DNA of 64,000 nucleotides from Nitrospirales bacterium. Lineage in GTDB: Bacteria; Nitrospirota; Nitrospiria; Nitrospirales; UBA8639. Numbering within the stretch: position 1 is the stretch's first letter; each line of letters begins with the position of its first letter. Location: assembly GCA_021603905.1 (NCBI GenBank), contig BQIU01000010.1:1-64000 (forward strand). The letters run 5' to 3'. Of the stretch, positions 1 through 64,000 are shown piece by piece. The notes below the pieces were generated by a model, which ran no database searches, had not been told where the DNA came from, and worked only from the letters and a program-made list of their open reading frames with translations. Both the position numbers and the translations under genes were made by a program.

Positions 1-535
1 TCAGCCGGAGGTTGATATTACGGATTTACGGACCCGAGTGGGCATGGTGTTTCAGAAAGTGAATCCGTTTCCCAAGTCGATCTATCAAAACGTCGCCTAT
101 GGGCCGATGTTGCAAAAAGTGAAGAGCCGATCCGCGCTGGATGAGATTGTCGAAAGCAGTCTTCAGGGAGCAGGGTTATGGGATGAAGTCAAAGATCGCT
201 TGCATACCAGTGCGCTCGGCATTTCCGGAGGTCAGCAGCAACGGCTGTGTATTGCCCGGGCATTAGCCGTGAATCCGGATGTTCTCCTGATGGATGAACC
301 CTGTTCCGCACTTGACCCGATTTCGACCGGCAAAATCGAAGAACTGCTGCATTCCCTGAAGGAACGGCTCACGATTGTGATCGTGACCCACAATATGCAG
401 CAAGCCGCTCGCGTGTCTGATAATACGGGATTCTTTTTATTAGGCGAACTGATTGAGTATGATGATACGAAAAAGATTTTTACTAATCCCGGGGATCGCC
501 GTACAGAAGATTATGTCACTGGACGATTTGGGTGA
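1..535 (+). CDS. pstB: Phosphate ABC transporter ATP-binding protein PstB, 5'-truncated by window edge
   Basis: Frame is open to the window start. ABC signature [15 protein letters not shown], Walker B LLMDEP, H-loop [14 protein letters not shown]; immediately followed by phoU. Confidence 0.93.
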
Positions 536-600
536 CATGGCAGGTGGTCCTCTTTGCATCCTCGATGGTCAACAAATAATGTGTGAATGAAGGAGACACG

Positions 601-1275
601 GTGCAACGTCATTTTGATGAAGAATTATCGGAGCTGAGACAGAAAATATTGCGGATGGGTGCACTGGTTGAAGACCAAATTCGACAAGCGACCCATGCGT
701 TAATTGAACGGGACGACAAATTAGCGCAACAGGTGATTGATAATGATCGAAGAGTCAATACTCTGGATGTTGAAGTCGATGAAGCGTGTCTACAGTTGTT
801 GGCGTTGTATCAACCGGCGGCTCGTGATCTGCGGTTCATCACCACGGCAATGAAAATTTCTACTGACTTAGAACGGATGAGCGATTTAGCCGAAAATATT
901 TGTGAGCGAACAATTGAGCTGAATGAAGAACCGCAGCTTAAACCCTATATTGATATTCCAGCGTTGGCGAATAAAAGTTTACAAATGGTCGGAGAGGCGC
1001 TTGATGCGTTTGTTCGAGGGGATTCTATGCTAGCGCGAAAAGTTCTTGATGATGACGATGAGATTGATGAGTTGAACGAGCAGCTCTTTCGTGAGCTGCT
1101 ATCGTATATGATTGAAAACCCCAAGACGATTTCCCGTGCTATTCGACTGTCATTTATCTCAAAATATATTGAACGTATTGCAGACCACGCGACAAACATT
1201 GCGGAACTTGTCGTGTATTTAGTCGAAGGTAAGATTATTCGGCATACACTTCCTGCTGAATCTGTCGAATCGTAA
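601..1275 (+). CDS. phoU: Phosphate signalling protein PhoU
   Basis: Two PhoU repeats (ARDLRFITTAMKISTDLERMSDLAENI; SRAIRLSFISKYIERIADHATNIAE). GTG at 601 preceded by AAGGAGAC is a better start than ATG 583 in the ORF track. Confidence 0.93.
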   Translation: MQRHFDEELSELRQKILRMGALVEDQIRQATHALIERDDKLAQQVIDNDRRVNTLDVEVDEACLQLLALYQPAARDLRFITTAMKISTDLERMSDLAENICERTIELNEEPQLKPYIDIPALANKSLQMVGEALDAFVRGDSMLARKVLDDDDEIDELNEQLFRELLSYMIENPKTISRAIRLSFISKYIERIADHATNIAELVVYLVEGKIIRHTLPAESVES

Positions 1276-1485
1276 GTCATCAATCTCCCCCTCATTTCCT
1301 TCCCTTTAAGTTTTGGCGGTATTGTTTTGTGTCATTTTTCCCTGGACCGCTGCTGATCTGGTCGTGGTCGCACACGAGCCGTTCCCTAGGTTTTTTGAGG
1401 TGCCCTGTAGCAGAGGTGAGTTGCCGGGCTTTTATATTCTCACGGAGATAAACGTGAAGCGCATTCTGAAAGAGGAAATCTTTAG

Positions 1486-1677
1486 GAAATTCGTGATCAG
1501 CTCAAGCTTGACCCTGGGGATCGAGTAGAGTTTCTCGTTGGATCCGACGGACGCATAACGGTGTGGCCGGTGACATCCGATGTGACGACCTTAAAAGGTA
1601 TGATTCCTAAGCCTAAAAACCCTATGACCCTTGAGGCAATGCGAGCGGCTATTCGGCGACAAGGACGACGTTGGTGA
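1486..1677 (+). pseudogene. VapB/AbrB-family antitoxin remnant, 5'-truncated
   Basis: Frame reads EIRDQLKLDPGDRVEFLVGSDGRITVWPVTSDVTTLKGMIPKPKNPMTLEAMRAAIRRQGRRW*, a typical AbrB-type antitoxin, but a TAG lies directly upstream (1483-1485) and no N-terminal strand is present. Confidence 0.75.
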
Positions 1678-2050
1678 CGGGCATTGACCCCAATGTGCGT
1701 GTACGCTATTTGGTGCAAGATGATCCAGTCCAGGCCAAGGCGGCTACCCACTTTATTGAGCGAGAATGCACGCGAGATGACCCTGGGCTTCTTCATCACT
1801 TAGTGTTATTAAAACGGTGTGAGTGTTAGATGGTTGCTATGATCAGACCAAGGAAACCCTGATGAAAACGATAGTGCAACTGCTACGTGTGTCGCAGGTG
1901 GTGTGGAAAGCCTTAGAAGATTGTCGAGAAGGAGCCGCCGATTTTACCGATTATTTGCTGAGTCGGATTCATGAAGCTCAGGGTTGTTCTACCACGGTCA
2001 CGTTTGACCGTGCGGCCGGAAAAGCTTCAATGTTTACGTCATTGAAATAG
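1674..2050 (+). pseudogene. VapC PIN-domain toxin remnant with frameshift and internal loss
   Basis: GTG 1674 overlaps the vapB stop: VTGIDPNVRVRYLVQDDPVQAKAATHFIERECTRDDPGLLHHLVLLKRCEC*, then in another frame (within ORF 1823-2050) CYDQTKETLMKTIVQLLRVSQ-VVWKALEDCREGAADFTDYLLSRIHEAQGCSTTVTFDRAAGKASMF, the PIN C-terminal half. Confidence 0.8.
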
Positions 2051-2099
2051 AACTAGTGCGATAGACAGTATTGTGGAATTGACGCGTAGAATGCTGTTG

Positions 2100-4256
2100 T
2101 CAAGTTTGTTGCTCCTCTTTCAAGATAGTACGGTCTTTCCAGTGATTGACAAACCAGTCTTGCGAATTAAACGCATCCTCTTCAGACTTTGGCGTGAGAC
2201 GTTGATAGCTGCCTGTTGACGTGAGTTTTCTCGCCTTAGTGTTGTCACGGAGGTGAATGTGCAGGATATTCTGGATGAGGAGATCCTTCAGTGACTGATG
2301 TTCTATGGGAAATAACACTTCGACTCGACCATCCAGATTTCTGGCCATGAGGTCGGCGCTCCCCAAGAACATCTCGTCTTCTCCGCCATTCTGAAAGTAA
2401 TACATACGGGAATGTTCAAGGAATCTTCCGACGATGGAGGTAACCGTAATAGTTTCACTCACGCCAGGGATGCCGGGCCGTAAGCCACACACGCCTCGAA
2501 TGACTAAATCAATTGTTACGCCAGCTTGAGACGCATGATAGAGGGCATGAATGCAGGCTTGATCGACTAAGGCGTTCATTTTAAATGCAAGATAGCCGTC
2601 ACCATGTTCCTGATGCCGGGCGATCTCACGATCGATCCGGCTGAGAATTTCCTTGCGCATGGAATGCGGGGCAACCAGGAGTTTGTTATAGGTCTCTTTG
2701 CGGGAATATCCGGTCAGGGCATTAAATAAGTCAGCGACATCGGTGCCGATGGCGTCATCACATGTAAAAAAGCTGAAATCCGTATAGATACGGCTGGTCA
2801 TGGGATTGTAGTTTCCTGTCCCCAAGTGTAAATAACGGCGAAGTCCGTCGTGATCTTTTCGGACCACCATGCAAAGTTTGGCATGCGTCTTCAGCCCACG
2901 GACGCCATAGACCACGTGGACGCCTTCATCTTCTAATTTTCTGGCCCACTCAATGTTGTTCTCTTCGTCAAACCGTGCTTGCAATTCGAAGAGCACGGCC
3001 ACCTGTTTTCCATTTTCTCGAGCTTCCATCAGGGCTTCGACAATCGTCGAGTTGGCTCCCACCCGGTAAAGTGTTTGTTTAATCGCCAGGACATGTGGAT
3101 CATTGGCGGCTTCTCGAACAAAATCGACAATGGGGAGAAAATTGTCATAGGGATGAAAGAGGAGATGGTCTTCTTGGCGAATCGCTGAAAATAGATTATC
3201 TCGATTCGCTAAGCGTTCCGGAATTGTGTTGAGAAATGGCGGGAATTTCAGCTCGGGCCTGTCAATCTGCAGCAATTCCATGAGGCTTGAGAGTCCTGGA
3301 GGAAAGTCGTAGGTGAAGACTTGATACGGCGCGAGATTGAGATTTCTGACTAAAATATTTCGAATATGATCGGGTGTTTGTTGGTCCAATTCCATTCGGA
3401 CCACTGACCCGAAATGGCGCAGGTCAACCTGTTCTTCAATGGTTGAAAGGAGATCGGCTGCTTCGTCTTCTTCGATGGCCAAGTCGGCGTCACGTGTAAT
3501 ACGGAATAGGTACGAAGCCTGAATCGTTAAGCCTGGAAATAGCAAGTCCAGGTTGGCCGTAATGATATCCTCAAGCCAAACAAAGTGATACGCGTTCGAA
3601 GTGGGGGATGTGTCATTTTTCTGATTCTTTTGAGGAGTGTCATCCTGAGGAATACGGATCAGCCGTGGGAAGTTGTTTGGGACTTTGACTCTAGCAAAAC
3701 ATTCGCCTCGCTCAGAATCGTGCGCGACGACCGCCAGATTGAGTGTGAGATTCGAAATGTGTGGAAATGGATGCGACGGGTCAAAGGCCAGTGGGGTCAG
3801 GGCAGGAAAAATTTCTTGTGAAAAGTATTGCCGTAAGGTCTCACGTTGCGTCGAAGACAGTTGGTCATACCGAAAGAGGCAAATATTCGCATCATGCAGT
3901 TTGTGGAACAAATCGTTTTCCCAGCATTTGGTGATGCGCGTGAGTTGACTCAGGAGTTTTTGCCGGACAGCACTTAATTGGTCAGAGGGAGCCATGCCAT
4001 CTGGCGGGCTTTCGACGACTCCGCTGGTGACTTGTTCGCGGAGGCCAGAAATCCGAACCATAAAGAATTCATCTAAATTACTAAAGAAAATGGCTAGAAA
4101 CTTCGCACGTTCTAAGAGTGGTTGACTGTGGTCTTCAGCCTCTTCAAGGACACGCTCATTAAATTCCAGCCAACTGAGTTCGCGGTTGAGATAGAGTTTG
4201 GGATCGTAGAGATCGACCTCTGGTTTAGGGGTGTTTTGTGTATCTGAGTCTGTCAT
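2100..4256 (-). CDS. ppk1: Polyphosphate kinase 1
   Basis: LYLNRELSWLEFNERVLEEA, FFSNLDEFFMVRISGL, LFHPYDNF, VLAIKQTLYRVGANSTIVEALMEA, THAKLCMVVR, HLGTGNYNP. Start likely MTDSDTQNT (4256); the ORF track extends to 4472. Confidence 0.95.
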   Translation of the reverse strand: MTDSDTQNTPKPEVDLYDPKLYLNRELSWLEFNERVLEEAEDHSQPLLERAKFLAIFFSNLDEFFMVRISGLREQVTSGVVESPPDGMAPSDQLSAVRQKLLSQLTRITKCWENDLFHKLHDANICLFRYDQLSSTQRETLRQYFSQEIFPALTPLAFDPSHPFPHISNLTLNLAVVAHDSERGECFARVKVPNNFPRLIRIPQDDTPQKNQKNDTSPTSNAYHFVWLEDIITANLDLLFPGLTIQASYLFRITRDADLAIEEDEAADLLSTIEEQVDLRHFGSVVRMELDQQTPDHIRNILVRNLNLAPYQVFTYDFPPGLSSLMELLQIDRPELKFPPFLNTIPERLANRDNLFSAIRQEDHLLFHPYDNFLPIVDFVREAANDPHVLAIKQTLYRVGANSTIVEALMEARENGKQVAVLFELQARFDEENNIEWARKLEDEGVHVVYGVRGLKTHAKLCMVVRKDHDGLRRYLHLGTGNYNPMTSRIYTDFSFFTCDDAIGTDVADLFNALTGYSRKETYNKLLVAPHSMRKEILSRIDREIARHQEHGDGYLAFKMNALVDQACIHALYHASQAGVTIDLVIRGVCGLRPGIPGVSETITVTSIVGRFLEHSRMYYFQNGGEDEMFLGSADLMARNLDGRVEVLFPIEHQSLKDLLIQNILHIHLRDNTKARKLTSTGSYQRLTPKSEEDAFNSQDWFVNHWKDRTILKEEQQT

Positions 4257-4305
4257 AGTTTGCTCTGCTTGGGTTATTGGTAACTGGGTGAGTGTGAACT
4301 CTTTT

Positions 4306-5760
4306 TTACCCCAATGTAGCCTTGGCGCGTTTTTTGACTTTTCCCCATCGGTTGGGGAAAGCCCTCCGTGCTTGCACACGTCGACGGCGGAGACGTTCGA
4401 CAATAAGGCCTGCGGTAAACGCTGAACTGATGTGTTGAGTTGTGCGAAGAAAGGTCTGTAATTGTTCTTCAATCATGACCGTATCTTGGTGTTCGCCTAA
4501 GAGATCTTGAAGTTTCCGTACTTGACGAATGAGTTGAGAGGCCGATTTGCCTGTGCACGGTTCTGCCAGCTCAGTGGCATATCTGACTCGTTTTGCACGA
4601 ATGCGGAGACGGTGAAGATCTTCATCGTTATACGCTTTAGGTAAATTATCTACGGCTTTTTCGAGTTTGTCGAATTCCTTCTTTGCAAGGTCTTGAAGCG
4701 CAACATGTAGAGTCATGATGTCCATATGTTGTATGGACGACTGTAAGTGATCGAGGAGCGTAAGATAACGCGGACTTCGCAGTGCGTCTAACATCGTAGT
4801 GTGAGCCTCAGCGCGTTGTGAGGCTAACTGGTTAAGAAGAGAAGTATAGGCTTCTTGTTCCGATGCTGTCAGAGTTTGCGTTTCGCGCTGAAGTTTCTCA
4901 AGTAAGACATCGAAATCACGAACCCGACCGAGAGTTGACGCGAGCCAGCCTATTTCTCTCCGTATCGTTGGGTTCCATGTTGAGTTTGAGGCGGGCTGGA
5001 TCGTTCGAAGGATAGCCCGAGCCCGTCTCGTGGCAACGCGCATTTGATGAAGATCTTCTTGGTCGCGTCCTAAGCGTGTGCCCGGATCATGCCGGAGAAT
5101 TTCGTCAAGCTGTTGCTTCAGCCGTAATTGGACATGCTCTCCTGGATGAGCTGATGCATCCAGTATCTGTTTCTGTTCAGGGTACTTGAGGTCGAGGGCC
5201 TGGCAGAGCTGTGGACGGATATTTTTCGTAACTGCCCCGGCCGTTTTTAATTGTGTCGTAATGTGCTTGAGGTGTTTGTTCGTGCCGTCGATGAGCATGA
5301 CTCGAAGCTCGGTCAAGCGTTTGCGAATCCGACGGTCCTCTAAAAGCGCAATGTGATCTTTCGTCAGTTCTGCGAGGGTACGATCATCTTCTCGTATCTG
5401 ATACGTATGTCTTTCTGTTCGAAGTTTGGCGATTGCCGTTGGGGCTTGCCCTCGAAGGAATGCAAATAAGAGATCAGCTAATTCTGGGGGGAGTTTAGGT
5501 GACCCATGAGAAATTTCCAGCATACCGCTTGCCCCGGATTTTGGGATCATCAACTGCCATGAGCCCTTGCCCTGTTCGACACGCCGTCGTAACGTGATAC
5601 CGAGTCGAGTCAAGTCATAATTTTGGGTATCGTAGTATGTTGAGGTAAAAACCCGTTTATGTAGAACGTGATGGGTCAGATGTTCGGGCAGACAAAATCC
5701 GGCAGGAGCACCTAGTCTGACATCTTGTTCCGGATGGTGTTTACATGTAGAAAGACACAT
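4306..5760 (-). CDS. CYTH-CHAD domain protein
   Basis: N-terminal CYTH-like segment (STYYDTQNYDLTRLGITLRRRVEQGKGSWQLMIP) and C-terminal CHAD helices (DLHQMRVATRRARAILR; DLHRLRIRAKRVRYATEL; LQDLLGEHQDTVMIEEQL). Directly upstream of ppk1. Confidence 0.9.
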   Translation of the reverse strand: MCLSTCKHHPEQDVRLGAPAGFCLPEHLTHHVLHKRVFTSTYYDTQNYDLTRLGITLRRRVEQGKGSWQLMIPKSGASGMLEISHGSPKLPPELADLLFAFLRGQAPTAIAKLRTERHTYQIREDDRTLAELTKDHIALLEDRRIRKRLTELRVMLIDGTNKHLKHITTQLKTAGAVTKNIRPQLCQALDLKYPEQKQILDASAHPGEHVQLRLKQQLDEILRHDPGTRLGRDQEDLHQMRVATRRARAILRTIQPASNSTWNPTIRREIGWLASTLGRVRDFDVLLEKLQRETQTLTASEQEAYTSLLNQLASQRAEAHTTMLDALRSPRYLTLLDHLQSSIQHMDIMTLHVALQDLAKKEFDKLEKAVDNLPKAYNDEDLHRLRIRAKRVRYATELAEPCTGKSASQLIRQVRKLQDLLGEHQDTVMIEEQLQTFLRTTQHISSAFTAGLIVERLRRRRVQARRAFPNRWGKVKKRAKATLG

Positions 5761-6045
5761 GAAAATACTGAGGAAAGCATATGATGAGTATTAGATGAAA
5801 TTTGAAGGAAATAAAGCAAGTACTCTATCATAACGGTTTCTGGCAAAAGTGTGAAATTTCATGTCACTCGTCGCTGAGAGTGAAAGAATCCCTGATCTTG
5901 GATGTTATTCTAAACTCATGAAAATTAAAGATTTTTCTTCAATGCAGAATCACGTAACCTTCCTGTGAAGGTTCTCCTGTTCGATGCTACTCAAATGTTC
6001 TCTGTGTTACATAGTCAACTCTGTTGCGATTGACTGTCAGGAACC

Positions 6046-7350
6046 ATGACTAGATTAGCGGTGTTTTTCAACGTGCTGTTTGGGTTTGCTGGGGTATTCT
6101 TGATTTCGTGTTCGATGATTCCTCAGGCATCAGGCCCAGTGCAATCATTCACCTTTGTCTCGCTCATACGATCTGCTGTGCCAGGGAGCATGTCTCCCTG
6201 TGCCCCATTTCTCCTGCCGGAAGGATTCACGCAATCGATTCTTATCCAGGAACGCCCTCTGTGTTCAAATGCAAGAGGTACTCTTGATGTCATTGTCGAC
6301 GCGAGTGATCGAACGGATATGAATACCGTGAATGAAACAGGTTCAGAAGTTGGCCGGTATCTCTATCGTACGCACGAAACTGATGAGGGACGAGGGGCGA
6401 TATCTGCAATGGACTTACAGACGGGTCAAATGACTATTCACATGGGCGAAAAATTTGGTGGCTGGAATCGAATGGATGGAATCGAATGGACGCCATGGGG
6501 AACATTACTGACGGCAGAGGAAACTGGTGCCTATGGCCGGCTGTTCGAATGTCGGGTAGAGCGTTTGCTGTTATCTTGCGTTGATCGCCCGGCTGTCGGA
6601 CGTATGTCTCACGAAGGGATCGCTGTCACACGGGACGGGTCTGTGTATGTGGTAGACGAATTTGATGGCGGGTCGATCTTTAAGTTTGTCTCGGGCACCT
6701 ACGGCGATCTTTCATCAGGTCAACTGTTTGCGCTGAATGTTCAATCCGATGATGTCACGATGTGTTCTGAAACGGCAGGTGTAGGATTTATCCCGACTGG
6801 GAACGCCGAGTGGGTGCCCCTCACACCAGGCCGAGGTCGTGTGGTGACTGATCCGGCATACAATGCGAGAGCGGCCGCACGTGAAGCAAGAGTGACGCAG
6901 TTCTGTCGTCCTGAAGATGTTGAAATCATCGAGGATCATTTATATGTGGCCATGACGACGACACACACGGTCTTTCAAGTATCACTGTCCTCGGAGCAGC
7001 CAGTGGTCACGGAGTATGTCGGAATCAACACGAATATGAACAGTGAAGAATCTGTGCCAGCCTATAGTTTGTCTAACCCGGATAATTTAGCTTCTGATCA
7101 AGCTGGAAATCTTTACATTGTCGAAGATAACGCAGGTGAAAATGATATCTGGATGGCGACTCCGGACATGGATGGCAATGGAGAAGCGGACTCTGTCGTG
7201 TTATTTGCCACGATGACGACTCGTGGTGCAGAAGCTTCTGGTATTTATTTTCCACCTCAGGGACCAACAAGGATGTTTGTGAATGTGCAGCATGCGGATG
7301 ACGGGAATGATATGACATTGGTGATTACACAGGATGGTGAACGGGAATAA
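6046..7350 (+). CDS. PhoX/DUF839-like phosphatase-family lipoprotein
   Basis: Lipobox-like N-terminus (GFAGVFLISCS); GRYLYRTHETDEGRGAISAMDLQTG, NRMDGIEWTPWGTLLTAEE, GTYGDLSSGQLFAL, CRPEDVEI resemble PhoX-type proteins. Confidence 0.72.
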   Translation: MTRLAVFFNVLFGFAGVFLISCSMIPQASGPVQSFTFVSLIRSAVPGSMSPCAPFLLPEGFTQSILIQERPLCSNARGTLDVIVDASDRTDMNTVNETGSEVGRYLYRTHETDEGRGAISAMDLQTGQMTIHMGEKFGGWNRMDGIEWTPWGTLLTAEETGAYGRLFECRVERLLLSCVDRPAVGRMSHEGIAVTRDGSVYVVDEFDGGSIFKFVSGTYGDLSSGQLFALNVQSDDVTMCSETAGVGFIPTGNAEWVPLTPGRGRVVTDPAYNARAAAREARVTQFCRPEDVEIIEDHLYVAMTTTHTVFQVSLSSEQPVVTEYVGINTNMNSEESVPAYSLSNPDNLASDQAGNLYIVEDNAGENDIWMATPDMDGNGEADSVVLFATMTTRGAEASGIYFPPQGPTRMFVNVQHADDGNDMTLVITQDGERE

Positions 7351-7470
7351 TTCACGCAAATGCTGATGTGTGGCTTTCATTCAGAAAAGATTTATAATGA
7401 CGCGTTCTTGCACGATTCCTATGAGACGTTCATGTGCATCGATGCATAATTTTGGGGAGTGAGTGAATTA

Positions 7471-8277
7471 ATGGCTTCTCTAGACATCCCTGACCACATG
7501 GATTTATCGGCGTTACTTCAGGTTGCCGTTCAATCGGCACAGGCACCGGCAGACATTATCCTGAGTTATTTCCAGCAGACCGCTCTTGTCGTTGAAAAGA
7601 AGCAGGATGATTCTCCCGTCACCAAGGCCGACAAAGAAGCTGAACGGTACATTCGGCAACATTTGGGTAAATATTCGTCGCCTGAACCCATCGATATTCT
7701 CGGCGAAGAGCATGGGTTTGAAGAATCCGGGGCACGGTTTCGTTGGGTGATTGACCCCATCGACGGGACGAGAGGGTTTGTCCGCGGTATTCCCCTCTTT
7801 GGCACGATCGTGGCCCTGGAAGACATTCAATCTCAGCGTGCGTTAGTCGGTGCTATCCATCTTCCAGTCCTGAATGTCACATATTCAGCAGCACGAGGAT
7901 TAGGGGCATGGTGTCAGGGGAAACCGCTGAGTGTTTCTTCTATCACTAACATGAAAGACGCCATCATTTCTGTTGGTGACCCTTTGCAGTTTGCCCATGC
8001 GAGGTGTGACGCGGCGTATCGTCGGCTTGGTGAGTTGTGTTCGTGTTTACGAGGGTATACGGATTGTTTTGGTCATGCTCTGGTGGTAGGCGGATCGCTT
8101 GACGCCATGTTCGATCCTGACCTGAATCCATGGGATGTGCTAGCGACTCAGGTCCTCGTTGAAGAAGCAGGCGGAAAGATGCTGATGCGTTCGTCAGCGA
8201 ACAAAGAGAAAGTTGATGCGTTATTTGGGAATCCTGATCTTGTCAATTTTCTTTCTCAGGAACTATGTTTTTCGTAG
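7471..8277 (+). CDS. Inositol monophosphatase family protein (histidinol-phosphatase-like)
   Basis: DILGEEHG, WVIDPIDGTRGFVRGIPLFGTIVALE, NPWDVLATQVLVEEAGGKM motifs. ATG 7471 has a GGGGAG SD. Confidence 0.9.
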   Translation: MASLDIPDHMDLSALLQVAVQSAQAPADIILSYFQQTALVVEKKQDDSPVTKADKEAERYIRQHLGKYSSPEPIDILGEEHGFEESGARFRWVIDPIDGTRGFVRGIPLFGTIVALEDIQSQRALVGAIHLPVLNVTYSAARGLGAWCQGKPLSVSSITNMKDAIISVGDPLQFAHARCDAAYRRLGELCSCLRGYTDCFGHALVVGGSLDAMFDPDLNPWDVLATQVLVEEAGGKMLMRSSANKEKVDALFGNPDLVNFLSQELCFS

Positions 8278-8550
8278 GTGGATCCATTGCCTGGCAGGAA
8301 ACAGCTCGATCTGGTTGTTCTCACGAGAAGAATGCTCGTGTCCTTTCTTGGGTGAAGATATATCGTGGGTGCGCACGTGCAGGTTGACTGTGGCTAGAGA
8401 CGTTGTCTTCTCAGTCACTTGAAGCTGTCCAAGATGTTCCTGAGATTTTGAGTGAAAACGCATCGCTTGGTACAGAGAGTTAGCCATCCGAACAATTTTA
8501 GACTGGACAAGGATAAGGAATGATTGGCAACGAATGTTCAATGGGTACAT
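8263..8550 (-). CDS. Hypothetical short ORF
   Basis: 95-aa ORF without recognised motif; may be non-coding. Confidence 0.2.
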   Translation of the reverse strand: MYPLNIRCQSFLILVQSKIVRMANSLYQAMRFHSKSQEHLGQLQVTEKTTSLATVNLHVRTHDISSPKKGHEHSSRENNQIELFPARQWIHLRKT

Positions 8551-8879
8551 TCTTTCTCCTTTTCGTTGATGATCAAATAATTGGGACGTCGAATCGATGA
8601 GGTTTCCTTGGTGTGACGGATTTCTTCACGGCCAATACGTGAATAGACAGAACACAGACATTGAATTGCAATAGGCGAAATTGACCGTGGTCTTGCCCGC
8701 AATGTGTTTGTCCTTAAAATGGAGAGAAGGTCAATATATCGATGTTCTCCTGCATGACGCGGATGACCAAGCCTGGCGGATTCTTGGTCCTTGGCGAGAG
8801 GGTGAGTTTCGCCGTTCCGGGTAGCACACGATTGAGCGAGAGAGGTGAAGAAGGTGGTGTAGGCACCCGTCCCGATCAA
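8538..8879 (-). CDS. Hypothetical short ORF
   Basis: 113-aa ORF slightly overlapping the 8263-8550 ORF; no recognised domain. Confidence 0.2.
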   Translation of the reverse strand: MIGTGAYTTFFTSLAQSCATRNGETHPLAKDQESARLGHPRHAGEHRYIDLLSILRTNTLRARPRSISPIAIQCLCSVYSRIGREEIRHTKETSSIRRPNYLIINEKEKECTH

Positions 8880-9015
8880 TCCTGTGGATGCAAGAGGTCA
8901 TATGTTGACCTTCCCTAGCGAGGTGTTCGTAATCAGCGAATCGTGACTCTACTCTCTTGTGCGTTCTCTCGGTCTCCCAGTGATCTTCATATTATAACCC
9001 TCGAGCCCTGTTGGC

Positions 9016-9327
9016 TTAACGGCTTCGTATAGGATCAATTCGACGATAGCCCCGGCGACGTCGTGGTTGAGGTGCCGGTTTTTCTGCTTGTTCGATTGTG
9101 TGATGGTGGTGGATAAGCGGATCACTGACAAATCCACAATTGGCACAGCGGACGCCAATAATCCAAAGCGGATGACATGAATCTTTCATGTCGCAATACT
9201 CTTCCCGAACAATGAGTCCCTGACATCGAGGGCATGTTTCAAAATGCATCGGAGCATTGCGAGATGTTTTATGATTAGATGGATTCCTTGTCAGTACTCG
9301 ATCATCTGGTAGCAAAGGGGCTTTCAC
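9016..9327 (-). CDS. Small zinc-ribbon protein
   Basis: CPRCQGLIVREEYCDM...VRCANCG cysteine pattern. GTG start at 9327 preceded on the minus strand by AAGGAGTATCAT. Confidence 0.6.
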   Translation of the reverse strand: MKAPLLPDDRVLTRNPSNHKTSRNAPMHFETCPRCQGLIVREEYCDMKDSCHPLWIIGVRCANCGFVSDPLIHHHHTIEQAEKPAPQPRRRRGYRRIDPIRSR

Positions 9328-9487
9328 ATGATACTCCTTAGAATGGGGCGGCGTGTGTTATGGGGGTTGTGTATCATATTCTGAAAGTATAGTGACGGTT
9401 TGTGACAGCCCTGTTAAAGTCAGATTACTAATTTGTAAAACCGGTACGTCGGGACGATGGAGAAATGCGATACCTTGTAGAGTTTAC

Positions 9488-10228
9488 TCAGCGGGCGTCT
9501 AATGTGCTGAGCAAGTTGTGAGCCTCAGGAAGAAAGTGATGAGTCCACGTGTACGGGTAATGTGGGTGTGTCGCTTGGATGACGGCAAGTAATTGCTTAC
9601 GAGCGGCCTCTTGTTTGTTTTGCTTGATGAACAGTTTTGCCAGAAGCAGTCTCGCATTGGTGTAGCGCTCATCAATGGCGATCGCTTGCTCGAGATGATG
9701 TTGAGCTTTTTCTTCATCTCCGCCCAGCATCCAGGGGAGTTTCGCTAACAACCCGCCCAGCATCTGATGTGCCGGAGCATGGGTGGGGTCGAGGGTCAGT
9801 GCTTGCCGGACATGTAATAAAATTTCCTTAATATTTATCATCCCGATTGCGTAACTTTTGAGTCGAGTGGCATTGCCGAGATTTGCCGCATAGAGAAAGT
9901 GTGCTTCGGCATTGAGTGCTTCGAGTGCCATGGCCTGTTTGGCGTGACGTGCCCCTGCCTCATAGGCCGACAGTCGATGCGGGTTTTCCGTAAAAAGATC
10001 ATCCCCCATATTGAGGTGCAGTTCGGATAGCTGAAGCAAGAGTGGTACGTTGTCTGGATGCTGTGCGAGTTCAGCAGTCAGCGATGTCAGATCTGCGTGA
10101 AGGGAATGCGGGTATCCGTTGGGGATGCTGTCGCGTTGAGCCCATACGAGAGTGGACAATAACAACATACAGCTCAAACTCAGCAGAATGAATACGGAGT
10201 AGACCTTATTGCCGGTCGGGGTGAACAT
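9488..10228 (-). CDS. TPR-repeat protein, exported
   Basis: MFTPTGNKVYSVFILLSLSCMLLLSTLVWAQ signal-like N-terminus (internal ATG at 10228 preferred); TPR-like helices (HVRQALTLDPTHAPAHQMLGGLL; AQHHLEQAIAIDERYTNARLLLAKLF). Confidence 0.75.
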   Translation of the reverse strand: MFTPTGNKVYSVFILLSLSCMLLLSTLVWAQRDSIPNGYPHSLHADLTSLTAELAQHPDNVPLLLQLSELHLNMGDDLFTENPHRLSAYEAGARHAKQAMALEALNAEAHFLYAANLGNATRLKSYAIGMINIKEILLHVRQALTLDPTHAPAHQMLGGLLAKLPWMLGGDEEKAQHHLEQAIAIDERYTNARLLLAKLFIKQNKQEAARKQLLAVIQATHPHYPYTWTHHFLPEAHNLLSTLDAR

Positions 10229-11255
10229 AAAATTCAATAGATGAACCGGTGACTTGGCTTCTTCCGGTAAAGAAAAATATGAGGACCCACAAGATTTGAA
10301 GCAAGAAAAAAAACTCTGGGGTCCAGAGAATGTGCAAGCCATTCATGATGTCTACGGTCGAAATTGGTTCATGCGGCCAGAGCGGGAGCAATCCGATCGT
10401 ATAGGCTATCCCGGCGAGTGCCATTATTTGGTACGACGACCATGTTCCCTGGCCTCGATAATCGGCCCTCATAAACTCTGAGACGATTCGCCAGCCTTGC
10501 GTCACGATGGCTGTCCATGCAATGGCCAGGGTGAATTCCGCATTGAGAAACATGTGCATACCGATAACCCCAGTGAAGGTATTGACGAGTGCCGTCATGG
10601 GTTGAATGGGGATGAGGGGCACCGACTCTAGATTCGATTCATAGGAAGCTTTTTTATTCGGGCCGGTAAATTGAAGATGGACGTGCGAAAAGAGTTTGTG
10701 AGCGAATGGGCCGGCCTGGGAAAGCGGTTTCCCATAACAACAGCCATAACTGAGGCAGGCTAATCGTCCGACCCCTTCACCGAACGCCAGTGAAATCCAG
10801 AGCGTTGCCCATGCCGGGAGGAGAGGAATCTCTGCGTCACCATTTGTCTGGAGCCAGTTGAGAAAACAGATGGTCCACGGCGCCATGAGTATTCCAACAA
10901 AGGAGGATCCCCCTATTGTGAAGGTATGGGGCTTTTTTTCTACGGCTTTTGCAATGAACTTTGCGGTTGGCACCGTAATGCCAAGAAGCAGTATCGCCAA
11001 ATGAATGGTAGACGATAAGGCCACGCCGATTGTGCCTAATAAAATACAGGTAACGCTCACGGCAAGCGAGACGCCGAAAGCGGTCAAGGCGCCATAGTAT
11101 GTCAAGTTTAATCCCTTCCAAACTGTTGTCTGTGTTTTGTGTATGGGGACAATGGCGAGCATTTGCCATTGTTCTTGTGGTAAGGCATGGAAGGCCCATC
11201 GAAATACCATCCCAAGAATCAGACTTATCCCCAACAGGAAAACGATATTCTCCAT
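10206..11255 (-). CDS. Prolipoprotein diacylglyceryl transferase (Lgt)-like membrane protein
   Basis: Multiple TM segments with Lgt-like FGEGVGRLACLSYGCCYGKPL and a C-terminal RIVSEFMRADYRGQGTWSSYQIMAL segment. Confidence 0.7.
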   Translation of the reverse strand: MENIVFLLGISLILGMVFRWAFHALPQEQWQMLAIVPIHKTQTTVWKGLNLTYYGALTAFGVSLAVSVTCILLGTIGVALSSTIHLAILLLGITVPTAKFIAKAVEKKPHTFTIGGSSFVGILMAPWTICFLNWLQTNGDAEIPLLPAWATLWISLAFGEGVGRLACLSYGCCYGKPLSQAGPFAHKLFSHVHLQFTGPNKKASYESNLESVPLIPIQPMTALVNTFTGVIGMHMFLNAEFTLAIAWTAIVTQGWRIVSEFMRADYRGQGTWSSYQIMALAGIAYTIGLLPLWPHEPISTVDIMNGLHILWTPEFFFLLQILWVLIFFFTGRSQVTGSSIEFYVHPDRQ

Positions 11256-11258
11256 GCG

Positions 11259-12308
11259 TTACTCGACGTCTGTGTCCGTGTGGTGCTCGCTTGTTACAGA
11301 ACGGTGTTGGGCTGTTGCAATCGTTGATCGTACTTTGACATTCGTTTCCACCAGCGGACGCCCAAAGCCTAATGAATAGCGGCTGAGAACATCTTGGCGA
11401 AACATGTTGGTGAGTAAATCTTGGCAAGGGACAATCCTGTTTTTTTGGAAAATGACGACATCGGTTGAACTGCCGGGACGGTAGAGACTTTTGGGCTGTC
11501 CTTTCTGAAGAAAGAGCCCTGCAGTGACATCTTGAGGCCTACGGTATTGCTCTGCGCTATAACATTGCACGATGGTCCCGATCATGAGCGCGACGATTTC
11601 GATCATGGCGACGAGTCCGATGCCTGACCCGCCGGGTACGTCGGTGTCCACAATGGTCACAATGCGTTTATTTTTTGAAAAAGGTGTGGCTACAGAAATG
11701 ACTGGTCCGGGATTGCAGGAATGATACTTCCCGGAGATTTCATAGAGATCGCGGACCGTCCCGCTGACGGGTGAATGATTATAATGATACTTGTCCGGAG
11801 TAAGACGAAAAATGGCATAGTCCCCACCGGTAAATGCTTGTTGCCATTCACTCTTGTCGTGTCCGAAAAGATCGGGGAAGTCGAAAAACTTTTCCTTTAA
11901 AAACAACAGAGATGACTCGAAGAACGATCCAAACAACACGCAGGCGTCGGCCGGTGAAGCAATCGATGAGGAGGCTTCCGCCATTGGGCGACAGTCCCAG
12001 TACCGGATTTTTCGTTCGAACACTTTTCTTGGAGTATCGAGTGACGATGGTGGGTCGACACATTCGCTTAGATCAATCTTCAGAGCTTCAAGGAACTTCT
12101 CAACGCCGCGGATTTTTGTCGAAAGCCATGAATCATAATTCCAATAGCCTAACAATTGCGACATGTAGGGAGAGGTGAGAGCGTGAAATAACCACGGAGT
12201 GTGCTCGCGCGTCGACGAATAGAGAAAATTCACAAGACGATCACCGTAGAATCGTTCCGTGATGATGTGGGACGTTCCCCGGTCAATATACTGGTGTGCA
12301 ATGTGGTT
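11259..12308 (-). CDS. Phosphatidylserine decarboxylase-like protein
   Basis: CRPMAEASSSIASPADACVLFG, DYAIFRLTPDKYHYNHSPVSGTV, KGQPKSLYRPGSSTDVVIF (Psd processing-motif position). Start MNHIAHQ (12308) preferred over 12356. Confidence 0.82.
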   Translation of the reverse strand, partial: NHIAHQYIDRGTSHIITERFYGDRLVNFLYSSTREHTPWLFHALTSPYMSQLLGYWNYDSWLSTKIRGVEKFLEALKIDLSECVDPPSSLDTPRKVFERKIRYWDCRPMAEASSSIASPADACVLFGSFFESSLLFLKEKFFDFPDLFGHDKSEWQQAFTGGDYAIFRLTPDKYHYNHSPVSGTVRDLYEISGKYHSCNPGPVISVATPFSKNKRIVTIVDTDVPGGSGIGLVAMIEIVALMIGTIVQCYSAEQYRRPQDVTAGLFLQKGQPKSLYRPGSSTDVVIFQKNRIVPCQDLLTNMFRQDVLSRYSLGFGRPLVETNVKVRSTIATAQHRSVTSEHHTDTDVE

Positions 12309-14790
12309 CATGGGTCGGGTTCGGCGATGGCGAGTCGGCATGTGACTCGCTATCAATGTGAATGGTGAGCAATGTTAACCGAATCAGTTTGATGATGGTC
12401 TGGATATCTCCACATTCGTTGATGATGTCTTGTTTGACGGACTGGAGAAACGCTGTGGTGGATTCCGCATGTCCAACGATGGATCTGGCGATCGGACGAA
12501 GCGGATCGAGTTGAGGGTCGGCACTTGAATCGAAATGCTTCAGATCATCTTCTAATCCATTCAAGCCTTCCTGTATGTGATCCGTTCTCAGTGTGGTTCG
12601 GTAATACGACTCCGCAGCTGCATTACATTCTTCCCCTGACAGGTGAAGAGGTGATGATACACCCGCCTGCCGTTGTATGCCTTTTGTCAATTTTCCGAAT
12701 GTCGAGAACTCCGCAGGTTCCTCAATCCGTAAGGTCAGGCGATCGAGGAAATCCCCCAGTTGAAATTCTTCGATAAGATCGCGGGCATCTTCTCTCAGGA
12801 TGGTGACGAGCGCTCGGAGGTATTCGTGGTAATGGGCACGAATAAATTGTGGAAACCGGCGGCTAAGGCGAATGTGTTTCATTTTTGAAAGAATTTTTTG
12901 TAAAAAGAGATTTTCGGAATTGGCTCGAACATAAAATGTCGGAACATTCAGTGCGGCTCCAAAAAAGAGTTGCCGGCGCTCGCTTTCGATCGCAGGCGTG
13001 TCGGGAATATGGGCATGGGTGATGTCATGATGTGCAATATATCGAAACGCCAGGGCCGTCAGGAGTGCCTGAAGGTTGGCGGCATCGGCCAAATCATCTG
13101 TCAGACTTTCAAAGAGGCTATAGTAGCGCCCTTCAAATCCTGAAAACCCCTTTTCTGAACAGATACGCAGTTTATACAACAGATACAACGACATGCGTTC
13201 ATCGTAGATCCCGAGTTCACTCAGGTCCTTTTTCAGCCTACGATCATTTCCGAGTGTTCCGTCAAGCGCTGGGCATTGTTCAGTGCTGGGAAGAACGGCG
13301 AGATAATCAATTAATCGAAAGTCGGGGATAAAGTCTCCCTTGAGTCCGAAATTTTTGCTAATCATTTTATCGAGCCATAAGGGCCCAATTGGTGTGATCG
13401 GATTGCCAAAAATTTTTAGACCGGCTTTGCGTTTCCACCGTTGCCATAAGAGCTGGAGGTAGGTGTAATCGAGCTCATGGGAAAGAAACCCTAAGACTTG
13501 TTCCGGATGAAAGTCCCAAAAGTCGAGACGATAGGGAGCAGCGCTGTAGGTGCCGACGAATAACGGCAGGAAATGCTCGGTGATTTTGATGACGAGATCG
13601 CCAATATATTTTTCACCCCTCGGCATTTGGGGGTCAGTAGTGTGCTGTAATAATCGACTTAAACTTTGACTGCCGAGGCTTAGATGCGTGCCGTTGTTCG
13701 CCAGACTAATGTTTGACGGCGTAGGCAACGTGACGAGATTGCGATTGATAATGCCGGCCCCCTGTAATTTGGCGATGGCATTGACATGGCTCCGTGATAG
13801 GACTGTGTGGCACAAGGCCATGTAATGATGTTTTTCTTCTCCGCTGTCCCAGCCGGATAAACAGGGATTCATGAAGAGTTCTCGGTAAAATGAGTCGGAA
13901 ATGAGACGATTCAGCTCTTTTTGCCGTATTGGCGGGTGGGGCGCGAAGTAGACCATGGCTTGTTGGCCACGTTCAAGCAAATCGAACTTGTGATTCGCGT
14001 ACATAATCAGTAATTGACTAAGGAGATATCGTTTTGACGCTTCACGGCCGACGGCGTGTCCCATGTGCGTGCGAGGATTCATCTTGACCACGTAAAAACT
14101 GAACGTTTCAGGGGAAGTATTGTCGTTGAGAAAGTGATTCATCAATCGCTCCCCGAGGCCGCGAATGACATGATGAGTTTGTGGGGAGATACTGATCACA
14201 TCGGCGAGGGCAATCCTGAGTAAGTAACTGATCGGAATGCGGAGCCAATCTTCCCCGTGATGCGAGAAGAGGAATTTGAAAACGTCGCTTCGTCGTGGTC
14301 CAGTCGGATGCCTTTTATCTTCCAAGAGGTCATGCTGGAGGACCTGTTTCGAAAAGTGACTGAGTCGGTTGAGTGGAAAACGGACCCATGAGTTTTCCCA
14401 GACATGCTGAGATGAATCATTGACGTATTGTTCAAGTTCGCTAGCAGAAGTATTGGGCGACAATCCTGAAGCCGACTGCCTTACCATATTTTTAAAAAAA
14501 TTCGACGATGCCAGACTGATCGGAAGGTCGACGGCATCTTTAGAGCCAATCACGGCCGTTTGATATTCATTTTCGGTTCCAGCGGTCATGTCGTACGCAT
14601 GAAACGGAAGGGGATGGTCATGTGCGCCCGAAGCGCTATTCTGTTGTGACCATGCTTGGAGAAATGTCTCGACGATGTGATGATGTTCTGCCTGTGAGAG
14701 CGTTGATCGGTCGGCCGATAGGCCCTTAGGCATCCGGGAACGATATAAGCTCAATGGATACCTCCCTGTCTCGGTGAATTTCCAAAGCAT
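12283..14790 (-). CDS. Large uncharacterised protein (up to 835 aa)
   Basis: Long ORF with protein-like composition; its 3' end overlaps the Psd-like start by about 26 bp, suggesting coupling. No family recognised. Confidence 0.8.
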   Translation of the reverse strand: MLWKFTETGRYPLSLYRSRMPKGLSADRSTLSQAEHHHIVETFLQAWSQQNSASGAHDHPLPFHAYDMTAGTENEYQTAVIGSKDAVDLPISLASSNFFKNMVRQSASGLSPNTSASELEQYVNDSSQHVWENSWVRFPLNRLSHFSKQVLQHDLLEDKRHPTGPRRSDVFKFLFSHHGEDWLRIPISYLLRIALADVISISPQTHHVIRGLGERLMNHFLNDNTSPETFSFYVVKMNPRTHMGHAVGREASKRYLLSQLLIMYANHKFDLLERGQQAMVYFAPHPPIRQKELNRLISDSFYRELFMNPCLSGWDSGEEKHHYMALCHTVLSRSHVNAIAKLQGAGIINRNLVTLPTPSNISLANNGTHLSLGSQSLSRLLQHTTDPQMPRGEKYIGDLVIKITEHFLPLFVGTYSAAPYRLDFWDFHPEQVLGFLSHELDYTYLQLLWQRWKRKAGLKIFGNPITPIGPLWLDKMISKNFGLKGDFIPDFRLIDYLAVLPSTEQCPALDGTLGNDRRLKKDLSELGIYDERMSLYLLYKLRICSEKGFSGFEGRYYSLFESLTDDLADAANLQALLTALAFRYIAHHDITHAHIPDTPAIESERRQLFFGAALNVPTFYVRANSENLFLQKILSKMKHIRLSRRFPQFIRAHYHEYLRALVTILREDARDLIEEFQLGDFLDRLTLRIEEPAEFSTFGKLTKGIQRQAGVSSPLHLSGEECNAAAESYYRTTLRTDHIQEGLNGLEDDLKHFDSSADPQLDPLRPIARSIVGHAESTTAFLQSVKQDIINECGDIQTIIKLIRLTLLTIHIDSESHADSPSPNPTHEPHCTPVY

Positions 14791-15267
14791 TCCTGTTCGA
14801 GTTGCGCGGTCATTGCCTCCTGACTTTTATCGTTCGTTACTCATATGAAGAATATCGGTTATTGATGTTGCGAGTGAGTTGCTCTGTTGCTACTAGTGTG
14901 TAAACTTTTGTTTTGATCAATGTCATGGGAATGTAAACGCACAGGCTTATTCCTGAAGATGGATGATTCACCTTCCTTGCTTTTGTCTGTTGTACGGTCT
15001 TGCATGGGACATCGCTAATTTACGTGAATGTTACATGCCTCTAACCTCGTAGCAATCTTCCCTTGATAATCTACCACCTCAGCCATTTTGATTGTTCGCT
15101 CAAATTTTCTGAATTCTTAGTAAGGACGATGCTGTTTTTCGCATCTCAGTTTAATGATTCGTATCGATGGCTGAATTGTGGTGATCCCATATTGAGCATT
15201 GTTTGTGGCCTATTTTGAGTGAGATATACCCTGGTTGTATAAGTGAGTTCCTTGTCATGAGATATTC

Positions 15268-15657
15268 ATGTCTTTAATTCCAATTTCAGTTGCTACATTG
15301 GTTAAACAAGAAGGCCCATATTCTGCTAAGCACACCTTGCAATTCCATCAAGCGACGCTGGATGTCTCATATGCAGATCGGACTGTTCGGTTAACTCGCA
15401 AGGAGTATGGAATTTTGCTAGAATTACATGCAGATCAGGGTCGAGTCTGTTCTCGTGAAGAGCTATTGGCCAATGTTTGGGGGTGTGATGTGTTTGTTGA
15501 TTTGAGAACGATTGACCGGCATATTGTGAAGCTTCGACGGAAGATTCAATATTTGAACCAACAGGATCTACATGTAGATACGATCTGGGGAGTGGGCTAT
15601 CGCCTTCGAGTTTCCAATGTCTCCTCAGATGAAATATCGGAATCTTGTCCTGAGTAA
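15268..15657 (+). CDS. Stand-alone OmpR/PhoB-type winged-helix DNA-binding protein (no receiver)
   Basis: VRLTRKEYGILLELHADQGRVCSREELLANVWG...DLRTIDRHIVKLRRKI...VDTIWGVGYRLRV is a Trans_reg_C domain; no receiver precedes it. Confidence 0.88.
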   Translation: MSLIPISVATLVKQEGPYSAKHTLQFHQATLDVSYADRTVRLTRKEYGILLELHADQGRVCSREELLANVWGCDVFVDLRTIDRHIVKLRRKIQYLNQQDLHVDTIWGVGYRLRVSNVSSDEISESCPE

Positions 15658-15720
15658 TATTCCCTCTGCTCCCTCGCCAATGTCTCTTCGCATTCTTCAT
15701 CATTCATACAAAGGACCGTC

Positions 15721-17268
15721 ATGAGTAAACTGGCTGTTATTGATATTGGAACGAATTCTATTCATATGATTCTTGTGGAAATTAGTTCTGATTTTTCCTG
15801 CAAAGTGATGGATCGTTTTAAGGATATGGTGCGATTAGGTGATGGAACCTTTACCCATCATATGCTGTCGGATTCCGCGATGCTTCGAGGGCTTGATGCG
15901 CTGAGAAATTTAACTACGCTAGCACGAAATAAAGGGTTTGACCGTCTTGTCGCGACGGCGACGAGTGCGGTTCGTGAATCAAGAAATGGAGGAGAGTTTC
16001 TTCAGATGGTCGAAGAGCAACTTGGCTTAGCCGTACAAGTGATCACGGGTAAGGAGGAAGCGCGACTCATTTATGTCGGCGTGCGAAATGGTATGGCGCT
16101 GTCAGATGAGCGGGCGCTGATTGCCGATGTTGGAGGAGGATCAGTCGAAGTTATTGTCTGCAATCAAAAGAAAGTGTTTTCAGGCAAAAGTTTAAAGCTA
16201 GGGACCATTCGACTCAAGGATCTTTATTTGAAACACGACCCTCCGACCAAAGGGATGCTCAAAGAACTGGAGAAGGTGATACAGCGTGGGCTGGAGTCAT
16301 GTCTGAAGGCAGCACGAAATCTGACCTTTTCACAGGTCGTCGCAACCTCCGGTACGGCGGCAAACCTTACCGAAATCATCTATCTTCGGCGAACGGGAAA
16401 ACCTGTCCCGCAATTAAATTTAGCCACCGTTCAGCTTGAGGAGATTCGTGCTGTTGAGGATGAACTGATTCAAGGGGATACCGATGCGCGATTGGCTATC
16501 CCAGGGCTTGATCCGAAGCGAGTGGATACGCTCTTGCCTGGGGTGATGTTTTTTCGATGTTTACTCGAACTCACCGGGCAAACAACATTAACAATTTGTG
16601 ATAAGGCGCTTCGAGAAGGGCTGATCTATGACTTTATTGATCGGCATCAAGATGGGTTGAAAGCGGAACAGGAAATTCCGAATACCCGTCGTCGAAATGT
16701 GATTCTTTTTGGACGACGGTGTCACTATGCTGAAGCGCATGCCTTTCACGTCGCGAAGCTGGCGCTGCAGTTATTTGACCAGTTGAAGTCGCTGCATAGC
16801 CTTGATGATCAAGAGCGGGAATGGTTGGAATATGCGGCATTACTCCATGATGTTGGGTATTTAATTCGCCGCAGGCAGCATCATAAGCATACGTACTACC
16901 TGATTAAGCATGGTGATCTTTCCGGGCTGACTGCCGATGAAGTTGATCTTGTGGCGAATATTGCCCGTTATCATCGTCGGGCTTCTCCCAAAGGCAAGCA
17001 TACAGCTTTTAGCGCATTATCAGGTAAACAGAAAAATATCGTCCAAGTATTAAGTGCCTTGTTGCGTGTCGCGGATGGTTTAGATCGGAGTCAGTTCTCA
17101 GTCGTTCAAGGTATTCATGTCTCGATTGGTCCCACTATTCAACTGGAACTCGATTGTTCAGCTGACCCAGAGTTGGAAGTCTGGGCTGCTCAGAAGCGCG
17201 CAGCATTATTTGAAAAAGTTTTTGATCGCCCCGTCCAGTTTGTGCTTCAGTTTTCAAATAGTGAATAA
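15721..17268 (+). CDS. ppx: Exopolyphosphatase, Ppx/GppA family, with C-terminal HD-like domain
   Basis: LAVIDIGTNSIHMILVEI, ATATSAVRESRNGGEFL, ALIADVGGGSVEVIV, ATSGTAANL, then YAALLHDVGYLI and ANIARYHRR. Confidence 0.93.
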   Translation: MSKLAVIDIGTNSIHMILVEISSDFSCKVMDRFKDMVRLGDGTFTHHMLSDSAMLRGLDALRNLTTLARNKGFDRLVATATSAVRESRNGGEFLQMVEEQLGLAVQVITGKEEARLIYVGVRNGMALSDERALIADVGGGSVEVIVCNQKKVFSGKSLKLGTIRLKDLYLKHDPPTKGMLKELEKVIQRGLESCLKAARNLTFSQVVATSGTAANLTEIIYLRRTGKPVPQLNLATVQLEEIRAVEDELIQGDTDARLAIPGLDPKRVDTLLPGVMFFRCLLELTGQTTLTICDKALREGLIYDFIDRHQDGLKAEQEIPNTRRRNVILFGRRCHYAEAHAFHVAKLALQLFDQLKSLHSLDDQEREWLEYAALLHDVGYLIRRRQHHKHTYYLIKHGDLSGLTADEVDLVANIARYHRRASPKGKHTAFSALSGKQKNIVQVLSALLRVADGLDRSQFSVVQGIHVSIGPTIQLELDCSADPELEVWAAQKRAALFEKVFDRPVQFVLQFSNSE

Positions 17269-17473
17269 TCATTTTCTCATTCCCTTCCATCACGTTTCCT
17301 GAAAATTGATATATGGAGATGACTTGATACCCCTCTAATGGGGCATTGCCCTGGTATATTCCTCAACCCTATTCTTACGTAGTCTCACCCAACCGTTTTT
17401 TCAGCCTATGGAAATTTTCCGCACGATTCATAATTTTTCGTGCTGCATTGAGCCACAAAAAAGGAGTGTTTAT

Positions 17474-17851
17474 ATGAGTGATGTCATGACTCGCAATCTG
17501 GACTTTGGGAAAATAGAATCCTACGATGAGCAAAACCTCGAACTGTACGTCAGTAAAGGGTCCCACGTCCATGGCGTCATTCGTGTGAAGGGGACGGCTC
17601 GCATTGATGGGTATTTTGAAGGAAAAATTCATACAGATCTGACACTACAAATTGGAAAAGATGCGGTCATTGTTGCGGATATTCATGCGAGTACGCTTAT
17701 TTCACAAGGACCAATTCGCGGAGATGTCATTGCCCAGCAACAAGTAGAACTATTAGCTCCGGCAACGGTTGACGGGGCCATCTCTTCTCCCAAGTTTTCT
17801 TTTGAGCAAGGGGTCCAGGTCAACGCCATGATTAAGATGGGCAAAAGTTAA
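17474..17851 (+). CDS. Bactofilin (polymer-forming cytoskeletal family)
   Basis: GSHVHGVIRVKGTARIDGYFEGKIHTDLTLQIGKDAVIVADIHASTLISQGPIRGDVIAQQQVELLAPATVDGAI beta-helix repeats. ATG 17474 after AAGGAG. Confidence 0.88.
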   Translation: MSDVMTRNLDFGKIESYDEQNLELYVSKGSHVHGVIRVKGTARIDGYFEGKIHTDLTLQIGKDAVIVADIHASTLISQGPIRGDVIAQQQVELLAPATVDGAISSPKFSFEQGVQVNAMIKMGKS

Positions 17852-17889
17852 ACGAGAAGAATATTGAGGGTCGCCTCTCAAGAATATGA

Positions 17890-18393
17890 CTATGCTTTTC
17901 TAAGCTGTCTTAGTTGTGCTGGTCGTAACCACCATTCCAACCGTCCATGCCCGATTTGGGGTTTCTCTTTAAATTGAATTGCACAGGCTCCGGCTTTCTT
18001 GAGTGAAAGCCCTGGAATATATCTTCCAGAGATCATGAGGGCAGCCAATTGTCCAAGATGTGGTTCGTGGCCAACGCATATGACGGTAGCCTCTTCGGGA
18101 AACTTCGTGAGTATGGGAAAGATGGTGGTTGGCGCGTGATGAAAGACAAGCTCCTCACACAGTTGAATGGGTTCATGCAGGTTGAAGACCTTATAAGCAA
18201 TTTCAGCAGTTTCACGTGCTCGCACGTATGGGCTGGAGAGCAAATGGGTTGGTTGGCTACCAATCAGTGAGAGTCCTTCGATCGCCTTCTGGGTTTTCTT
18301 GATACCTTCGCGATTTAATGGTCGTTCGCTGTCTGCCTTGTCCCAGTTTTCTCTCCCAACCGCAATCCCATGTCTGAGTAGAATGCAATTCAT
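17890..18393 (-). CDS. sixA: SixA-type phosphohistidine phosphatase
   Basis: MNCILLRHGIAV (RHG), LNREGIKKTQKAIEGL, LLSSPYVRARETAEIA, VICVGHEPHLGQLAALMISG. Confidence 0.9.
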   Translation of the reverse strand: MNCILLRHGIAVGRENWDKADSERPLNREGIKKTQKAIEGLSLIGSQPTHLLSSPYVRARETAEIAYKVFNLHEPIQLCEELVFHHAPTTIFPILTKFPEEATVICVGHEPHLGQLAALMISGRYIPGLSLKKAGACAIQFKEKPQIGHGRLEWWLRPAQLRQLRKA

Positions 18394-19155
18394 ACAATCA
18401 AATTCCGGCTTTTTGGTAGTCTAGCACAGTCTCAATTCAATCGGAATGGAGTATGGCTGTTGAATTAGGATAGGGGAAGGTGGAAGGAAAAATTTCGTTT
18501 GTGTGCAGATGTTAAATGCTGTTCAGACGGTCACATCGAAAAATTTTATGAGAGGTTTTAGTACGTCCTACTTCCAATCTTATCTCTTCTCAATTGATAC
18601 AACCATCATTAGAATCCTTTGATTTTTTCAAGATTATTTGTGGCCGAGTTTTAATCCAAGTTGACTGAAAGCTACGAATATCCCATACATTGAGATGACA
18701 TGCCTACTCTCCTATCTGAAACTACAAATCTCGGTATTCACGGTCGCGTGGCATTGGTTACGAGTTTCTTCGCACGAACATGGTCCCCAAAAATCTCGGA
18801 AGAGGAGCAGTTGTCCATTTAGGCAAGCGCATTAGTAGCCTGAGATATGGATTGGTCAATCTGTGGATTTCTGATGTTCAGCGCTTAGCTCGTTCGATGC
18901 TTAATGAGAGATAGATACGAAAAAGTTTTCTTAGCATACCTGTTCTCTCATGATAGGCCTCTATACTTTGAGGCTTGTAAAAGAAGAGTGTTATAGCAAG
19001 CCTGAATGGGACCTCTACGTCACCTGACGTATTGCATCATGGTCCTAGAAGAAGTATTGAATTTCTTAACAGATCATATTCTGAAAGAAACAAAAGGGTT
19101 TGTATAAAATCCCTTTTCAGGTATTGAGATATTTGACATAACCCAGTGAAGCACT

Positions 19156-20493
19156 ATGTGGAGGTTTTTAGCACTTCTTGCGAAAGTGTTGTATCCGAAA
19201 TGGTTTCCTTCAATCATTATCCTGTTGTTTGCATATATGTTTGTGCTTGGGCTTCTGGGGCGAGCCAATGCGCAAATCTCCCCTGCGACATTTACTTTTA
19301 CTGGTTCCACCCGACCCCAAGAAGGGACGGATTTTCGAAAAATTTTTGCTGGAGAAGAGTTAAAAGTTGGGCTGATGAGACTTTACCCGTTTTTAGGGAT
19401 TGCTGAAACCTATACTGATAATGCTTTCAAGACAAAAACGAAAAGGAAGAATGACTTTATCCACACTGTAGCCCCTGGACTGCAAGCCCAATTGCGATTA
19501 GGTGGACAACATCGATTGATAGTTGATTACCGAGCCAGTCAACAGTACTCGCAGCGATTTTCTAACAACGATGTACTTAGTCAAGATGCTATTGGTCTAT
19601 TAGCGTTGAATTTTCCGGGAGATCTGAAGGTCGATCTCCAGGGTGGTCATACAGAAGGGTATGATCCTAGAGGATCAGAGCTAGACATCCAGCAGACTGA
19701 TATCACAACGTGGAACACAAACTCGTTCCTTGGAAGTATGGAATGGTTTAGCTCATCAGTAGGCTTCAACCTGACGGTAAATACACTGTCGTGGAATTTT
19801 GAGAACAATAATCAAGGCCCGACTCGGGATCGATGGAGTCATACGGCAGATTTTACGGTGTTTGGTTCAATAGCCTCCAAAACCTCCGTTCTTCTGAATT
19901 TTAATTTTGAGAAGGAGAACTATGCTCAGAACAAACAACTGGACAGCTTTACATACGGAATGAGTACTGGACTGAGATGGGCCGCTACCGGCAAGACCAC
20001 TGGGATCATCCGTGCTGGGTATGCGGTGTTGAATTTTGATCGTGCTCGCGTCAAGCAACCAAGTGGGTCACTATTGAACTCAGGTGGAAACAAACAGGAA
20101 ATATTTAGTGTTGATGGAGACCTTCGTTGGAACCCAACTACGAGAGCCAGTATCAACATCCGTCCATTTCGAAGCATTGAGCAGGCAGCGATATTCAATA
20201 CTGCGACGTTTGTTCGAACCGGTGTGTTTATCCGAGCTCGACAAGGGATCGGGGCTCGCACCAATCTGACGGGAACGTTTCGAATTTCACAGGACGAGTT
20301 TGAAGAGGACGAAGATAGTGCTGCAAGTAATCGACGTGATTTGCGAGTGCTTGGGGCAATTGGCTTTGATTATCAGGCGATTAGGTGGCTGGGGTTGAGG
20401 GTGGATTATCGTTTTGAGCGAAGGAGTTCCAATGCGAATCAGTTTGATTATTTTGCCAATACAATCATGTTGTCGATCCAGGGATTGCTCTAA
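19156..20493 (+). CDS. Outer-membrane beta-barrel protein of the exopolysaccharide locus
   Basis: Signal-like N-terminus; alternating beta-strand composition with the final strand ending ANTIMLSIQGLL. Confidence 0.75.
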   Translation: MWRFLALLAKVLYPKWFPSIIILLFAYMFVLGLLGRANAQISPATFTFTGSTRPQEGTDFRKIFAGEELKVGLMRLYPFLGIAETYTDNAFKTKTKRKNDFIHTVAPGLQAQLRLGGQHRLIVDYRASQQYSQRFSNNDVLSQDAIGLLALNFPGDLKVDLQGGHTEGYDPRGSELDIQQTDITTWNTNSFLGSMEWFSSSVGFNLTVNTLSWNFENNNQGPTRDRWSHTADFTVFGSIASKTSVLLNFNFEKENYAQNKQLDSFTYGMSTGLRWAATGKTTGIIRAGYAVLNFDRARVKQPSGSLLNSGGNKQEIFSVDGDLRWNPTTRASINIRPFRSIEQAAIFNTATFVRTGVFIRARQGIGARTNLTGTFRISQDEFEEDEDSAASNRRDLRVLGAIGFDYQAIRWLGLRVDYRFERRSSNANQFDYFANTIMLSIQGLL

Positions 20494-20639
20494 TTAGAAC
20501 ATTATTGGATGCCGTAGATATTGAGAGGGGAAAAGCTGGCGTCGTTGTCTTTCGCAAAAATAAACTGCCTTTTTCTTTTGACGCAATGGTCCCAGAAAAT
20601 AGTGAAGGATGTGTAGAAGTGGAACTAGCCAAAAAATGG

Positions 20640-21212
20640 ATGCGGGGAAAGGTTTATATTTTCGTTATTCTTATGGTGTTCATGTCGGGATGCGGAGGAA
20701 GTTTTTTCATATGGGAAACTGAACAAGATCTGCAAGACATTGTCAATGCCAACCAATTGTATCGCCTAGGGCCTCACGATGTCGTGGCTCTTACCGTTTT
20801 TGGTGAGCCAGATTTAACCAAAGAGATGGAGGTGAATGGTATTGGAAAAATTAGCATACCTCTGCTTGGAGAACTCGATATTGGGGGAAAAACCCTCAAA
20901 GAAGCAGACGCCCTGGTGACGGCTAAGCTAAAAGATGGATATTTAAAAGATCCGAAAGTGACCTTCTCTATTACTCGATATCGAAATTTTTATGTACATG
21001 GTGAGGTGAACCACCCAGGGGCCTTTCCGTATCAAACAGGACTAACCGTTCTAAAAGCCATTACCCATGCAGGAGGTTTTACAGATAGGGCGGCGAGAAG
21101 TGGGACCAAAGTGATTCGCATGATAGACGGAAAAGCAAAACGACTTGCGACTAAAATGGAAACTTATATATTGCCCGATGATATCGTCATGATACCGGAG
21201 AGTTTTTTCTAA
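20640..21212 (+). CDS. wza: Polysaccharide export lipoprotein (Wza-like)
   Basis: Lipobox VFMSGCGG; YRLGPHDVVALTVFGEPDLTKEMEVNGIGKISIPLLGELDIGGKTLKEA; FYVHGEVNHPGAFPYQTGLTVLKAITHAGGFT. Confidence 0.9.
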   Translation: MRGKVYIFVILMVFMSGCGGSFFIWETEQDLQDIVNANQLYRLGPHDVVALTVFGEPDLTKEMEVNGIGKISIPLLGELDIGGKTLKEADALVTAKLKDGYLKDPKVTFSITRYRNFYVHGEVNHPGAFPYQTGLTVLKAITHAGGFTDRAARSGTKVIRMIDGKAKRLATKMETYILPDDIVMIPESFF

Positions 21213-21232
21213 ATCTTGTCCAAGGTTCCCTT

Positions 21233-23518
21233 ATGATGACCAAAAACATCGATTCAGAGGCATACGAACAGGCGGAACCAGAAAAAACTGTTCATCTGGC
21301 AGAACACCTACAGATTTGTCGCCGAAGAATTTGGTTAATCGTGAGCTTTATGGTTGTCTTTTCTGGCCTAGCGGCTTTGTGGACATTTAGCCAAAATCCC
21401 ATCTACCAGGCGATAGCGGGGTTTATGATCGAACCCTTGCATCCGGTTGTTCTACAGACTGCGCAATATCCTGAGGAGTGGGAATCTGATCTGTTTAGTG
21501 TTCGGATTGAAACCCATACGAAGCTGTTGATTAGTTATCCGGTCTTGGAGGAAACGGCTAGACGCATCAATCTTGCCGCGCAGGCAGAGTACCAAGCTTC
21601 CCCTTCCATTGTTACGACTTTTATGGGATATCTGAACCCTGTCTGGGTTGACACGATTAAAGGGTGGGTTCGGGAAATAAAGCAGAAGATATCCGGGATC
21701 GGTGATGCTACTGGCGGGACTACAGGAAAAATCGACAACTTCGCACTGAATCCAGAGCCCGCTGGTATTCAACCGGATCTCGTAAAAGATTTTGGAAAAA
21801 AGATACTCATTGACTATGTCAAGGGCAGCAAGTTGGTGAACGTGACAGTAGAGTCTGAATCCCCAGAGTTTGCTGCACATGCAGCGAACTCGTTGATCAA
21901 TGTCTATATGGAACGGATAGCAAGGCAGAGGTCCCAGGAAGCCAGCTCAACCACTGAATGGTATTCAAATCATTTAGAGGGTCTGAGAGAAGACGTTAAG
22001 AAATCGGAGTTAGCCGTGTATGACTATAGACTGAAGAATGGTCTTGTGGATGTGAGTGAGGCACAAACGGTAGCCGAACAACAACTCATTGAGCAAAATA
22101 AAGAACTCGCCAATGTGGAGACCAGCCGCACTGCAGCTCAGACTCGGTACCAACAGATTCAGGCAATACAGGCGAAATTGCGGGCCGACTCGGCAGACGG
22201 ACAAACGTTAGACCGTTCAGAGCTAGACTCCCTCACCGAACTTCGCACGTATGCGGCCATTCAAGAACTTCGAGCCAAAGAAGTAGCCCTCTCCGTACAA
22301 ATAGCGAGATTATCAGAAAAGTATGGGCCTCTTCACCCGACGATGGTACATGGTCAGACGGAGTTAAAAGAGTTGAGATTTCGGATCGATCACGAAATTG
22401 ATGGAATCTACCATGCAGCAAAGCAGGATTACTTGCTCTGGTTGGCAAGGGAGAGAGCAGCCAAGGCAATGCTTGCGAAGCGAAAAAAAGAAAAACTGGC
22501 CCTAGAGAAACTTGCGGTGCAGTATCGACTCCTTGAGCGTAAAGCAACGAGTGACCGTCAATTATATGATCTCTTCCTTAAACAAATGAGCGAAAAAAAT
22601 ATTTCTGCCCAAATAGAGACCACGAATATGTATTTAGCTGAACCCGCCATTCCTAATCCGACCCCTGTTAGACCGAGGCCCTTGTTGATTACCTTGCTTG
22701 CCCTCATTGCTGGTATGGGGGCCGCGGTTGGGCTTGCATTTTTCTTAGAATATTGGGATCGGAGTCTCAAGGGACCAAAAGATGTTGAACGACATCTTGC
22801 TGATTATACCTGGCTTGGATGGATTCCAAGATTGTCATGGAAGCGCAATCTTAACCTGGCTCGTATCGTGGAGTCGGAACCTCTGAGTCCAGTGGCTGAT
22901 AGTTTTCGCCACCTGAGAACTGCGCTGCGCCTGACCGTTCCATGCGCTGAACCTATGTCTTTCGTCATCACCAGCCCCGGTGAGCACGAGGGGAAGACTA
23001 CCCTGGCAGTAAATCTTGCTATTTCGATTTCTCAATTGGAAAGTACTCGCGTCGTCCTAGTTGATGCCCATTTTCGCCAACCGTCTGTAGATAAAATCTT
23101 TGGCATCAAACGAGAGAAAGACAAACCAAAGGGGTTGAAGCACTTCTTGTTAGGAGAGGCTGAAGTAGGGGAAATTCTCCATCAAACGACCGTCACTGAT
23201 CTTGTTGTTATTCCGTCGGGAGGTCAAGAGCATCGCGCGACAGAGCTACTTCACTCAAAACGACTAAACACGTTTTTTAGTTGGTGTCGTCAACAGGGCT
23301 TTCACGTCATTGTGGATGCACCACCGGCACTAGCCTTTGCCGATGTATCAGTGATTGCCAAGCAAGTCTACGGTGTACTTCTGGTTGTAAGCTCTGGTGA
23401 GACAACTGTTGATGCATCGAAAATAGCGCTTCAACGGCTTGGAGCGCATGGGGCTCAATTCCTGGGTATCGTGATGCAGAAGGTACCAAGAGATCGGGTG
23501 CCAGACTATTCCCGTTAA
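21233..23518 (+). CDS. wzc: Chain-length determinant / BY-kinase-like fusion (Wzc-like)
   Basis: N-terminal Wzz TM segment, coiled coil and PxxP-type NPTPVRPRPLL; C-terminal kinase-like ITSPGEHEGKTTLAVNLAISISQ, RVVLVDAHFRQPSVDKIF, FHVIVDAPPALAFADVSVIA. Confidence 0.9.
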   Translation: MMTKNIDSEAYEQAEPEKTVHLAEHLQICRRRIWLIVSFMVVFSGLAALWTFSQNPIYQAIAGFMIEPLHPVVLQTAQYPEEWESDLFSVRIETHTKLLISYPVLEETARRINLAAQAEYQASPSIVTTFMGYLNPVWVDTIKGWVREIKQKISGIGDATGGTTGKIDNFALNPEPAGIQPDLVKDFGKKILIDYVKGSKLVNVTVESESPEFAAHAANSLINVYMERIARQRSQEASSTTEWYSNHLEGLREDVKKSELAVYDYRLKNGLVDVSEAQTVAEQQLIEQNKELANVETSRTAAQTRYQQIQAIQAKLRADSADGQTLDRSELDSLTELRTYAAIQELRAKEVALSVQIARLSEKYGPLHPTMVHGQTELKELRFRIDHEIDGIYHAAKQDYLLWLARERAAKAMLAKRKKEKLALEKLAVQYRLLERKATSDRQLYDLFLKQMSEKNISAQIETTNMYLAEPAIPNPTPVRPRPLLITLLALIAGMGAAVGLAFFLEYWDRSLKGPKDVERHLADYTWLGWIPRLSWKRNLNLARIVESEPLSPVADSFRHLRTALRLTVPCAEPMSFVITSPGEHEGKTTLAVNLAISISQLESTRVVLVDAHFRQPSVDKIFGIKREKDKPKGLKHFLLGEAEVGEILHQTTVTDLVVIPSGGQEHRATELLHSKRLNTFFSWCRQQGFHVIVDAPPALAFADVSVIAKQVYGVLLVVSSGETTVDASKIALQRLGAHGAQFLGIVMQKVPRDRVPDYSR

Positions 23519-23597
23519 TTCGGCAGGTCAGAATTTCTAAGTTGAGCATCTTGAATGCCATCGATCGGAAGACACGTTTGCTTTTGTCATGGTCTGT

Positions 23598-24407
23598 CTA
23601 TATGGCGCTTTTTATTACTGTGCGATGATGATGTGCTGGTGGAGAAACAGAGCTATGTTGAATGGCTTGCACAGCTGTTAAAAGTAACTCTTTCATGGAA
23701 GAGGATTTTCCTATTACGGCATATGCACCAGCCTTGAACGCCTGCTCCTGCAATTCATGAGTCACATTCCCGGTGAACATGATCACAGGGGGGATGTTCT
23801 CAACGATGGTTGTAGAAAGTTGCTCAAGAAATTTAATGCCTCCGAGCACAGGCATTCGATTGTCGGTGATTACTAGATCGACTGAGGCTGTTTCGAGGAA
23901 CGTGAGCGCTTTCGACCCATGTTCGACTTCTTCACAGACATACCCGTAGGATTCAAGTATTGAACGAAGCAGCATCCTATTCCCGGCATCATCATCGACC
24001 AGAAGAACTCGATTCCTCGAGGTTTTAGAACCTTCCCCATGAGCCATTCCTTGTTCGCTCTTCTCACTTTCCTGCATTATTTCAAGCAGTGCAACGACTG
24101 CTGCGGTACGACACTCAACTCCGAGCTTGGAATAAATATGTTCGAGATGTTTCGAGACCGTTCGAGGGCTGATATGAAGGATCATGCCAATGACGCTATT
24201 CGTCTTTCCTCGTGCTACCCATGTCAAGACTTCTATCTCTCTCCTAGATAATCCCTTTTGTTCGAATGTGTGAACCATTGCTTCGGTTTCTAGCCAAGAA
24301 TCAAAGGATTTGACTGTTGGAAACAGTTCATCTGATGAACACGGTTGATCATTCATTGGAGGAACCTCATTGTTCTGACTTTTGTGTGAATTGACCGGTG
24401 TCTCCAT
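23598..24407 (-). CDS. LuxR-type HTH followed by receiver domain (inverted domain order)
   Basis: LSRREIEVLTWVARGKTNSVIGMILHISPRTVSKHLEHIYSKLGV precedes RVLLVDDDAGNRMLLRSILESYGY...VDLVITDNRMPVLGGIKFLEQL...KAGAYAVIGKSS. Confidence 0.9.
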   Translation of the reverse strand: METPVNSHKSQNNEVPPMNDQPCSSDELFPTVKSFDSWLETEAMVHTFEQKGLSRREIEVLTWVARGKTNSVIGMILHISPRTVSKHLEHIYSKLGVECRTAAVVALLEIMQESEKSEQGMAHGEGSKTSRNRVLLVDDDAGNRMLLRSILESYGYVCEEVEHGSKALTFLETASVDLVITDNRMPVLGGIKFLEQLSTTIVENIPPVIMFTGNVTHELQEQAFKAGAYAVIGKSSSMKELLLTAVQAIQHSSVSPPAHHHRTVIKSAI

Positions 24408-24541
24408 CTTTGATTCCTTTCAGTTGCCTTGCGTCACCACAGGAAGAAAGATAATGATCGTTAAGGGCTCCATTTTCACTTTCGTCAAAAAGTTCGTGTC
24501 GACCCTACGACGTGAGGATGATTCTCCATGGAAGTTCAAAT

Positions 24542-24820
24542 CTATTTGATCTCGTTATTATAGGGAATGGGACCAAAGTTGTGTTCGTGCTTATTGATGG
24601 AGTCTCGAAGTAATTTAACCAGGATCCTTGCATAAAACGGACTGATAATAATTCTTGTGTGATATTGTTCTGCCTGATCTTCTGAATACGATTGGCCGAA
24701 GTCGAGCACAAACTCAAACGCCGAGTGGCCAACTTTGAAAAAGTTGGAGTATTGCCCAATGGGACCCATGTCTCCGGTACCTCTGGTATCAGATTTCCCG
24801 TTGGGTTCTTTCGATGTCAT
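24542..24820 (-). CDS. DUF3467-like small protein
   Basis: QYSNFFKVGHSAFEFVLDFGQSY...HTRIIISPFYARILVKLLRDSINKHEHNFGPIP resembles the DUF3467 family. Confidence 0.7.
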   Translation of the reverse strand: MTSKEPNGKSDTRGTGDMGPIGQYSNFFKVGHSAFEFVLDFGQSYSEDQAEQYHTRIIISPFYARILVKLLRDSINKHEHNFGPIPYNNEIK

Positions 24821-25268
24821 GAGTCAGTCACCAAGGGTTGAGAAAGAATAAGGGTGATAACGTCAACCTAAGGTCAGATTACTAAGCAGAATCTGTTCCT
24901 GATTTTATTATTGAAGGCAAGCCACCTCCAATTTGTTGAATTGTCTGCAGATAGTACAAGAAATGATCTTAAAGGCTTGAGCGTTAGGGCCGGAATGACT
25001 CTGATGATGTTACATATCAAATGCAGGTTAGCAAGTTTTTGATAAGCAAAAAGAGGAATACAAAAGACTGAGCATTGCTATGAATTTACTGGTGAATTGA
25101 AATTTTTTGGAGGTAGGATCGGAAATAGAAAAGTCATGTGTACCAATATGTAACAGGGATATAAAGATGTGACACTTTACAAAATCTGCCAATATGATCC
25201 ACACGGAAGAGTGGGGATAAGTGGCAGGCCGGAGCGAAGCGGAGGCAAATCGTTTCTTAGGGAGAAAG

Positions 25269-25288
25269 CCCCGCCTGGGAGGACGGGG
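25269..25288. terminator. GC-rich hairpin just past the NtrC-type gene stop
   Basis: CCCCGCCTGGGAGGACGGGG: CCCCG/CGGGG stem plus CCT/AGG inner pairs; weak pyrimidine tract (CTTTCTCCC) on the minus-strand downstream side. Confidence 0.4.
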
Positions 25289-25309
25289 AGTTTCATTAAC
25301 CATTGATTG

Positions 25310-26668
25310 TCAGTGGAACACTTTCGTAATGCCGTATTTGTCCATCTTCCTGTAGAGAGTCATACGAGACCAATTCAGGGCCTGGGCTGCTCTACTCTTG
25401 TTCCATTGGGTTTTGACTAGTGCATGGATCAACTTTCTCTGTTCAGCCTCAATGGAGCTTTGGCTTTCCCCGAGCTTTGCTTTTATGTGCTCGGGGAAAT
25501 CTTCGAATGAAATGATCCTAGGCGGTGTTCCGACAAAAGTCGCTTCCAGGAAGTTTCTGAGTTCTCGAACATTGCCTGGCCACTTATAGGCTAGTAAGGC
25601 CTTCAGAGCGTCTCTACTGAAGCCGTCGACAACCTGGTCCGACTGGAATTTTGCATCTGTGAGGTAGTGGTCAAGCAAAAGAGGAATATCTTCTCTACGA
25701 TCTCTTAGTGGCGGTAGGTGCATTCTGGCGACGTTTAACCGATAGTATAAGTCAGATCTGAATTTTCTTTTTTCAACCAATTCATCGAGTTCTTGATTGG
25801 TTGCAGCAATAATTCTAGCATTGAACGGAATATATTTTCTCCCACCTAATCGATGTATTTCTTTGCTCTCAAGAACCCTCAGAAGCTTGGTTTGGCTATG
25901 AACATCTAAATCGCCGATCTCATCCAGTAAGATGGTCCCACCTTCAGCCTGTTCGAACGTACCTTTACGCAACTTTTCTGCGCCAGTAAAGGCGCCTTTT
26001 TCATACCCAAACAGTTCACTCTCAAATAAAGTTTCAGGAATTGCAGCGCAGTTTACAGATACAAAAGGGTGACCGTGTCTCCTGCTATTTCTGTGAATCA
26101 AATTTGCCAGTAAATCTTTTCCTGTTCCCGTCTCTCCCGTGATAAGAACTGTACTGTCAGATTGGGTGATTTGGCGAAGGGAGGCTTTTATCCTTTGCAT
26201 GGATTTGCTACGACCAATCATCGCCAAGTCGTCAGCGGGATCAGACCCTCTTGCAGGATTTTTGATTGAAGACTCATATCTATTTTGCTGGGAAAGCAAC
26301 TGCTTGATACTCGCACTAAGTTCTTCAAGTGAAAACGGGTTTTTAAAGTAATCGTTGATCCCTGTTTTGAGGGCAGCAATGGCCAACTGTTCTGAGCTGT
26401 GTGAAGTGATCAAAATAATTGGAACATGTGGGTAACGCTGACGGATTTGTTCGGCTTTTTTTATTCCCCGAGGGTCACAGTGTTGTGAAGTGTCAACGAT
26501 GATGATGAGGGTATTGAACTCTTGGTTGATAGGGTAAGGGGTATCCGGAATGCTGAGTAATTCACGGACCTCATGGCCTTGAGAGTTCAAACAAGATTGT
26601 AGTATTCGGACTTGGTGAGAAGGTGCCTCTGAGACCAAAAAGATAGGACCATTCTTCAGTCTATCCAC
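25310..26668 (-). CDS. Sigma-54-dependent NtrC-family response regulator (receiver + AAA+ + Fis HTH)
   Basis: LITGETGTGKDLLANLIHRNSRR, FVSVNCAAIPETLFESELFGYEKGAFTGA, GGTILLDEIGDL, C-terminal RAAQALNWSRMTLYRKMDKYGI. GTG start at 26668 proposed; the track extends to 26746. Confidence 0.92.
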   Translation of the reverse strand: MDRLKNGPIFLVSEAPSHQVRILQSCLNSQGHEVRELLSIPDTPYPINQEFNTLIIIVDTSQHCDPRGIKKAEQIRQRYPHVPIILITSHSSEQLAIAALKTGINDYFKNPFSLEELSASIKQLLSQQNRYESSIKNPARGSDPADDLAMIGRSKSMQRIKASLRQITQSDSTVLITGETGTGKDLLANLIHRNSRRHGHPFVSVNCAAIPETLFESELFGYEKGAFTGAEKLRKGTFEQAEGGTILLDEIGDLDVHSQTKLLRVLESKEIHRLGGRKYIPFNARIIAATNQELDELVEKRKFRSDLYYRLNVARMHLPPLRDRREDIPLLLDHYLTDAKFQSDQVVDGFSRDALKALLAYKWPGNVRELRNFLEATFVGTPPRIISFEDFPEHIKAKLGESQSSIEAEQRKLIHALVKTQWNKSRAAQALNWSRMTLYRKMDKYGITKVFH

Positions 26669-26822
26669 AAGGTGGCTCCTATTTAGGCAGAGGTAGGATA
26701 CGTTTAAGGGGAGCGAAATATTGACAGTGATTGAGGAGAAAAGCAATAGAAAATTTATTTTCTACGCTATACAACGTATTGATTCATACTCATCACCTCG
26801 GTTATCCAATTGTCCAGTTCCG

Positions 26823-27719
26823 ATGTCGATTAAAAAGCAAAGCGTGAAAATGGTGTGTGAACCAAACAACATGGTTGATCTGTCAGAAGATGCGATGTCA
26901 GTCCGAGTGTTGCGCATTGAACCTTCTTTGGGCTGGGTCTCACTCCGCCTGCATGAGTTGTGGGAATATCGAGAGTTATTATATTTCCTGACCTGGCGAG
27001 ACATAAAAGTTCGTTACAAGCAAACGGTTTTGGGCGCAGCATGGGCGATCATTCAACCATTCTTTACGATGGTCATATTTAGTATATTTTTTGGCCGTCT
27101 CGCACAGATACCGTCTGATGGTATCCCTTACCCCATATTTGCCTTTGCGGCACTCGTCCCATGGACTTTTTTTTCCAATGGACTGACGCAATCGTCCAAT
27201 AGCCTTGTCAACAGTGCTAATTTACTCAAAAAAGTCTATTTTCCTCGCTTAGTGATCCCTCTATCCAGCGTGCTCTCGGGGGTCGTTGATTTTGTCTTGG
27301 CCTTCGTCGTGCTGTTGGGAATGATGCTGTTTTACGGTATTGTTCCAACGGTCAATGTCTTATGGCTTCCATTTCTTTTGTTATTAGCATTTGTGACTGC
27401 GTTAGGCGTAGGGCTGTGGTTCTCAGCTATGAATGTCCAATTCCGAGATGTACGGTATACCATTCCGTTTTTCACCCAGTTCTGGTTATTTGCTACACCG
27501 ATTGCCTACCCAAGCAGTTTACTTTCTGAGTCATGGAGAATCCTCTACGGACTGAATCCCATGGTTGGTGTGGTTGAAGGGTTCCGTTGGGCTCTGCTGG
27601 GCACGGAAACAGCTCCTGGCCCAATGATTCTTGTTTCATCGTGCGCAGCCGTCACGATCTTGGTTTGTGGTGCATTCTATTTCAGGCGGATGGAACGGAC
27701 GTTTGCGGATGTCGTGTGA
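26823..27719 (+). CDS. wzm: ABC-2 type polysaccharide exporter permease (Wzm-like)
   Basis: LYFLTWRDIKVRYKQTVLGAAWAIIQPFFTMVIFSIFFGRLA, FRDVRYTIPFFTQFWLFATPIAYP, LNPMVGVVEGFRWALLG. Start could be further upstream. Confidence 0.92.
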   Translation: MSIKKQSVKMVCEPNNMVDLSEDAMSVRVLRIEPSLGWVSLRLHELWEYRELLYFLTWRDIKVRYKQTVLGAAWAIIQPFFTMVIFSIFFGRLAQIPSDGIPYPIFAFAALVPWTFFSNGLTQSSNSLVNSANLLKKVYFPRLVIPLSSVLSGVVDFVLAFVVLLGMMLFYGIVPTVNVLWLPFLLLLAFVTALGVGLWFSAMNVQFRDVRYTIPFFTQFWLFATPIAYPSSLLSESWRILYGLNPMVGVVEGFRWALLGTETAPGPMILVSSCAAVTILVCGAFYFRRMERTFADVV

Positions 27720-27837
27720 CGACCATTTTCTCTCTATGCTTCGGTAGGCGATATATTGAGCACTCAAAGCAGTTCGTGAAATGAGAGAGATGCCGAATAG
27801 TCTGACTTCGTGAACAGTTCAAGGAGGGGGAGAAAAA

Positions 27838-28332
27838 ATGGAGTGGTACCTCGTCCAAAGTAAACCTCGTCAAGAACATGTGGCTGCTTTGAACGTGCAG
27901 CGACTTGGCGTGGAATCGTTTTGTCCTCGCATCAAACAATCAAAAATCGTTCGTTGGAAAAAGCAGGTCGTGATCGAAACCCTTTTCCCAGGGTACCTTT
28001 TTGCACTGTTTGATAGGGGAAGTCAATTCCGAACCGTGAACTTTGCTTTGGGTGTTGCAAGAGTTATCACGTTTGGCGGAGTTCCTGCTAGGGTTGATGA
28101 AGAGATCATCAACTCGATCAAGACGAGGATTCATGATTCATGGGTGAATGTTGAGCCCAAGGCTTCTTTTAAATCTGGTCAAAAGTTGCAGATTACAGAA
28201 GGTCCTTTTTGCGGGTTAGAAGCGGTTTTTGAGCAACAACTCTCTGGAACGCAGAGGGTCGCACTTTTATTACAGGCGGTATCGTATCATGCTCGTGTGA
28301 TCATTGAACGGCGTCACGTATCGGCCTGTTAA
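27838..28332 (+). CDS. NusG/RfaH-family transcription antiterminator paralogue
   Basis: EWYLVQSKPRQEHVAALNVQRLGVESFCPRIKQ...ETLFPGYLFALFD and KOW-like SGQKLQITEGPFCGLEAVFEQQL. Confidence 0.9.
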   Translation: MEWYLVQSKPRQEHVAALNVQRLGVESFCPRIKQSKIVRWKKQVVIETLFPGYLFALFDRGSQFRTVNFALGVARVITFGGVPARVDEEIINSIKTRIHDSWVNVEPKASFKSGQKLQITEGPFCGLEAVFEQQLSGTQRVALLLQAVSYHARVIIERRHVSAC

Positions 28333-28439
28333 ACACGTCTGAAATGCGATTTCTGGCTCTCCTTCAATTCGTTCCATCCTAACGTTTTCCCTACTGCATT
28401 GAAGAGCGAAGTGGTTTCCAATTTTTTGCACAGGGCGCT

Positions 28440-28842
28440 AAATGGAATTTCGGCCCTTCCGTGCGCGGCATTCTCGACTTCGGGATTCACCAAAATAGAC
28501 CGCATCAGGTGTCCGGTGGTTCAATCCTTGGTGGTGGCGATCCGTATTATAGAACTGGAAGTAGTGAGTCAGTCCATCTCGTAGAATTGCAGGCGTTTCA
28601 TAGGCTCGTCAACACACATTCTCGTACTGCATGCTCCGCCACAGCCGTTCGACGTACATATTGTCGACCCACCGCCCTTTTCTTTCCTCCACGCAGGCTT
28701 CGCTCCCAGGGTATTCGAGACGTACTTGGGATGCACGTCAAACTGCTCGGCCAACTCGGCGAGCGTATATTCCTTCTGATGGTTGCCAATGACAATTTGC
28801 CTTGAACACTGGCAAGTGATTCCGTCGTGTTCGCTTAGTCAT
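28440..28842 (-). mobile_element. Degenerate IS3-family element (OrfA start fused to OrfB C-terminus)
   Basis: Minus strand: MTKRTRRNHLPVFK at 28842, frameshift, LAEQFDVHPKYV, then GRWVDNMYVERLWRSMQYENVC*RAYETPAILRDGLTHYFQFYNTDRHHQGLNHRTPDAVYFGES (IS3 integrase C-terminus). Confidence 0.82.
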
Positions 28843-29295
28843 CTTCTGCCCCTTTCGTTAAAAGATAATAAACGGAAGAAGATTTCACTTAGCATCCGCA
28901 AATTTCTGTCCAATGAATGAGCGCCAATGCCTATGCTTCCTGGGCAAAACTGAGTGTATTTGACTTTTCCGACAACATGGGTGGCCAGTATTCATCATCC
29001 ATGGTACGGCTCACTGTACAGGATATGAGAAATTTCTATGGAGACGGAAAAGATCGATGAATTTTAGGAAAACGCAATAAAGAAATGAACATGCTGCCAC
29101 AAGAATACGACAGACGACGTATTGCTGAGAGGCTATTGAAGCAGTATGCTGCAACTCACTTTTTAAGGTGTAGTAGCGTGAGGAAAGTATCAGGAGTCGA
29201 AGTGAGGAGTCGAGAATCGGTGATGTACCGAATGGGCGGCAGCCTATCCATGTAGGGGCATAGGACCTTGACGTGTTGCTGTAAATCTAGCTATT

Positions 29296-29401
29296 CCCCG
29301 TTGCTTGCTACGGGGTACCAAACAAAGGGAAGAGCTTGAGAAACCGTGGTGTCTCAAAGAGAATAGCTCTTCCTCTGAATACCCCGTTGCTTGCGGCGGG
29401 G
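29296..29401. repeat. REP-like double hairpin with central inverted repeat
   Basis: CCCCGTTGCTTGCTACGGGG (29296-29315) and CCCCGTTGCTTGCGGCGGGG (29382-29401) share CCCCGTTGCTTGC; between them AAGAGCTTGAGA...TCTCAAAGAGAATAGCTCTT forms a third hairpin. Confidence 0.7.
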
Positions 29402-29887
29402 ATCTTTTATTTTTCAGAATTGCTTCATAATCGAAAACCAACAATCGAATTCCAGAACTCTAAAAAATTACATACAGTGTCTGTGCTGTGATAGGTGGAA
29501 TGTGAGAAAAATAGCAGAGTGAGAAAAATAGAACTTAAACCAACCCTGACCGATCTCCGACGCACGTGGATCATTGCAGTCTGGACCCCTGAGCTTCAGC
29601 AAATTTATACATGAGAATCTCCCTTCAGTACCATGGTCTGCGCGACAAGAGTTGTTTATCGGAGACGTCACTCAAATAGCTATTGACGAGGGGGCCCAGT
29701 GGAGAGTGTATATTTCCCAGATAGTACCTATGTGGATATAGGAACTCCTCATGACCTCACTGAGGTCGTCTGCTCCGAAGTCGTCCACGAAGAGCCAATA
29801 GCGTTGTAATCCTCTTTGATCGGGCGATAATTACATCTCGCTAATTTGAAAATACTCCGCCTATCATTCTTCGTCTGTGAGTGTGGA

Positions 29888-31159
29888 ATGAGTAGCATCG
29901 CCATCAAGGTTGACGGACTTAGCAAGCAATATCGCATCGGCAAAAAAAAAGAGCAGTATAAAACCTTGCGGGACATTCTTTGTGATACCTTGACCTCACC
30001 ATTTCGGCGAGCACGAAAAATTTTGCAGGGACAGTCGACGGGTGCTGCTGAACTTGACGAGAAAATATGGGCGTTAAAGCACATCTCATTCGATGTGGCA
30101 CATGGTGAGGTGGTTGGACTTATCGGTAGCAACGGAGCTGGCAAAAGTACACTTCTGAAAATTCTTTCCCGAATCACCGAACCAACCGATGGTTCAGTGG
30201 AAATTCATGGTCGAGTTGGTGCTCTCTTAGAAGTGGGGTCAGGGTTTCATCAAGAGTTAACCGGTCGGGAAAATGTCTATCTCAATGGTGCGATTCTTGG
30301 AATGAAGAAAATAGAAATAGATCGAAAATTTGACGAGATCGTTGCGTTTTCTGAGATTGAAAAATTTATCGATACACCCGTAAAGCATTATTCGAGTGGA
30401 ATGCATGTGCGGTTAGCGTTTGCCGTCGCCGCTCACCTTGAACCTGACATCTTGATTGTTGATGAGGTGTTGGCAGTGGGCGATGCGGCGTTCCAAAGAA
30501 AGTGTCTTGGGAAGATGGGGAATGTAGCGAAAGAAGGCCGAACTGTATTACTCGTGAGTCATAATATGTTGTCCATTCAGGCGATGTGTGACCGAGCCAT
30601 GTTTATTGAAAATGGTATGGTGTCTTTTTCGGGAACAACAGCTCAAGTGGTGACCAAATATCTCGGATCAATGGAGCAACTGCGTGCACAGTCACTCGAT
30701 TTGCGAGAAGACCGGATTGGTGGAGATCCCTTTCGATTTACGTGTGTTCAGTTTCTCAATCCTGAGACGAAGATTCCCTGGACCGTCTTGAGTTCTGGTC
30801 AGCCTGTCATCATCCGAATTGGCTATTGCTCTCAATCTTCTCAGGTTATCGAAGATATCAATATCAGTTTTACCCTGTTTACTTCCACGGGCACTCACTT
30901 GTTTGGCTGCAACAGTCGAGCCGTCGGGATGAAATTAAACGTGCATCCAGGTGAAGGTTTCACGGATTGCTATCTTTCCCGATTACCGTTAAAGGCCGGG
31001 CGGTACGCGTATGACTTAAATGCTGAGAAAAATGCCACAGTCCTTGATTGGATCAAAGACGCCGGTGCGTTTGATGTGGAGATGAGTGACTACTACGGAA
31101 CGGGGTATCTGCCATCCATTGGGCAACCGGGCGTCTTAGTCGATTATGCATGGGAATAA
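29888..31159 (+). CDS. wzt: Polysaccharide ABC exporter ATP-binding protein (Wzt-like, with C-terminal domain)
   Basis: LIGSNGAGKSTLLKILSRITEPTDG, VKHYSSGMHVRLAFAVAAHLEPDILIVDEVLAVGD, plus a beta-rich C-terminal domain. Start MSSIAIKVDGLSKQY (29888). Confidence 0.92.
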   Translation: MSSIAIKVDGLSKQYRIGKKKEQYKTLRDILCDTLTSPFRRARKILQGQSTGAAELDEKIWALKHISFDVAHGEVVGLIGSNGAGKSTLLKILSRITEPTDGSVEIHGRVGALLEVGSGFHQELTGRENVYLNGAILGMKKIEIDRKFDEIVAFSEIEKFIDTPVKHYSSGMHVRLAFAVAAHLEPDILIVDEVLAVGDAAFQRKCLGKMGNVAKEGRTVLLVSHNMLSIQAMCDRAMFIENGMVSFSGTTAQVVTKYLGSMEQLRAQSLDLREDRIGGDPFRFTCVQFLNPETKIPWTVLSSGQPVIIRIGYCSQSSQVIEDINISFTLFTSTGTHLFGCNSRAVGMKLNVHPGEGFTDCYLSRLPLKAGRYAYDLNAEKNATVLDWIKDAGAFDVEMSDYYGTGYLPSIGQPGVLVDYAWE

Positions 31160-31165
31160 GACAGA

Positions 31166-32509
31166 ATGATGTCTAGAGATTTCAAGCTGAGCCGAGACGT
31201 TGAAGTGCTGCCTGGCAATGGGTTTGCACAGAAGAAATTACAGCGCGTCTATCAAGAATGGAAAAAGCAAGGTTCAAGGCTTCGCAACACGCTTCGTGCT
31301 GAAGAGGTTGACCTGTCCAGAGCCTTAGTGCCAGGAGAAGCAGGATTCGATGCTGAAACGTGGGCGGACCTGACCGGGAATATCCGAAGAGCATCAATGC
31401 TTTTGGCAGATTCCCCCCATGTGAATTTTTTAGAGCAATATCGTGAAATGGGCCAGTTCCTGTTCCTACAGAAGCATTTCGTTCAGACCACATATTTTAA
31501 GAATGCAGAGGACTGTGTTCGAATTGTTGGAAGCTATTTTAGTCAGAAAACCATCGATGGTCTCCTTGCCCAAGCTAAATCGTTCGTCACACTTTATGAA
31601 CGGATAAAGAAAGGGGATTTGTTAGAGGTCAAATACCCTTCGGAAGAAGGGCATTCAGAACGTGGATCTTTACCGGCCGTTCGAAAAACTTGGACGACCA
31701 ATACCGTTCAGATTGACGATGGTTTACATAGGCTTGCGGTGAAATGGGTGTTGACTCAGAAAACTGCGAAAGCAATTGTTCTCTGCCCACCCATGCCTAC
31801 TGCAGTACAATCTCTTGTCGGAAAAGTCTCACGAAGTTGGGGAGAACGGGAACTCTTTGAACTTCACCAGCCAATAGGAGGAGTGGAATTTGATGATTCT
31901 TGGCCAATCGTACGTCAATGCTATGACCGACTTTCGATGATGTTGACGTTCCTCGAGACTTATCAGCAAGCCAGTCATGAATGGTCTGTTCTTGATTTGC
32001 TTTGTTCGTATGGGTGGTTTGTCGATCAATTTGCAAAAATCGGATGCCAGGCGTTTGGAGTAGATCCGAATCCAGCAGCCCTAAAAATTGGACAACTTGC
32101 CTATGGCTTGCAGTCTGAACAACTTGTAAAGGGAGACGTACAAACATTCTTGAATTCGTGTGAACGAACCTACGATGTCGTCTTGCTGCTAAGCATCTTG
32201 CAAGACTTTCTCCCTAAGTCTGACTTCGGAAGTGCTATCGACATATTAAAAAAGGTTGACAGGATCACTGAACAGGTCCTCTTTTTTGAGACGGGCCAAG
32301 CGCATGAGAGATGGTTTCGAGACTCACTTCGTGAGTGGAACAACGATTTTATTGTCAGCTTTATTAAGCGACATACATCATTTACTCATGTGATACCACT
32401 CGGGACTGATTCAGATAATGTAGGAGGTTTTAGCCAGAATTTTGGACGGACGCTGTTTGCGTGTGTGCGATCGCCGGGAATCTGGACCTCCAATCTTCAG
32501 GATCTGTGA
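31166..32509 (+). CDS. SAM-dependent methyltransferase-like protein with unassigned N-terminal region
   Basis: VLDLLCSYGWFVDQFAKIGCQAFGVDPNPAALKIGQLAYGL...YDVVLLLSILQDF is a class I methyltransferase pattern. Confidence 0.75.
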   Translation: MMSRDFKLSRDVEVLPGNGFAQKKLQRVYQEWKKQGSRLRNTLRAEEVDLSRALVPGEAGFDAETWADLTGNIRRASMLLADSPHVNFLEQYREMGQFLFLQKHFVQTTYFKNAEDCVRIVGSYFSQKTIDGLLAQAKSFVTLYERIKKGDLLEVKYPSEEGHSERGSLPAVRKTWTTNTVQIDDGLHRLAVKWVLTQKTAKAIVLCPPMPTAVQSLVGKVSRSWGERELFELHQPIGGVEFDDSWPIVRQCYDRLSMMLTFLETYQQASHEWSVLDLLCSYGWFVDQFAKIGCQAFGVDPNPAALKIGQLAYGLQSEQLVKGDVQTFLNSCERTYDVVLLLSILQDFLPKSDFGSAIDILKKVDRITEQVLFFETGQAHERWFRDSLREWNNDFIVSFIKRHTSFTHVIPLGTDSDNVGGFSQNFGRTLFACVRSPGIWTSNLQDL

Positions 32510-32606
32510 ATTCTGACCTACCCTTGCATTCGTTGCTGCTCCTAATACCGTTTGAGTTTTTGGTCTGAATCAAATTGGGCGAAGTGTTGGGAATTTCGGT
32601 CATTAT

Positions 32607-33428
32607 TTGTCCCACCATAGGAGCTTGGTTATGACAAGCGGTGTAAGTAAAACGATTTCTTTTGTTGAGTCTTGTCTTGTTGCGGACATGGGGAACCATC
32701 AAATATCTCTCTCCAGATTAAAAGTGATCATTCTCTTCCCCTTTGCCCTGTTACTCTTCTACAGTGTCTTTCTAGCGTTTCCTGTAACTCGTCAGGCGGC
32801 TTTGTGGACCTTAGAAGAAAATGGACCGGTTGAACTGCTCACATTTCTATTCGCAATGGTCGGGGGGATTCAAGGGTTGGTGCTGGTTCAGCAAGTCAGA
32901 GAGCATCGAGAGCCAATATTAGTTTCGGGATTCTATTTAGCATTTTCGGCAGGGCTTATTTTTCTGGGAATGGAAGAAGTGGCATGGGGACAGTGGTTCT
33001 TTGGTTTTGAGACGCCTACATATTGGAACGAGATCAATAATCAGGAAGAATTGACGCTCCATAATCTCGAAATTTTTAATCATCATCTTGAAATATTCCC
33101 CTTAATATTTGGTCTTGGGGGGCTTGTAGGAGCGTGGCTGTCTTCTAGACCATGGGTTCCACACATCACACCTCCATTGATTCTTTTACCATGGTTTCTC
33201 CTCATAACTATTGTTTCATCCATCGATCTCATTCAAGATTTCTATATTCTTCAGAAGCAGCTAGATTATCTCGTGAATTTTCTTGACGAAGTCATTGAAT
33301 TGATGGTTGGGATTTCGGGGTTTCTTTTTATCTGGTTTGGTAAGAAAAAGTTTGGGATTGTATGGAAAAAGAAGATGGGACGTGTTGACTGCGAAGAACG
33401 CTTCAAGCAAACCTCACCTTTCGGTTAA
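32607..33428 (+). CDS. Polytopic membrane protein, unknown function
   Basis: Several hydrophobic segments; GMEEVAWGQWFFGFETPTYWNEINNQEELTLHNLEIFNHH. True start may be internal. Confidence 0.65.
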   Translation: MSHHRSLVMTSGVSKTISFVESCLVADMGNHQISLSRLKVIILFPFALLLFYSVFLAFPVTRQAALWTLEENGPVELLTFLFAMVGGIQGLVLVQQVREHREPILVSGFYLAFSAGLIFLGMEEVAWGQWFFGFETPTYWNEINNQEELTLHNLEIFNHHLEIFPLIFGLGGLVGAWLSSRPWVPHITPPLILLPWFLLITIVSSIDLIQDFYILQKQLDYLVNFLDEVIELMVGISGFLFIWFGKKKFGIVWKKKMGRVDCEERFKQTSPFG

Positions 33429-34221
33429 TCGTGGAAGTTCATCCAGAGTTTTTTGCGATTGGAAGATTGTGTGTCGACATTGAGCCGATACGAAATTTTT
33501 GCATGTAAGCGGCCGAAAAGCACAGCTGAGTACTTACAGAAGGAATTCTAGCGTGGCCCAAGTATGGTGATTCGAGTAATCAATGAAGCCCCAGCAGGGA
33601 ACGATTCAAATTATAATACGATTGAGCCAGCGAAGTACCCATGGACGGGTACGGTTTTCTTGAATGAAAAGATTGTTGAGAGCGAAGTGGTTTCACAAAG
33701 ATGTACGTTAATAGGGTGGACAGAGCTACGGTCACGGATTCATCCAGAGTTTGTTCGTCTCGATTTGAATGAAAATCTGAGCCTAGGTGCCATGTCCAAA
33801 CGTAAGCGTTGAATATTGTGGGTGTCATTTTCACTCTAAGAGGCAGTTGAAAGATGTCGGTATTGTAGCTTTTCTGGATCGACTTTCTGGAAGCGTCGCT
33901 CGTCAGCCAGATCTCAAATGAAGCGCATTTCGTATTTCCTAAAGCACGACAAGGTCTCTATATCTCTTAAACATGAGGCGAGATACGAAATTTACTCGTC
34001 GTGTTTCAGGTACCGTTTACGTTTTCTATTCCGACTTGGATACCCATGGAAAGGCCGGAGTTGGTGCGTTGGGGGCGGTCATCAGTGATGTTTGGGTTTT
34101 GTGAACTTTCTGATTTCTCTTAATGTAATGTGATTTGGTTTGTTCAGAGATGTCTCGGTTTAGATGTTCGTTCGGAGACAAAGGTTAAAACCGTGTTCTT
34201 TATAAATTAGAATAAGTCGAG

Positions 34222-35403
34222 ATGGAATTCTATCAATATGAGCTGTCCACATATCGGCCTGAATTCAGAAGGCAGATTATAGAACTGCAAAAACACTTGT
34301 GGAGTAACGACCAAGATTTGAATGCAGCCTGTTTAGAATGGAAATACGACAACAATCCTTACCTAGACGCTACGTTCATCTATTCTGCCTTCAGCGGTGA
34401 TCAAATGGTGGGTATGTTGGGGGCGTGCGGTTCAAAATGGAAGATTGGTAAGTCGTGCGGATTGTGGTCTGCTTTATATTTCGCTGATTTTGTGATCCAC
34501 CCGGACCATCGTCAAAAGGGCCTTGCTGGAAAATTAATGTCCTTTGCTCTGAATGATCTGTCGAATACTGAATATTCCTACGTCTTTGACTTTGGCGCGG
34601 GCGAAGAGGATTTCGGTCTTGGTATGTTGTTAAGTGGTTGGCGTCGGATCGGCTATATTCAAACGGCGCATTGGCAGGTAACTCCTGAAGCCGGACTCAA
34701 ACGGATTGGGGGAGTGACCAAAAAATTATCTTTGATCAATTCAACATTCCGCCGGTTGAAGAGATATACCGAGATACTATCCTTTGCCCGTTCGTCTAAA
34801 GCACGTCATTCGTTTGATACCCTCGATGCGAAGGGAACTCTCCAGGCTCGAAAAATAGACTCCCATGTGTCAATCGGAAAATCACCGCGCTCTGCTGAGA
34901 TGGCAGAGTTAGTTCAAGCCATCGACGCTAAGGAACGATTGCAGCACGTAAGAGATAAAGAATACTTCACCTGGCGCTTTAAGAATCCACTATCACAGTA
35001 CCGGTTCTTATTTTGGGATGATGGTGGTTTGGAAGGGTATTTGGCCTTGCAAGCTCAAGTTTATCCAACCAATGGCAGAGGGTGGGCGAATATCGTGGAT
35101 TGGGAAGCGAAGCAATCTGAAGTCCTCAAAGACTTGCTGCAAGCAGCTATTCATTTTGGAAATTTTGATCATTTGACGATTTGGTCTGCAACGTTAGCGG
35201 ATGAAACTCATGATCTTTTACAAAGTATGGGGTTCTACTTTTTGGATAGCGTAGGAAGTGTAACCCGTGATGTTCGTCTCCCCTCTATTTTGGCGAAACC
35301 TATCCGTCAAGATATATTGAACGGTGAGTGGCGTCTTGGCGAACGTCGTCTATTAGACCTGGATAATTGGGATCTGCGCATGATTTATTCAGATGATTTT
35401 TAG
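34222..35403 (+). CDS. GNAT-type acyltransferase-like protein
   Basis: Acetyl-CoA-binding-like FADFVIHPDHRQKGLAGKLMSFALNDL; second half may be a second GNAT-like lobe. Confidence 0.75.
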   Translation: MEFYQYELSTYRPEFRRQIIELQKHLWSNDQDLNAACLEWKYDNNPYLDATFIYSAFSGDQMVGMLGACGSKWKIGKSCGLWSALYFADFVIHPDHRQKGLAGKLMSFALNDLSNTEYSYVFDFGAGEEDFGLGMLLSGWRRIGYIQTAHWQVTPEAGLKRIGGVTKKLSLINSTFRRLKRYTEILSFARSSKARHSFDTLDAKGTLQARKIDSHVSIGKSPRSAEMAELVQAIDAKERLQHVRDKEYFTWRFKNPLSQYRFLFWDDGGLEGYLALQAQVYPTNGRGWANIVDWEAKQSEVLKDLLQAAIHFGNFDHLTIWSATLADETHDLLQSMGFYFLDSVGSVTRDVRLPSILAKPIRQDILNGEWRLGERRLLDLDNWDLRMIYSDDF

Positions 35404-35522
35404 ACAAAGTCATCAACGGATGAATGTGGTGGGGAATGTATCAAGATAGTATTTCCTGTAATGCCTGGAGCTGATTGGAAGGTGTGTCTAATTGAAGTCA
35501 GGACAACTAAAAGTGTGAAACG

Positions 35523-36584
35523 GTGAGAATCGCTATGCATACGAGCGTCAGGGATATTCGCCAAAATCGAAAAGCCTCGGTTCAAGAAGCGAGGGAGTCC
35601 AATAGGCTTCTGGTCTCGAGCGTCATTATTTTTCTGAATGCAGAGAAATTTATTGAGGAGGCGGTTGAGAGCGTGTTCTGTCAGACCTATAAGAACTGGG
35701 AACTTATTTTAGTGGACGACGGCTCAACCGACTACAGCACAGATATTGCTCAGAGGTATGTTGCACATTATCCCAATAAAGTGCGCTATGTAGAGCACCA
35801 GGACCACCAAAATCGAGGCATGAGTGCATCACGAAATCTCGGCGTTCATCATTCCATAGGCGATTATATCGCTTTTCTGGATGCGGATGATATTTGGCTC
35901 TCGCATAAACTGGAGCGGCAACTAGAAATATTAGAAACTCATCAGGAAGTCGCAGCGGCGTTTAGCCCGTGGCAGGAGTGGCTGAGTTGTGTCGAGAATG
36001 ATCATGCTCCAGATCTTGTCCAGAATCTTGGCGTCGAACCCAATAGCGTCATTCAGCCGGCCCAATTGGTGCCCCTTTGGTTGAAAGGGGATTCTGCTAT
36101 ACCAGGGCATTGTGGTTCCTTGTGGCGTCGAAGGGTTATTCTTCATGCTGGTGGATTTGATGATTCGTTCCGGGACTATTACGAAGATCTGGTTCTTCTG
36201 ATCAAAGTCCATTTGGAAGCCCCCGTCTACGTAGGGGGAGAATGCTTAAGTAAGTATCGACAACATGAAGGGTCTAGCTGTGCCCTCATGGAAAAGTCTG
36301 GAAAAGATCGTGAGGCTAAACTGAAATTTTACCAGTGGCTAGAGGACTATCTCAGAAAGAAGAATATCCACGAAAAAACGATTTGGGAAAGTCTTCAAAT
36401 GCAACTCTTTCCTTATCGTCGGCCAACCCTTCACCGTTTTGTTCAATTCATTCTACATGCCAAAAGGCAATGGAACACATTGTTGGCCGGGCTCGCTCGA
36501 AAATTCTTACCCGTTTGGGCTTACCATTGGTTAAAAACACAATGGCATTATAGGAAAACCTCAGAAGCTTTGAAGTCAGAGTAA
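35523..36584 (+). CDS. Glycosyltransferase family 2
   Basis: VSSVIIFLNAEKFIEEAVESVFCQTYKNWELILVDDGSTDYS; SASRNLGVHHSIGDYIAFLDADDIW. Confidence 0.93.
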   Translation: MRIAMHTSVRDIRQNRKASVQEARESNRLLVSSVIIFLNAEKFIEEAVESVFCQTYKNWELILVDDGSTDYSTDIAQRYVAHYPNKVRYVEHQDHQNRGMSASRNLGVHHSIGDYIAFLDADDIWLSHKLERQLEILETHQEVAAAFSPWQEWLSCVENDHAPDLVQNLGVEPNSVIQPAQLVPLWLKGDSAIPGHCGSLWRRRVILHAGGFDDSFRDYYEDLVLLIKVHLEAPVYVGGECLSKYRQHEGSSCALMEKSGKDREAKLKFYQWLEDYLRKKNIHEKTIWESLQMQLFPYRRPTLHRFVQFILHAKRQWNTLLAGLARKFLPVWAYHWLKTQWHYRKTSEALKSE

Positions 36585-36735
36585 TTTTTAGTTGGTGACC
36601 GTACAAGGTCTTCACCTATTCCCGTTTAAAAGGAACACGTTTACTTCGAATTCCTCCTTCACTCCGGCATTGATCGCCCTTCATATACGGGCTTCTTCCC
36701 CAACCTGTTGACGTCTCTACAGGTTCTTTGAAACA

Positions 36736-37983
36736 TTGAGAATGCTTTTTATTACAGAGGAATATCCCCCATTAGAAGAAGGATGTGGGGGGGTTGCCTC
36801 CTACGTGGCCTCGATAGCTCCCATGCTGGCATCTCGTGGGCATGAAGTCCATGTATTATCGTGTATGGGGAAGCAATCTCACCGAGATTACTTTGAGCGT
36901 GGTGTGGCAGTTCATCGACGGGGCGTCGTGAGCATTCCAGGCTTGCGACAACTGAAAAAAATATTAAAAATGCCTATGACATGTGAAGCGGTTCGTGCGG
37001 GAATCTCTAACTTTATTGAGTGTCGGCGGTTGGGAATTGAATTCGATGTGATTGAATATCCAGACCTTGGAGCCGAAGGGTGGATGTTTGCCTTGAGACA
37101 TCATTCGCCACTCGTCGCCCATCTCCACCTACCCATTCCCATTTGGTTGTCCACAGAAGAAATCGAAGAAAATCCCCGTGACTTCCGTTGGACATCCTTC
37201 TTTGAACGGATCGCAATACGGCGGGCTGAGGTTGTGACTTCTCCTTCAAGACTTCTCGTGAAACGGATGACAGAGCTGAATTGGTTTCAAGGGAAGAATC
37301 CTCAAATTATTTCTCAGTTTCTTCATTGGCCGGACTGGAGTCCTACACGTTCGATTCGTGATTCACCACCGACGGTGCTGTTCCTCTCATGGTTGGGAAA
37401 GAATAAGGCTCCAGAAGTATTAGTCGAAGCCATCGGCATCGTTCGGAAAAAACATCCTGAGGCTCATGTCGTCTTTGCGGGAGTCAGCCTTGGTACTCGA
37501 GAAGGTCTTCCGTATGTAGACTGGATAAAAAAAACGGCCTCCGATCTCAATGGCTGTCAATTTGTTGGATATGTTCCCCATCAGGAAGTGATCCACCTAA
37601 TTTCTTCATGTCGAGTGTTGGCGATGCCTTCTTGGTTTGAAAATTTCCCCATCGCAGCCTTAGAGGCCATGGCAGGAGGGCGGCCAGTCGTCGTGACTGC
37701 GACAACAGGGATCGCGGACTTCATAAAAACCGAAAAGGCGGGAAGTATCGTTCCTCCTGGTGATGCTGATGCCTTAGCCGAAGCGCTATTGCCTTATCTT
37801 CGGGATGCCGAATATGCCGCAGAAATCGGAGCGAATGCTCAGCGAGCCGTTCGAAATTTTCTCTCTCCGCAAAAAATACTAGAACAACGTGAAGCGGTCT
37901 ATCAACACGCAATTGATAGTTTTCGAGCAAAAAAAGTCACGCGATTATGTGGGTTTCAATTGTGGAATCAGGGAAATGCATGA
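36736..37983 (+). CDS. Glycosyltransferase family 4
   Basis: MRMLFITEEYPPLEEGCGGVASYVASIAPMLASRGHEVHVLS; VLAMPSWFENFPIAALEAMAGGRPVVVTATTGIADFI. Confidence 0.93.
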   Translation: MRMLFITEEYPPLEEGCGGVASYVASIAPMLASRGHEVHVLSCMGKQSHRDYFERGVAVHRRGVVSIPGLRQLKKILKMPMTCEAVRAGISNFIECRRLGIEFDVIEYPDLGAEGWMFALRHHSPLVAHLHLPIPIWLSTEEIEENPRDFRWTSFFERIAIRRAEVVTSPSRLLVKRMTELNWFQGKNPQIISQFLHWPDWSPTRSIRDSPPTVLFLSWLGKNKAPEVLVEAIGIVRKKHPEAHVVFAGVSLGTREGLPYVDWIKKTASDLNGCQFVGYVPHQEVIHLISSCRVLAMPSWFENFPIAALEAMAGGRPVVVTATTGIADFIKTEKAGSIVPPGDADALAEALLPYLRDAEYAAEIGANAQRAVRNFLSPQKILEQREAVYQHAIDSFRAKKVTRLCGFQLWNQGNA

Positions 37984-38019
37984 GACACAACCACCTGTAG
38001 CGAGTCTTTTGAACGTGTT

Positions 38020-39813
38020 ATGGATAGGCGAACTCCTCTTACGACAGACTATGTCGAGCGGACGTCAGTTAATTTAGGTCGAGACGATACGCGTGAGATA
38101 GTGAATAACACGACGCCACCGTTAACCCAGGAAGTCAGCTCGAATGAATTGAATGGGACTGAGCAAGAATGCATTGTGGTGCGGGCTCTCGTTTCCAGTA
38201 TCATTATCTTTCTGAATGAGGAAAAGTTCATTCAGGAAGCCATTGAGAGTGTGATCGATCAGACATACAGCCACTGGGAAATTGTATTGGTGGATGATGG
38301 TTCGACTGATGCCAGTACTGAAATTGCTGAGCACTATGTTGAACGATTTCCTGAAAAAATTCGGTATTTCGAACATCCTGGCCATGAAAATCGCGGTATG
38401 AGTGCGTCCCGCAATCTCGGCGTCTGTCATGCAAAAGGGGAATATATAGCGTTTCTGGATGCGGATGATGTGTGGTTGCCGCATAAGCTTGAGAGCCAGG
38501 TCAAAATATTAGAGAAATATCCAGAGGCTGCTTTGGTTTTTGGTCCCTGGCAGTCTTGGTATAGCTGGAGAGATGATGGTGAGCACACTGATTGGATACA
38601 AAACCTGCATGTGGCATCAAATAGGCTTGTTCACCCTCCAGGACTCATACCTATCTGGATAAAGAACGAAGAAGCCATACCTGGCCATTGTGCGACTTTG
38701 TTGCGGCACAGTGTATTCCAAAAAGTGGGTAATTTTGAGGAGGATTTCCGAGACATGTACGAGGATGCCGTATGGCTCTCAAAGGTCTGTCTTGAAACTC
38801 CCGTGTTTGTCGAGACCGAATGGCGAAGTCGATATCGTCAACATTCCGAACGGAGTTGTGAAAAAGTACTCAGATTAGGGCAAATGGGAGAAGCGCGTCT
38901 CATCTTCCTGAAATGGTTGGCGGCCTATGTGACAAGGAGACAAAAGGATAATGAGAAAGAAAAAGAAGTTGGCAAGATTCTTCAGCAAGTGTTATGGCCT
39001 CACGCTCATCCGATTCTCAACTTTGGACTCCGATTCACCAGACAGCCAACAAAAGAGGTGCAGAGGCTTATAAAGCGAAGTGTTCAAGCTGTCTTATCGG
39101 TAGAGGCGCGTCGCTGGTTTCGAACTCAGTTGAATCGTTATAAGTGTTGGCAATTGGTGGGGAAGGGACGGTTAGGAGGCCTCGTGCCCATCAGACGAAA
39201 CTTTGGATTAGGGCAAGGCCAGTGTATCGATCGCTACTACATTGAACTCTTTTTAACGCGTCATGCGATGGACATCCATGGGCATGTTCTTGAAATTCAG
39301 GAGAATACCTATACGCATCAGTTTGGTGGTGATCGAGTCACGCAATCCGATGTGCTCCATGTAACAAAAGATAATCCTCAGGCAACGATTATCAGTGACT
39401 TGGCCCGAGCTGACCATATCCCTTCCGAAACCTTCGATTGTGTCATTCTGACCCAGACTCTTCAGTTTATCTATGACATTGTGGCAGCAATTCGGACGTG
39501 TTATCGCGTTTTGAAGCCGGGAGGAGTGTTGTTGGCCACCCTACCAGGCATTCAACAAATTGATCACTCCGGCCAAAATTCCTACGACGAATTCTGGCGC
39601 TTTACGACTCGGGCAGCCCAGCAGCTGTTCAATGAGGTCTTTCCCGAGCATGGTATTACGGTCCAGGCTTACGGAAATGTGTTGGCCACGACAGCCTTTC
39701 TGCACGGACTTGTGCGGGAGGAATTAAGTCAGGAGCAGTTGGATTACCGAGATAAGGACTATGAGATGACCGTTACGGTACGAGCTCGAAAACCTCAGGA
39801 GTCACCGGCATGA
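38020..39813 (+). CDS. Fusion: family 2 glycosyltransferase + C-terminal SAM methyltransferase
   Basis: N-term VSSIIIFLNEEKFIQEAIESVIDQTYSHWEIVLVDDGSTDAS; C-term FGLGQGQCIDRYYIELFL...FDCVILTQTLQFIYDIVAAIRTCYRVLKPGGVLLATLPG. Confidence 0.9.
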   Translation: MDRRTPLTTDYVERTSVNLGRDDTREIVNNTTPPLTQEVSSNELNGTEQECIVVRALVSSIIIFLNEEKFIQEAIESVIDQTYSHWEIVLVDDGSTDASTEIAEHYVERFPEKIRYFEHPGHENRGMSASRNLGVCHAKGEYIAFLDADDVWLPHKLESQVKILEKYPEAALVFGPWQSWYSWRDDGEHTDWIQNLHVASNRLVHPPGLIPIWIKNEEAIPGHCATLLRHSVFQKVGNFEEDFRDMYEDAVWLSKVCLETPVFVETEWRSRYRQHSERSCEKVLRLGQMGEARLIFLKWLAAYVTRRQKDNEKEKEVGKILQQVLWPHAHPILNFGLRFTRQPTKEVQRLIKRSVQAVLSVEARRWFRTQLNRYKCWQLVGKGRLGGLVPIRRNFGLGQGQCIDRYYIELFLTRHAMDIHGHVLEIQENTYTHQFGGDRVTQSDVLHVTKDNPQATIISDLARADHIPSETFDCVILTQTLQFIYDIVAAIRTCYRVLKPGGVLLATLPGIQQIDHSGQNSYDEFWRFTTRAAQQLFNEVFPEHGITVQAYGNVLATTAFLHGLVREELSQEQLDYRDKDYEMTVTVRARKPQESPA

Positions 39814-40850
39814 GAGTGCGCGGGTTAGGTCGTGTGAAGCGGTACGTACGGCGAATGACGGCGCCGTTTCGATCGCAGGCCGTCATTCTCATGTACCATC
39901 GAATATTTGAAGCTTCACTCGATCCATGGGAACTCTGTGTGAGTCCTCAAAATTTCTCTGAACATTTAGAACATCTCAGGAGGCATTATCGAGTGTTGAC
40001 CTTACCGCATCTTGTGAGATTATTGAAGACGAGTGAGTTACCAAAACGTGCGGTCGTTCTCACTTTTGATGATGGATATGCAGATAACCTATGGAATGCT
40101 AAACCCCTGTTGGAGCATTTTGACATTCCGGCTACTGTCTTTGTCACGACAGGGTATGTCGGGTTGAACCGTGAGTTTTGGTGGGATGAACTGGAACGAA
40201 TCGTATTGCTGACACCGCAACTCCCCAAGTCTCTAGAGCTGACACTGCAAGGCTCGAGATATACCTGGGAATTGGCTGAGTGGGCAGATCGTCCAGTAAT
40301 CACAGGAAATATGGGCGTGAGCGAGTGGGGGACTCTTTCAAATGGAAAATTGACGTCCCGCCACAAAGCGTATACCGATCTTCATTGCCTTCTGCGCCCA
40401 TTAGCCCATGAGGAGCGACGAACTGCGCTTGCACGGCTCCGCTCAGATATGGGGGTCTCTGGAAATGGACGTTCCACCTACCGACCCCTGACCCTTGAAG
40501 AAATTCCTAAGTTAGCTAATGGGAGTCTTGTCGAAATTGGGTCGCATACCGTGACTCATCCGGTTCTGTCGGCTCAATCGATGACAATACAACGGCAGGA
40601 AATGGTAGAGAGTAAACGGAGTTTGGAAAAAGTCCTTGGCCGACCGGTGACAACTTTTTGTTATCCCTATGGAGATGTAAATAAAACAGCTGTTGAGCTA
40701 CCCAACGAAGTTGGTTTTGACGCTGCGTGTACGACAGGGGGTCGCACGGTGACCTCAGGCGTAAACCCTTGTCTGCTCCCACGGACTTTTGTTGGTAACT
40801 GGAACGGAGAAGAGTTTGCCAAGCGGTTGTCGAAAATCTTTACCCAATGA
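39810..40850 (+). CDS. Polysaccharide deacetylase (NodB-like)
   Basis: VILMYHRIFE, RAVVLTFDDGYADNLWNAKPLLEHFDIPATVFVTTGYVG, IGSHTVTHPVLS, TFCYPYGDVN. ATGA overlap with the preceding gene. Confidence 0.93.
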   Translation: MRVRGLGRVKRYVRRMTAPFRSQAVILMYHRIFEASLDPWELCVSPQNFSEHLEHLRRHYRVLTLPHLVRLLKTSELPKRAVVLTFDDGYADNLWNAKPLLEHFDIPATVFVTTGYVGLNREFWWDELERIVLLTPQLPKSLELTLQGSRYTWELAEWADRPVITGNMGVSEWGTLSNGKLTSRHKAYTDLHCLLRPLAHEERRTALARLRSDMGVSGNGRSTYRPLTLEEIPKLANGSLVEIGSHTVTHPVLSAQSMTIQRQEMVESKRSLEKVLGRPVTTFCYPYGDVNKTAVELPNEVGFDAACTTGGRTVTSGVNPCLLPRTFVGNWNGEEFAKRLSKIFTQ

Positions 40851-40893
40851 TGAGTGACTCTCAACGGAGGCTCGAGGAACTGGAGCAATCGGC

Positions 40894-41766
40894 ATGAAAT
40901 TGAGTGTGATTATTCCCTGCTACAACGCGGATCAGACCATTGCGATACAGCTGACGTCTCTCGCTAATCAAGAATGGTCTGAGCCCTGGGAAATCATCGT
41001 GGCTGAGAACGGGTCCACGGATGAATCTCAGAAGATTATTCAACAATTTCAAAATTGCATGTCGAATTTGTCTATGATTGACGCATCTGCCAAGAGAGGT
41101 CAGCCTTATGCATTGAATGAAGGTGCCCGAGCAGCCAAAGGTGAATCCTTGGCGTTTTGCGATGCCGATGATGAAACTGGCTCTGGTTGGGTCAGGGCGA
41201 TCGGCGAGGCGTTGAGCCAGTATGATTTTGTCGCATGTCGCTGGGAGACTCAACGACTCAACTCTGCCTGGGCACAACATTGGCGGCGCAATCCTCAAGC
41301 CGAAAAACTCCAACGAGTATGGTATCCCCCATACCTCTCTCATGCAGGAGGTGGGTCAATCGGGGTCAAAAGAAAGCTGTATGAATCAGTTGGGACGTTT
41401 GATGAATCGTTACCGATCCTGCACGATACGGATTTCTGTTTCAAACTCCAAATGGCTGGCGTCAAACTTCACTTTGTTCCAGATGCGGTGATTCACGTCC
41501 GGTTTCGGGACTCATTGCTAGGCTCCTATCGCCAGTCGCGCGATTATGCGGAATACAATGTGCTCCTTTCCAAACGATATCGTGAGACGAAGGGCGATCT
41601 CTCAACGCTCCAGAGGTGGCGAGATTACTTGAGAGGATGGAAAGGGCTATTGTGTGCCGTCCCAGGGATTCGTGAAAACATTACCCGATTTCAGTGGATG
41701 CAATTCTATGGTCGGCAAATAGGCCGATTACGAGGCACTCTCAAGTATTGGACCCCACCTGTCTGA
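40894..41766 (+). CDS. Glycosyltransferase family 2
   Basis: MKLSVIIPCYNADQTIAIQLTSLANQEWSEPWEIIVAENGSTDES; GESLAFCDADDETG. Confidence 0.92.
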   Translation: MKLSVIIPCYNADQTIAIQLTSLANQEWSEPWEIIVAENGSTDESQKIIQQFQNCMSNLSMIDASAKRGQPYALNEGARAAKGESLAFCDADDETGSGWVRAIGEALSQYDFVACRWETQRLNSAWAQHWRRNPQAEKLQRVWYPPYLSHAGGGSIGVKRKLYESVGTFDESLPILHDTDFCFKLQMAGVKLHFVPDAVIHVRFRDSLLGSYRQSRDYAEYNVLLSKRYRETKGDLSTLQRWRDYLRGWKGLLCAVPGIRENITRFQWMQFYGRQIGRLRGTLKYWTPPV

Positions 41767-41833
41767 CCTACGGTTTTCCAGTCTATTTCATGTTTCGAGA
41801 ACCATATTTGTCGATGTTGTATCGCTCAACCTC

Positions 41834-43141
41834 ATGAGTGTTCTTGCCATTAAAGTTGCGTATCTCAGTAAACAGTTCTGTATCAGCGGAAAGCAGGAGC
41901 GGTATAGAGCCCTGCGTGATGTTGTGACTGAAGCAATCGTTTCACCATTTCGGAGAGTAAGAAACCTGGTACGTGGGCAAGCCACAGGAGCGGCTGATCT
42001 CTACAAAGAATTTTGGGCATTGAGGGACGTTTCTTTTCAGGTGGAGCCGGGGGAAGTGGTAGGTTTGATTGGCCCGAATGGGGCCGGCAAAAGCACCTTA
42101 CTCAAAATCCTTACTCGTATTACCGACCCGACACGGGGTTATGCCGAGATTTATGGCAGAGTGGGGTCACTCTTAGAGGTTGGAACAGGCTTTCATCCTG
42201 AACTCACCGGTCGTGAGAATATCTATTTAAATGGTGGAATCTTAGGGATGAGGAAGAGAGAGATTGACCGTAAGTTTGACGAGATTGTCGATTTTGCTGA
42301 GGTTGAGGCATTTATCGATACACCGGTAAAGCATTACTCAAGTGGGATGAATGTCCGTCTTGCCTTTGCGGTAGCTGCCCATCTTGAGCCGGAGATTTTA
42401 CTGGTAGACGAAGTATTGGCCGTTGGTGACAGGCGTTTTCAAAAGAAGTGTGTCAGTAAAATGCAAGACGTTGGCAAGCATGGTCGGACTATTTTTTTTG
42501 TTTCTCACAATATGGCAGCGATTACGAGCTTGTGTAGCCGAGCGATTCTCTTGGAGAAAGGTCAACTCACAAAGGATGGAGACCCTCGGGAAGTCGTGAG
42601 TGCGTACCTCAGCTCGGATGTTGGGACAAAAGCCACACGTGAGTGGAAAGATCCAACAGATGCACCAGGAGGACGAATCGCGCGTTTACGTGCCGTGCGA
42701 GTCCTCACTGAGGACGATCAAATTGCTGATAGTGTAGATATCAGAAGGCCGGTCAAGATTAAGGTGGAGTATGAAGTTCTTCAGTCCGGATTCGAGCTTT
42801 TACCCAATGTTTACTTATGGAATGAAGAGGGAATATGTGCCTTTGGATCTCAGGATCTCGACCCAACCTGGAGGGGTCGTGGTCGTCCGATTGGAAAATA
42901 CATCAGCACCGTGAGGATTCCTGGAAATTTCCTGGCGGATGGCATCATGTTTGTCAACGTCAATCTGAACACCCTTAATCCTTTCCTGCTTCAGTTTCAT
43001 GAAGAAAGCGCAGTTACCTTTCAAGTCATGGACAGTTTTGAGGGTGATTCGGCGCGCGGCGACTATACGGGACGGATGTCAGGAGTCGTCAGGCCTTTCC
43101 TTGAATGGAGTACAAGGTACAGCCGGAACGGAGGAGAATGA
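41834..43141 (+). CDS. wzt: Second polysaccharide ABC exporter ATP-binding protein (Wzt-like)
   Basis: LIGPNGAGKSTLLKILTRITDPTRG, VKHYSSGMNVRLAFAVAAHLEPEILLVDEVLAVGD; paralogous to 29888-31159 with a different C-terminal domain. Confidence 0.92.
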   Translation: MSVLAIKVAYLSKQFCISGKQERYRALRDVVTEAIVSPFRRVRNLVRGQATGAADLYKEFWALRDVSFQVEPGEVVGLIGPNGAGKSTLLKILTRITDPTRGYAEIYGRVGSLLEVGTGFHPELTGRENIYLNGGILGMRKREIDRKFDEIVDFAEVEAFIDTPVKHYSSGMNVRLAFAVAAHLEPEILLVDEVLAVGDRRFQKKCVSKMQDVGKHGRTIFFVSHNMAAITSLCSRAILLEKGQLTKDGDPREVVSAYLSSDVGTKATREWKDPTDAPGGRIARLRAVRVLTEDDQIADSVDIRRPVKIKVEYEVLQSGFELLPNVYLWNEEGICAFGSQDLDPTWRGRGRPIGKYISTVRIPGNFLADGIMFVNVNLNTLNPFLLQFHEESAVTFQVMDSFEGDSARGDYTGRMSGVVRPFLEWSTRYSRNGGE

Positions 43142-43195
43142 AAGGGAATTCCCAAGTATCTTATGCCCCCTTTTGTCAACAAGGATAACGCATAA

Positions 43196-44434
43196 ATGAG
43201 AATTGAAAATTTACGGTCAGAAACCATTGACAGAAGAGCACGAATAGCTGCCCAGGTGATTTGGGAGGACTGCGGCCGATCATCATATGAATTGTATTTT
43301 GAAACTCCTGCTGAATTTGCTTCAGACCTATCTTGCAACCCTCACGCCTTTCTCATCGCATGTCTGATTCCCGCTATGCATTATGGAGAAAAACGAGTTG
43401 CAATAGAAGGCAAGATCTGTCCGGAATTACGAGATGGTCTGACAGTTGCCATGAGTTGTCTTCGTCACTGGTATTACTCACCAGACTACAAACTTGTCAG
43501 TATTGATGCAAAAGCGGCATCTACGTGGCCTGCCCCATGTACTCCCAAAAGAGCGGGTTTATTTTTTACTGGGGGGATAGACTCATTTGCTACACTGCGT
43601 TCTAATCTTCTGGGCTACCCATTGGAGCATCCCGGATCCATTAAGGATGCCTTGCTTGTCTATGGACTTGAACTCGATACTTCTGATGCTTTTTCCCACG
43701 TTGTCAATTCGCTTTCAGCTGCCGCAAAAAAAGCTAACATAACCTTGATTCCTGTCTACACAAATCTGTACACGGAATATAGGTGTGAGGATAAAAAAAA
43801 TAAATTTAAGTGCTGGGTAGATGAATTTGAAGGTGCCGCTTTATCGGCCGTTGCGCATGCATTCATAAACCGACTTTCTATGGTATTCATCGCTTCGACT
43901 TTTGATATCCCCAACCTTCATCCTCATGGTTCGCATCCTTTGTTAGACCCAAACTATAGCAGTAGGGACATGCGGATTTGTCATCAAGGTATTAGTCTAT
44001 CACGATTTGCTAAAACCAAGTTAGTTGCTGGTTGGGATATCGCCCTGAAGCATCTCAGGGTATGTAACCAATATCATCGATACCAATCAGGAATGTTGAA
44101 CTGTGGAAAGTGCGAAAAATGTGTGAGAACGATGCTGGCACTGTTGGCATGCGGTGGTCTCAATCAAACCCATGCATTCCCCCATCAGGAGGTTTCTGCA
44201 GAACTACTCAGGATTGCAATAAACATGAACAAAACTACGTTTCCCTTTTATGGAGAATTGTTGCTCCCTCTAGCGGAAAAAGGTTGTCATGATTACGTCC
44301 GTGTAATTGAGGAAAAAATGGCTGAATACCATAAATTTCAACTGACGGACCCTTGGCGAGTAAAAGTCAGAGAGCTAGACAAAAAGTATACGAAAGGACG
44401 GTTTCTCCAGGCTAAAAGAGCCCTCTTTTCATAA
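43196..44434 (+). CDS. PP-loop / QueC-like ATP-pyrophosphatase-fold protein in polysaccharide context
   Basis: GLFFTGGIDSFATLRSNLLG (PP-loop-like) and C-terminal Zn-type motif LNCGKCEKCVRTMLAL. Confidence 0.7.
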   Translation: MRIENLRSETIDRRARIAAQVIWEDCGRSSYELYFETPAEFASDLSCNPHAFLIACLIPAMHYGEKRVAIEGKICPELRDGLTVAMSCLRHWYYSPDYKLVSIDAKAASTWPAPCTPKRAGLFFTGGIDSFATLRSNLLGYPLEHPGSIKDALLVYGLELDTSDAFSHVVNSLSAAAKKANITLIPVYTNLYTEYRCEDKKNKFKCWVDEFEGAALSAVAHAFINRLSMVFIASTFDIPNLHPHGSHPLLDPNYSSRDMRICHQGISLSRFAKTKLVAGWDIALKHLRVCNQYHRYQSGMLNCGKCEKCVRTMLALLACGGLNQTHAFPHQEVSAELLRIAINMNKTTFPFYGELLLPLAEKGCHDYVRVIEEKMAEYHKFQLTDPWRVKVRELDKKYTKGRFLQAKRALFS

Positions 44435-44544
44435 GGTCTTCCAAACCATTACTTCCTTGGCAGAAAAAACCTCTAGCAACGCAGACTACGTCAATTGTGA
44501 ACAGAGCCTGTATGGTCTTCAACTCGTAGGACTCTGGTAGCCTC

Positions 44545-46182
44545 ATGATCATCGATGCCCTTTCGCTACAGGATAAAATCACAATTAAGACTGATGTGTG
44601 TATTGTCGGAGCCGGAGTTGCGGGGATTTCCCTTGCCCACGAGTTCAGAAATGAGCCCTTTCGCGTGTGCGTATTAGAGAGCGGCGGTTTTCAACAGGAT
44701 TATGAGACGCAGTCGTTGGCCTGTGGGAAAAGTGTCGGGCATCCTTATTATCCACTCGAAACCACGCGAGCCCGTTGTTTTGGAGGTTCCAGCCACCGCT
44801 GGCTTCTTGAGTTAGGTGAAAATCGGATTGGCGCCAGACTCCGACCGCTCGATACAGTCGACTTTGAGAAACGTGACTGGATTCCCTATAGTGGATGGCC
44901 TTTCCCCAAGACTCATCTTGATTCCTATTATAGTCGTGCCCAAGTTACGTGTCAGATTGGTCCTTACACCTATGAGGCCGATGATTGGGAAGATCCCCAG
45001 CGCACTCCTCGTCTACCCTTTCTCAACAGTCGCATCAGAACCACCATGTTCCAATGTGTTCCTCGTGATGTGTTTATCAATCATTATCGTGAAAAAATAC
45101 AGCGTTCGGAAAATATCACCACGTATCTGCACTCGATTGTTGAAAACATCGAAACCAATGATGAGACGCAACGTGTCAGTTCTCTTCGAGTTAGGGTATT
45201 AGGGAAGAAATCTTTTTGGGTTTCTGCCAAAATATTTGTTTTGGCACTTGGAGGGATTGAGACGCCACGATTGCTCTTGCTTTCTAATCGGACCCATCGC
45301 GATGGACTTGGTAATCAGAATGATCTGGTTGGTCGATTTTTTATGGAACACCCCCATCTATGGTCTGGGTACTATTTCCCTCTTGATCCTCATGTGTTTC
45401 ACACCACGGGTTTATATCGATTGCATACCGTCCGTAACACGGCTGTGATGGGAGCCTTGGCCCTCTCCGAAGATGTACTACGATCAGAAAAATTATTGAA
45501 TTATTGTGTAGCCCTCCATCCAAGCCCTCTTGTCCCTACACCGAGCATCCGTGCCAATGCCACAAAAAGCCTTGATCATGTGCATCAGGTATGCTCATCC
45601 GTATGTCGTGGTGATATCCCCGATTTCAGTAGGCATCTAAGTACGTTATTCCCGGTTCTCAATGATATGTCGATAGGTCTCTATAGAAAATTCATGAGAA
45701 GTTTTCATGCTTTGCTCGGATCGAGAAAATTTCAGGTTTTTCGGCTGAATCATATGAGTGAACAAGTCCCGAATAGCCAGAGTCGAGTGTCGCTTAGTGA
45801 TGAAAGAGACGCGTTTGGTCAACCGCGTGTGAAGTTGGATTGGCAATTGAGCCCCACGGATGTTCATACGATTGTACGTGCTCAACAGATCATCGATGAA
45901 GAACTGAGGCATGCTGGACTCGGTCGTTTGCAAATCGATCTTCAGACAGGGGCGCCACCGCCGGAACTTCATGGTGGGTGGCACCATATGGGAACGACTC
46001 GGATGCACGTGGATTCCAAAATGGGTGTCGTGAATGAAAACGCTCAGGTCCACGAGATCTCCAATTTATTCATCTCTGGGCCTTCCCTCTTTCCCACGAG
46101 TGGTTGTGCGAACCCCACCCTCACCATCGTCGCTCTTGCTATTCGATTGGGTGATCATGTGAAGACTCTTATGAATTCCTAG
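44545..46182 (+). CDS. GMC-family FAD-dependent oxidoreductase
   Basis: TDVCIVGAGVAGISLAHEF; CFGGSSHRW; C-terminal GGWHHMGTTRMHVDSKMGVVNENAQVHEISNLFISGPSLFPTSGCANPTLTIVALAIRLGDHV. Confidence 0.92.
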   Translation: MIIDALSLQDKITIKTDVCIVGAGVAGISLAHEFRNEPFRVCVLESGGFQQDYETQSLACGKSVGHPYYPLETTRARCFGGSSHRWLLELGENRIGARLRPLDTVDFEKRDWIPYSGWPFPKTHLDSYYSRAQVTCQIGPYTYEADDWEDPQRTPRLPFLNSRIRTTMFQCVPRDVFINHYREKIQRSENITTYLHSIVENIETNDETQRVSSLRVRVLGKKSFWVSAKIFVLALGGIETPRLLLLSNRTHRDGLGNQNDLVGRFFMEHPHLWSGYYFPLDPHVFHTTGLYRLHTVRNTAVMGALALSEDVLRSEKLLNYCVALHPSPLVPTPSIRANATKSLDHVHQVCSSVCRGDIPDFSRHLSTLFPVLNDMSIGLYRKFMRSFHALLGSRKFQVFRLNHMSEQVPNSQSRVSLSDERDAFGQPRVKLDWQLSPTDVHTIVRAQQIIDEELRHAGLGRLQIDLQTGAPPPELHGGWHHMGTTRMHVDSKMGVVNENAQVHEISNLFISGPSLFPTSGCANPTLTIVALAIRLGDHVKTLMNS

Positions 46183-46226
46183 CTCGGGTTTCCCCTCTCA
46201 CTGATACCACTTATATAATTTATCGA

Positions 46227-48074
46227 ATGAATATATTAGGAATTTCGGCCTTTTTTCACGACTCCGCTGCGGCATTGATCCGTAATGGAGAAATTGTGGC
46301 CGCGGCCCAGGAGGAACGCTTTACCCGCCGCAAGGGTGATCCGAATTTTCCTTCTCATGCTTTAGCCTGTTGTCTCGAAGAAGGAAAGATAACCGCTTCT
46401 CAGCTTGACTACGTCGTGTTTTATGAGAGGCCGATGGTGAAATTTGATCGACTGATGGAGACCTATACAGCATTCGCACCGAAGGGGTTTACCTCATTTA
46501 AACGCGCGCTACCTTTATGGGTAAAACAACGGTTGCGAATTCCAGAAGTGATGACCTCGATGTTAGGTAATGAATTTAAAGGTCAGTGCTGCCTGTCTTC
46601 GCACCATGAATCGCATGCCGCCAGTGCGTTTTTCCCTTCTCCCTTTCACGAGGCTGCGATTCTGACCCTCGACGCCGTGGGGGAATGGGCAACGAGTTCG
46701 ATTGGAGTTGGAAAAGGCAACAAGATTCAATTGACTCATGAATTGCGCTTTCCCCATTCTCTAGGGATGCTATATTCCGCATTCACGTATTATGCCGGGT
46801 TTAAGGTCAACACTGGTGAATATAAATTAATGGGATTGGCCCCCTACGGAGAGCCCAAATACGTCGACCTGATTTTGCAGAAACTCGTGAGCCTTCGTGA
46901 TGATGGTTCACTCTGGCTGGATATGACCTACTTTAATTATTGCCAGGGGATGACCATGACCTCGGAAAAGTTTCATCAGCTGTTTGGAGGGCCACCGAGA
47001 GCATCTGAAAGTTCTATCACTCAAAAAGACATGGACCTTGCTGCATCCATTCAGGCGATCTGTGAAGAGATCGTCCTTAGGGCAGCTTGCCATGCTCATT
47101 CTCTGACTAAATCACCAAATTTGGTCATGGCAGGTGGAGTGGCGCTTAATTGCGTGTCCAACGGTAGGCTGAAACGGGAAGGTCCATTTGAGAATATTTG
47201 GATTCAACCGGCTGCTGGTGATGCAGGAGGAGCTCTCGGGGCGGCCCTGCTTGGCTGGCATCATGAACTTGATCAAGCAAGGCATATTTCAATGCCAGAT
47301 GGACAAAAAGGCTCATTACTTGGGCCAGCTTTTGGGGAGGAACGGATTCGACTCAGCCTTGATGCGCTTGGTGCCCGATATGAACACATCCCTGACGAAT
47401 CCCTTCTCCTTGATCGTGTGGCACGTCTGCTTGATCAGGAACTCGTGATTGGTTGGTTTCAGGGAAAAATGGAATACGGACCCAGATCTCTTGGTTGTCG
47501 AAGTATTCTTGGTGATGCCCGCTCTCCTCAGATTCAACAAACGATGAATGTCAAAATTAAATTTCGTGAATCCTTTCGACCGTTTGCCCCAGCTGTCTTG
47601 AGAGAGCACGTGCACACATTCTTTGAAATGGATCTGAATGAAGACAGCCCGTATATGTTGTTTGTGGCACCCGTTCGCGAAACTCAACGTCTCGCACTGA
47701 CCCCGGAAGACGTGAGAAACATGCAAGATCCCGACTTGCGGGTTCGAGTGGCCGTGCCCCGTTCACGCATTCCGGCAGTGACGCATGTGGATTACTCGGC
47801 CAGAGTTCAAACAGTCGATGAAGACCGGCATGGTCGTTTCTATCGGTTGCTCCGAAAGTTCTATGATGTCACCGGATGCCCGGTGATTGTGAATACAAGT
47901 TTCAATATACGGGGTGAGCCACTAGTGTGTAATCCACAGGATGCCTATCAATGTTTCATGGCCACGGATATGGATTGTTTAGTCATCGAAAATTTTCTGC
48001 TGATGAAAGCAGATCAACCGCAAGGCTTATTGGCGAATCTTGAAACCTATAGAACGGACAACTTCTTGGATTGA
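46227..48074 (+). CDS. Carbamoyltransferase (NodU/CmcH family)
   Basis: MNILGISAFFHDSAAALIRNGEIVAAAQEERFTRRKGDPNFP; NLVMAGGVALNCVSNGRL; GRMEYGPRSLG-like GKMEYGPRSLGCRSILGDAR; VNTSFNIRGEPLVCNPQDA. Confidence 0.95.
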   Translation: MNILGISAFFHDSAAALIRNGEIVAAAQEERFTRRKGDPNFPSHALACCLEEGKITASQLDYVVFYERPMVKFDRLMETYTAFAPKGFTSFKRALPLWVKQRLRIPEVMTSMLGNEFKGQCCLSSHHESHAASAFFPSPFHEAAILTLDAVGEWATSSIGVGKGNKIQLTHELRFPHSLGMLYSAFTYYAGFKVNTGEYKLMGLAPYGEPKYVDLILQKLVSLRDDGSLWLDMTYFNYCQGMTMTSEKFHQLFGGPPRASESSITQKDMDLAASIQAICEEIVLRAACHAHSLTKSPNLVMAGGVALNCVSNGRLKREGPFENIWIQPAAGDAGGALGAALLGWHHELDQARHISMPDGQKGSLLGPAFGEERIRLSLDALGARYEHIPDESLLLDRVARLLDQELVIGWFQGKMEYGPRSLGCRSILGDARSPQIQQTMNVKIKFRESFRPFAPAVLREHVHTFFEMDLNEDSPYMLFVAPVRETQRLALTPEDVRNMQDPDLRVRVAVPRSRIPAVTHVDYSARVQTVDEDRHGRFYRLLRKFYDVTGCPVIVNTSFNIRGEPLVCNPQDAYQCFMATDMDCLVIENFLLMKADQPQGLLANLETYRTDNFLD

Positions 48075-48655
48075 TAGAGACCATGATTCAGTTACCCTTT
48101 CCACCTGGGACGGTCAGATTAAAATGTTTTTGGTTCGTCGTAAGCCTGTTGATCGGTTTATCCATCGGAATATTCTGTCAGCTGGCGATGGCCCTGGACT
48201 GGCTTCTGGTGAGTGGGTGGGTCGTCATGGTTATGTTCCTCCCAGGATTGGTTTGGCCGGATATGACGTCCTTCCTCTATAGGGTGTTTAATAAATCATC
48301 GAGAGTATTTTCCCAACAAGCTATCACCTTACTTGTCGCTGTGTGCTTCGCCATTATTTCAGTGGCGGTTGGGAGACAAGCTTCAGCTTTACGATTGGCA
48401 TCGCTTCCGGAATCCCATTCTCTTTGGCAAGCTAAGGGATCAGTGGCTCTCGGCGATCAGACTATAGGGAATGGTAATGGTGTCTCGCGTCTCAATACCA
48501 CACACCAATCTTGGGGAATGAATTTTTTGAGGTGGACTTTAGAATCTGGAAACTGGTGGATGGGTGCGTTGTTACCCTTTCTCCTTCTCATCTCAATATT
48601 CGGAAAGGACCAGGAAGCGACTGTCGTTTCAGGCAGTGTCTACACCCTTTATTAA
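48071..48655 (+). CDS. Hypothetical membrane protein
   Basis: ATGA overlap with the carbamoyltransferase stop; several hydrophobic segments. Confidence 0.6.
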   Translation: MIETMIQLPFPPGTVRLKCFWFVVSLLIGLSIGIFCQLAMALDWLLVSGWVVMVMFLPGLVWPDMTSFLYRVFNKSSRVFSQQAITLLVAVCFAIISVAVGRQASALRLASLPESHSLWQAKGSVALGDQTIGNGNGVSRLNTTHQSWGMNFLRWTLESGNWWMGALLPFLLLISIFGKDQEATVVSGSVYTLY

Positions 48656-48660
48656 AAGTC

Positions 48661-49746
48661 ATGTTCACGGTAGTCCGAAATATTTTGGCAGTTCTCTTGG
48701 CATTTCTGTGTATGCCGGTTCTTGTCATTCTTGGCGTTGTCGCGCTTCCATTTTGGTTGGTCTCGTTCATGACTCAGGCGATGACGAGTGTTGCCCAGCG
48801 AAAGTCTTCTGCCTGGAATGCCATTATTCAATTTGATTCGAGTATCGGGTGGAAGATGAAACCACATTTAGATACGTATTACTTAGCTCTCGGTGATGAT
48901 GTCTGTCATGTCATGACAGATTCTCAGGGGTGGGTGGGGACACCCAGCCTTTCAGAAAGCAATTTGGTTGTTTTTGGAGATTCCTATGCGTTTGCTTATG
49001 GAGTCGACGTGTCAGAGGCCTATTTCAACCTGAATCCTCAATTGCGGATTAAAGCTATTTGCGCCCCAGGCTATGACATGGTCCAAGAGTTGTTGCTCAT
49101 GAAGAAATATTCCCCGGAGTTAGCCAATAAATTAGTCGTGTGGTTTGTTTGTCTTGAAAATGACCTTCATGACAATTTAAAACCAAACTCTCAGCATCCC
49201 CAACATGTCTATCGAACTCCCTTCGTCCGATCTCTGAATGGGGACATGAATTGGGAAATCGTCACGAGCCATGTCAGCAATCAAAGGTGGCCGTATCCGA
49301 CTCTGAAGACTCTCTATGCTGAGACGTTTGCTAAGCTTTGCACGCCAAGTCCTTTTTCGCAACATACGTATTCTGCCTGTGAGTATTTATTAAAGGAAGG
49401 GCGCGATGTGTGTGGGAAAGTTGGAGCTCAGTTGGCAATTGTGGCCATACCAAATAAATTGCAATTAAGTGAACGTGGGGTCAAGAGTATCACCTCAAAA
49501 CTCTCAAATGGATACGGATTCGATCCTCACTACCCAGATCAACAATTTAGCGAGATGTGTCACCGGTTAACAATTCCGTTTTTTTCAGCGAAGAGTTATT
49601 TGCAATTGAATGATTACAAGCAATATGACTGGCACTGGGCCAAGCAAGGACATCGCCAAATCTCACGCATGCTTGGCGACCTTTACGCAGCGTACGCATC
49701 AAACACTTTACTCGTCAATCATATCCCGGAACATCCATCAAAATGA
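48661..49746 (+). CDS. SGNH/GDSL-like membrane-anchored protein
   Basis: N-terminal TM, then NLVVFGDSYAFAYGVDVSEAY (GDS block) and late DYKQYDWHWAKQGHRQIS (D/H block). ATG 48661 avoids the 48511 overlap. Confidence 0.68.
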   Translation: MFTVVRNILAVLLAFLCMPVLVILGVVALPFWLVSFMTQAMTSVAQRKSSAWNAIIQFDSSIGWKMKPHLDTYYLALGDDVCHVMTDSQGWVGTPSLSESNLVVFGDSYAFAYGVDVSEAYFNLNPQLRIKAICAPGYDMVQELLLMKKYSPELANKLVVWFVCLENDLHDNLKPNSQHPQHVYRTPFVRSLNGDMNWEIVTSHVSNQRWPYPTLKTLYAETFAKLCTPSPFSQHTYSACEYLLKEGRDVCGKVGAQLAIVAIPNKLQLSERGVKSITSKLSNGYGFDPHYPDQQFSEMCHRLTIPFFSAKSYLQLNDYKQYDWHWAKQGHRQISRMLGDLYAAYASNTLLVNHIPEHPSK

Positions 49747-49827
49747 TTCTCTGCTAATAACAGTGAAGCTGGAAATCTTCATTACCTTTCCTATGCTCGT
49801 GTGAGTATCCCATGACTCATAAAGTAC

Positions 49828-50156
49828 TCGCTGGTGACCATCGCGATTCTGACCCATCGTCGCGCAGATGGTATTTGCCGTTAGTTCCTTAAAGCGTAGG
49901 CAGCTAAACTTATCTTCATCTTGAAATTGTCATTTCAGATAAGGGATCTACCTTCCATACCGGACACATTGTTAAAAAAACCCCAGACAATCGAATCAAA
50001 TTGTTTTAGGCATCGTGCCAATATTGGAACCAGGCATAATTGAAATTTTTGCATTCAACGAGCCTGAAGATCTTATTTCATGCTGTTTCATAATGATGAC
50101 CTTAGTGATCAAGATTTTTTGGCAACCTTCATGGCCGTCGCATTTCTGACAGCCCA
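49828..50156 (+). pseudogene. Family 2 glycosyltransferase N-terminal pseudogene related to the GT2 at 52278-53279
   Basis: Spliced frames: SLVTIAILTHRRAD / YLPLVP*SVGS*TYLHLEIVISDKGSTFHTGHIVKKTPDNRIK / CFRHRANIGTRHN*NFCIQRA*RSYFMLFHNDDLSDQDFLATFMAV, collinear with PLVSIAITTHNRANSYLPHTLQSALSQTYTHLEIIVSDDCSTDNTQEFVSAFSDLRIRYFRHAENIGAKNNYNFCVNQARGSYFLLFHDDDLIDPDFVETCMTAV. Confidence 0.9.
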
Positions 50157-50350
50157 ATCCACAAGTCGTTCGTAGTAGGTGGCCGAGTTGATCCCGTGTT
50201 TCACCAAACTCTGCTTGGCCTGCCGTTACCGCATAGGCTTCCTTGATGATGACCCTGATCTGTGTTTCCGTCAAATTCGATGGTTACATGAAAACCTCCC
50301 GGATAGGATGTTTTGCCAGAAAGTTTTCTTTGCAGAATTTTTATCTTTCC

Positions 50351-50654
50351 AGAAAGCTTACGCAACGTTTTCACAATTTTAGATTAAGGAGGACGAATCT
50401 TATGAATAACTTATGTCTTGGCGCTGCAGGTTTTATCGGTGCACATCTGACGAGTCGACTGTTGTCTAAAGACCCTAGCGTCGTTGCTGGTGACTTTTAT
50501 TCAGAGAGCTTACACAAATTTTTCACAATTTTAGATTAAGGAGAACGAATCTTATGAATATCTTATGTCTTGGCGCTGCAGGTTTTATCGGTTCACATCT
50601 GACGGGTCGACTGTTGTCTGAAGGTCATAATGTTGTTGCTGTTGACTATTATGA
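50351..50654 (+). repeat. Tandem direct duplication, 152-bp period, covering leader/RBS and first codons of an epimerase gene
   Basis: Unit 1 at 50351 (AGAAAGCTTACGCAA...ATGAATAACTTATGTCTTGGCGCTGCAGG) and unit 2 at 50503 (AGAGAGCTTACACAA...ATGAATATCTTATGTCTTGGCGCTGCAGG); start codons at 50402 and 50554. Confidence 0.92.
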
Positions 50655-51672
50655 TGACAAGATTAAGGAATGGATTGGACATAAACAGTTAACGGTGATC
50701 AAACAGGATATACGGGAGGAAACCTGGGGGCTTTCGGAACTAGTTCAGGAGTCTGACCTGATCATTGACTTGATTGCTTATGCCAATCCTGGATTGTATG
50801 TCAAGATACCTCTCGAAGTGTTTCGCTTAAATTTTACCGAAAATCTCAAAATAGCACAAATTTGCCAAAAATTTAACAAACGGTTGATTCAATTTTCCAC
50901 ATGTGAGGTTTATGGGAAAACCCCGACCAGTATTCTTAATGGTCATATTCTAGATCCTGACAATCCTTCTTACGCAAAATTTGGGGAAGATACGACGAAT
51001 TTCATACTAGGCCCAGTCAATAAGCATCGGTGGATTTACGCCTGTGCCAAACAATTGCTTGAGCGGGTTCTTCACGCTTATGGCATAGAACATGAATTTA
51101 ACTACACCATCATTCGACCCTTTAATTTTATAGGTCCTCGTATTGACTACCTTCTAAATGAGACTGATGGTGTCCCTCGAGTCTTTTCTTTTTTTATGGA
51201 TGCTCTTTTAAATGGAACACAAATGAAATTAGTTGGAGGGGGGCATCATCGTCGATGTTACACCTATATCGACGATGCCATTGAGGCCATTTATCGTATT
51301 GTTATGAATCCCAATGGAGTTTGTGATAGAGAAATTTTTAATGTCGGATCGCCTGAAAATGAAATTTCTATCCGAGATTTAGCTAATACGATGAGAGATA
51401 TTTACTCCCAGGAATTTCGGCAAGATGGTATTCCTCTGCCAGAAATTGTGGATGTGTCTCCTGAAGAATTCTATGGGAAGGGATATGAAGATTCAGATAG
51501 GAGAATTCCTGACATCACGAAAGCCCAAACTCTTTTAGGTTGGGAACCTAAATGGGATACTGTCAATACGGTAAAAACCACAATGAGCTACTATGTCCAT
51601 GAATATCGGGACCTCTATGAGGATCAGTTGTGGAAGCATGACATATTTCAAAAGGCCTTAACGAGTGAATAA
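50554..51672 (+). CDS. NAD-dependent epimerase/decarboxylase, ArnA C-terminal-domain-like
   Basis: MNILCLGAAGFIGSHLTGRLL; STCEVYGK; YACAKQLLERVLHAYG (YxxxK); FNYTIIRPFNFIGPRID; GGGHHRRCYTYIDDAIEAI. Confidence 0.92.
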   Translation: MNILCLGAAGFIGSHLTGRLLSEGHNVVAVDYYDDKIKEWIGHKQLTVIKQDIREETWGLSELVQESDLIIDLIAYANPGLYVKIPLEVFRLNFTENLKIAQICQKFNKRLIQFSTCEVYGKTPTSILNGHILDPDNPSYAKFGEDTTNFILGPVNKHRWIYACAKQLLERVLHAYGIEHEFNYTIIRPFNFIGPRIDYLLNETDGVPRVFSFFMDALLNGTQMKLVGGGHHRRCYTYIDDAIEAIYRIVMNPNGVCDREIFNVGSPENEISIRDLANTMRDIYSQEFRQDGIPLPEIVDVSPEEFYGKGYEDSDRRIPDITKAQTLLGWEPKWDTVNTVKTTMSYYVHEYRDLYEDQLWKHDIFQKALTSE

Positions 51673-52277
51673 GGAGAATCAGCGATCTTTAACTTTCTGA
51701 GGTGATCCGTAGTGCCATTTGAGCCATGCCACTAACTCTTTTCTGCTCATCTTACGTTGGTTTGTCGACTCAACGAGCAAAAGTGTCTAGTCGCTGGAGT
51801 TACAAGAAATGGGTGTTATGGAATACATATAGATTACAAAGTTCCGTTCGACTTGAGCATGAAGAGCATGACGAAATATATACTGTTTACTTGCTTTTAC
51901 TGGAGCTTATTGAATTCCGCTTGTGATTGGGTGTGAATGACCTTGCGAATAATGGACTAATATGGTTTCCAGTAGTTCCTCATCACGTCCTAAAGGGCGT
52001 CATGCTTCACTCCTGACACAATTATTCGCCGATTTCAGTGTCCCGAATCCCCATTAGGCAGCGGAGAAATTGCTTCTCATCTCAATGGACAGCGATCCAT
52101 AGCCAGTAAGAGTTTTTTAACCCACGATAAGTGTGCTGGTATCCTTTTCTATGGCTTCGACGATGGATGTTGAGCGAATAGTTTCCATGGATTCGCCGTG
52201 GGCTTCAATCCTGTAGCATACCGCCATGCAACTGTATTCCAATAGCGGCCGCAAGATTTTGCAGTCTAAATTCCAAA

Positions 52278-53279
52278 ATGATTGAACCTTACTCTCCGTT
52301 AGTATCTATCGCCATTACGACACATAACCGGGCGAATTCGTACTTGCCGCACACCCTGCAGAGTGCGCTGAGCCAAACTTATACTCATTTAGAGATTATT
52401 GTGTCCGATGACTGCTCCACTGACAACACTCAAGAATTCGTAAGTGCCTTTTCTGATCTTCGTATCAGATACTTTCGTCATGCTGAAAATATTGGGGCAA
52501 AGAACAACTACAATTTTTGTGTGAACCAAGCACGGGGTTCATATTTTCTGCTGTTTCATGATGATGACCTTATTGATCCTGACTTTGTCGAAACTTGCAT
52601 GACCGCCGTTAATCACGATACCAATGTCGGCATTATTCGGACGGGGGTTCGTCATATCGACTCCCAGGGGAATATTGTTGCTAGGAAGGCCAACATGGTT
52701 GGAGGTCTTTCCATGGAGGACTTTATTCTTGGATGGTTTGCAGGCAAGACGTGGCCTTACCTTTCCAGTACGCTGTTTAATACTAAAAGACTGAAGGAAA
52801 TAGGGGGGTTCAAGTCGAAACATTCTCTATTCGACGATGTTACAGCAGAAATGGTGTTAGCGGCACGATTTGGGAGAGTCGATGTTAAAGCTATAAAGGC
52901 AAGTACGCGTGTCCATTCTGAAACGAGGACCGTCTCGGCGAAGGTTAATGATTGGTGTGAGGATTCCCTCGAATTGCTCGATCTCCTGTGCGAGCTCACG
53001 CATGACAAACAACCACAGATAAGGCGAAAAGGACTAAAGTTCTTCGCCTGGGTCAATTATCACAGAGCTCATGACATTCGATCACCGTTTGAAAGGATGG
53101 TTCTCTACTACATGATTTTTAAGAGATTTAATTATCAATATTCCCCAATCAGGTTTTTTATTTGCAGAAATCCGTATTTTCGCAAAATCCGTCGGCTGCG
53201 GAGCAAGGTCAAGTTGTGGGGTGATACCCTTTCAACAATTTCTCTTTTGACCATGGGAAGACAAAAAAGGAAATCGTGA
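52278..53279 (+). CDS. Glycosyltransferase family 2
   Basis: PLVSIAITTHNRANSYLPHTLQSALSQTYTHLEIIVSDDCSTDNT; GSYFLLFHDDDLIDPDFVE. Confidence 0.93.
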   Translation: MIEPYSPLVSIAITTHNRANSYLPHTLQSALSQTYTHLEIIVSDDCSTDNTQEFVSAFSDLRIRYFRHAENIGAKNNYNFCVNQARGSYFLLFHDDDLIDPDFVETCMTAVNHDTNVGIIRTGVRHIDSQGNIVARKANMVGGLSMEDFILGWFAGKTWPYLSSTLFNTKRLKEIGGFKSKHSLFDDVTAEMVLAARFGRVDVKAIKASTRVHSETRTVSAKVNDWCEDSLELLDLLCELTHDKQPQIRRKGLKFFAWVNYHRAHDIRSPFERMVLYYMIFKRFNYQYSPIRFFICRNPYFRKIRRLRSKVKLWGDTLSTISLLTMGRQKRKS

Positions 53280-54514
53280 AAATTGCATTTTTTGTCGACA
53301 AGTTTCCGTCCTCATCTGAAACATTTGTGTTGAATCAGATTACTGGTCTATTGGACCGGGGTCATGAAATCGATGTGTATGCAAATAGCAAGGGAGATTT
53401 TCCTTGGGCTCATTCTGACTTGATTGGATACGCTCTTGAACAGCGAACATATTATCTGAATCATGGGCTACAAAAAATGCCGCCCCATAAACTGATTCGT
53501 CTGATTAAAGCAATTCGAGTCATTTACGAATGTTGGAAAACTGGGGAAAAGAAATGGAGCAAGTCCTTAAATGTCGTCAAATATGGGAAAAGGGCGGCTT
53601 CATTGGAATTGCTTTACCGGAGCGTCCTTCTTATGGGGAAGGGTTTCTACGACATTGTTCACTGCCATTTCGGACTGAATGGGGAAATAGCGGCTGCCCT
53701 GAAAGAAATAGGTGTCCTTCAAGGAAAGGTCATTACGACTTTCCATGGGTATGATATTACTAGTTATATAAAAGAAAACGGACATGATGTCTACAATTTC
53801 TTATTTGTGCATGGAGATCTGTTTCTCACGATTAGTGAACGATGGAAGCACGAACTCATTCGATTAGGGTGTAGGACGGAAAAAATCATCGTTCACAAAA
53901 TGGGGGTAAATCTTAAACAACTGATCGCATACACGCGTAGAGCGGAGAGTCGAGAACAAGTGCGTGTGTTGTCTGTTGGACGTTTTATAGAAAAAAAAGG
54001 ATTCGAGTATGCGATTCGAGCTGTTGCGAAGGTTGTCAAGAAGTACCCGAATGTTGAGTATCAGATCGTCGGTGATGGGAAATTAAGAGGCGAGCTTACG
54101 GAATTGATAGAACAATTAGAAGTCTATAGCCACATTCAGCTTGTTGGGTGGAAGTCACAGGAAGATGTCGCTAGGTTGTTAAAGAGTGTAGATATATTTT
54201 TAGCGCCAAGCGTAACCGGAGCAGATGGAGATCAGGAAGGAATTCCGGTCGTACTTATGGAAGCGTTAGCCTGTGGGTTGCCAGTCATCAGCACATTCCA
54301 CAGTGGTATTCCCGAACTCATTCAAGACAGACAATCTGGTTTTCTCGTCCAGGAAAGAGATGCGGTTGCTTTGGCGGAAAAACTCGAATACTTAGCTGGC
54401 CATCCAGAGGTGCGGGACAACATGGGAAAAACAGGGCGTGCATGGGTTGAAAAACATCATAACATTAATCAATTAAATGAGCAGTTGGTTAAAATTTTTG
54501 AAAGAGTGTTGTGA
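53276..54514 (+). CDS. Glycosyltransferase family 4
   Basis: MKIAFFVDKFPSSSETFVLNQITGLLDRGHEIDVYA; RVLSVGRFIEKKGFEYAIRAVA; IPVVLMEALACGLPVISTFHSGIPELI. ATGA-type overlap with previous gene. Confidence 0.94.
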   Translation: MKIAFFVDKFPSSSETFVLNQITGLLDRGHEIDVYANSKGDFPWAHSDLIGYALEQRTYYLNHGLQKMPPHKLIRLIKAIRVIYECWKTGEKKWSKSLNVVKYGKRAASLELLYRSVLLMGKGFYDIVHCHFGLNGEIAAALKEIGVLQGKVITTFHGYDITSYIKENGHDVYNFLFVHGDLFLTISERWKHELIRLGCRTEKIIVHKMGVNLKQLIAYTRRAESREQVRVLSVGRFIEKKGFEYAIRAVAKVVKKYPNVEYQIVGDGKLRGELTELIEQLEVYSHIQLVGWKSQEDVARLLKSVDIFLAPSVTGADGDQEGIPVVLMEALACGLPVISTFHSGIPELIQDRQSGFLVQERDAVALAEKLEYLAGHPEVRDNMGKTGRAWVEKHHNINQLNEQLVKIFERVL

Positions 54515-54647
54515 GGAGAAGTGACGGGCAAAGAAACGCGTCATCGGCAAAGGCATGATTCGGCACGTGTGCCCGTCATCACAAGATTGACCTAATGGCA
54601 TGCTCTCAAGTGGGCATTCACTATTCTTTTCTGAGGATGTGACGTCT

Positions 54648-55565
54648 ATGTCGATTCAAGTAAGCGTTATTATTCCAACTTATCGGCGTCCGATTTTTTT
54701 ACGCACAGCACTTGAAAGTGTGTTGGCCCAAACCTTTCCTGACTTTGAAGTGATGGTTGTTGATGACGCATCCCAAGATAATACTCTGGACGTTGTTAAG
54801 GAATTTGATGATAACCGAATTCAGTATATTGCTCATGAATTTAATAAAGGAGGAAGTGCGGCGAGAAATACGGGTATAAGGCATGCCCGTGGTGAGTACA
54901 TTGCTTTTTTGGATGATGACGATGAATGGTTGCCAGAAAAGCTCGAGTTGCAAGTTGAGGTTTTGAACCAGAGCCGTCAAGAGGTGGGAGGTGTCTATAC
55001 CGGGTGCACAAAAATAGAGCGCGAGAGTGGAATAGTAGTTTGTTGTAAAACACCAACGCAACGAGGCAATCTGTTTCAAAAACTATTAAGAAAAAATTGC
55101 ATTACCTCAACATCTTCAATTCTCCTCAGAAAAGAATGTTTTGAGCGGGTGGGTTTATTCGATGAACGTTTGCCGAGTTCTCAGGACTATGACTTATGGC
55201 TTCGCATTTCTAAGGTCTTTAAGTTTGAGTCTATCTCTAAATCTTTGTTTATCTATCATATCCATGAAAAAAAGATAGGAACGAATCTTGAAGCATTAAG
55301 TGAAGGGTTATGCTTGATGCTGCAAAAATATGAAACAAATCTTTCTATCTTCAAAAAGAATTTTGGCTATTATGGTTGTCTTGAGCTAGGCGCATTTTAT
55401 TGTCTACACGGCAATGTGAAAAAAGGACAAGAATCGTATTTGAAGGCGATTGTGCTGTTTCCCTTCGGGTTAAAAGCGTATTGCATGGTTGGGCTGTGTT
55501 TCTTGGGTGAAAGGGTGGTGAAGAAGGCGTTTGATCTAAAAAGAGGCTTTCCCCTGGTGGCTTGA
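54648..55565 (+). CDS. Glycosyltransferase family 2
   Basis: MSIQVSVIIPTYRRPIFLRTALESVLAQTFPDFEVMVVDDASQDNT; GEYIAFLDDDDEWLPEKLE. ATG 54648 after GAGGA. Confidence 0.93.
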   Translation: MSIQVSVIIPTYRRPIFLRTALESVLAQTFPDFEVMVVDDASQDNTLDVVKEFDDNRIQYIAHEFNKGGSAARNTGIRHARGEYIAFLDDDDEWLPEKLELQVEVLNQSRQEVGGVYTGCTKIERESGIVVCCKTPTQRGNLFQKLLRKNCITSTSSILLRKECFERVGLFDERLPSSQDYDLWLRISKVFKFESISKSLFIYHIHEKKIGTNLEALSEGLCLMLQKYETNLSIFKKNFGYYGCLELGAFYCLHGNVKKGQESYLKAIVLFPFGLKAYCMVGLCFLGERVVKKAFDLKRGFPLVA

Positions 55566-55621
55566 ATGCCAATCTTCTGACTTCGAAGATTGTTTTCAGT
55601 TCCTATTATGAGGAAATCGTG

Positions 55622-56593
55622 ATGAAGTCTGATCTTTGGGTGGCGCTGTTGCGACATTGGTATAACATGATATGCGGGCAAAGTTATTGGCATGCCTCAC
55701 AAGGATTAGGTCCCTGCTTTCAACCTGGCCAATTACAAGATTACTATCGAGATTATTCTACGAAAGTCGTGTGGCATGGTGATGTGGATCAATCACAATT
55801 TCCACTCGTCCGAGAGCCAAGCGGAAAACCCTTTCACGATCCACTCGTGTTTGCACAAAAAGCGTTGGGACATTGGAGTTGTTGGTTAACCAGCTTTCGA
55901 CAAGAGGAAGCCCATCGACAAGCGTTTCTTGCACTTGCGGATTGGCTGGTCACCGCTCAAGAGGTTTCGGGGGCATGGTTTATGCCAACAATGAATAAGT
56001 CAATCTATACCGTGCCTTATAACGCCTTGACTCAAGGACAAGCGATTTCGGTTCTCGCTCGTGCCTTCTCCAGCACTTCTGAACAACGATATCTCGACGC
56101 GGCTTGGCGGGGGTTACGATTTATGCTTAAGCCTATGGAAGAAGGAGGAACCAGTCGTTCCACGGTTACAGGGCTTGTTTTAGAGGAATATCCGCGTTAT
56201 CAGACGAATACGGTACTCAATGGTTGGATTAGTGCCTTATTTGGTGTCTATGATGTGTTGCTGTTGATAGATCACGTGGAGATACGTGACGCTCTCGAAG
56301 CGAGTTTACAAGCCTTGATTATCGCGCTTCCCACGTACGACGCGAAATACTGGTCGTTCTATGACAGTTCAAGGTCACTCGCAAGCCCTTACTATCACAG
56401 GGTTCATATTACTCAGCTTAGAGCATTGGAGCTTACATTTCCTTCTCACTCAGCGGTCATTCGATCAACACGTCTTCACTTTGAAGAACAGCTGTCCTCA
56501 TCGATTTGCCGCACTAAAGCCTTCATTTTGAAAGCGGCTCAGACATTGAGACAGCCACCCGTGACCGTACGTATCCAATCGCAAGCCTGCTAG
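55622..56593 (+). CDS. D-glucuronyl C5-epimerase-like protein
   Basis: KPFHDPLVFAQKALGHW...WLVTAQEVSGAWFMPTM...YNALTQGQAISVLARAF...LVLEEYPRYQTNTVLNGWISALFGVYD...WSFYDSSRSLASPYYHRVHITQLRALE matches the glucuronyl C5-epimerase C-terminal pattern. Confidence 0.82.
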   Translation: MKSDLWVALLRHWYNMICGQSYWHASQGLGPCFQPGQLQDYYRDYSTKVVWHGDVDQSQFPLVREPSGKPFHDPLVFAQKALGHWSCWLTSFRQEEAHRQAFLALADWLVTAQEVSGAWFMPTMNKSIYTVPYNALTQGQAISVLARAFSSTSEQRYLDAAWRGLRFMLKPMEEGGTSRSTVTGLVLEEYPRYQTNTVLNGWISALFGVYDVLLLIDHVEIRDALEASLQALIIALPTYDAKYWSFYDSSRSLASPYYHRVHITQLRALELTFPSHSAVIRSTRLHFEEQLSSSICRTKAFILKAAQTLRQPPVTVRIQSQAC

Positions 56594-56673
56594 AACTCAC
56601 AAGAGATAGGGGTTGTGCACGTGAAGGGAATTTCCCAGACTCACGTCGTATGCTTCAAGGCCTTTGAAAAAAA

Positions 56674-57969
56674 GTGGTTCGCAAGTCAAGCAATATTTTA
56701 GAACGGTTTCTACTTTTTGCCACGATCGGTGTTCTACCGTTGCAATGGTATTATCCGACCTTTTTAGGCATGAGCATCGGGTTTATCGTTTTTTCGTGTT
56801 CGGCGGGCTACATTCTCATCTTTCGGTTGGGGATGTTGCAAAAGATTTTGCTTCATCCCGTGTTTTTATCTGGATATGCCTTAGTGGCCATTGGAATTTT
56901 TATGGAGCTTGCTCATCATAGTGCTGGCTTTACAGAAATTTTACGCATATTTTTTATGCTGTTGGGAGCGATCGTCATTGCAACCTTGTGCAGAGATCGA
57001 AAAGCCTTACGCTGGGCAATCTATGGATACCTCTTTGCTGGAGTCTGGTTATCATTCATTCTCATCCAAACAACCTACGGGACATTGAATACCGCCAAAG
57101 CAGACGATTTCAGAAGTGCGTCTCATCTCCGTGAAAGTGTCTATGATGAGAATCCTTTGGATGCTGATCCCAATACCATGGCCTTCTTTGCGGGACAAGG
57201 AGCTGTTGTGGCGCTCGGGTTAGGTCTGATGGCTAAATCGCTTTGGTTGCGAGGATTATTCTTAGGGCTAGGAGTTTTCTGTTTGATTGCTACCTTCTTA
57301 CCGATGTCCAGAGGCGGAGTCCTTGTTCTGGGACTGTCGTGTGCCCTGATCATGTATGCGCATGGGATCATGAAACCAAGGATTTTTATTGCCGTTGGAA
57401 TTCTTGCTCTCGGAATGACAATTTGGGTGCCAGATGTTGTGTTTCAACGATTCACATTATCAGGTGACACGCGGATAGGTGCCAGAGAGGAAGGACGAAC
57501 TCGGGTCTATTCAGCCGTGGTGAAGCATTTTCCTGACTATGCCTTGACGGGTGTGGGAATCACTCACTTTTATGGACAGTGGGGCCGACAAACGAAACTC
57601 TGGAAAGACTATGAAGTGACAGGTACTCATAATTGTTTTGCTCAAATAACTGTCTATTGGGGAGTCATGGGATTGTTTGCTCTTGTTATCTTAGTCTGGC
57701 AAGTGTATCTCTGCATTCCTTCGTTCTATAAGAACCACGCCTTTACTCTTTGTCTGGTTGGCGTTGCGGTGTCGGTTCTGGGGCAGGTGATGCTTGTCCA
57801 TACACTGTATGCCAAGGAGTTTTCACTCCTTTTAGGACTTATGGTTGGAGGTTCCTACTGGATTTGGCCAAAGGGAAGAATGCCAGCCAGGTCCCTCACG
57901 CGAACTCTTTCTTGTCAAGACGCTTCGATAATATCATCGCAGAGGTCGGTCCCCGCACTTCCCTCGTGA
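56674..57969 (+). CDS. O-antigen ligase/polymerase-like (Wzy_C) membrane protein
   Basis: Roughly a dozen hydrophobic segments; SRGGVLVLGLSCAL and VGITHFYGQWG...GTHNCFAQITVYWGVMGLFALVILVWQ typical of O-antigen ligase-like proteins. Confidence 0.88.
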   Translation: MVRKSSNILERFLLFATIGVLPLQWYYPTFLGMSIGFIVFSCSAGYILIFRLGMLQKILLHPVFLSGYALVAIGIFMELAHHSAGFTEILRIFFMLLGAIVIATLCRDRKALRWAIYGYLFAGVWLSFILIQTTYGTLNTAKADDFRSASHLRESVYDENPLDADPNTMAFFAGQGAVVALGLGLMAKSLWLRGLFLGLGVFCLIATFLPMSRGGVLVLGLSCALIMYAHGIMKPRIFIAVGILALGMTIWVPDVVFQRFTLSGDTRIGAREEGRTRVYSAVVKHFPDYALTGVGITHFYGQWGRQTKLWKDYEVTGTHNCFAQITVYWGVMGLFALVILVWQVYLCIPSFYKNHAFTLCLVGVAVSVLGQVMLVHTLYAKEFSLLLGLMVGGSYWIWPKGRMPARSLTRTLSCQDASIISSQRSVPALPS

Positions 57970-59111
57970 AAGCGGAACAAGCCGTGCCGTACTCTCCTAC
58001 AGCCCATCTCCGGGTGATGCAAATCACCGATTCTCTGCATGCCGCGGGGAGGCAGCGCGTTGCCGTAAATTTAGCTAATCTCCTTAAGAATCACGGCTAT
58101 CGAAGTTACTTATGTACAACTCGGTCAGACGGACCTCTGGAAAGTCAGGTTGAGGAAAACGTTGGAAGGCTCCGACTTACTCGAACGAGGCAATTTGATG
58201 TCACGGCACTGAGTCGTATAGTGGCCTTCATTCGAGAACAACAGATTCAAATACTTCATGCACATGGAGCTTCACTATTTATCGCTGGAGTCGCTTCACT
58301 TTTTCCGCCTTATCCCTTGGTTGTTTGGCATGACCATTATGGACGGTATGGGCAAGAAGAACGTCCCACATGGCTATATCGATTGGGGGCGACGAGAGTC
58401 AGAGCGGTGATCACTGTGAGTGAGGCATTGGCCGAATGGGCTCGAAGTTGTCTGCATGTGCCAGCGCAACGGGTTTGGTATCTGCCGAATTGTATTCGCG
58501 ATCATGGAGAAGATACAAAAGAGGTTTCTGGATTGCCCGGTGTTTCGGGATTCCGAATTATTTGTGTGGCAAATTTTCGTCCTCAGAAAGACCACTTGAC
58601 ACTTCTTCGGGCCATGGCCCTCCTAGTGAGGCGGACACCAAAAGCCCATCTGTTACTCGTAGGAGATTCGAGAGATCGGTCTCAATTCGTGCGAATTCAA
58701 AAAGAGATTGTTCAACAGAAGTTGCACCCACATGTCTCACTTTTGGGAGTACGACGAGATGTGCCTGCAATTCTGAATGCATGTGATGTCGGAGTTTTGA
58801 GTTCGATCTCAGAGGGATTTCCGCTCACGTTGTTGGAATATGGAAGGGCTGGTTTGCCGGTGGTTGCGACATCGGTCGGGCAGTGCGCGGAAATTTTAGA
58901 CAATGGGAAAGCTGGTTTATTGGTCCCGCCTCGTTCACCGGTTCGACTTGCGGATGCACTTACCCGACTTCTTCAGGGATCGACGCGAGGTGCAGTATTT
59001 GGAGAACAATTACAGCGTCGAGCGAAATGCCTCTATGCGTCTGCTCAGGTGATCGAGCAAGTGTGTCATATCTATGGGGTGTTACTAAAGAGGTCATATG
59101 GTCAGGGTTAA
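57966..59111 (+). CDS. Glycosyltransferase family 4
   Basis: LRVMQITDSLHAAGRQRVAVNLANLL; IICVANFRPQKDHLTLLRAMALL; VGVLSSISEGFPLTLLEYGRAGLPVVATSVGQCAEIL. GTGA overlap with preceding stop favours GTG 57966. Confidence 0.92.
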   Translation: MKAEQAVPYSPTAHLRVMQITDSLHAAGRQRVAVNLANLLKNHGYRSYLCTTRSDGPLESQVEENVGRLRLTRTRQFDVTALSRIVAFIREQQIQILHAHGASLFIAGVASLFPPYPLVVWHDHYGRYGQEERPTWLYRLGATRVRAVITVSEALAEWARSCLHVPAQRVWYLPNCIRDHGEDTKEVSGLPGVSGFRIICVANFRPQKDHLTLLRAMALLVRRTPKAHLLLVGDSRDRSQFVRIQKEIVQQKLHPHVSLLGVRRDVPAILNACDVGVLSSISEGFPLTLLEYGRAGLPVVATSVGQCAEILDNGKAGLLVPPRSPVRLADALTRLLQGSTRGAVFGEQLQRRAKCLYASAQVIEQVCHIYGVLLKRSYGQG

Positions 59112-59126
59112 TACCATACCAATTGG

Positions 59127-60212
59127 ATGAATGACATGCGAGTACTTGTTGTCACTAATCTCTACCCCACGAGCCGCAGTCCGTTCTCTGGAACGTTTGT
59201 AGAACAACAAGTTCAAGGGCTTAGACGGATCGGGATAGAGATCGACGTGTTATTTGTTAATCGAGTTGAAAAAGGTATGAAAGTCTATTGGGAGTTGCCT
59301 CGAGCCGTGCAGTCGAAGCTGGTATCCTTCAACCCTGATATTGTGCATGTCATGTATGGCGGTCTTATGGCAGAGGTGGTGTCGTATTTGGTCTCTCAGC
59401 AGCCCATGATTGTTTCATTTTGTGGAACAGATCTTTTGGGTGGATCGTTTTTTTCATTCCTTAGGTGGGTGACAGTCCGTTTGGGAGTGTTAGCCTCTCA
59501 ATTGGCTACTAAAAGAGTCAACGGCATCATCGTGAAATCTGAGAACTTAGTTCATGCGCTTCCAAAGACGATTGACTTGAAAAAGGTCTGGATCATTCCC
59601 AACGGGATTGACCTCGATCGATTTTATCCCTTGAATAAAGCTGAGTCGCGCCGACAATTGGGATGGTCAGAAAGGGCTTATCATATTGTTGTGCCTGGAC
59701 ATCCCGGGCACATCCGTAAACGGCATGATTTAGCCCAGAGCGCTGTCGAACGACTTCGAAACGACGGAATGGAGATCGAATTACATTTACTGTTTGAAGT
59801 GAGTCATTCAGAAGTCCCGTTATGGCTCAATGCCAGCAATGTTCTCTTGCTGACTTCTATTCATGAAGGTTCTCCTAATATTGTTAAAGAGGCGCTAGCT
59901 TGTAATAGTCCAGTAGTCTCGACCGATGTAGGAGATGTTCGGGAACGGATCCAAGGCATTCAAGGATGTTATCTGACACTTCCTGATAGCCAAGACATAG
60001 CTGAAAAACTCCGGTTGGCTATTCGTGGGTTCTCAAGAGTCCAAGGACGGATAAAGATGCAAGACCTATCCCTAGAAAATGTTGCCAGGAAGCTCAATGA
60101 CGTGTATCGCACAGTGCTTGATAGACAGCATACACATTGTCACGTACCCGAAGAAGCAAGACCATTGTTCGATAAGTCGTTGGGTTCCACAGATAAGGTT
60201 AGAGGTTCATGA
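59127..60212 (+). CDS. Glycosyltransferase family 4
   Basis: MRVLVVTNLYPTSRSPFSGTFVEQQVQGLRRIGIEIDVL; WIIPNGIDLDRF; VLLLTSIHEGSPNIVKEALACNSPVVSTDVGDV. Confidence 0.93.
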   Translation: MNDMRVLVVTNLYPTSRSPFSGTFVEQQVQGLRRIGIEIDVLFVNRVEKGMKVYWELPRAVQSKLVSFNPDIVHVMYGGLMAEVVSYLVSQQPMIVSFCGTDLLGGSFFSFLRWVTVRLGVLASQLATKRVNGIIVKSENLVHALPKTIDLKKVWIIPNGIDLDRFYPLNKAESRRQLGWSERAYHIVVPGHPGHIRKRHDLAQSAVERLRNDGMEIELHLLFEVSHSEVPLWLNASNVLLLTSIHEGSPNIVKEALACNSPVVSTDVGDVRERIQGIQGCYLTLPDSQDIAEKLRLAIRGFSRVQGRIKMQDLSLENVARKLNDVYRTVLDRQHTHCHVPEEARPLFDKSLGSTDKVRGS

Positions 60213-60303
60213 AGGAGAATGACGAACGGCATCTTGAGGGAATTTGCGGAAACCGTGAACGCAACTGGAAGAATAGGACGAATCATAACTTTGGAGAAAG
60301 ATA

Positions 60304-61068
60304 ATGAAAAGCTTAGAGCGATTACCGGTAAAGGATCACCAAATCCCGCTGAGTGTAGGATCGGGAGTTTCTGTTGTACCGGTTAACAAAGAGGTAATTG
60401 CTGCACTTACTCAACTACACCTGAGCACTTTCGCGGATTATATACATGCTCGCATTGGCGAGGGTTACGTTAGAGCGTTTTTAGATTGGTTCCGTTGCCC
60501 AGAAAATGGAGTGGCTCTAGTCGCTATTAATGCCAAAGGCGAACCACTCGGGTACGTAGTTGGTGCTACCGTGGGCTATGTCCAGGCAATGAATCGGGAT
60601 TTGTTTTGGGTTGGTTTGGGAGCAATGATGATGAGACCATGGCTATGTTTCGAGGCGGGGATCAGAAAGAAAGTCGAGGAGCGAGTCAAGCTTGCATCGG
60701 GCTATTCCGCTTGTCCACATCAAGAGCCCACTATCCCAGAGCCAACGATGTCTCTTGTCAGTCTCGCGGTCTTGCCATCAGTTCGAAGACAAAAGATTGG
60801 TCTTCGATTAGTTGAATCTTTCGAAGCACAGTCAAAGCAGTTAGCTGCACGATCACTACGGCTCTCGGTATATCCCAGTAATGTCATTGCTCGTCGATTT
60901 TATGAGCAATGTGGATGGCAACCGTTTTCTGGTCAAGTTCGAAATACCGGAGAGATGTATTATTATCGGATTATCAATAGTGTGGGCGACTTCAGTCGTC
61001 TATCCAATGAGAATAAGTCTCTTCACACTGTTCACCATACAACAGTCGATCAACATCCATCAACTTGA
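60304..61068 (+). CDS. GNAT-family N-acetyltransferase
   Basis: MSLVSLAVLPSVRRQKIGLRLVESFEAQSKQLAARSLRLSVYPSNVIARRFYEQCGW. Confidence 0.88.
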   Translation: MKSLERLPVKDHQIPLSVGSGVSVVPVNKEVIAALTQLHLSTFADYIHARIGEGYVRAFLDWFRCPENGVALVAINAKGEPLGYVVGATVGYVQAMNRDLFWVGLGAMMMRPWLCFEAGIRKKVEERVKLASGYSACPHQEPTIPEPTMSLVSLAVLPSVRRQKIGLRLVESFEAQSKQLAARSLRLSVYPSNVIARRFYEQCGWQPFSGQVRNTGEMYYYRIINSVGDFSRLSNENKSLHTVHHTTVDQHPST

Positions 61069-61152
61069 ACTACGACTTAGCGCTTTCAACTTGTTCTTTC
61101 TAATTGCCGATGGCAATCTAATCTAGATTTAAATTGCAGAAAAGAAAAAGCA

Positions 61153-62625
61153 ATGGGTACATTCAACGAATGGGCAATAATAGGAAAAAACATAAAGCTG
61201 CACTATTGGTGCTATTTCATGGTGGCCGTTTGGCTGTTTGTCGCGCAGGCCTCTGCGCAGGAACCTCTATTAGCGTTTCCCGGAGCAGAGGGCTTTGGCC
61301 GATTGACAAAAGGTGGTCGTGGGGGACCGGTTGTCGAAGTGATGAATCTCAAAGATGCTGGTCCTGGAAGTTTACGTCAAGCTCTTAGCGCTATGGGACC
61401 ACGAACAGTGATTTTTCGAGTGGGGGGAATCATTGAACTCCAGAATTCGATTCGAATAACTGAGCCATATCTTACCGTCGCCGGGCAAACTGCTCCTGGT
61501 GATGGGATCACCATTAAGGGAGGAATGCTTGATGTGAGGACTCATGATGTGATTATTCGACATATTCGAGTTCGTCCAGGTCCAGGGGCCCCTAATCCAG
61601 AGGGAGCAGATTCTATTCAAGTTACGCGACCTGGTAGCCATAATATTATCCTTGATCATGTGTCAATGAGTTGGGGAGTTGATGAAGTGTTCAGTACGTG
61701 GGGGAATGCCGACGAAGTATCAAATGTCAGTGTTCAGTGGAGTATTGTCTCGGAGGCCCTTCATTGTGCTACTCCATCCCATCCTGAAGGTTGCCATGGC
61801 AAGGGTGTGTTACTTGGCAATGGATCATCACAAATCACCTTTCACCATAATCTGCTAATTCACAACGACGATCGGAATGCTGAAATCCAAGGCGGGAAGC
61901 ATGATTTTGTGAATAATGTGATTTACAATTGGGGAAGTCACGCCTCCGTTCATTTACCATATCATGCGCCACTCAAAATGAATCTCGTCGGGAACTATTA
62001 TATTCCCGGACCTTCATCACCCCTCAAACCACCAGTGAGATTGTATGGAGGCAAAACCTTTGGGGGACGGCCTTTATATAGTGCATCTTCAGAGATCTAC
62101 TTGAAGGGTAATTTAGATACGCTATACCGACCAAACAACTCGGAACCTGAAACGAAAGTTCTGAAGTTGATCAATGGTGGGTTTTCAGTGGCTCAAGCCA
62201 GATTTGATTATCCACCCGTTACCACGACAGATGCTTCCCAAGCTAAGATCGATGTGTTGGCCTATGCCGGGGCCAATGGACTGGTCACTGAAGAAGATTT
62301 GGTCCTGGATAACCGCGATGCAATCGATCAACGTTTGGTGAACGATGTTTTAAACGGGACTGGTCGAATCATTAACGATCCTTCGCAGGTAGGAGGATAT
62401 GCTCCCTTTACTTCGAAGGCGGCGCCCCTTGATACTGATCACGATGGAATGCCGGATACCTGGGAGTTAAGGAATGGATTGAATGTCGAGGATGGTTCCG
62501 ATGGTTCTTGGGATACTGATCACGATGGTTATACCAACCTTGAGGAGTATCTCAATGGTACTCTTTCTGTGAAGGAAGATGTGACTCCGCCAGATAGTCC
62601 GACAGGGGTTCACATCCTACGATGA
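61153..62625 (+). CDS. Secreted pectate-lyase-like parallel beta-helix protein with C-terminal Ca-binding-type repeats
   Basis: FPGAEGFGRLTKGGRGGPVVEVMNLKDAGPGSLRQAL...TVAGQTAPGDGITIKGGMLDVRTHDVIIRHIRVRPG; SWGVDEVFSTW; C-term DTDHDGMPDTWELRNGLN and DTDHDGYTNLEEYLNGT. Confidence 0.88.
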   Translation: MGTFNEWAIIGKNIKLHYWCYFMVAVWLFVAQASAQEPLLAFPGAEGFGRLTKGGRGGPVVEVMNLKDAGPGSLRQALSAMGPRTVIFRVGGIIELQNSIRITEPYLTVAGQTAPGDGITIKGGMLDVRTHDVIIRHIRVRPGPGAPNPEGADSIQVTRPGSHNIILDHVSMSWGVDEVFSTWGNADEVSNVSVQWSIVSEALHCATPSHPEGCHGKGVLLGNGSSQITFHHNLLIHNDDRNAEIQGGKHDFVNNVIYNWGSHASVHLPYHAPLKMNLVGNYYIPGPSSPLKPPVRLYGGKTFGGRPLYSASSEIYLKGNLDTLYRPNNSEPETKVLKLINGGFSVAQARFDYPPVTTTDASQAKIDVLAYAGANGLVTEEDLVLDNRDAIDQRLVNDVLNGTGRIINDPSQVGGYAPFTSKAAPLDTDHDGMPDTWELRNGLNVEDGSDGSWDTDHDGYTNLEEYLNGTLSVKEDVTPPDSPTGVHILR

Positions 62626-63134
62626 ATTTCGGAGTGAATTGAAGTTTATATTAACTTTCGAAGCCTGCTCACCATATTCTTCGCTCACGAACAAAAAACA
62701 CTCCAAAGTCGTTCAAGAACACATTCATGAAAGCGGGCGTTCTTCGAATTTTTTAGAAGCGCGAAGAAGAAATTCTTCGCTGTTGCCGTTATGGATGGGG
62801 CACTGAAACGGACCGTCATCTAACGCTATAGTCTTTTAATTTTTCATTAGGACATATTCGTCTGGAAGCGTTTATCTCAAAAAGTATCTAACTCAAAAGC
62901 ACCTCCCATTTTACAGATAATGAGCCCTCTTGCTGCATGCTGGGGTTTGTCCCAGCGACCGAGGCCCTTTTGTTTCGGCAGAAGGGCCCAAAACCATTGA
63001 CGCCCAGGCCAGGTTCATCGGATGAGCTGAACACCTATAGCCGCTACAAACAAATTCCGATGTTTGAGGCGTAGTATTACGCTGTGGCAGTCTTAATAAT
63101 GAACTGGAAATTAATTGGATTCGCTATAGTGGTG

Positions 63135-63172
63135 GGGCGGGCCAACTCGCTTTGCTCAAACTAGCCCCGCCC
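63135..63172. repeat. GC-rich hairpin in large intergenic region
   Basis: GGGCGGG (63135-63141) pairs with CCCGCCC (63166-63172). Confidence 0.4.
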
Positions 63173-63510
63173 AGTTTTGGAGGCGTTCGCTCAACGGACT
63201 AGCCAGCAGACGTCAAGTCATATGCACTGAGAAAAAGTTAAAACACTATAGTCTTCAAAAGAAAAGCGTGTTGCTTGCTCTCACGCGATTCAGTAATAAG
63301 CAGGGGATCCGTCTTATCCCGCTCTTGTTCCTTCCATTTAGATTCGCCCGTCTACTTAATTCCACGATTTTCTTCGAAGAATTGAAAAAGATATTGAACC
63401 AGTGACTCTTCTTCACCGAAATCGAAGAGCCATTTCACGAGAGCAGTATTCTCACCCCTGGCCTTTGAGAGGGGATTCTTTACTCAAACGTTTATCCGGG
63501 AGGGATTACT

Positions 63511-64000
63511 ATGCGAATACTTGTTTGGGGTCTGGGGTACGTGGGGACGGTATCTGCGGGGTGTTTAGCTGATTTAGGGAATGAGGTGATTGGTGTTGAG
63601 CCACATCACCCCAAGGTTAAAGCAATTAATCATGGACTGTGTGCAATCAAAGAACCTGGATTACAGGAACTGGTCAGGGCGACTGTTGAATCCAGTCATT
63701 TTCGGGCTACCACAGATGGACTGAATCTTATTCCGCAGTCCGATATTTCCTTAATTTGCGTGGGGACCCCTAATGGCGCAAATGGGCGTCCACGATTGGA
63801 CGCGATTGAAAACGTGAGTCGGGACATCGGTCGAGGGTTACGCCATATCTCTCATTACCATGTAGTCGTTATCCGCAGTACGGTATTCCCTGGAACGTCG
63901 CGTCATCTGGTGAGAAGCATATTGGAGGAGCAGTCTGGAAAAAAGGCAGGCGAGGATTTTGGGCTGGTCATGAACCCTGAGTTTTTACGTGAAGGGTCGG
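63511..64000 (+). CDS. UDP-glucose/GDP-mannose dehydrogenase family protein, 3'-truncated by window edge (absent from ORF track)
   Basis: MRILVWGLGYVGTVSAGCLADLGNEVIGVEPHHPKVKAINHGLCAIKEPGLQELV...ISLICVGTPNGANG...VVVIRSTVFPGTSRHLV...FGLVMNPEFLREGS; open to window end. GGGAGGG RBS. Confidence 0.92.
   Translation, partial: MRILVWGLGYVGTVSAGCLADLGNEVIGVEPHHPKVKAINHGLCAIKEPGLQELVRATVESSHFRATTDGLNLIPQSDISLICVGTPNGANGRPRLDAIENVSRDIGRGLRHISHYHVVVIRSTVFPGTSRHLVRSILEEQSGKKAGEDFGLVMNPEFLREGS

Follow-up and report, generated by a model that had tools for sequence, protein, structure and literature searches.

What might be the function of four closely spaced minus-strand genes that lie among polyphosphate genes in a 64,000-nucleotide stretch of Nitrospirales DNA (the window)? 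A preliminary description had proposed that an 835-aa protein (Orf835), a phosphatidylserine decarboxylase (PSD)-like protein, an Lgt-like protein and a TPR protein form a dedicated lipid head-group or lipoprotein/envelope-modification system, the largest component of which belongs to no recognisable family.

Layout of the locus

The following features of the window were considered:

12283..14790, minus strand: Orf835, 835 aa; the conserved part spans approximately residues 58–815
11259..12311, minus strand: Psd-like gene (Psd2), likely extent within an ORF of 11259–12356; start deduced from the conserved N-terminus MNHIAHQYIDR
10206..11255, minus strand: Lgt-like gene (Lgt2); PF01790 match, E = 4e-9 (36.6 bits against a cut-off of 24.9)
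9488..10228, minus strand: TPR gene, likely extent within an ORF of 9488–10342; likely start ~10228, MFTPTGNK...
583..1275, plus strand: phoU, a context gene; PF01895 match at 646–1212
2–535: pstB fragment, 5' of phoU; context
15268..15657, plus strand: stand-alone PhoB/OmpR-type DNA-binding domain; PF00486, E = 2e-21

The tight succession noted earlier was found again. The likely start of Psd2 (~12311) overlaps the Orf835 stop by ~29 bp (an overlap of ~26 bp had been described), the Lgt-like ORF begins 3 bp past the Psd stop, and the likely TPR start (~10228) overlaps the Lgt-like stop by ~23 bp. The polyphosphate neighbourhood is also present, as the surroundings of the cluster in the window comprise the PstB fragment and PhoU (2–1275), Ppk1, CYTH-CHAD, PhoX-like and Ppx. 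The DNA-binding domain, which is divergently oriented from Orf835 and has no receiver, has PhoB (TIGR02154) as its best NCBIfam model and is a candidate local regulator.

The TPR protein shows TPR_19/TAtT matches and has a signal-peptide-like hydrophobic stretch at its N-terminus. Its homologues are located directly 3' of Lgt2 in Nitrospira-type loci only. The gene, counted in the cluster by the preliminary description, was thus rejected as a core member and is an accessory of the Nitrospira lineage, found mainly in Nitrospirota loci.

Co-inheritance of Orf835, Psd2 and Lgt2 and linkage to phosphate genes

The order Orf835-Psd2-Lgt2 is kept in 57 of the 58 assessable loci, which come from several phyla (Nitrospirota, Desulfobacterota and others), and chance adjacency of the three genes was rejected on the strength of this recurrence. 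Two apparent absences of Psd2, at loci L102 and L110, proved to be ORF-calling artefacts. All three genes are intact in the identical 14 of 296 Nitrospirota genomes, while Psd2 and Lgt2 are absent from the remaining sampled genomes of this phylum. The Orf835 family itself occurs in ~5% of the sampled Nitrospirota genomes and ~12% of the sampled Desulfobacterota genomes, with further orthologues in SAR324 and others. Among cultured organisms, Desulforhabdus sp. TSK has the unit (locus L030). Tree-distance correlations among the genes of the unit range from 0.73 to 0.83. In one congener (G206), the whole unit has been lost, leaving an N-terminal remnant of Orf835 beside TPR remnants as a deletion scar. 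The gene-neighbourhood comparison called for earlier has thus yielded an order conserved across phyla, and the existence of Orf835-Psd2-Lgt2 as a co-inherited unit is well supported.

The phoU gene is located within 15 kb of the cassette in 16 of 49 genomes, with 0.5 expected (P ~2e-20 before relatedness, a value that is overstated, as related genomes are not independent). In a control performed in 13 genomes with a 30 kb range to phoU, the canonical psd was linked in none (0/13) and the cassette in seven (7/13). Linkage of the cassette to the pst/phoU region is therefore statistically supported, and phoU linkage is absent from many cassette genomes. The regions upstream of Orf835 were also scanned with an E. 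coli-type Pho-box consensus, the pstS upstream regions serving as a positive control. At least 11 of 14 positions matched at 7 of 59 loci versus ~3% of other genes; the positive loci belong mostly to related Desulfobacteraceae. Convincing boxes thus did not emerge upstream of Orf835, and most of the pstS upstream regions were without boxes too.

Predicted activities of the three proteins

Orf835 has no Pfam or NCBIfam matches at E ≤ 1, and a PDB sequence search with its profile returned chance matches only. The profile-profile comparison suggested earlier was run with hhalign against GshA and GCS2 alignments and gave no match, a result to be read alongside its positive control, GshA versus GCS2, which was negative as well. 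Structure prediction, the other approach suggested, pointed to a glutamate-cysteine ligase (GCL) fold. AlphaFold models of two different orthologues reached pLDDT values of 84 and 90, and both contain the saddle-shaped six-strand GS/GCS fold. For the better model (pLDDT, 89.9; pTM, 0.92), the top 17 Foldseek matches in the PDB are all GshAB, GshA, GCL or YbdK, followed by the related PafA/Dop; the best match has a probability of 1.00 and an E-value of 3.6e-4. The second model agrees on a GCL-type fold, both models retrieving GshA, GshAB, eukaryotic GCL and YbdK; the E-values of the two are modest (3.6e-4 and 5e-3).

Members of the carboxylate-amine ligase superfamily share a strand-1 GhExE/Ex[EH] motif (metal-ATP), a strand-4 [HD]x[NH] motif and a strand-6 Ex[RK]x2D motif (PMC2588565). 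In the Orf835 family, G71-x-E73-x-E75, situated on strand 68–75, is invariant in 56 of 56 sequences. The strand-4 candidate, H369-x-S371, has an invariant His and S/T rather than N/H in the second motif position, its strand being placed by order only. The strand-6 candidate, E553-x-R555-x-x-S558, has Glu and Arg invariant in the 56 sequences and an invariant Ser instead of Asp. Because the whole-chain fold and the strand-1 motif match, Orf835 is assigned to the GCL superfamily; the ligase fold is well supported by the models, and the protein is predicted to be a divergent carboxylate-amine ligase representing a new family, in place of the orphan described before. Orf835 resembles GshA, GCS2, YbdK and PafA in its predicted fold and the invariant GxExE on the first strand, and its invariant His and ExR on later strands are candidate counterparts of the other two motifs. 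It differs from them in undetectable sequence similarity, a length of ~800 aa with an additional helical C-terminal region, HxS for HxN and ExRxxS for ExRxxD, and an operon shared with Psd2 and Lgt2.

Psd2 matches PF02666 (E = 1e-33), and its D137, H191, H194 and S297 are invariant in 24 homologues, so that the PSD domain, the catalytic Asp and His and the autocleavage Gly-Ser are all kept. From its sequence, it is predicted to be a PSD paralogue, a self-cleaving pyruvoyl enzyme with a GSST site. Unlike canonical enzymes, it has a ~100-residue N-terminal extension and an invariant Cys214, falls far under all NCBIfam PSD cut-offs, shares ~25% identity with the canonical Psd of the same genome and, in sampled Nitrospirota, is always tied to Orf835. 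The canonical psd adjoins pssA elsewhere in the genome, and Psd2 was therefore rejected as the housekeeping PE-making enzyme. Among 23 other genomes searched, at least two psd matches were found in every cassette carrier except G310, and two congeners without an intact cassette have one psd match each.

Lgt2, a non-canonical diacylglyceryl-transferase-like membrane protein, belongs to PF01790 and has the motif GRLACxSxGCCYG. Six residues are reported as essential in E. coli Lgt: Y26, H103, R143, N146, G154 and R239 (PMC13251419). Four of these six are retained in Lgt2 as Y54, R164, G175 and R256, including both arginines that hold the phospholipid phosphate (role compared with PMC13251419). 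In contrast, the H103 position is variable or lost, N146 is replaced by an invariant Cys (C167), and E151 by Cys. A canonical lgt is found elsewhere in the genome, and Lgt2 was rejected as the housekeeping copy. Judging by these residues, Lgt2 may possibly act as a diacylglyceryl transferase and is unlikely to be the lipoprotein enzyme. The preliminary description would have been refuted by a gene order unconserved elsewhere together with psd and lgt copies that were the only housekeeping ones; neither was found. Psd2 and Lgt2 are second copies, and their paralogy is well supported.

A possible aminolipid pathway and its alternatives

The conserved order, the second psd and lgt copies and the surrounding genes support the earlier idea of a dedicated lipid system among polyphosphate genes. 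We propose, with a confidence that falls somewhat short of even, that the three-enzyme operon rebuilds membrane lipid head groups, most likely within the phosphate-starvation response. Orf835 would couple a carboxylate to an amine using ATP, the probable product being a glutamyl- or aminoacyl-cysteine-like thiol. Psd2 would then strip the alpha-carboxylate from this head group, before or after its attachment to lipid; apart from the missing phosphate, S-diacylglyceryl-cysteine would resemble phosphatidylserine in structure. Finally, Lgt2 would draw diacylglycerol from a phospholipid, e.g., phosphatidylglycerol, with release of glycerol phosphate, and attach it to a nucleophile, the thiol of the head group or a different one. 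The end product would be a PE-like aminolipid without phosphorus, probably thioether-linked, and phosphate would become available again with every turn. With a 16:0/16:0 core, the calculated [M+H]+ would be 672.52 for diacylglyceryl-cysteine, 628.53 for its decarboxylated form and 757.58 with an added glutamyl group. We infer the order of the steps, the substrates, the thioether, the lipid product and the induction by phosphate limitation. Canonical Lgt works on the periplasmic side, and a cytosolic ligase fits awkwardly with this, which speaks against the pathway.

Other explanations have to be weighed against this one. One of them, which appears unlikely, treats the phosphate linkage as incidental: rather than a bulk membrane lipid, the product would be a low-molecular-weight thiol or an aminoacyl conjugate that is anchored in the membrane, similar to glutathione but with a lipid tether, and is used in the handling of metals or in redox reactions. 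Orf835 may be the sole GCS2-type enzyme of most cassette genomes, 41 of 49 being without any GCS2-family ligase in a search of that family as distinct from GshA/PF04262, Lgt chemistry targets thiols, and both the Lgt2 and Orf835 families carry invariant cysteines; however, the strong phoU/pst proximity is given no role, and recurring redox or metal genes were not seen beside the unit. Decoration of ordinary phospholipids (e.g., aminoacylation or extension of PE/PS), in which phosphate stays in the product, would leave the diacylglyceryl transferase without a clear job and the phosphate-gene linkage unexplained, and is regarded as rather improbable, although phosphatidylserine could still be the Psd2 substrate and ligases of the Orf835 fold form amides with amino groups like that of PE.

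Because Lgt2 departs from E. coli Lgt at two of the six positions reported as essential there, a small-molecule aminolipid pathway is likelier than the lipoprotein/envelope modification proposed earlier. A second lipoprotein-processing system, with Lgt2 diacylating lipoproteins of a special class and Psd2 and Orf835 modifying either the donor phospholipid or the N-terminus of the protein, would agree with PF01790 membership and with the second Lgt copies bearing N146C known in other bacteria (PMC13251419), but H103 and N146 are missing from Lgt2, and we consider it distinctly improbable. A conserved partner lipoprotein was not found with the unit, and neither a decarboxylase nor a cytosolic amide ligase has a place in lipoprotein maturation. 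Secondary metabolism has recruited PSD-family enzymes, which would suit a peptide or natural-product pathway where the PSD-like and Lgt-like enzymes work on a non-membrane metabolite; yet recurring transporter, regulator or tailoring genes were not seen beside the unit, and such a pathway is distinctly improbable too.

The aminolipid pathway would have wider meaning. Since the unit is co-inherited across distant bacteria, often beside phosphate-starvation genes, a new membrane lipid made under phosphate scarcity is suggested. Its fullest form is doubtful: a new lipid class in which sulfur joins diacylglycerol to an amino-acid head group that is amide-linked and decarboxylated, replacing phosphatidylethanolamine at phosphate exhaustion in nitrite oxidisers and sulfate reducers, and made by the first GCS-fold ligase known from lipid synthesis. 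A literature search (subscription journals and preprints were outside its scope) found no description of the operon, of cysteine/thioether diacylglyceryl lipids or of a GCS-like ligase in lipid synthesis; the phoU linkage of this so far unannotated three-enzyme unit is a new observation here. The unannotated Orf835 family gains a testable identity, and the two enzymes now annotated as an additional 'phosphatidylserine decarboxylase' and an additional 'Lgt' are probably misnamed, belonging instead to a pathway of their own. A membrane lipid is predicted for key organisms of the nitrogen and sulfur cycles, to which the pathway would offer a route to recycle phospholipid phosphate.

Among known systems, Desulfovibrio alaskensis G20 makes MGDG, GADG and ornithine lipids under phosphate limitation (PMC5193443). 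The ecological logic, phosphorus-free lipids under Pi limitation with a Pst/PhoR system, is shared, whereas the G20 lipids were attributed to OlsF and a glycosyltransferase homologous to Agt, and the same paper makes no mention of phosphatidylserine decarboxylase. Similar to bacterial aminolipids (ornithine, glutamine and sulfur-containing), several of which are induced by P limitation, the predicted product would be amino-acid-derived, phosphorus-free and polar (PMC11631085, PMC8319176). In those lipids, the amino acid is amide-linked to a 3-hydroxy fatty acid (PMC11631085), while the product of the cassette is predicted to be diacylglycerol-based.

Conservation of the Orf835-Psd2-Lgt2 unit

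Comparison of the sampled genomes revealed that Orf835 (12283–14790, minus strand), together with the Psd-like and Lgt-like genes directly downstream (Psd2 and Lgt2), constitutes a real and widespread three-enzyme system, the function of which is predicted. As far as the literature is searchable, no earlier description of this system was found. In the ORF calls, the four-gene minus-strand cluster claimed in the preliminary description, which also includes a TPR gene, occupies positions 14790–9488. The likely start sites, near 12311 for Psd2 and near 10228 for the TPR gene, result in short translational overlaps; Psd2 and Lgt2 are separated by 3 bp.

Intact Orf835 is encoded by 14 of the 296 sampled Nitrospirota genomes, and exactly the same 14 carry genes of the Psd2 and Lgt2 types; four more Orf835 hits in this phylum are weak or remnants. 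Matches were also found in 41 of the 346 Desulfobacterota genomes (including one weak fragment), as well as in SAR324 and others, and in the phylum of genome G308 (349 genomes) Orf835 occurs in the seed genome only. Gene-neighbourhood comparison, which the preliminary description had proposed, demonstrated that the order Orf835-Psd2-Lgt2 on one strand is kept at 57 of the 58 loci with sufficient sequence, with occasional insertions (two genes each at L040 and L089). The sole exception is G206, a genome of the same genus, where the unit has undergone natural deletion as one block, because only an N-terminal stub of Orf835 remains, adjoining TPR remnants, and Psd2 and Lgt2 are absent (locus L086). 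Pairwise distances of the three proteins are correlated (0.73–0.83), and the TPR gene follows Lgt2 only in Nitrospira-type loci.

Psd2 and Lgt2 are second copies, not housekeeping enzymes. In the genome under study, canonical psd adjoins pssA on contig C21, and canonical lgt, which carries the GRLGNFINGE motif, is on contig C45; whether such copies exist was a point the preliminary description had singled out for checking. At least two psd matches are present in nearly all cassette genomes, and one each in the congeners without an intact cassette (G206, G245).

In one metagenome-assembled genome (L041:3233–5709), the Orf835 frame is in four pieces next to intact Psd2 and Lgt2, which reflects either an assembly error or recent decay.

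Predicted activities of the three proteins

The preliminary description assigned the largest component to no recognised family. This holds for the Pfam and NCBIfam models, none of which matches Orf835, and no similar protein was found among PDB sequences; predicted structures, however, do point to a known superfamily. AlphaFold models were made for Orf835 (pLDDT 83.7, pTM 0.89) and for an orthologue from Desulfobacterota (pLDDT 89.9, pTM 0.92), and both retrieve glutamate-cysteine ligases in structure searches. For the orthologue, all of the top 17 matches are GshAB, GshA, yeast GCL or YbdK-type proteins (best E-value, 3.6e-4; TM of at most 0.59 on the target), followed by, among others, PafA/Dop of the same superfamily. 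The superfamily motifs are GhExE in strand 1, [HD]x[NH] in strand 4 and Ex[RK]x2D in strand 6 (Iyer et al. 2008; PMC2588565). In Orf835, the first corresponds to the invariant G71-x-E73-x-E75, whereas the candidates for the other two, H369-x-S and E553-x-R555-x-x-S, agree in part. With one motif present and two partly matched, the ligase class is a well-supported prediction, and Orf835 is, on these models and motifs, a putative new family within the glutamate-cysteine ligase superfamily.

Psd2 retains the Asp, His and Gly-Ser residues that PSD needs for self-processing and decarboxylation. Lgt2 retains the equivalents of E. coli Lgt Y26, R143, G154 and R239, including two residues that hold the phosphate of the phospholipid in position (PMC13251419). 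It is probably still able to take diacylglycerol from phospholipid. Compared with the E. coli enzyme, H103 is lost and both N146 and E151 are replaced by cysteine; Lgt copies with N146C occur elsewhere (PMC13251419). Judging from these residues, an ordinary lipobox cysteine is an unlikely acceptor for Lgt2.

Association with phosphate genes

Phosphate and polyphosphate genes lie on both sides of the cluster, bearing out the polyphosphate setting proposed earlier; the names Ppk1 and PstB are our own assignments from sequence.

2–1275: PstB fragment and PhoU (the latter by PF01895)
2100–4472: Ppk1
6046–7347, plus strand: PhoX-like protein with NHL repeats and a lipoprotein-like N-terminus (PF05787, partial), in the phosphate block
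15268–15657, plus strand: stand-alone PhoB/OmpR-type winged-helix domain, divergent from Orf835, with ppx next
Flanking the cluster: CYTH-CHAD protein

The PhoB/OmpR-type domain has no receiver domain and is possibly an unusual local regulator.

Among 49 cassette genomes, which include relatives and are hence not independent, 16 have phoU at most 15 kb from the cassette and 20 have it at most 30 kb away; phoU counts and genome sizes predict 0.5 and 1.0 such genomes, respectively. Distances, sides and neighbours nonetheless vary among lineages. In a control on 13 of these genomes, canonical psd was within 30 kb of phoU in none, versus seven for the cassette.

When regions 5' of Orf835 were scanned for E. 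coli-type Pho boxes, 7 of 59 loci, mostly from related Desulfobacteraceae, reached at least 11 of 14 matches, compared with about 3% of other genes; the scan had little power, as boxes were also missing from most pstS upstream regions, the positive control. Upstream of Orf835 at six loci (L028, L029, L033, L034, L042, L044), all of one Desulfobacteraceae-type group, CTAACAT-N4-CTGxCAT-like direct repeats with an 11-base period resemble Pho boxes. A PHP-domain and GT4 glycosyltransferase protein of about 800 aa is found near or inside the cassette at L037, L085, L088, L089, L108 and L115 (domains Pfam-checked for L089), and may be a glycolipid synthase that belongs to the same low-phosphate response.

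Proposed product and alternatives

Orf835 would catalyse an ATP-dependent amide ligase step, Psd2 a pyruvoyl-dependent alpha-amino-acid decarboxylation and Lgt2 a diacylglyceryl transfer, converting a phospholipid donor into a phosphorus-free aminolipid under phosphate limitation. The three predicted activities and the phosphate link fit such synthesis. Transferases of the Lgt family use a thiol acceptor; the substrates, the step order and a thioether linkage are what we infer for the cassette.

Three main rivals were considered. The product may instead be a lipid-tethered thiol, a reading that stays alive because GCS2-type ligases are absent from most cassette genomes. The cassette may also represent a lipoprotein variant or serve phospholipid decoration. 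Of the lipid or lipoprotein/envelope system suggested in the preliminary description, the lipid part agrees with aminolipid synthesis, but the lipoprotein part is less likely, given the improbable use of an ordinary lipobox cysteine by Lgt2.

Phosphorus-free aminolipid synthesis would operate under the same condition as the lipid remodelling of the sulfate reducer Desulfovibrio alaskensis G20, in which over 90% of phospholipids are replaced under phosphate limitation, although G20 remodels its lipids with other enzymes (PMC5193443).
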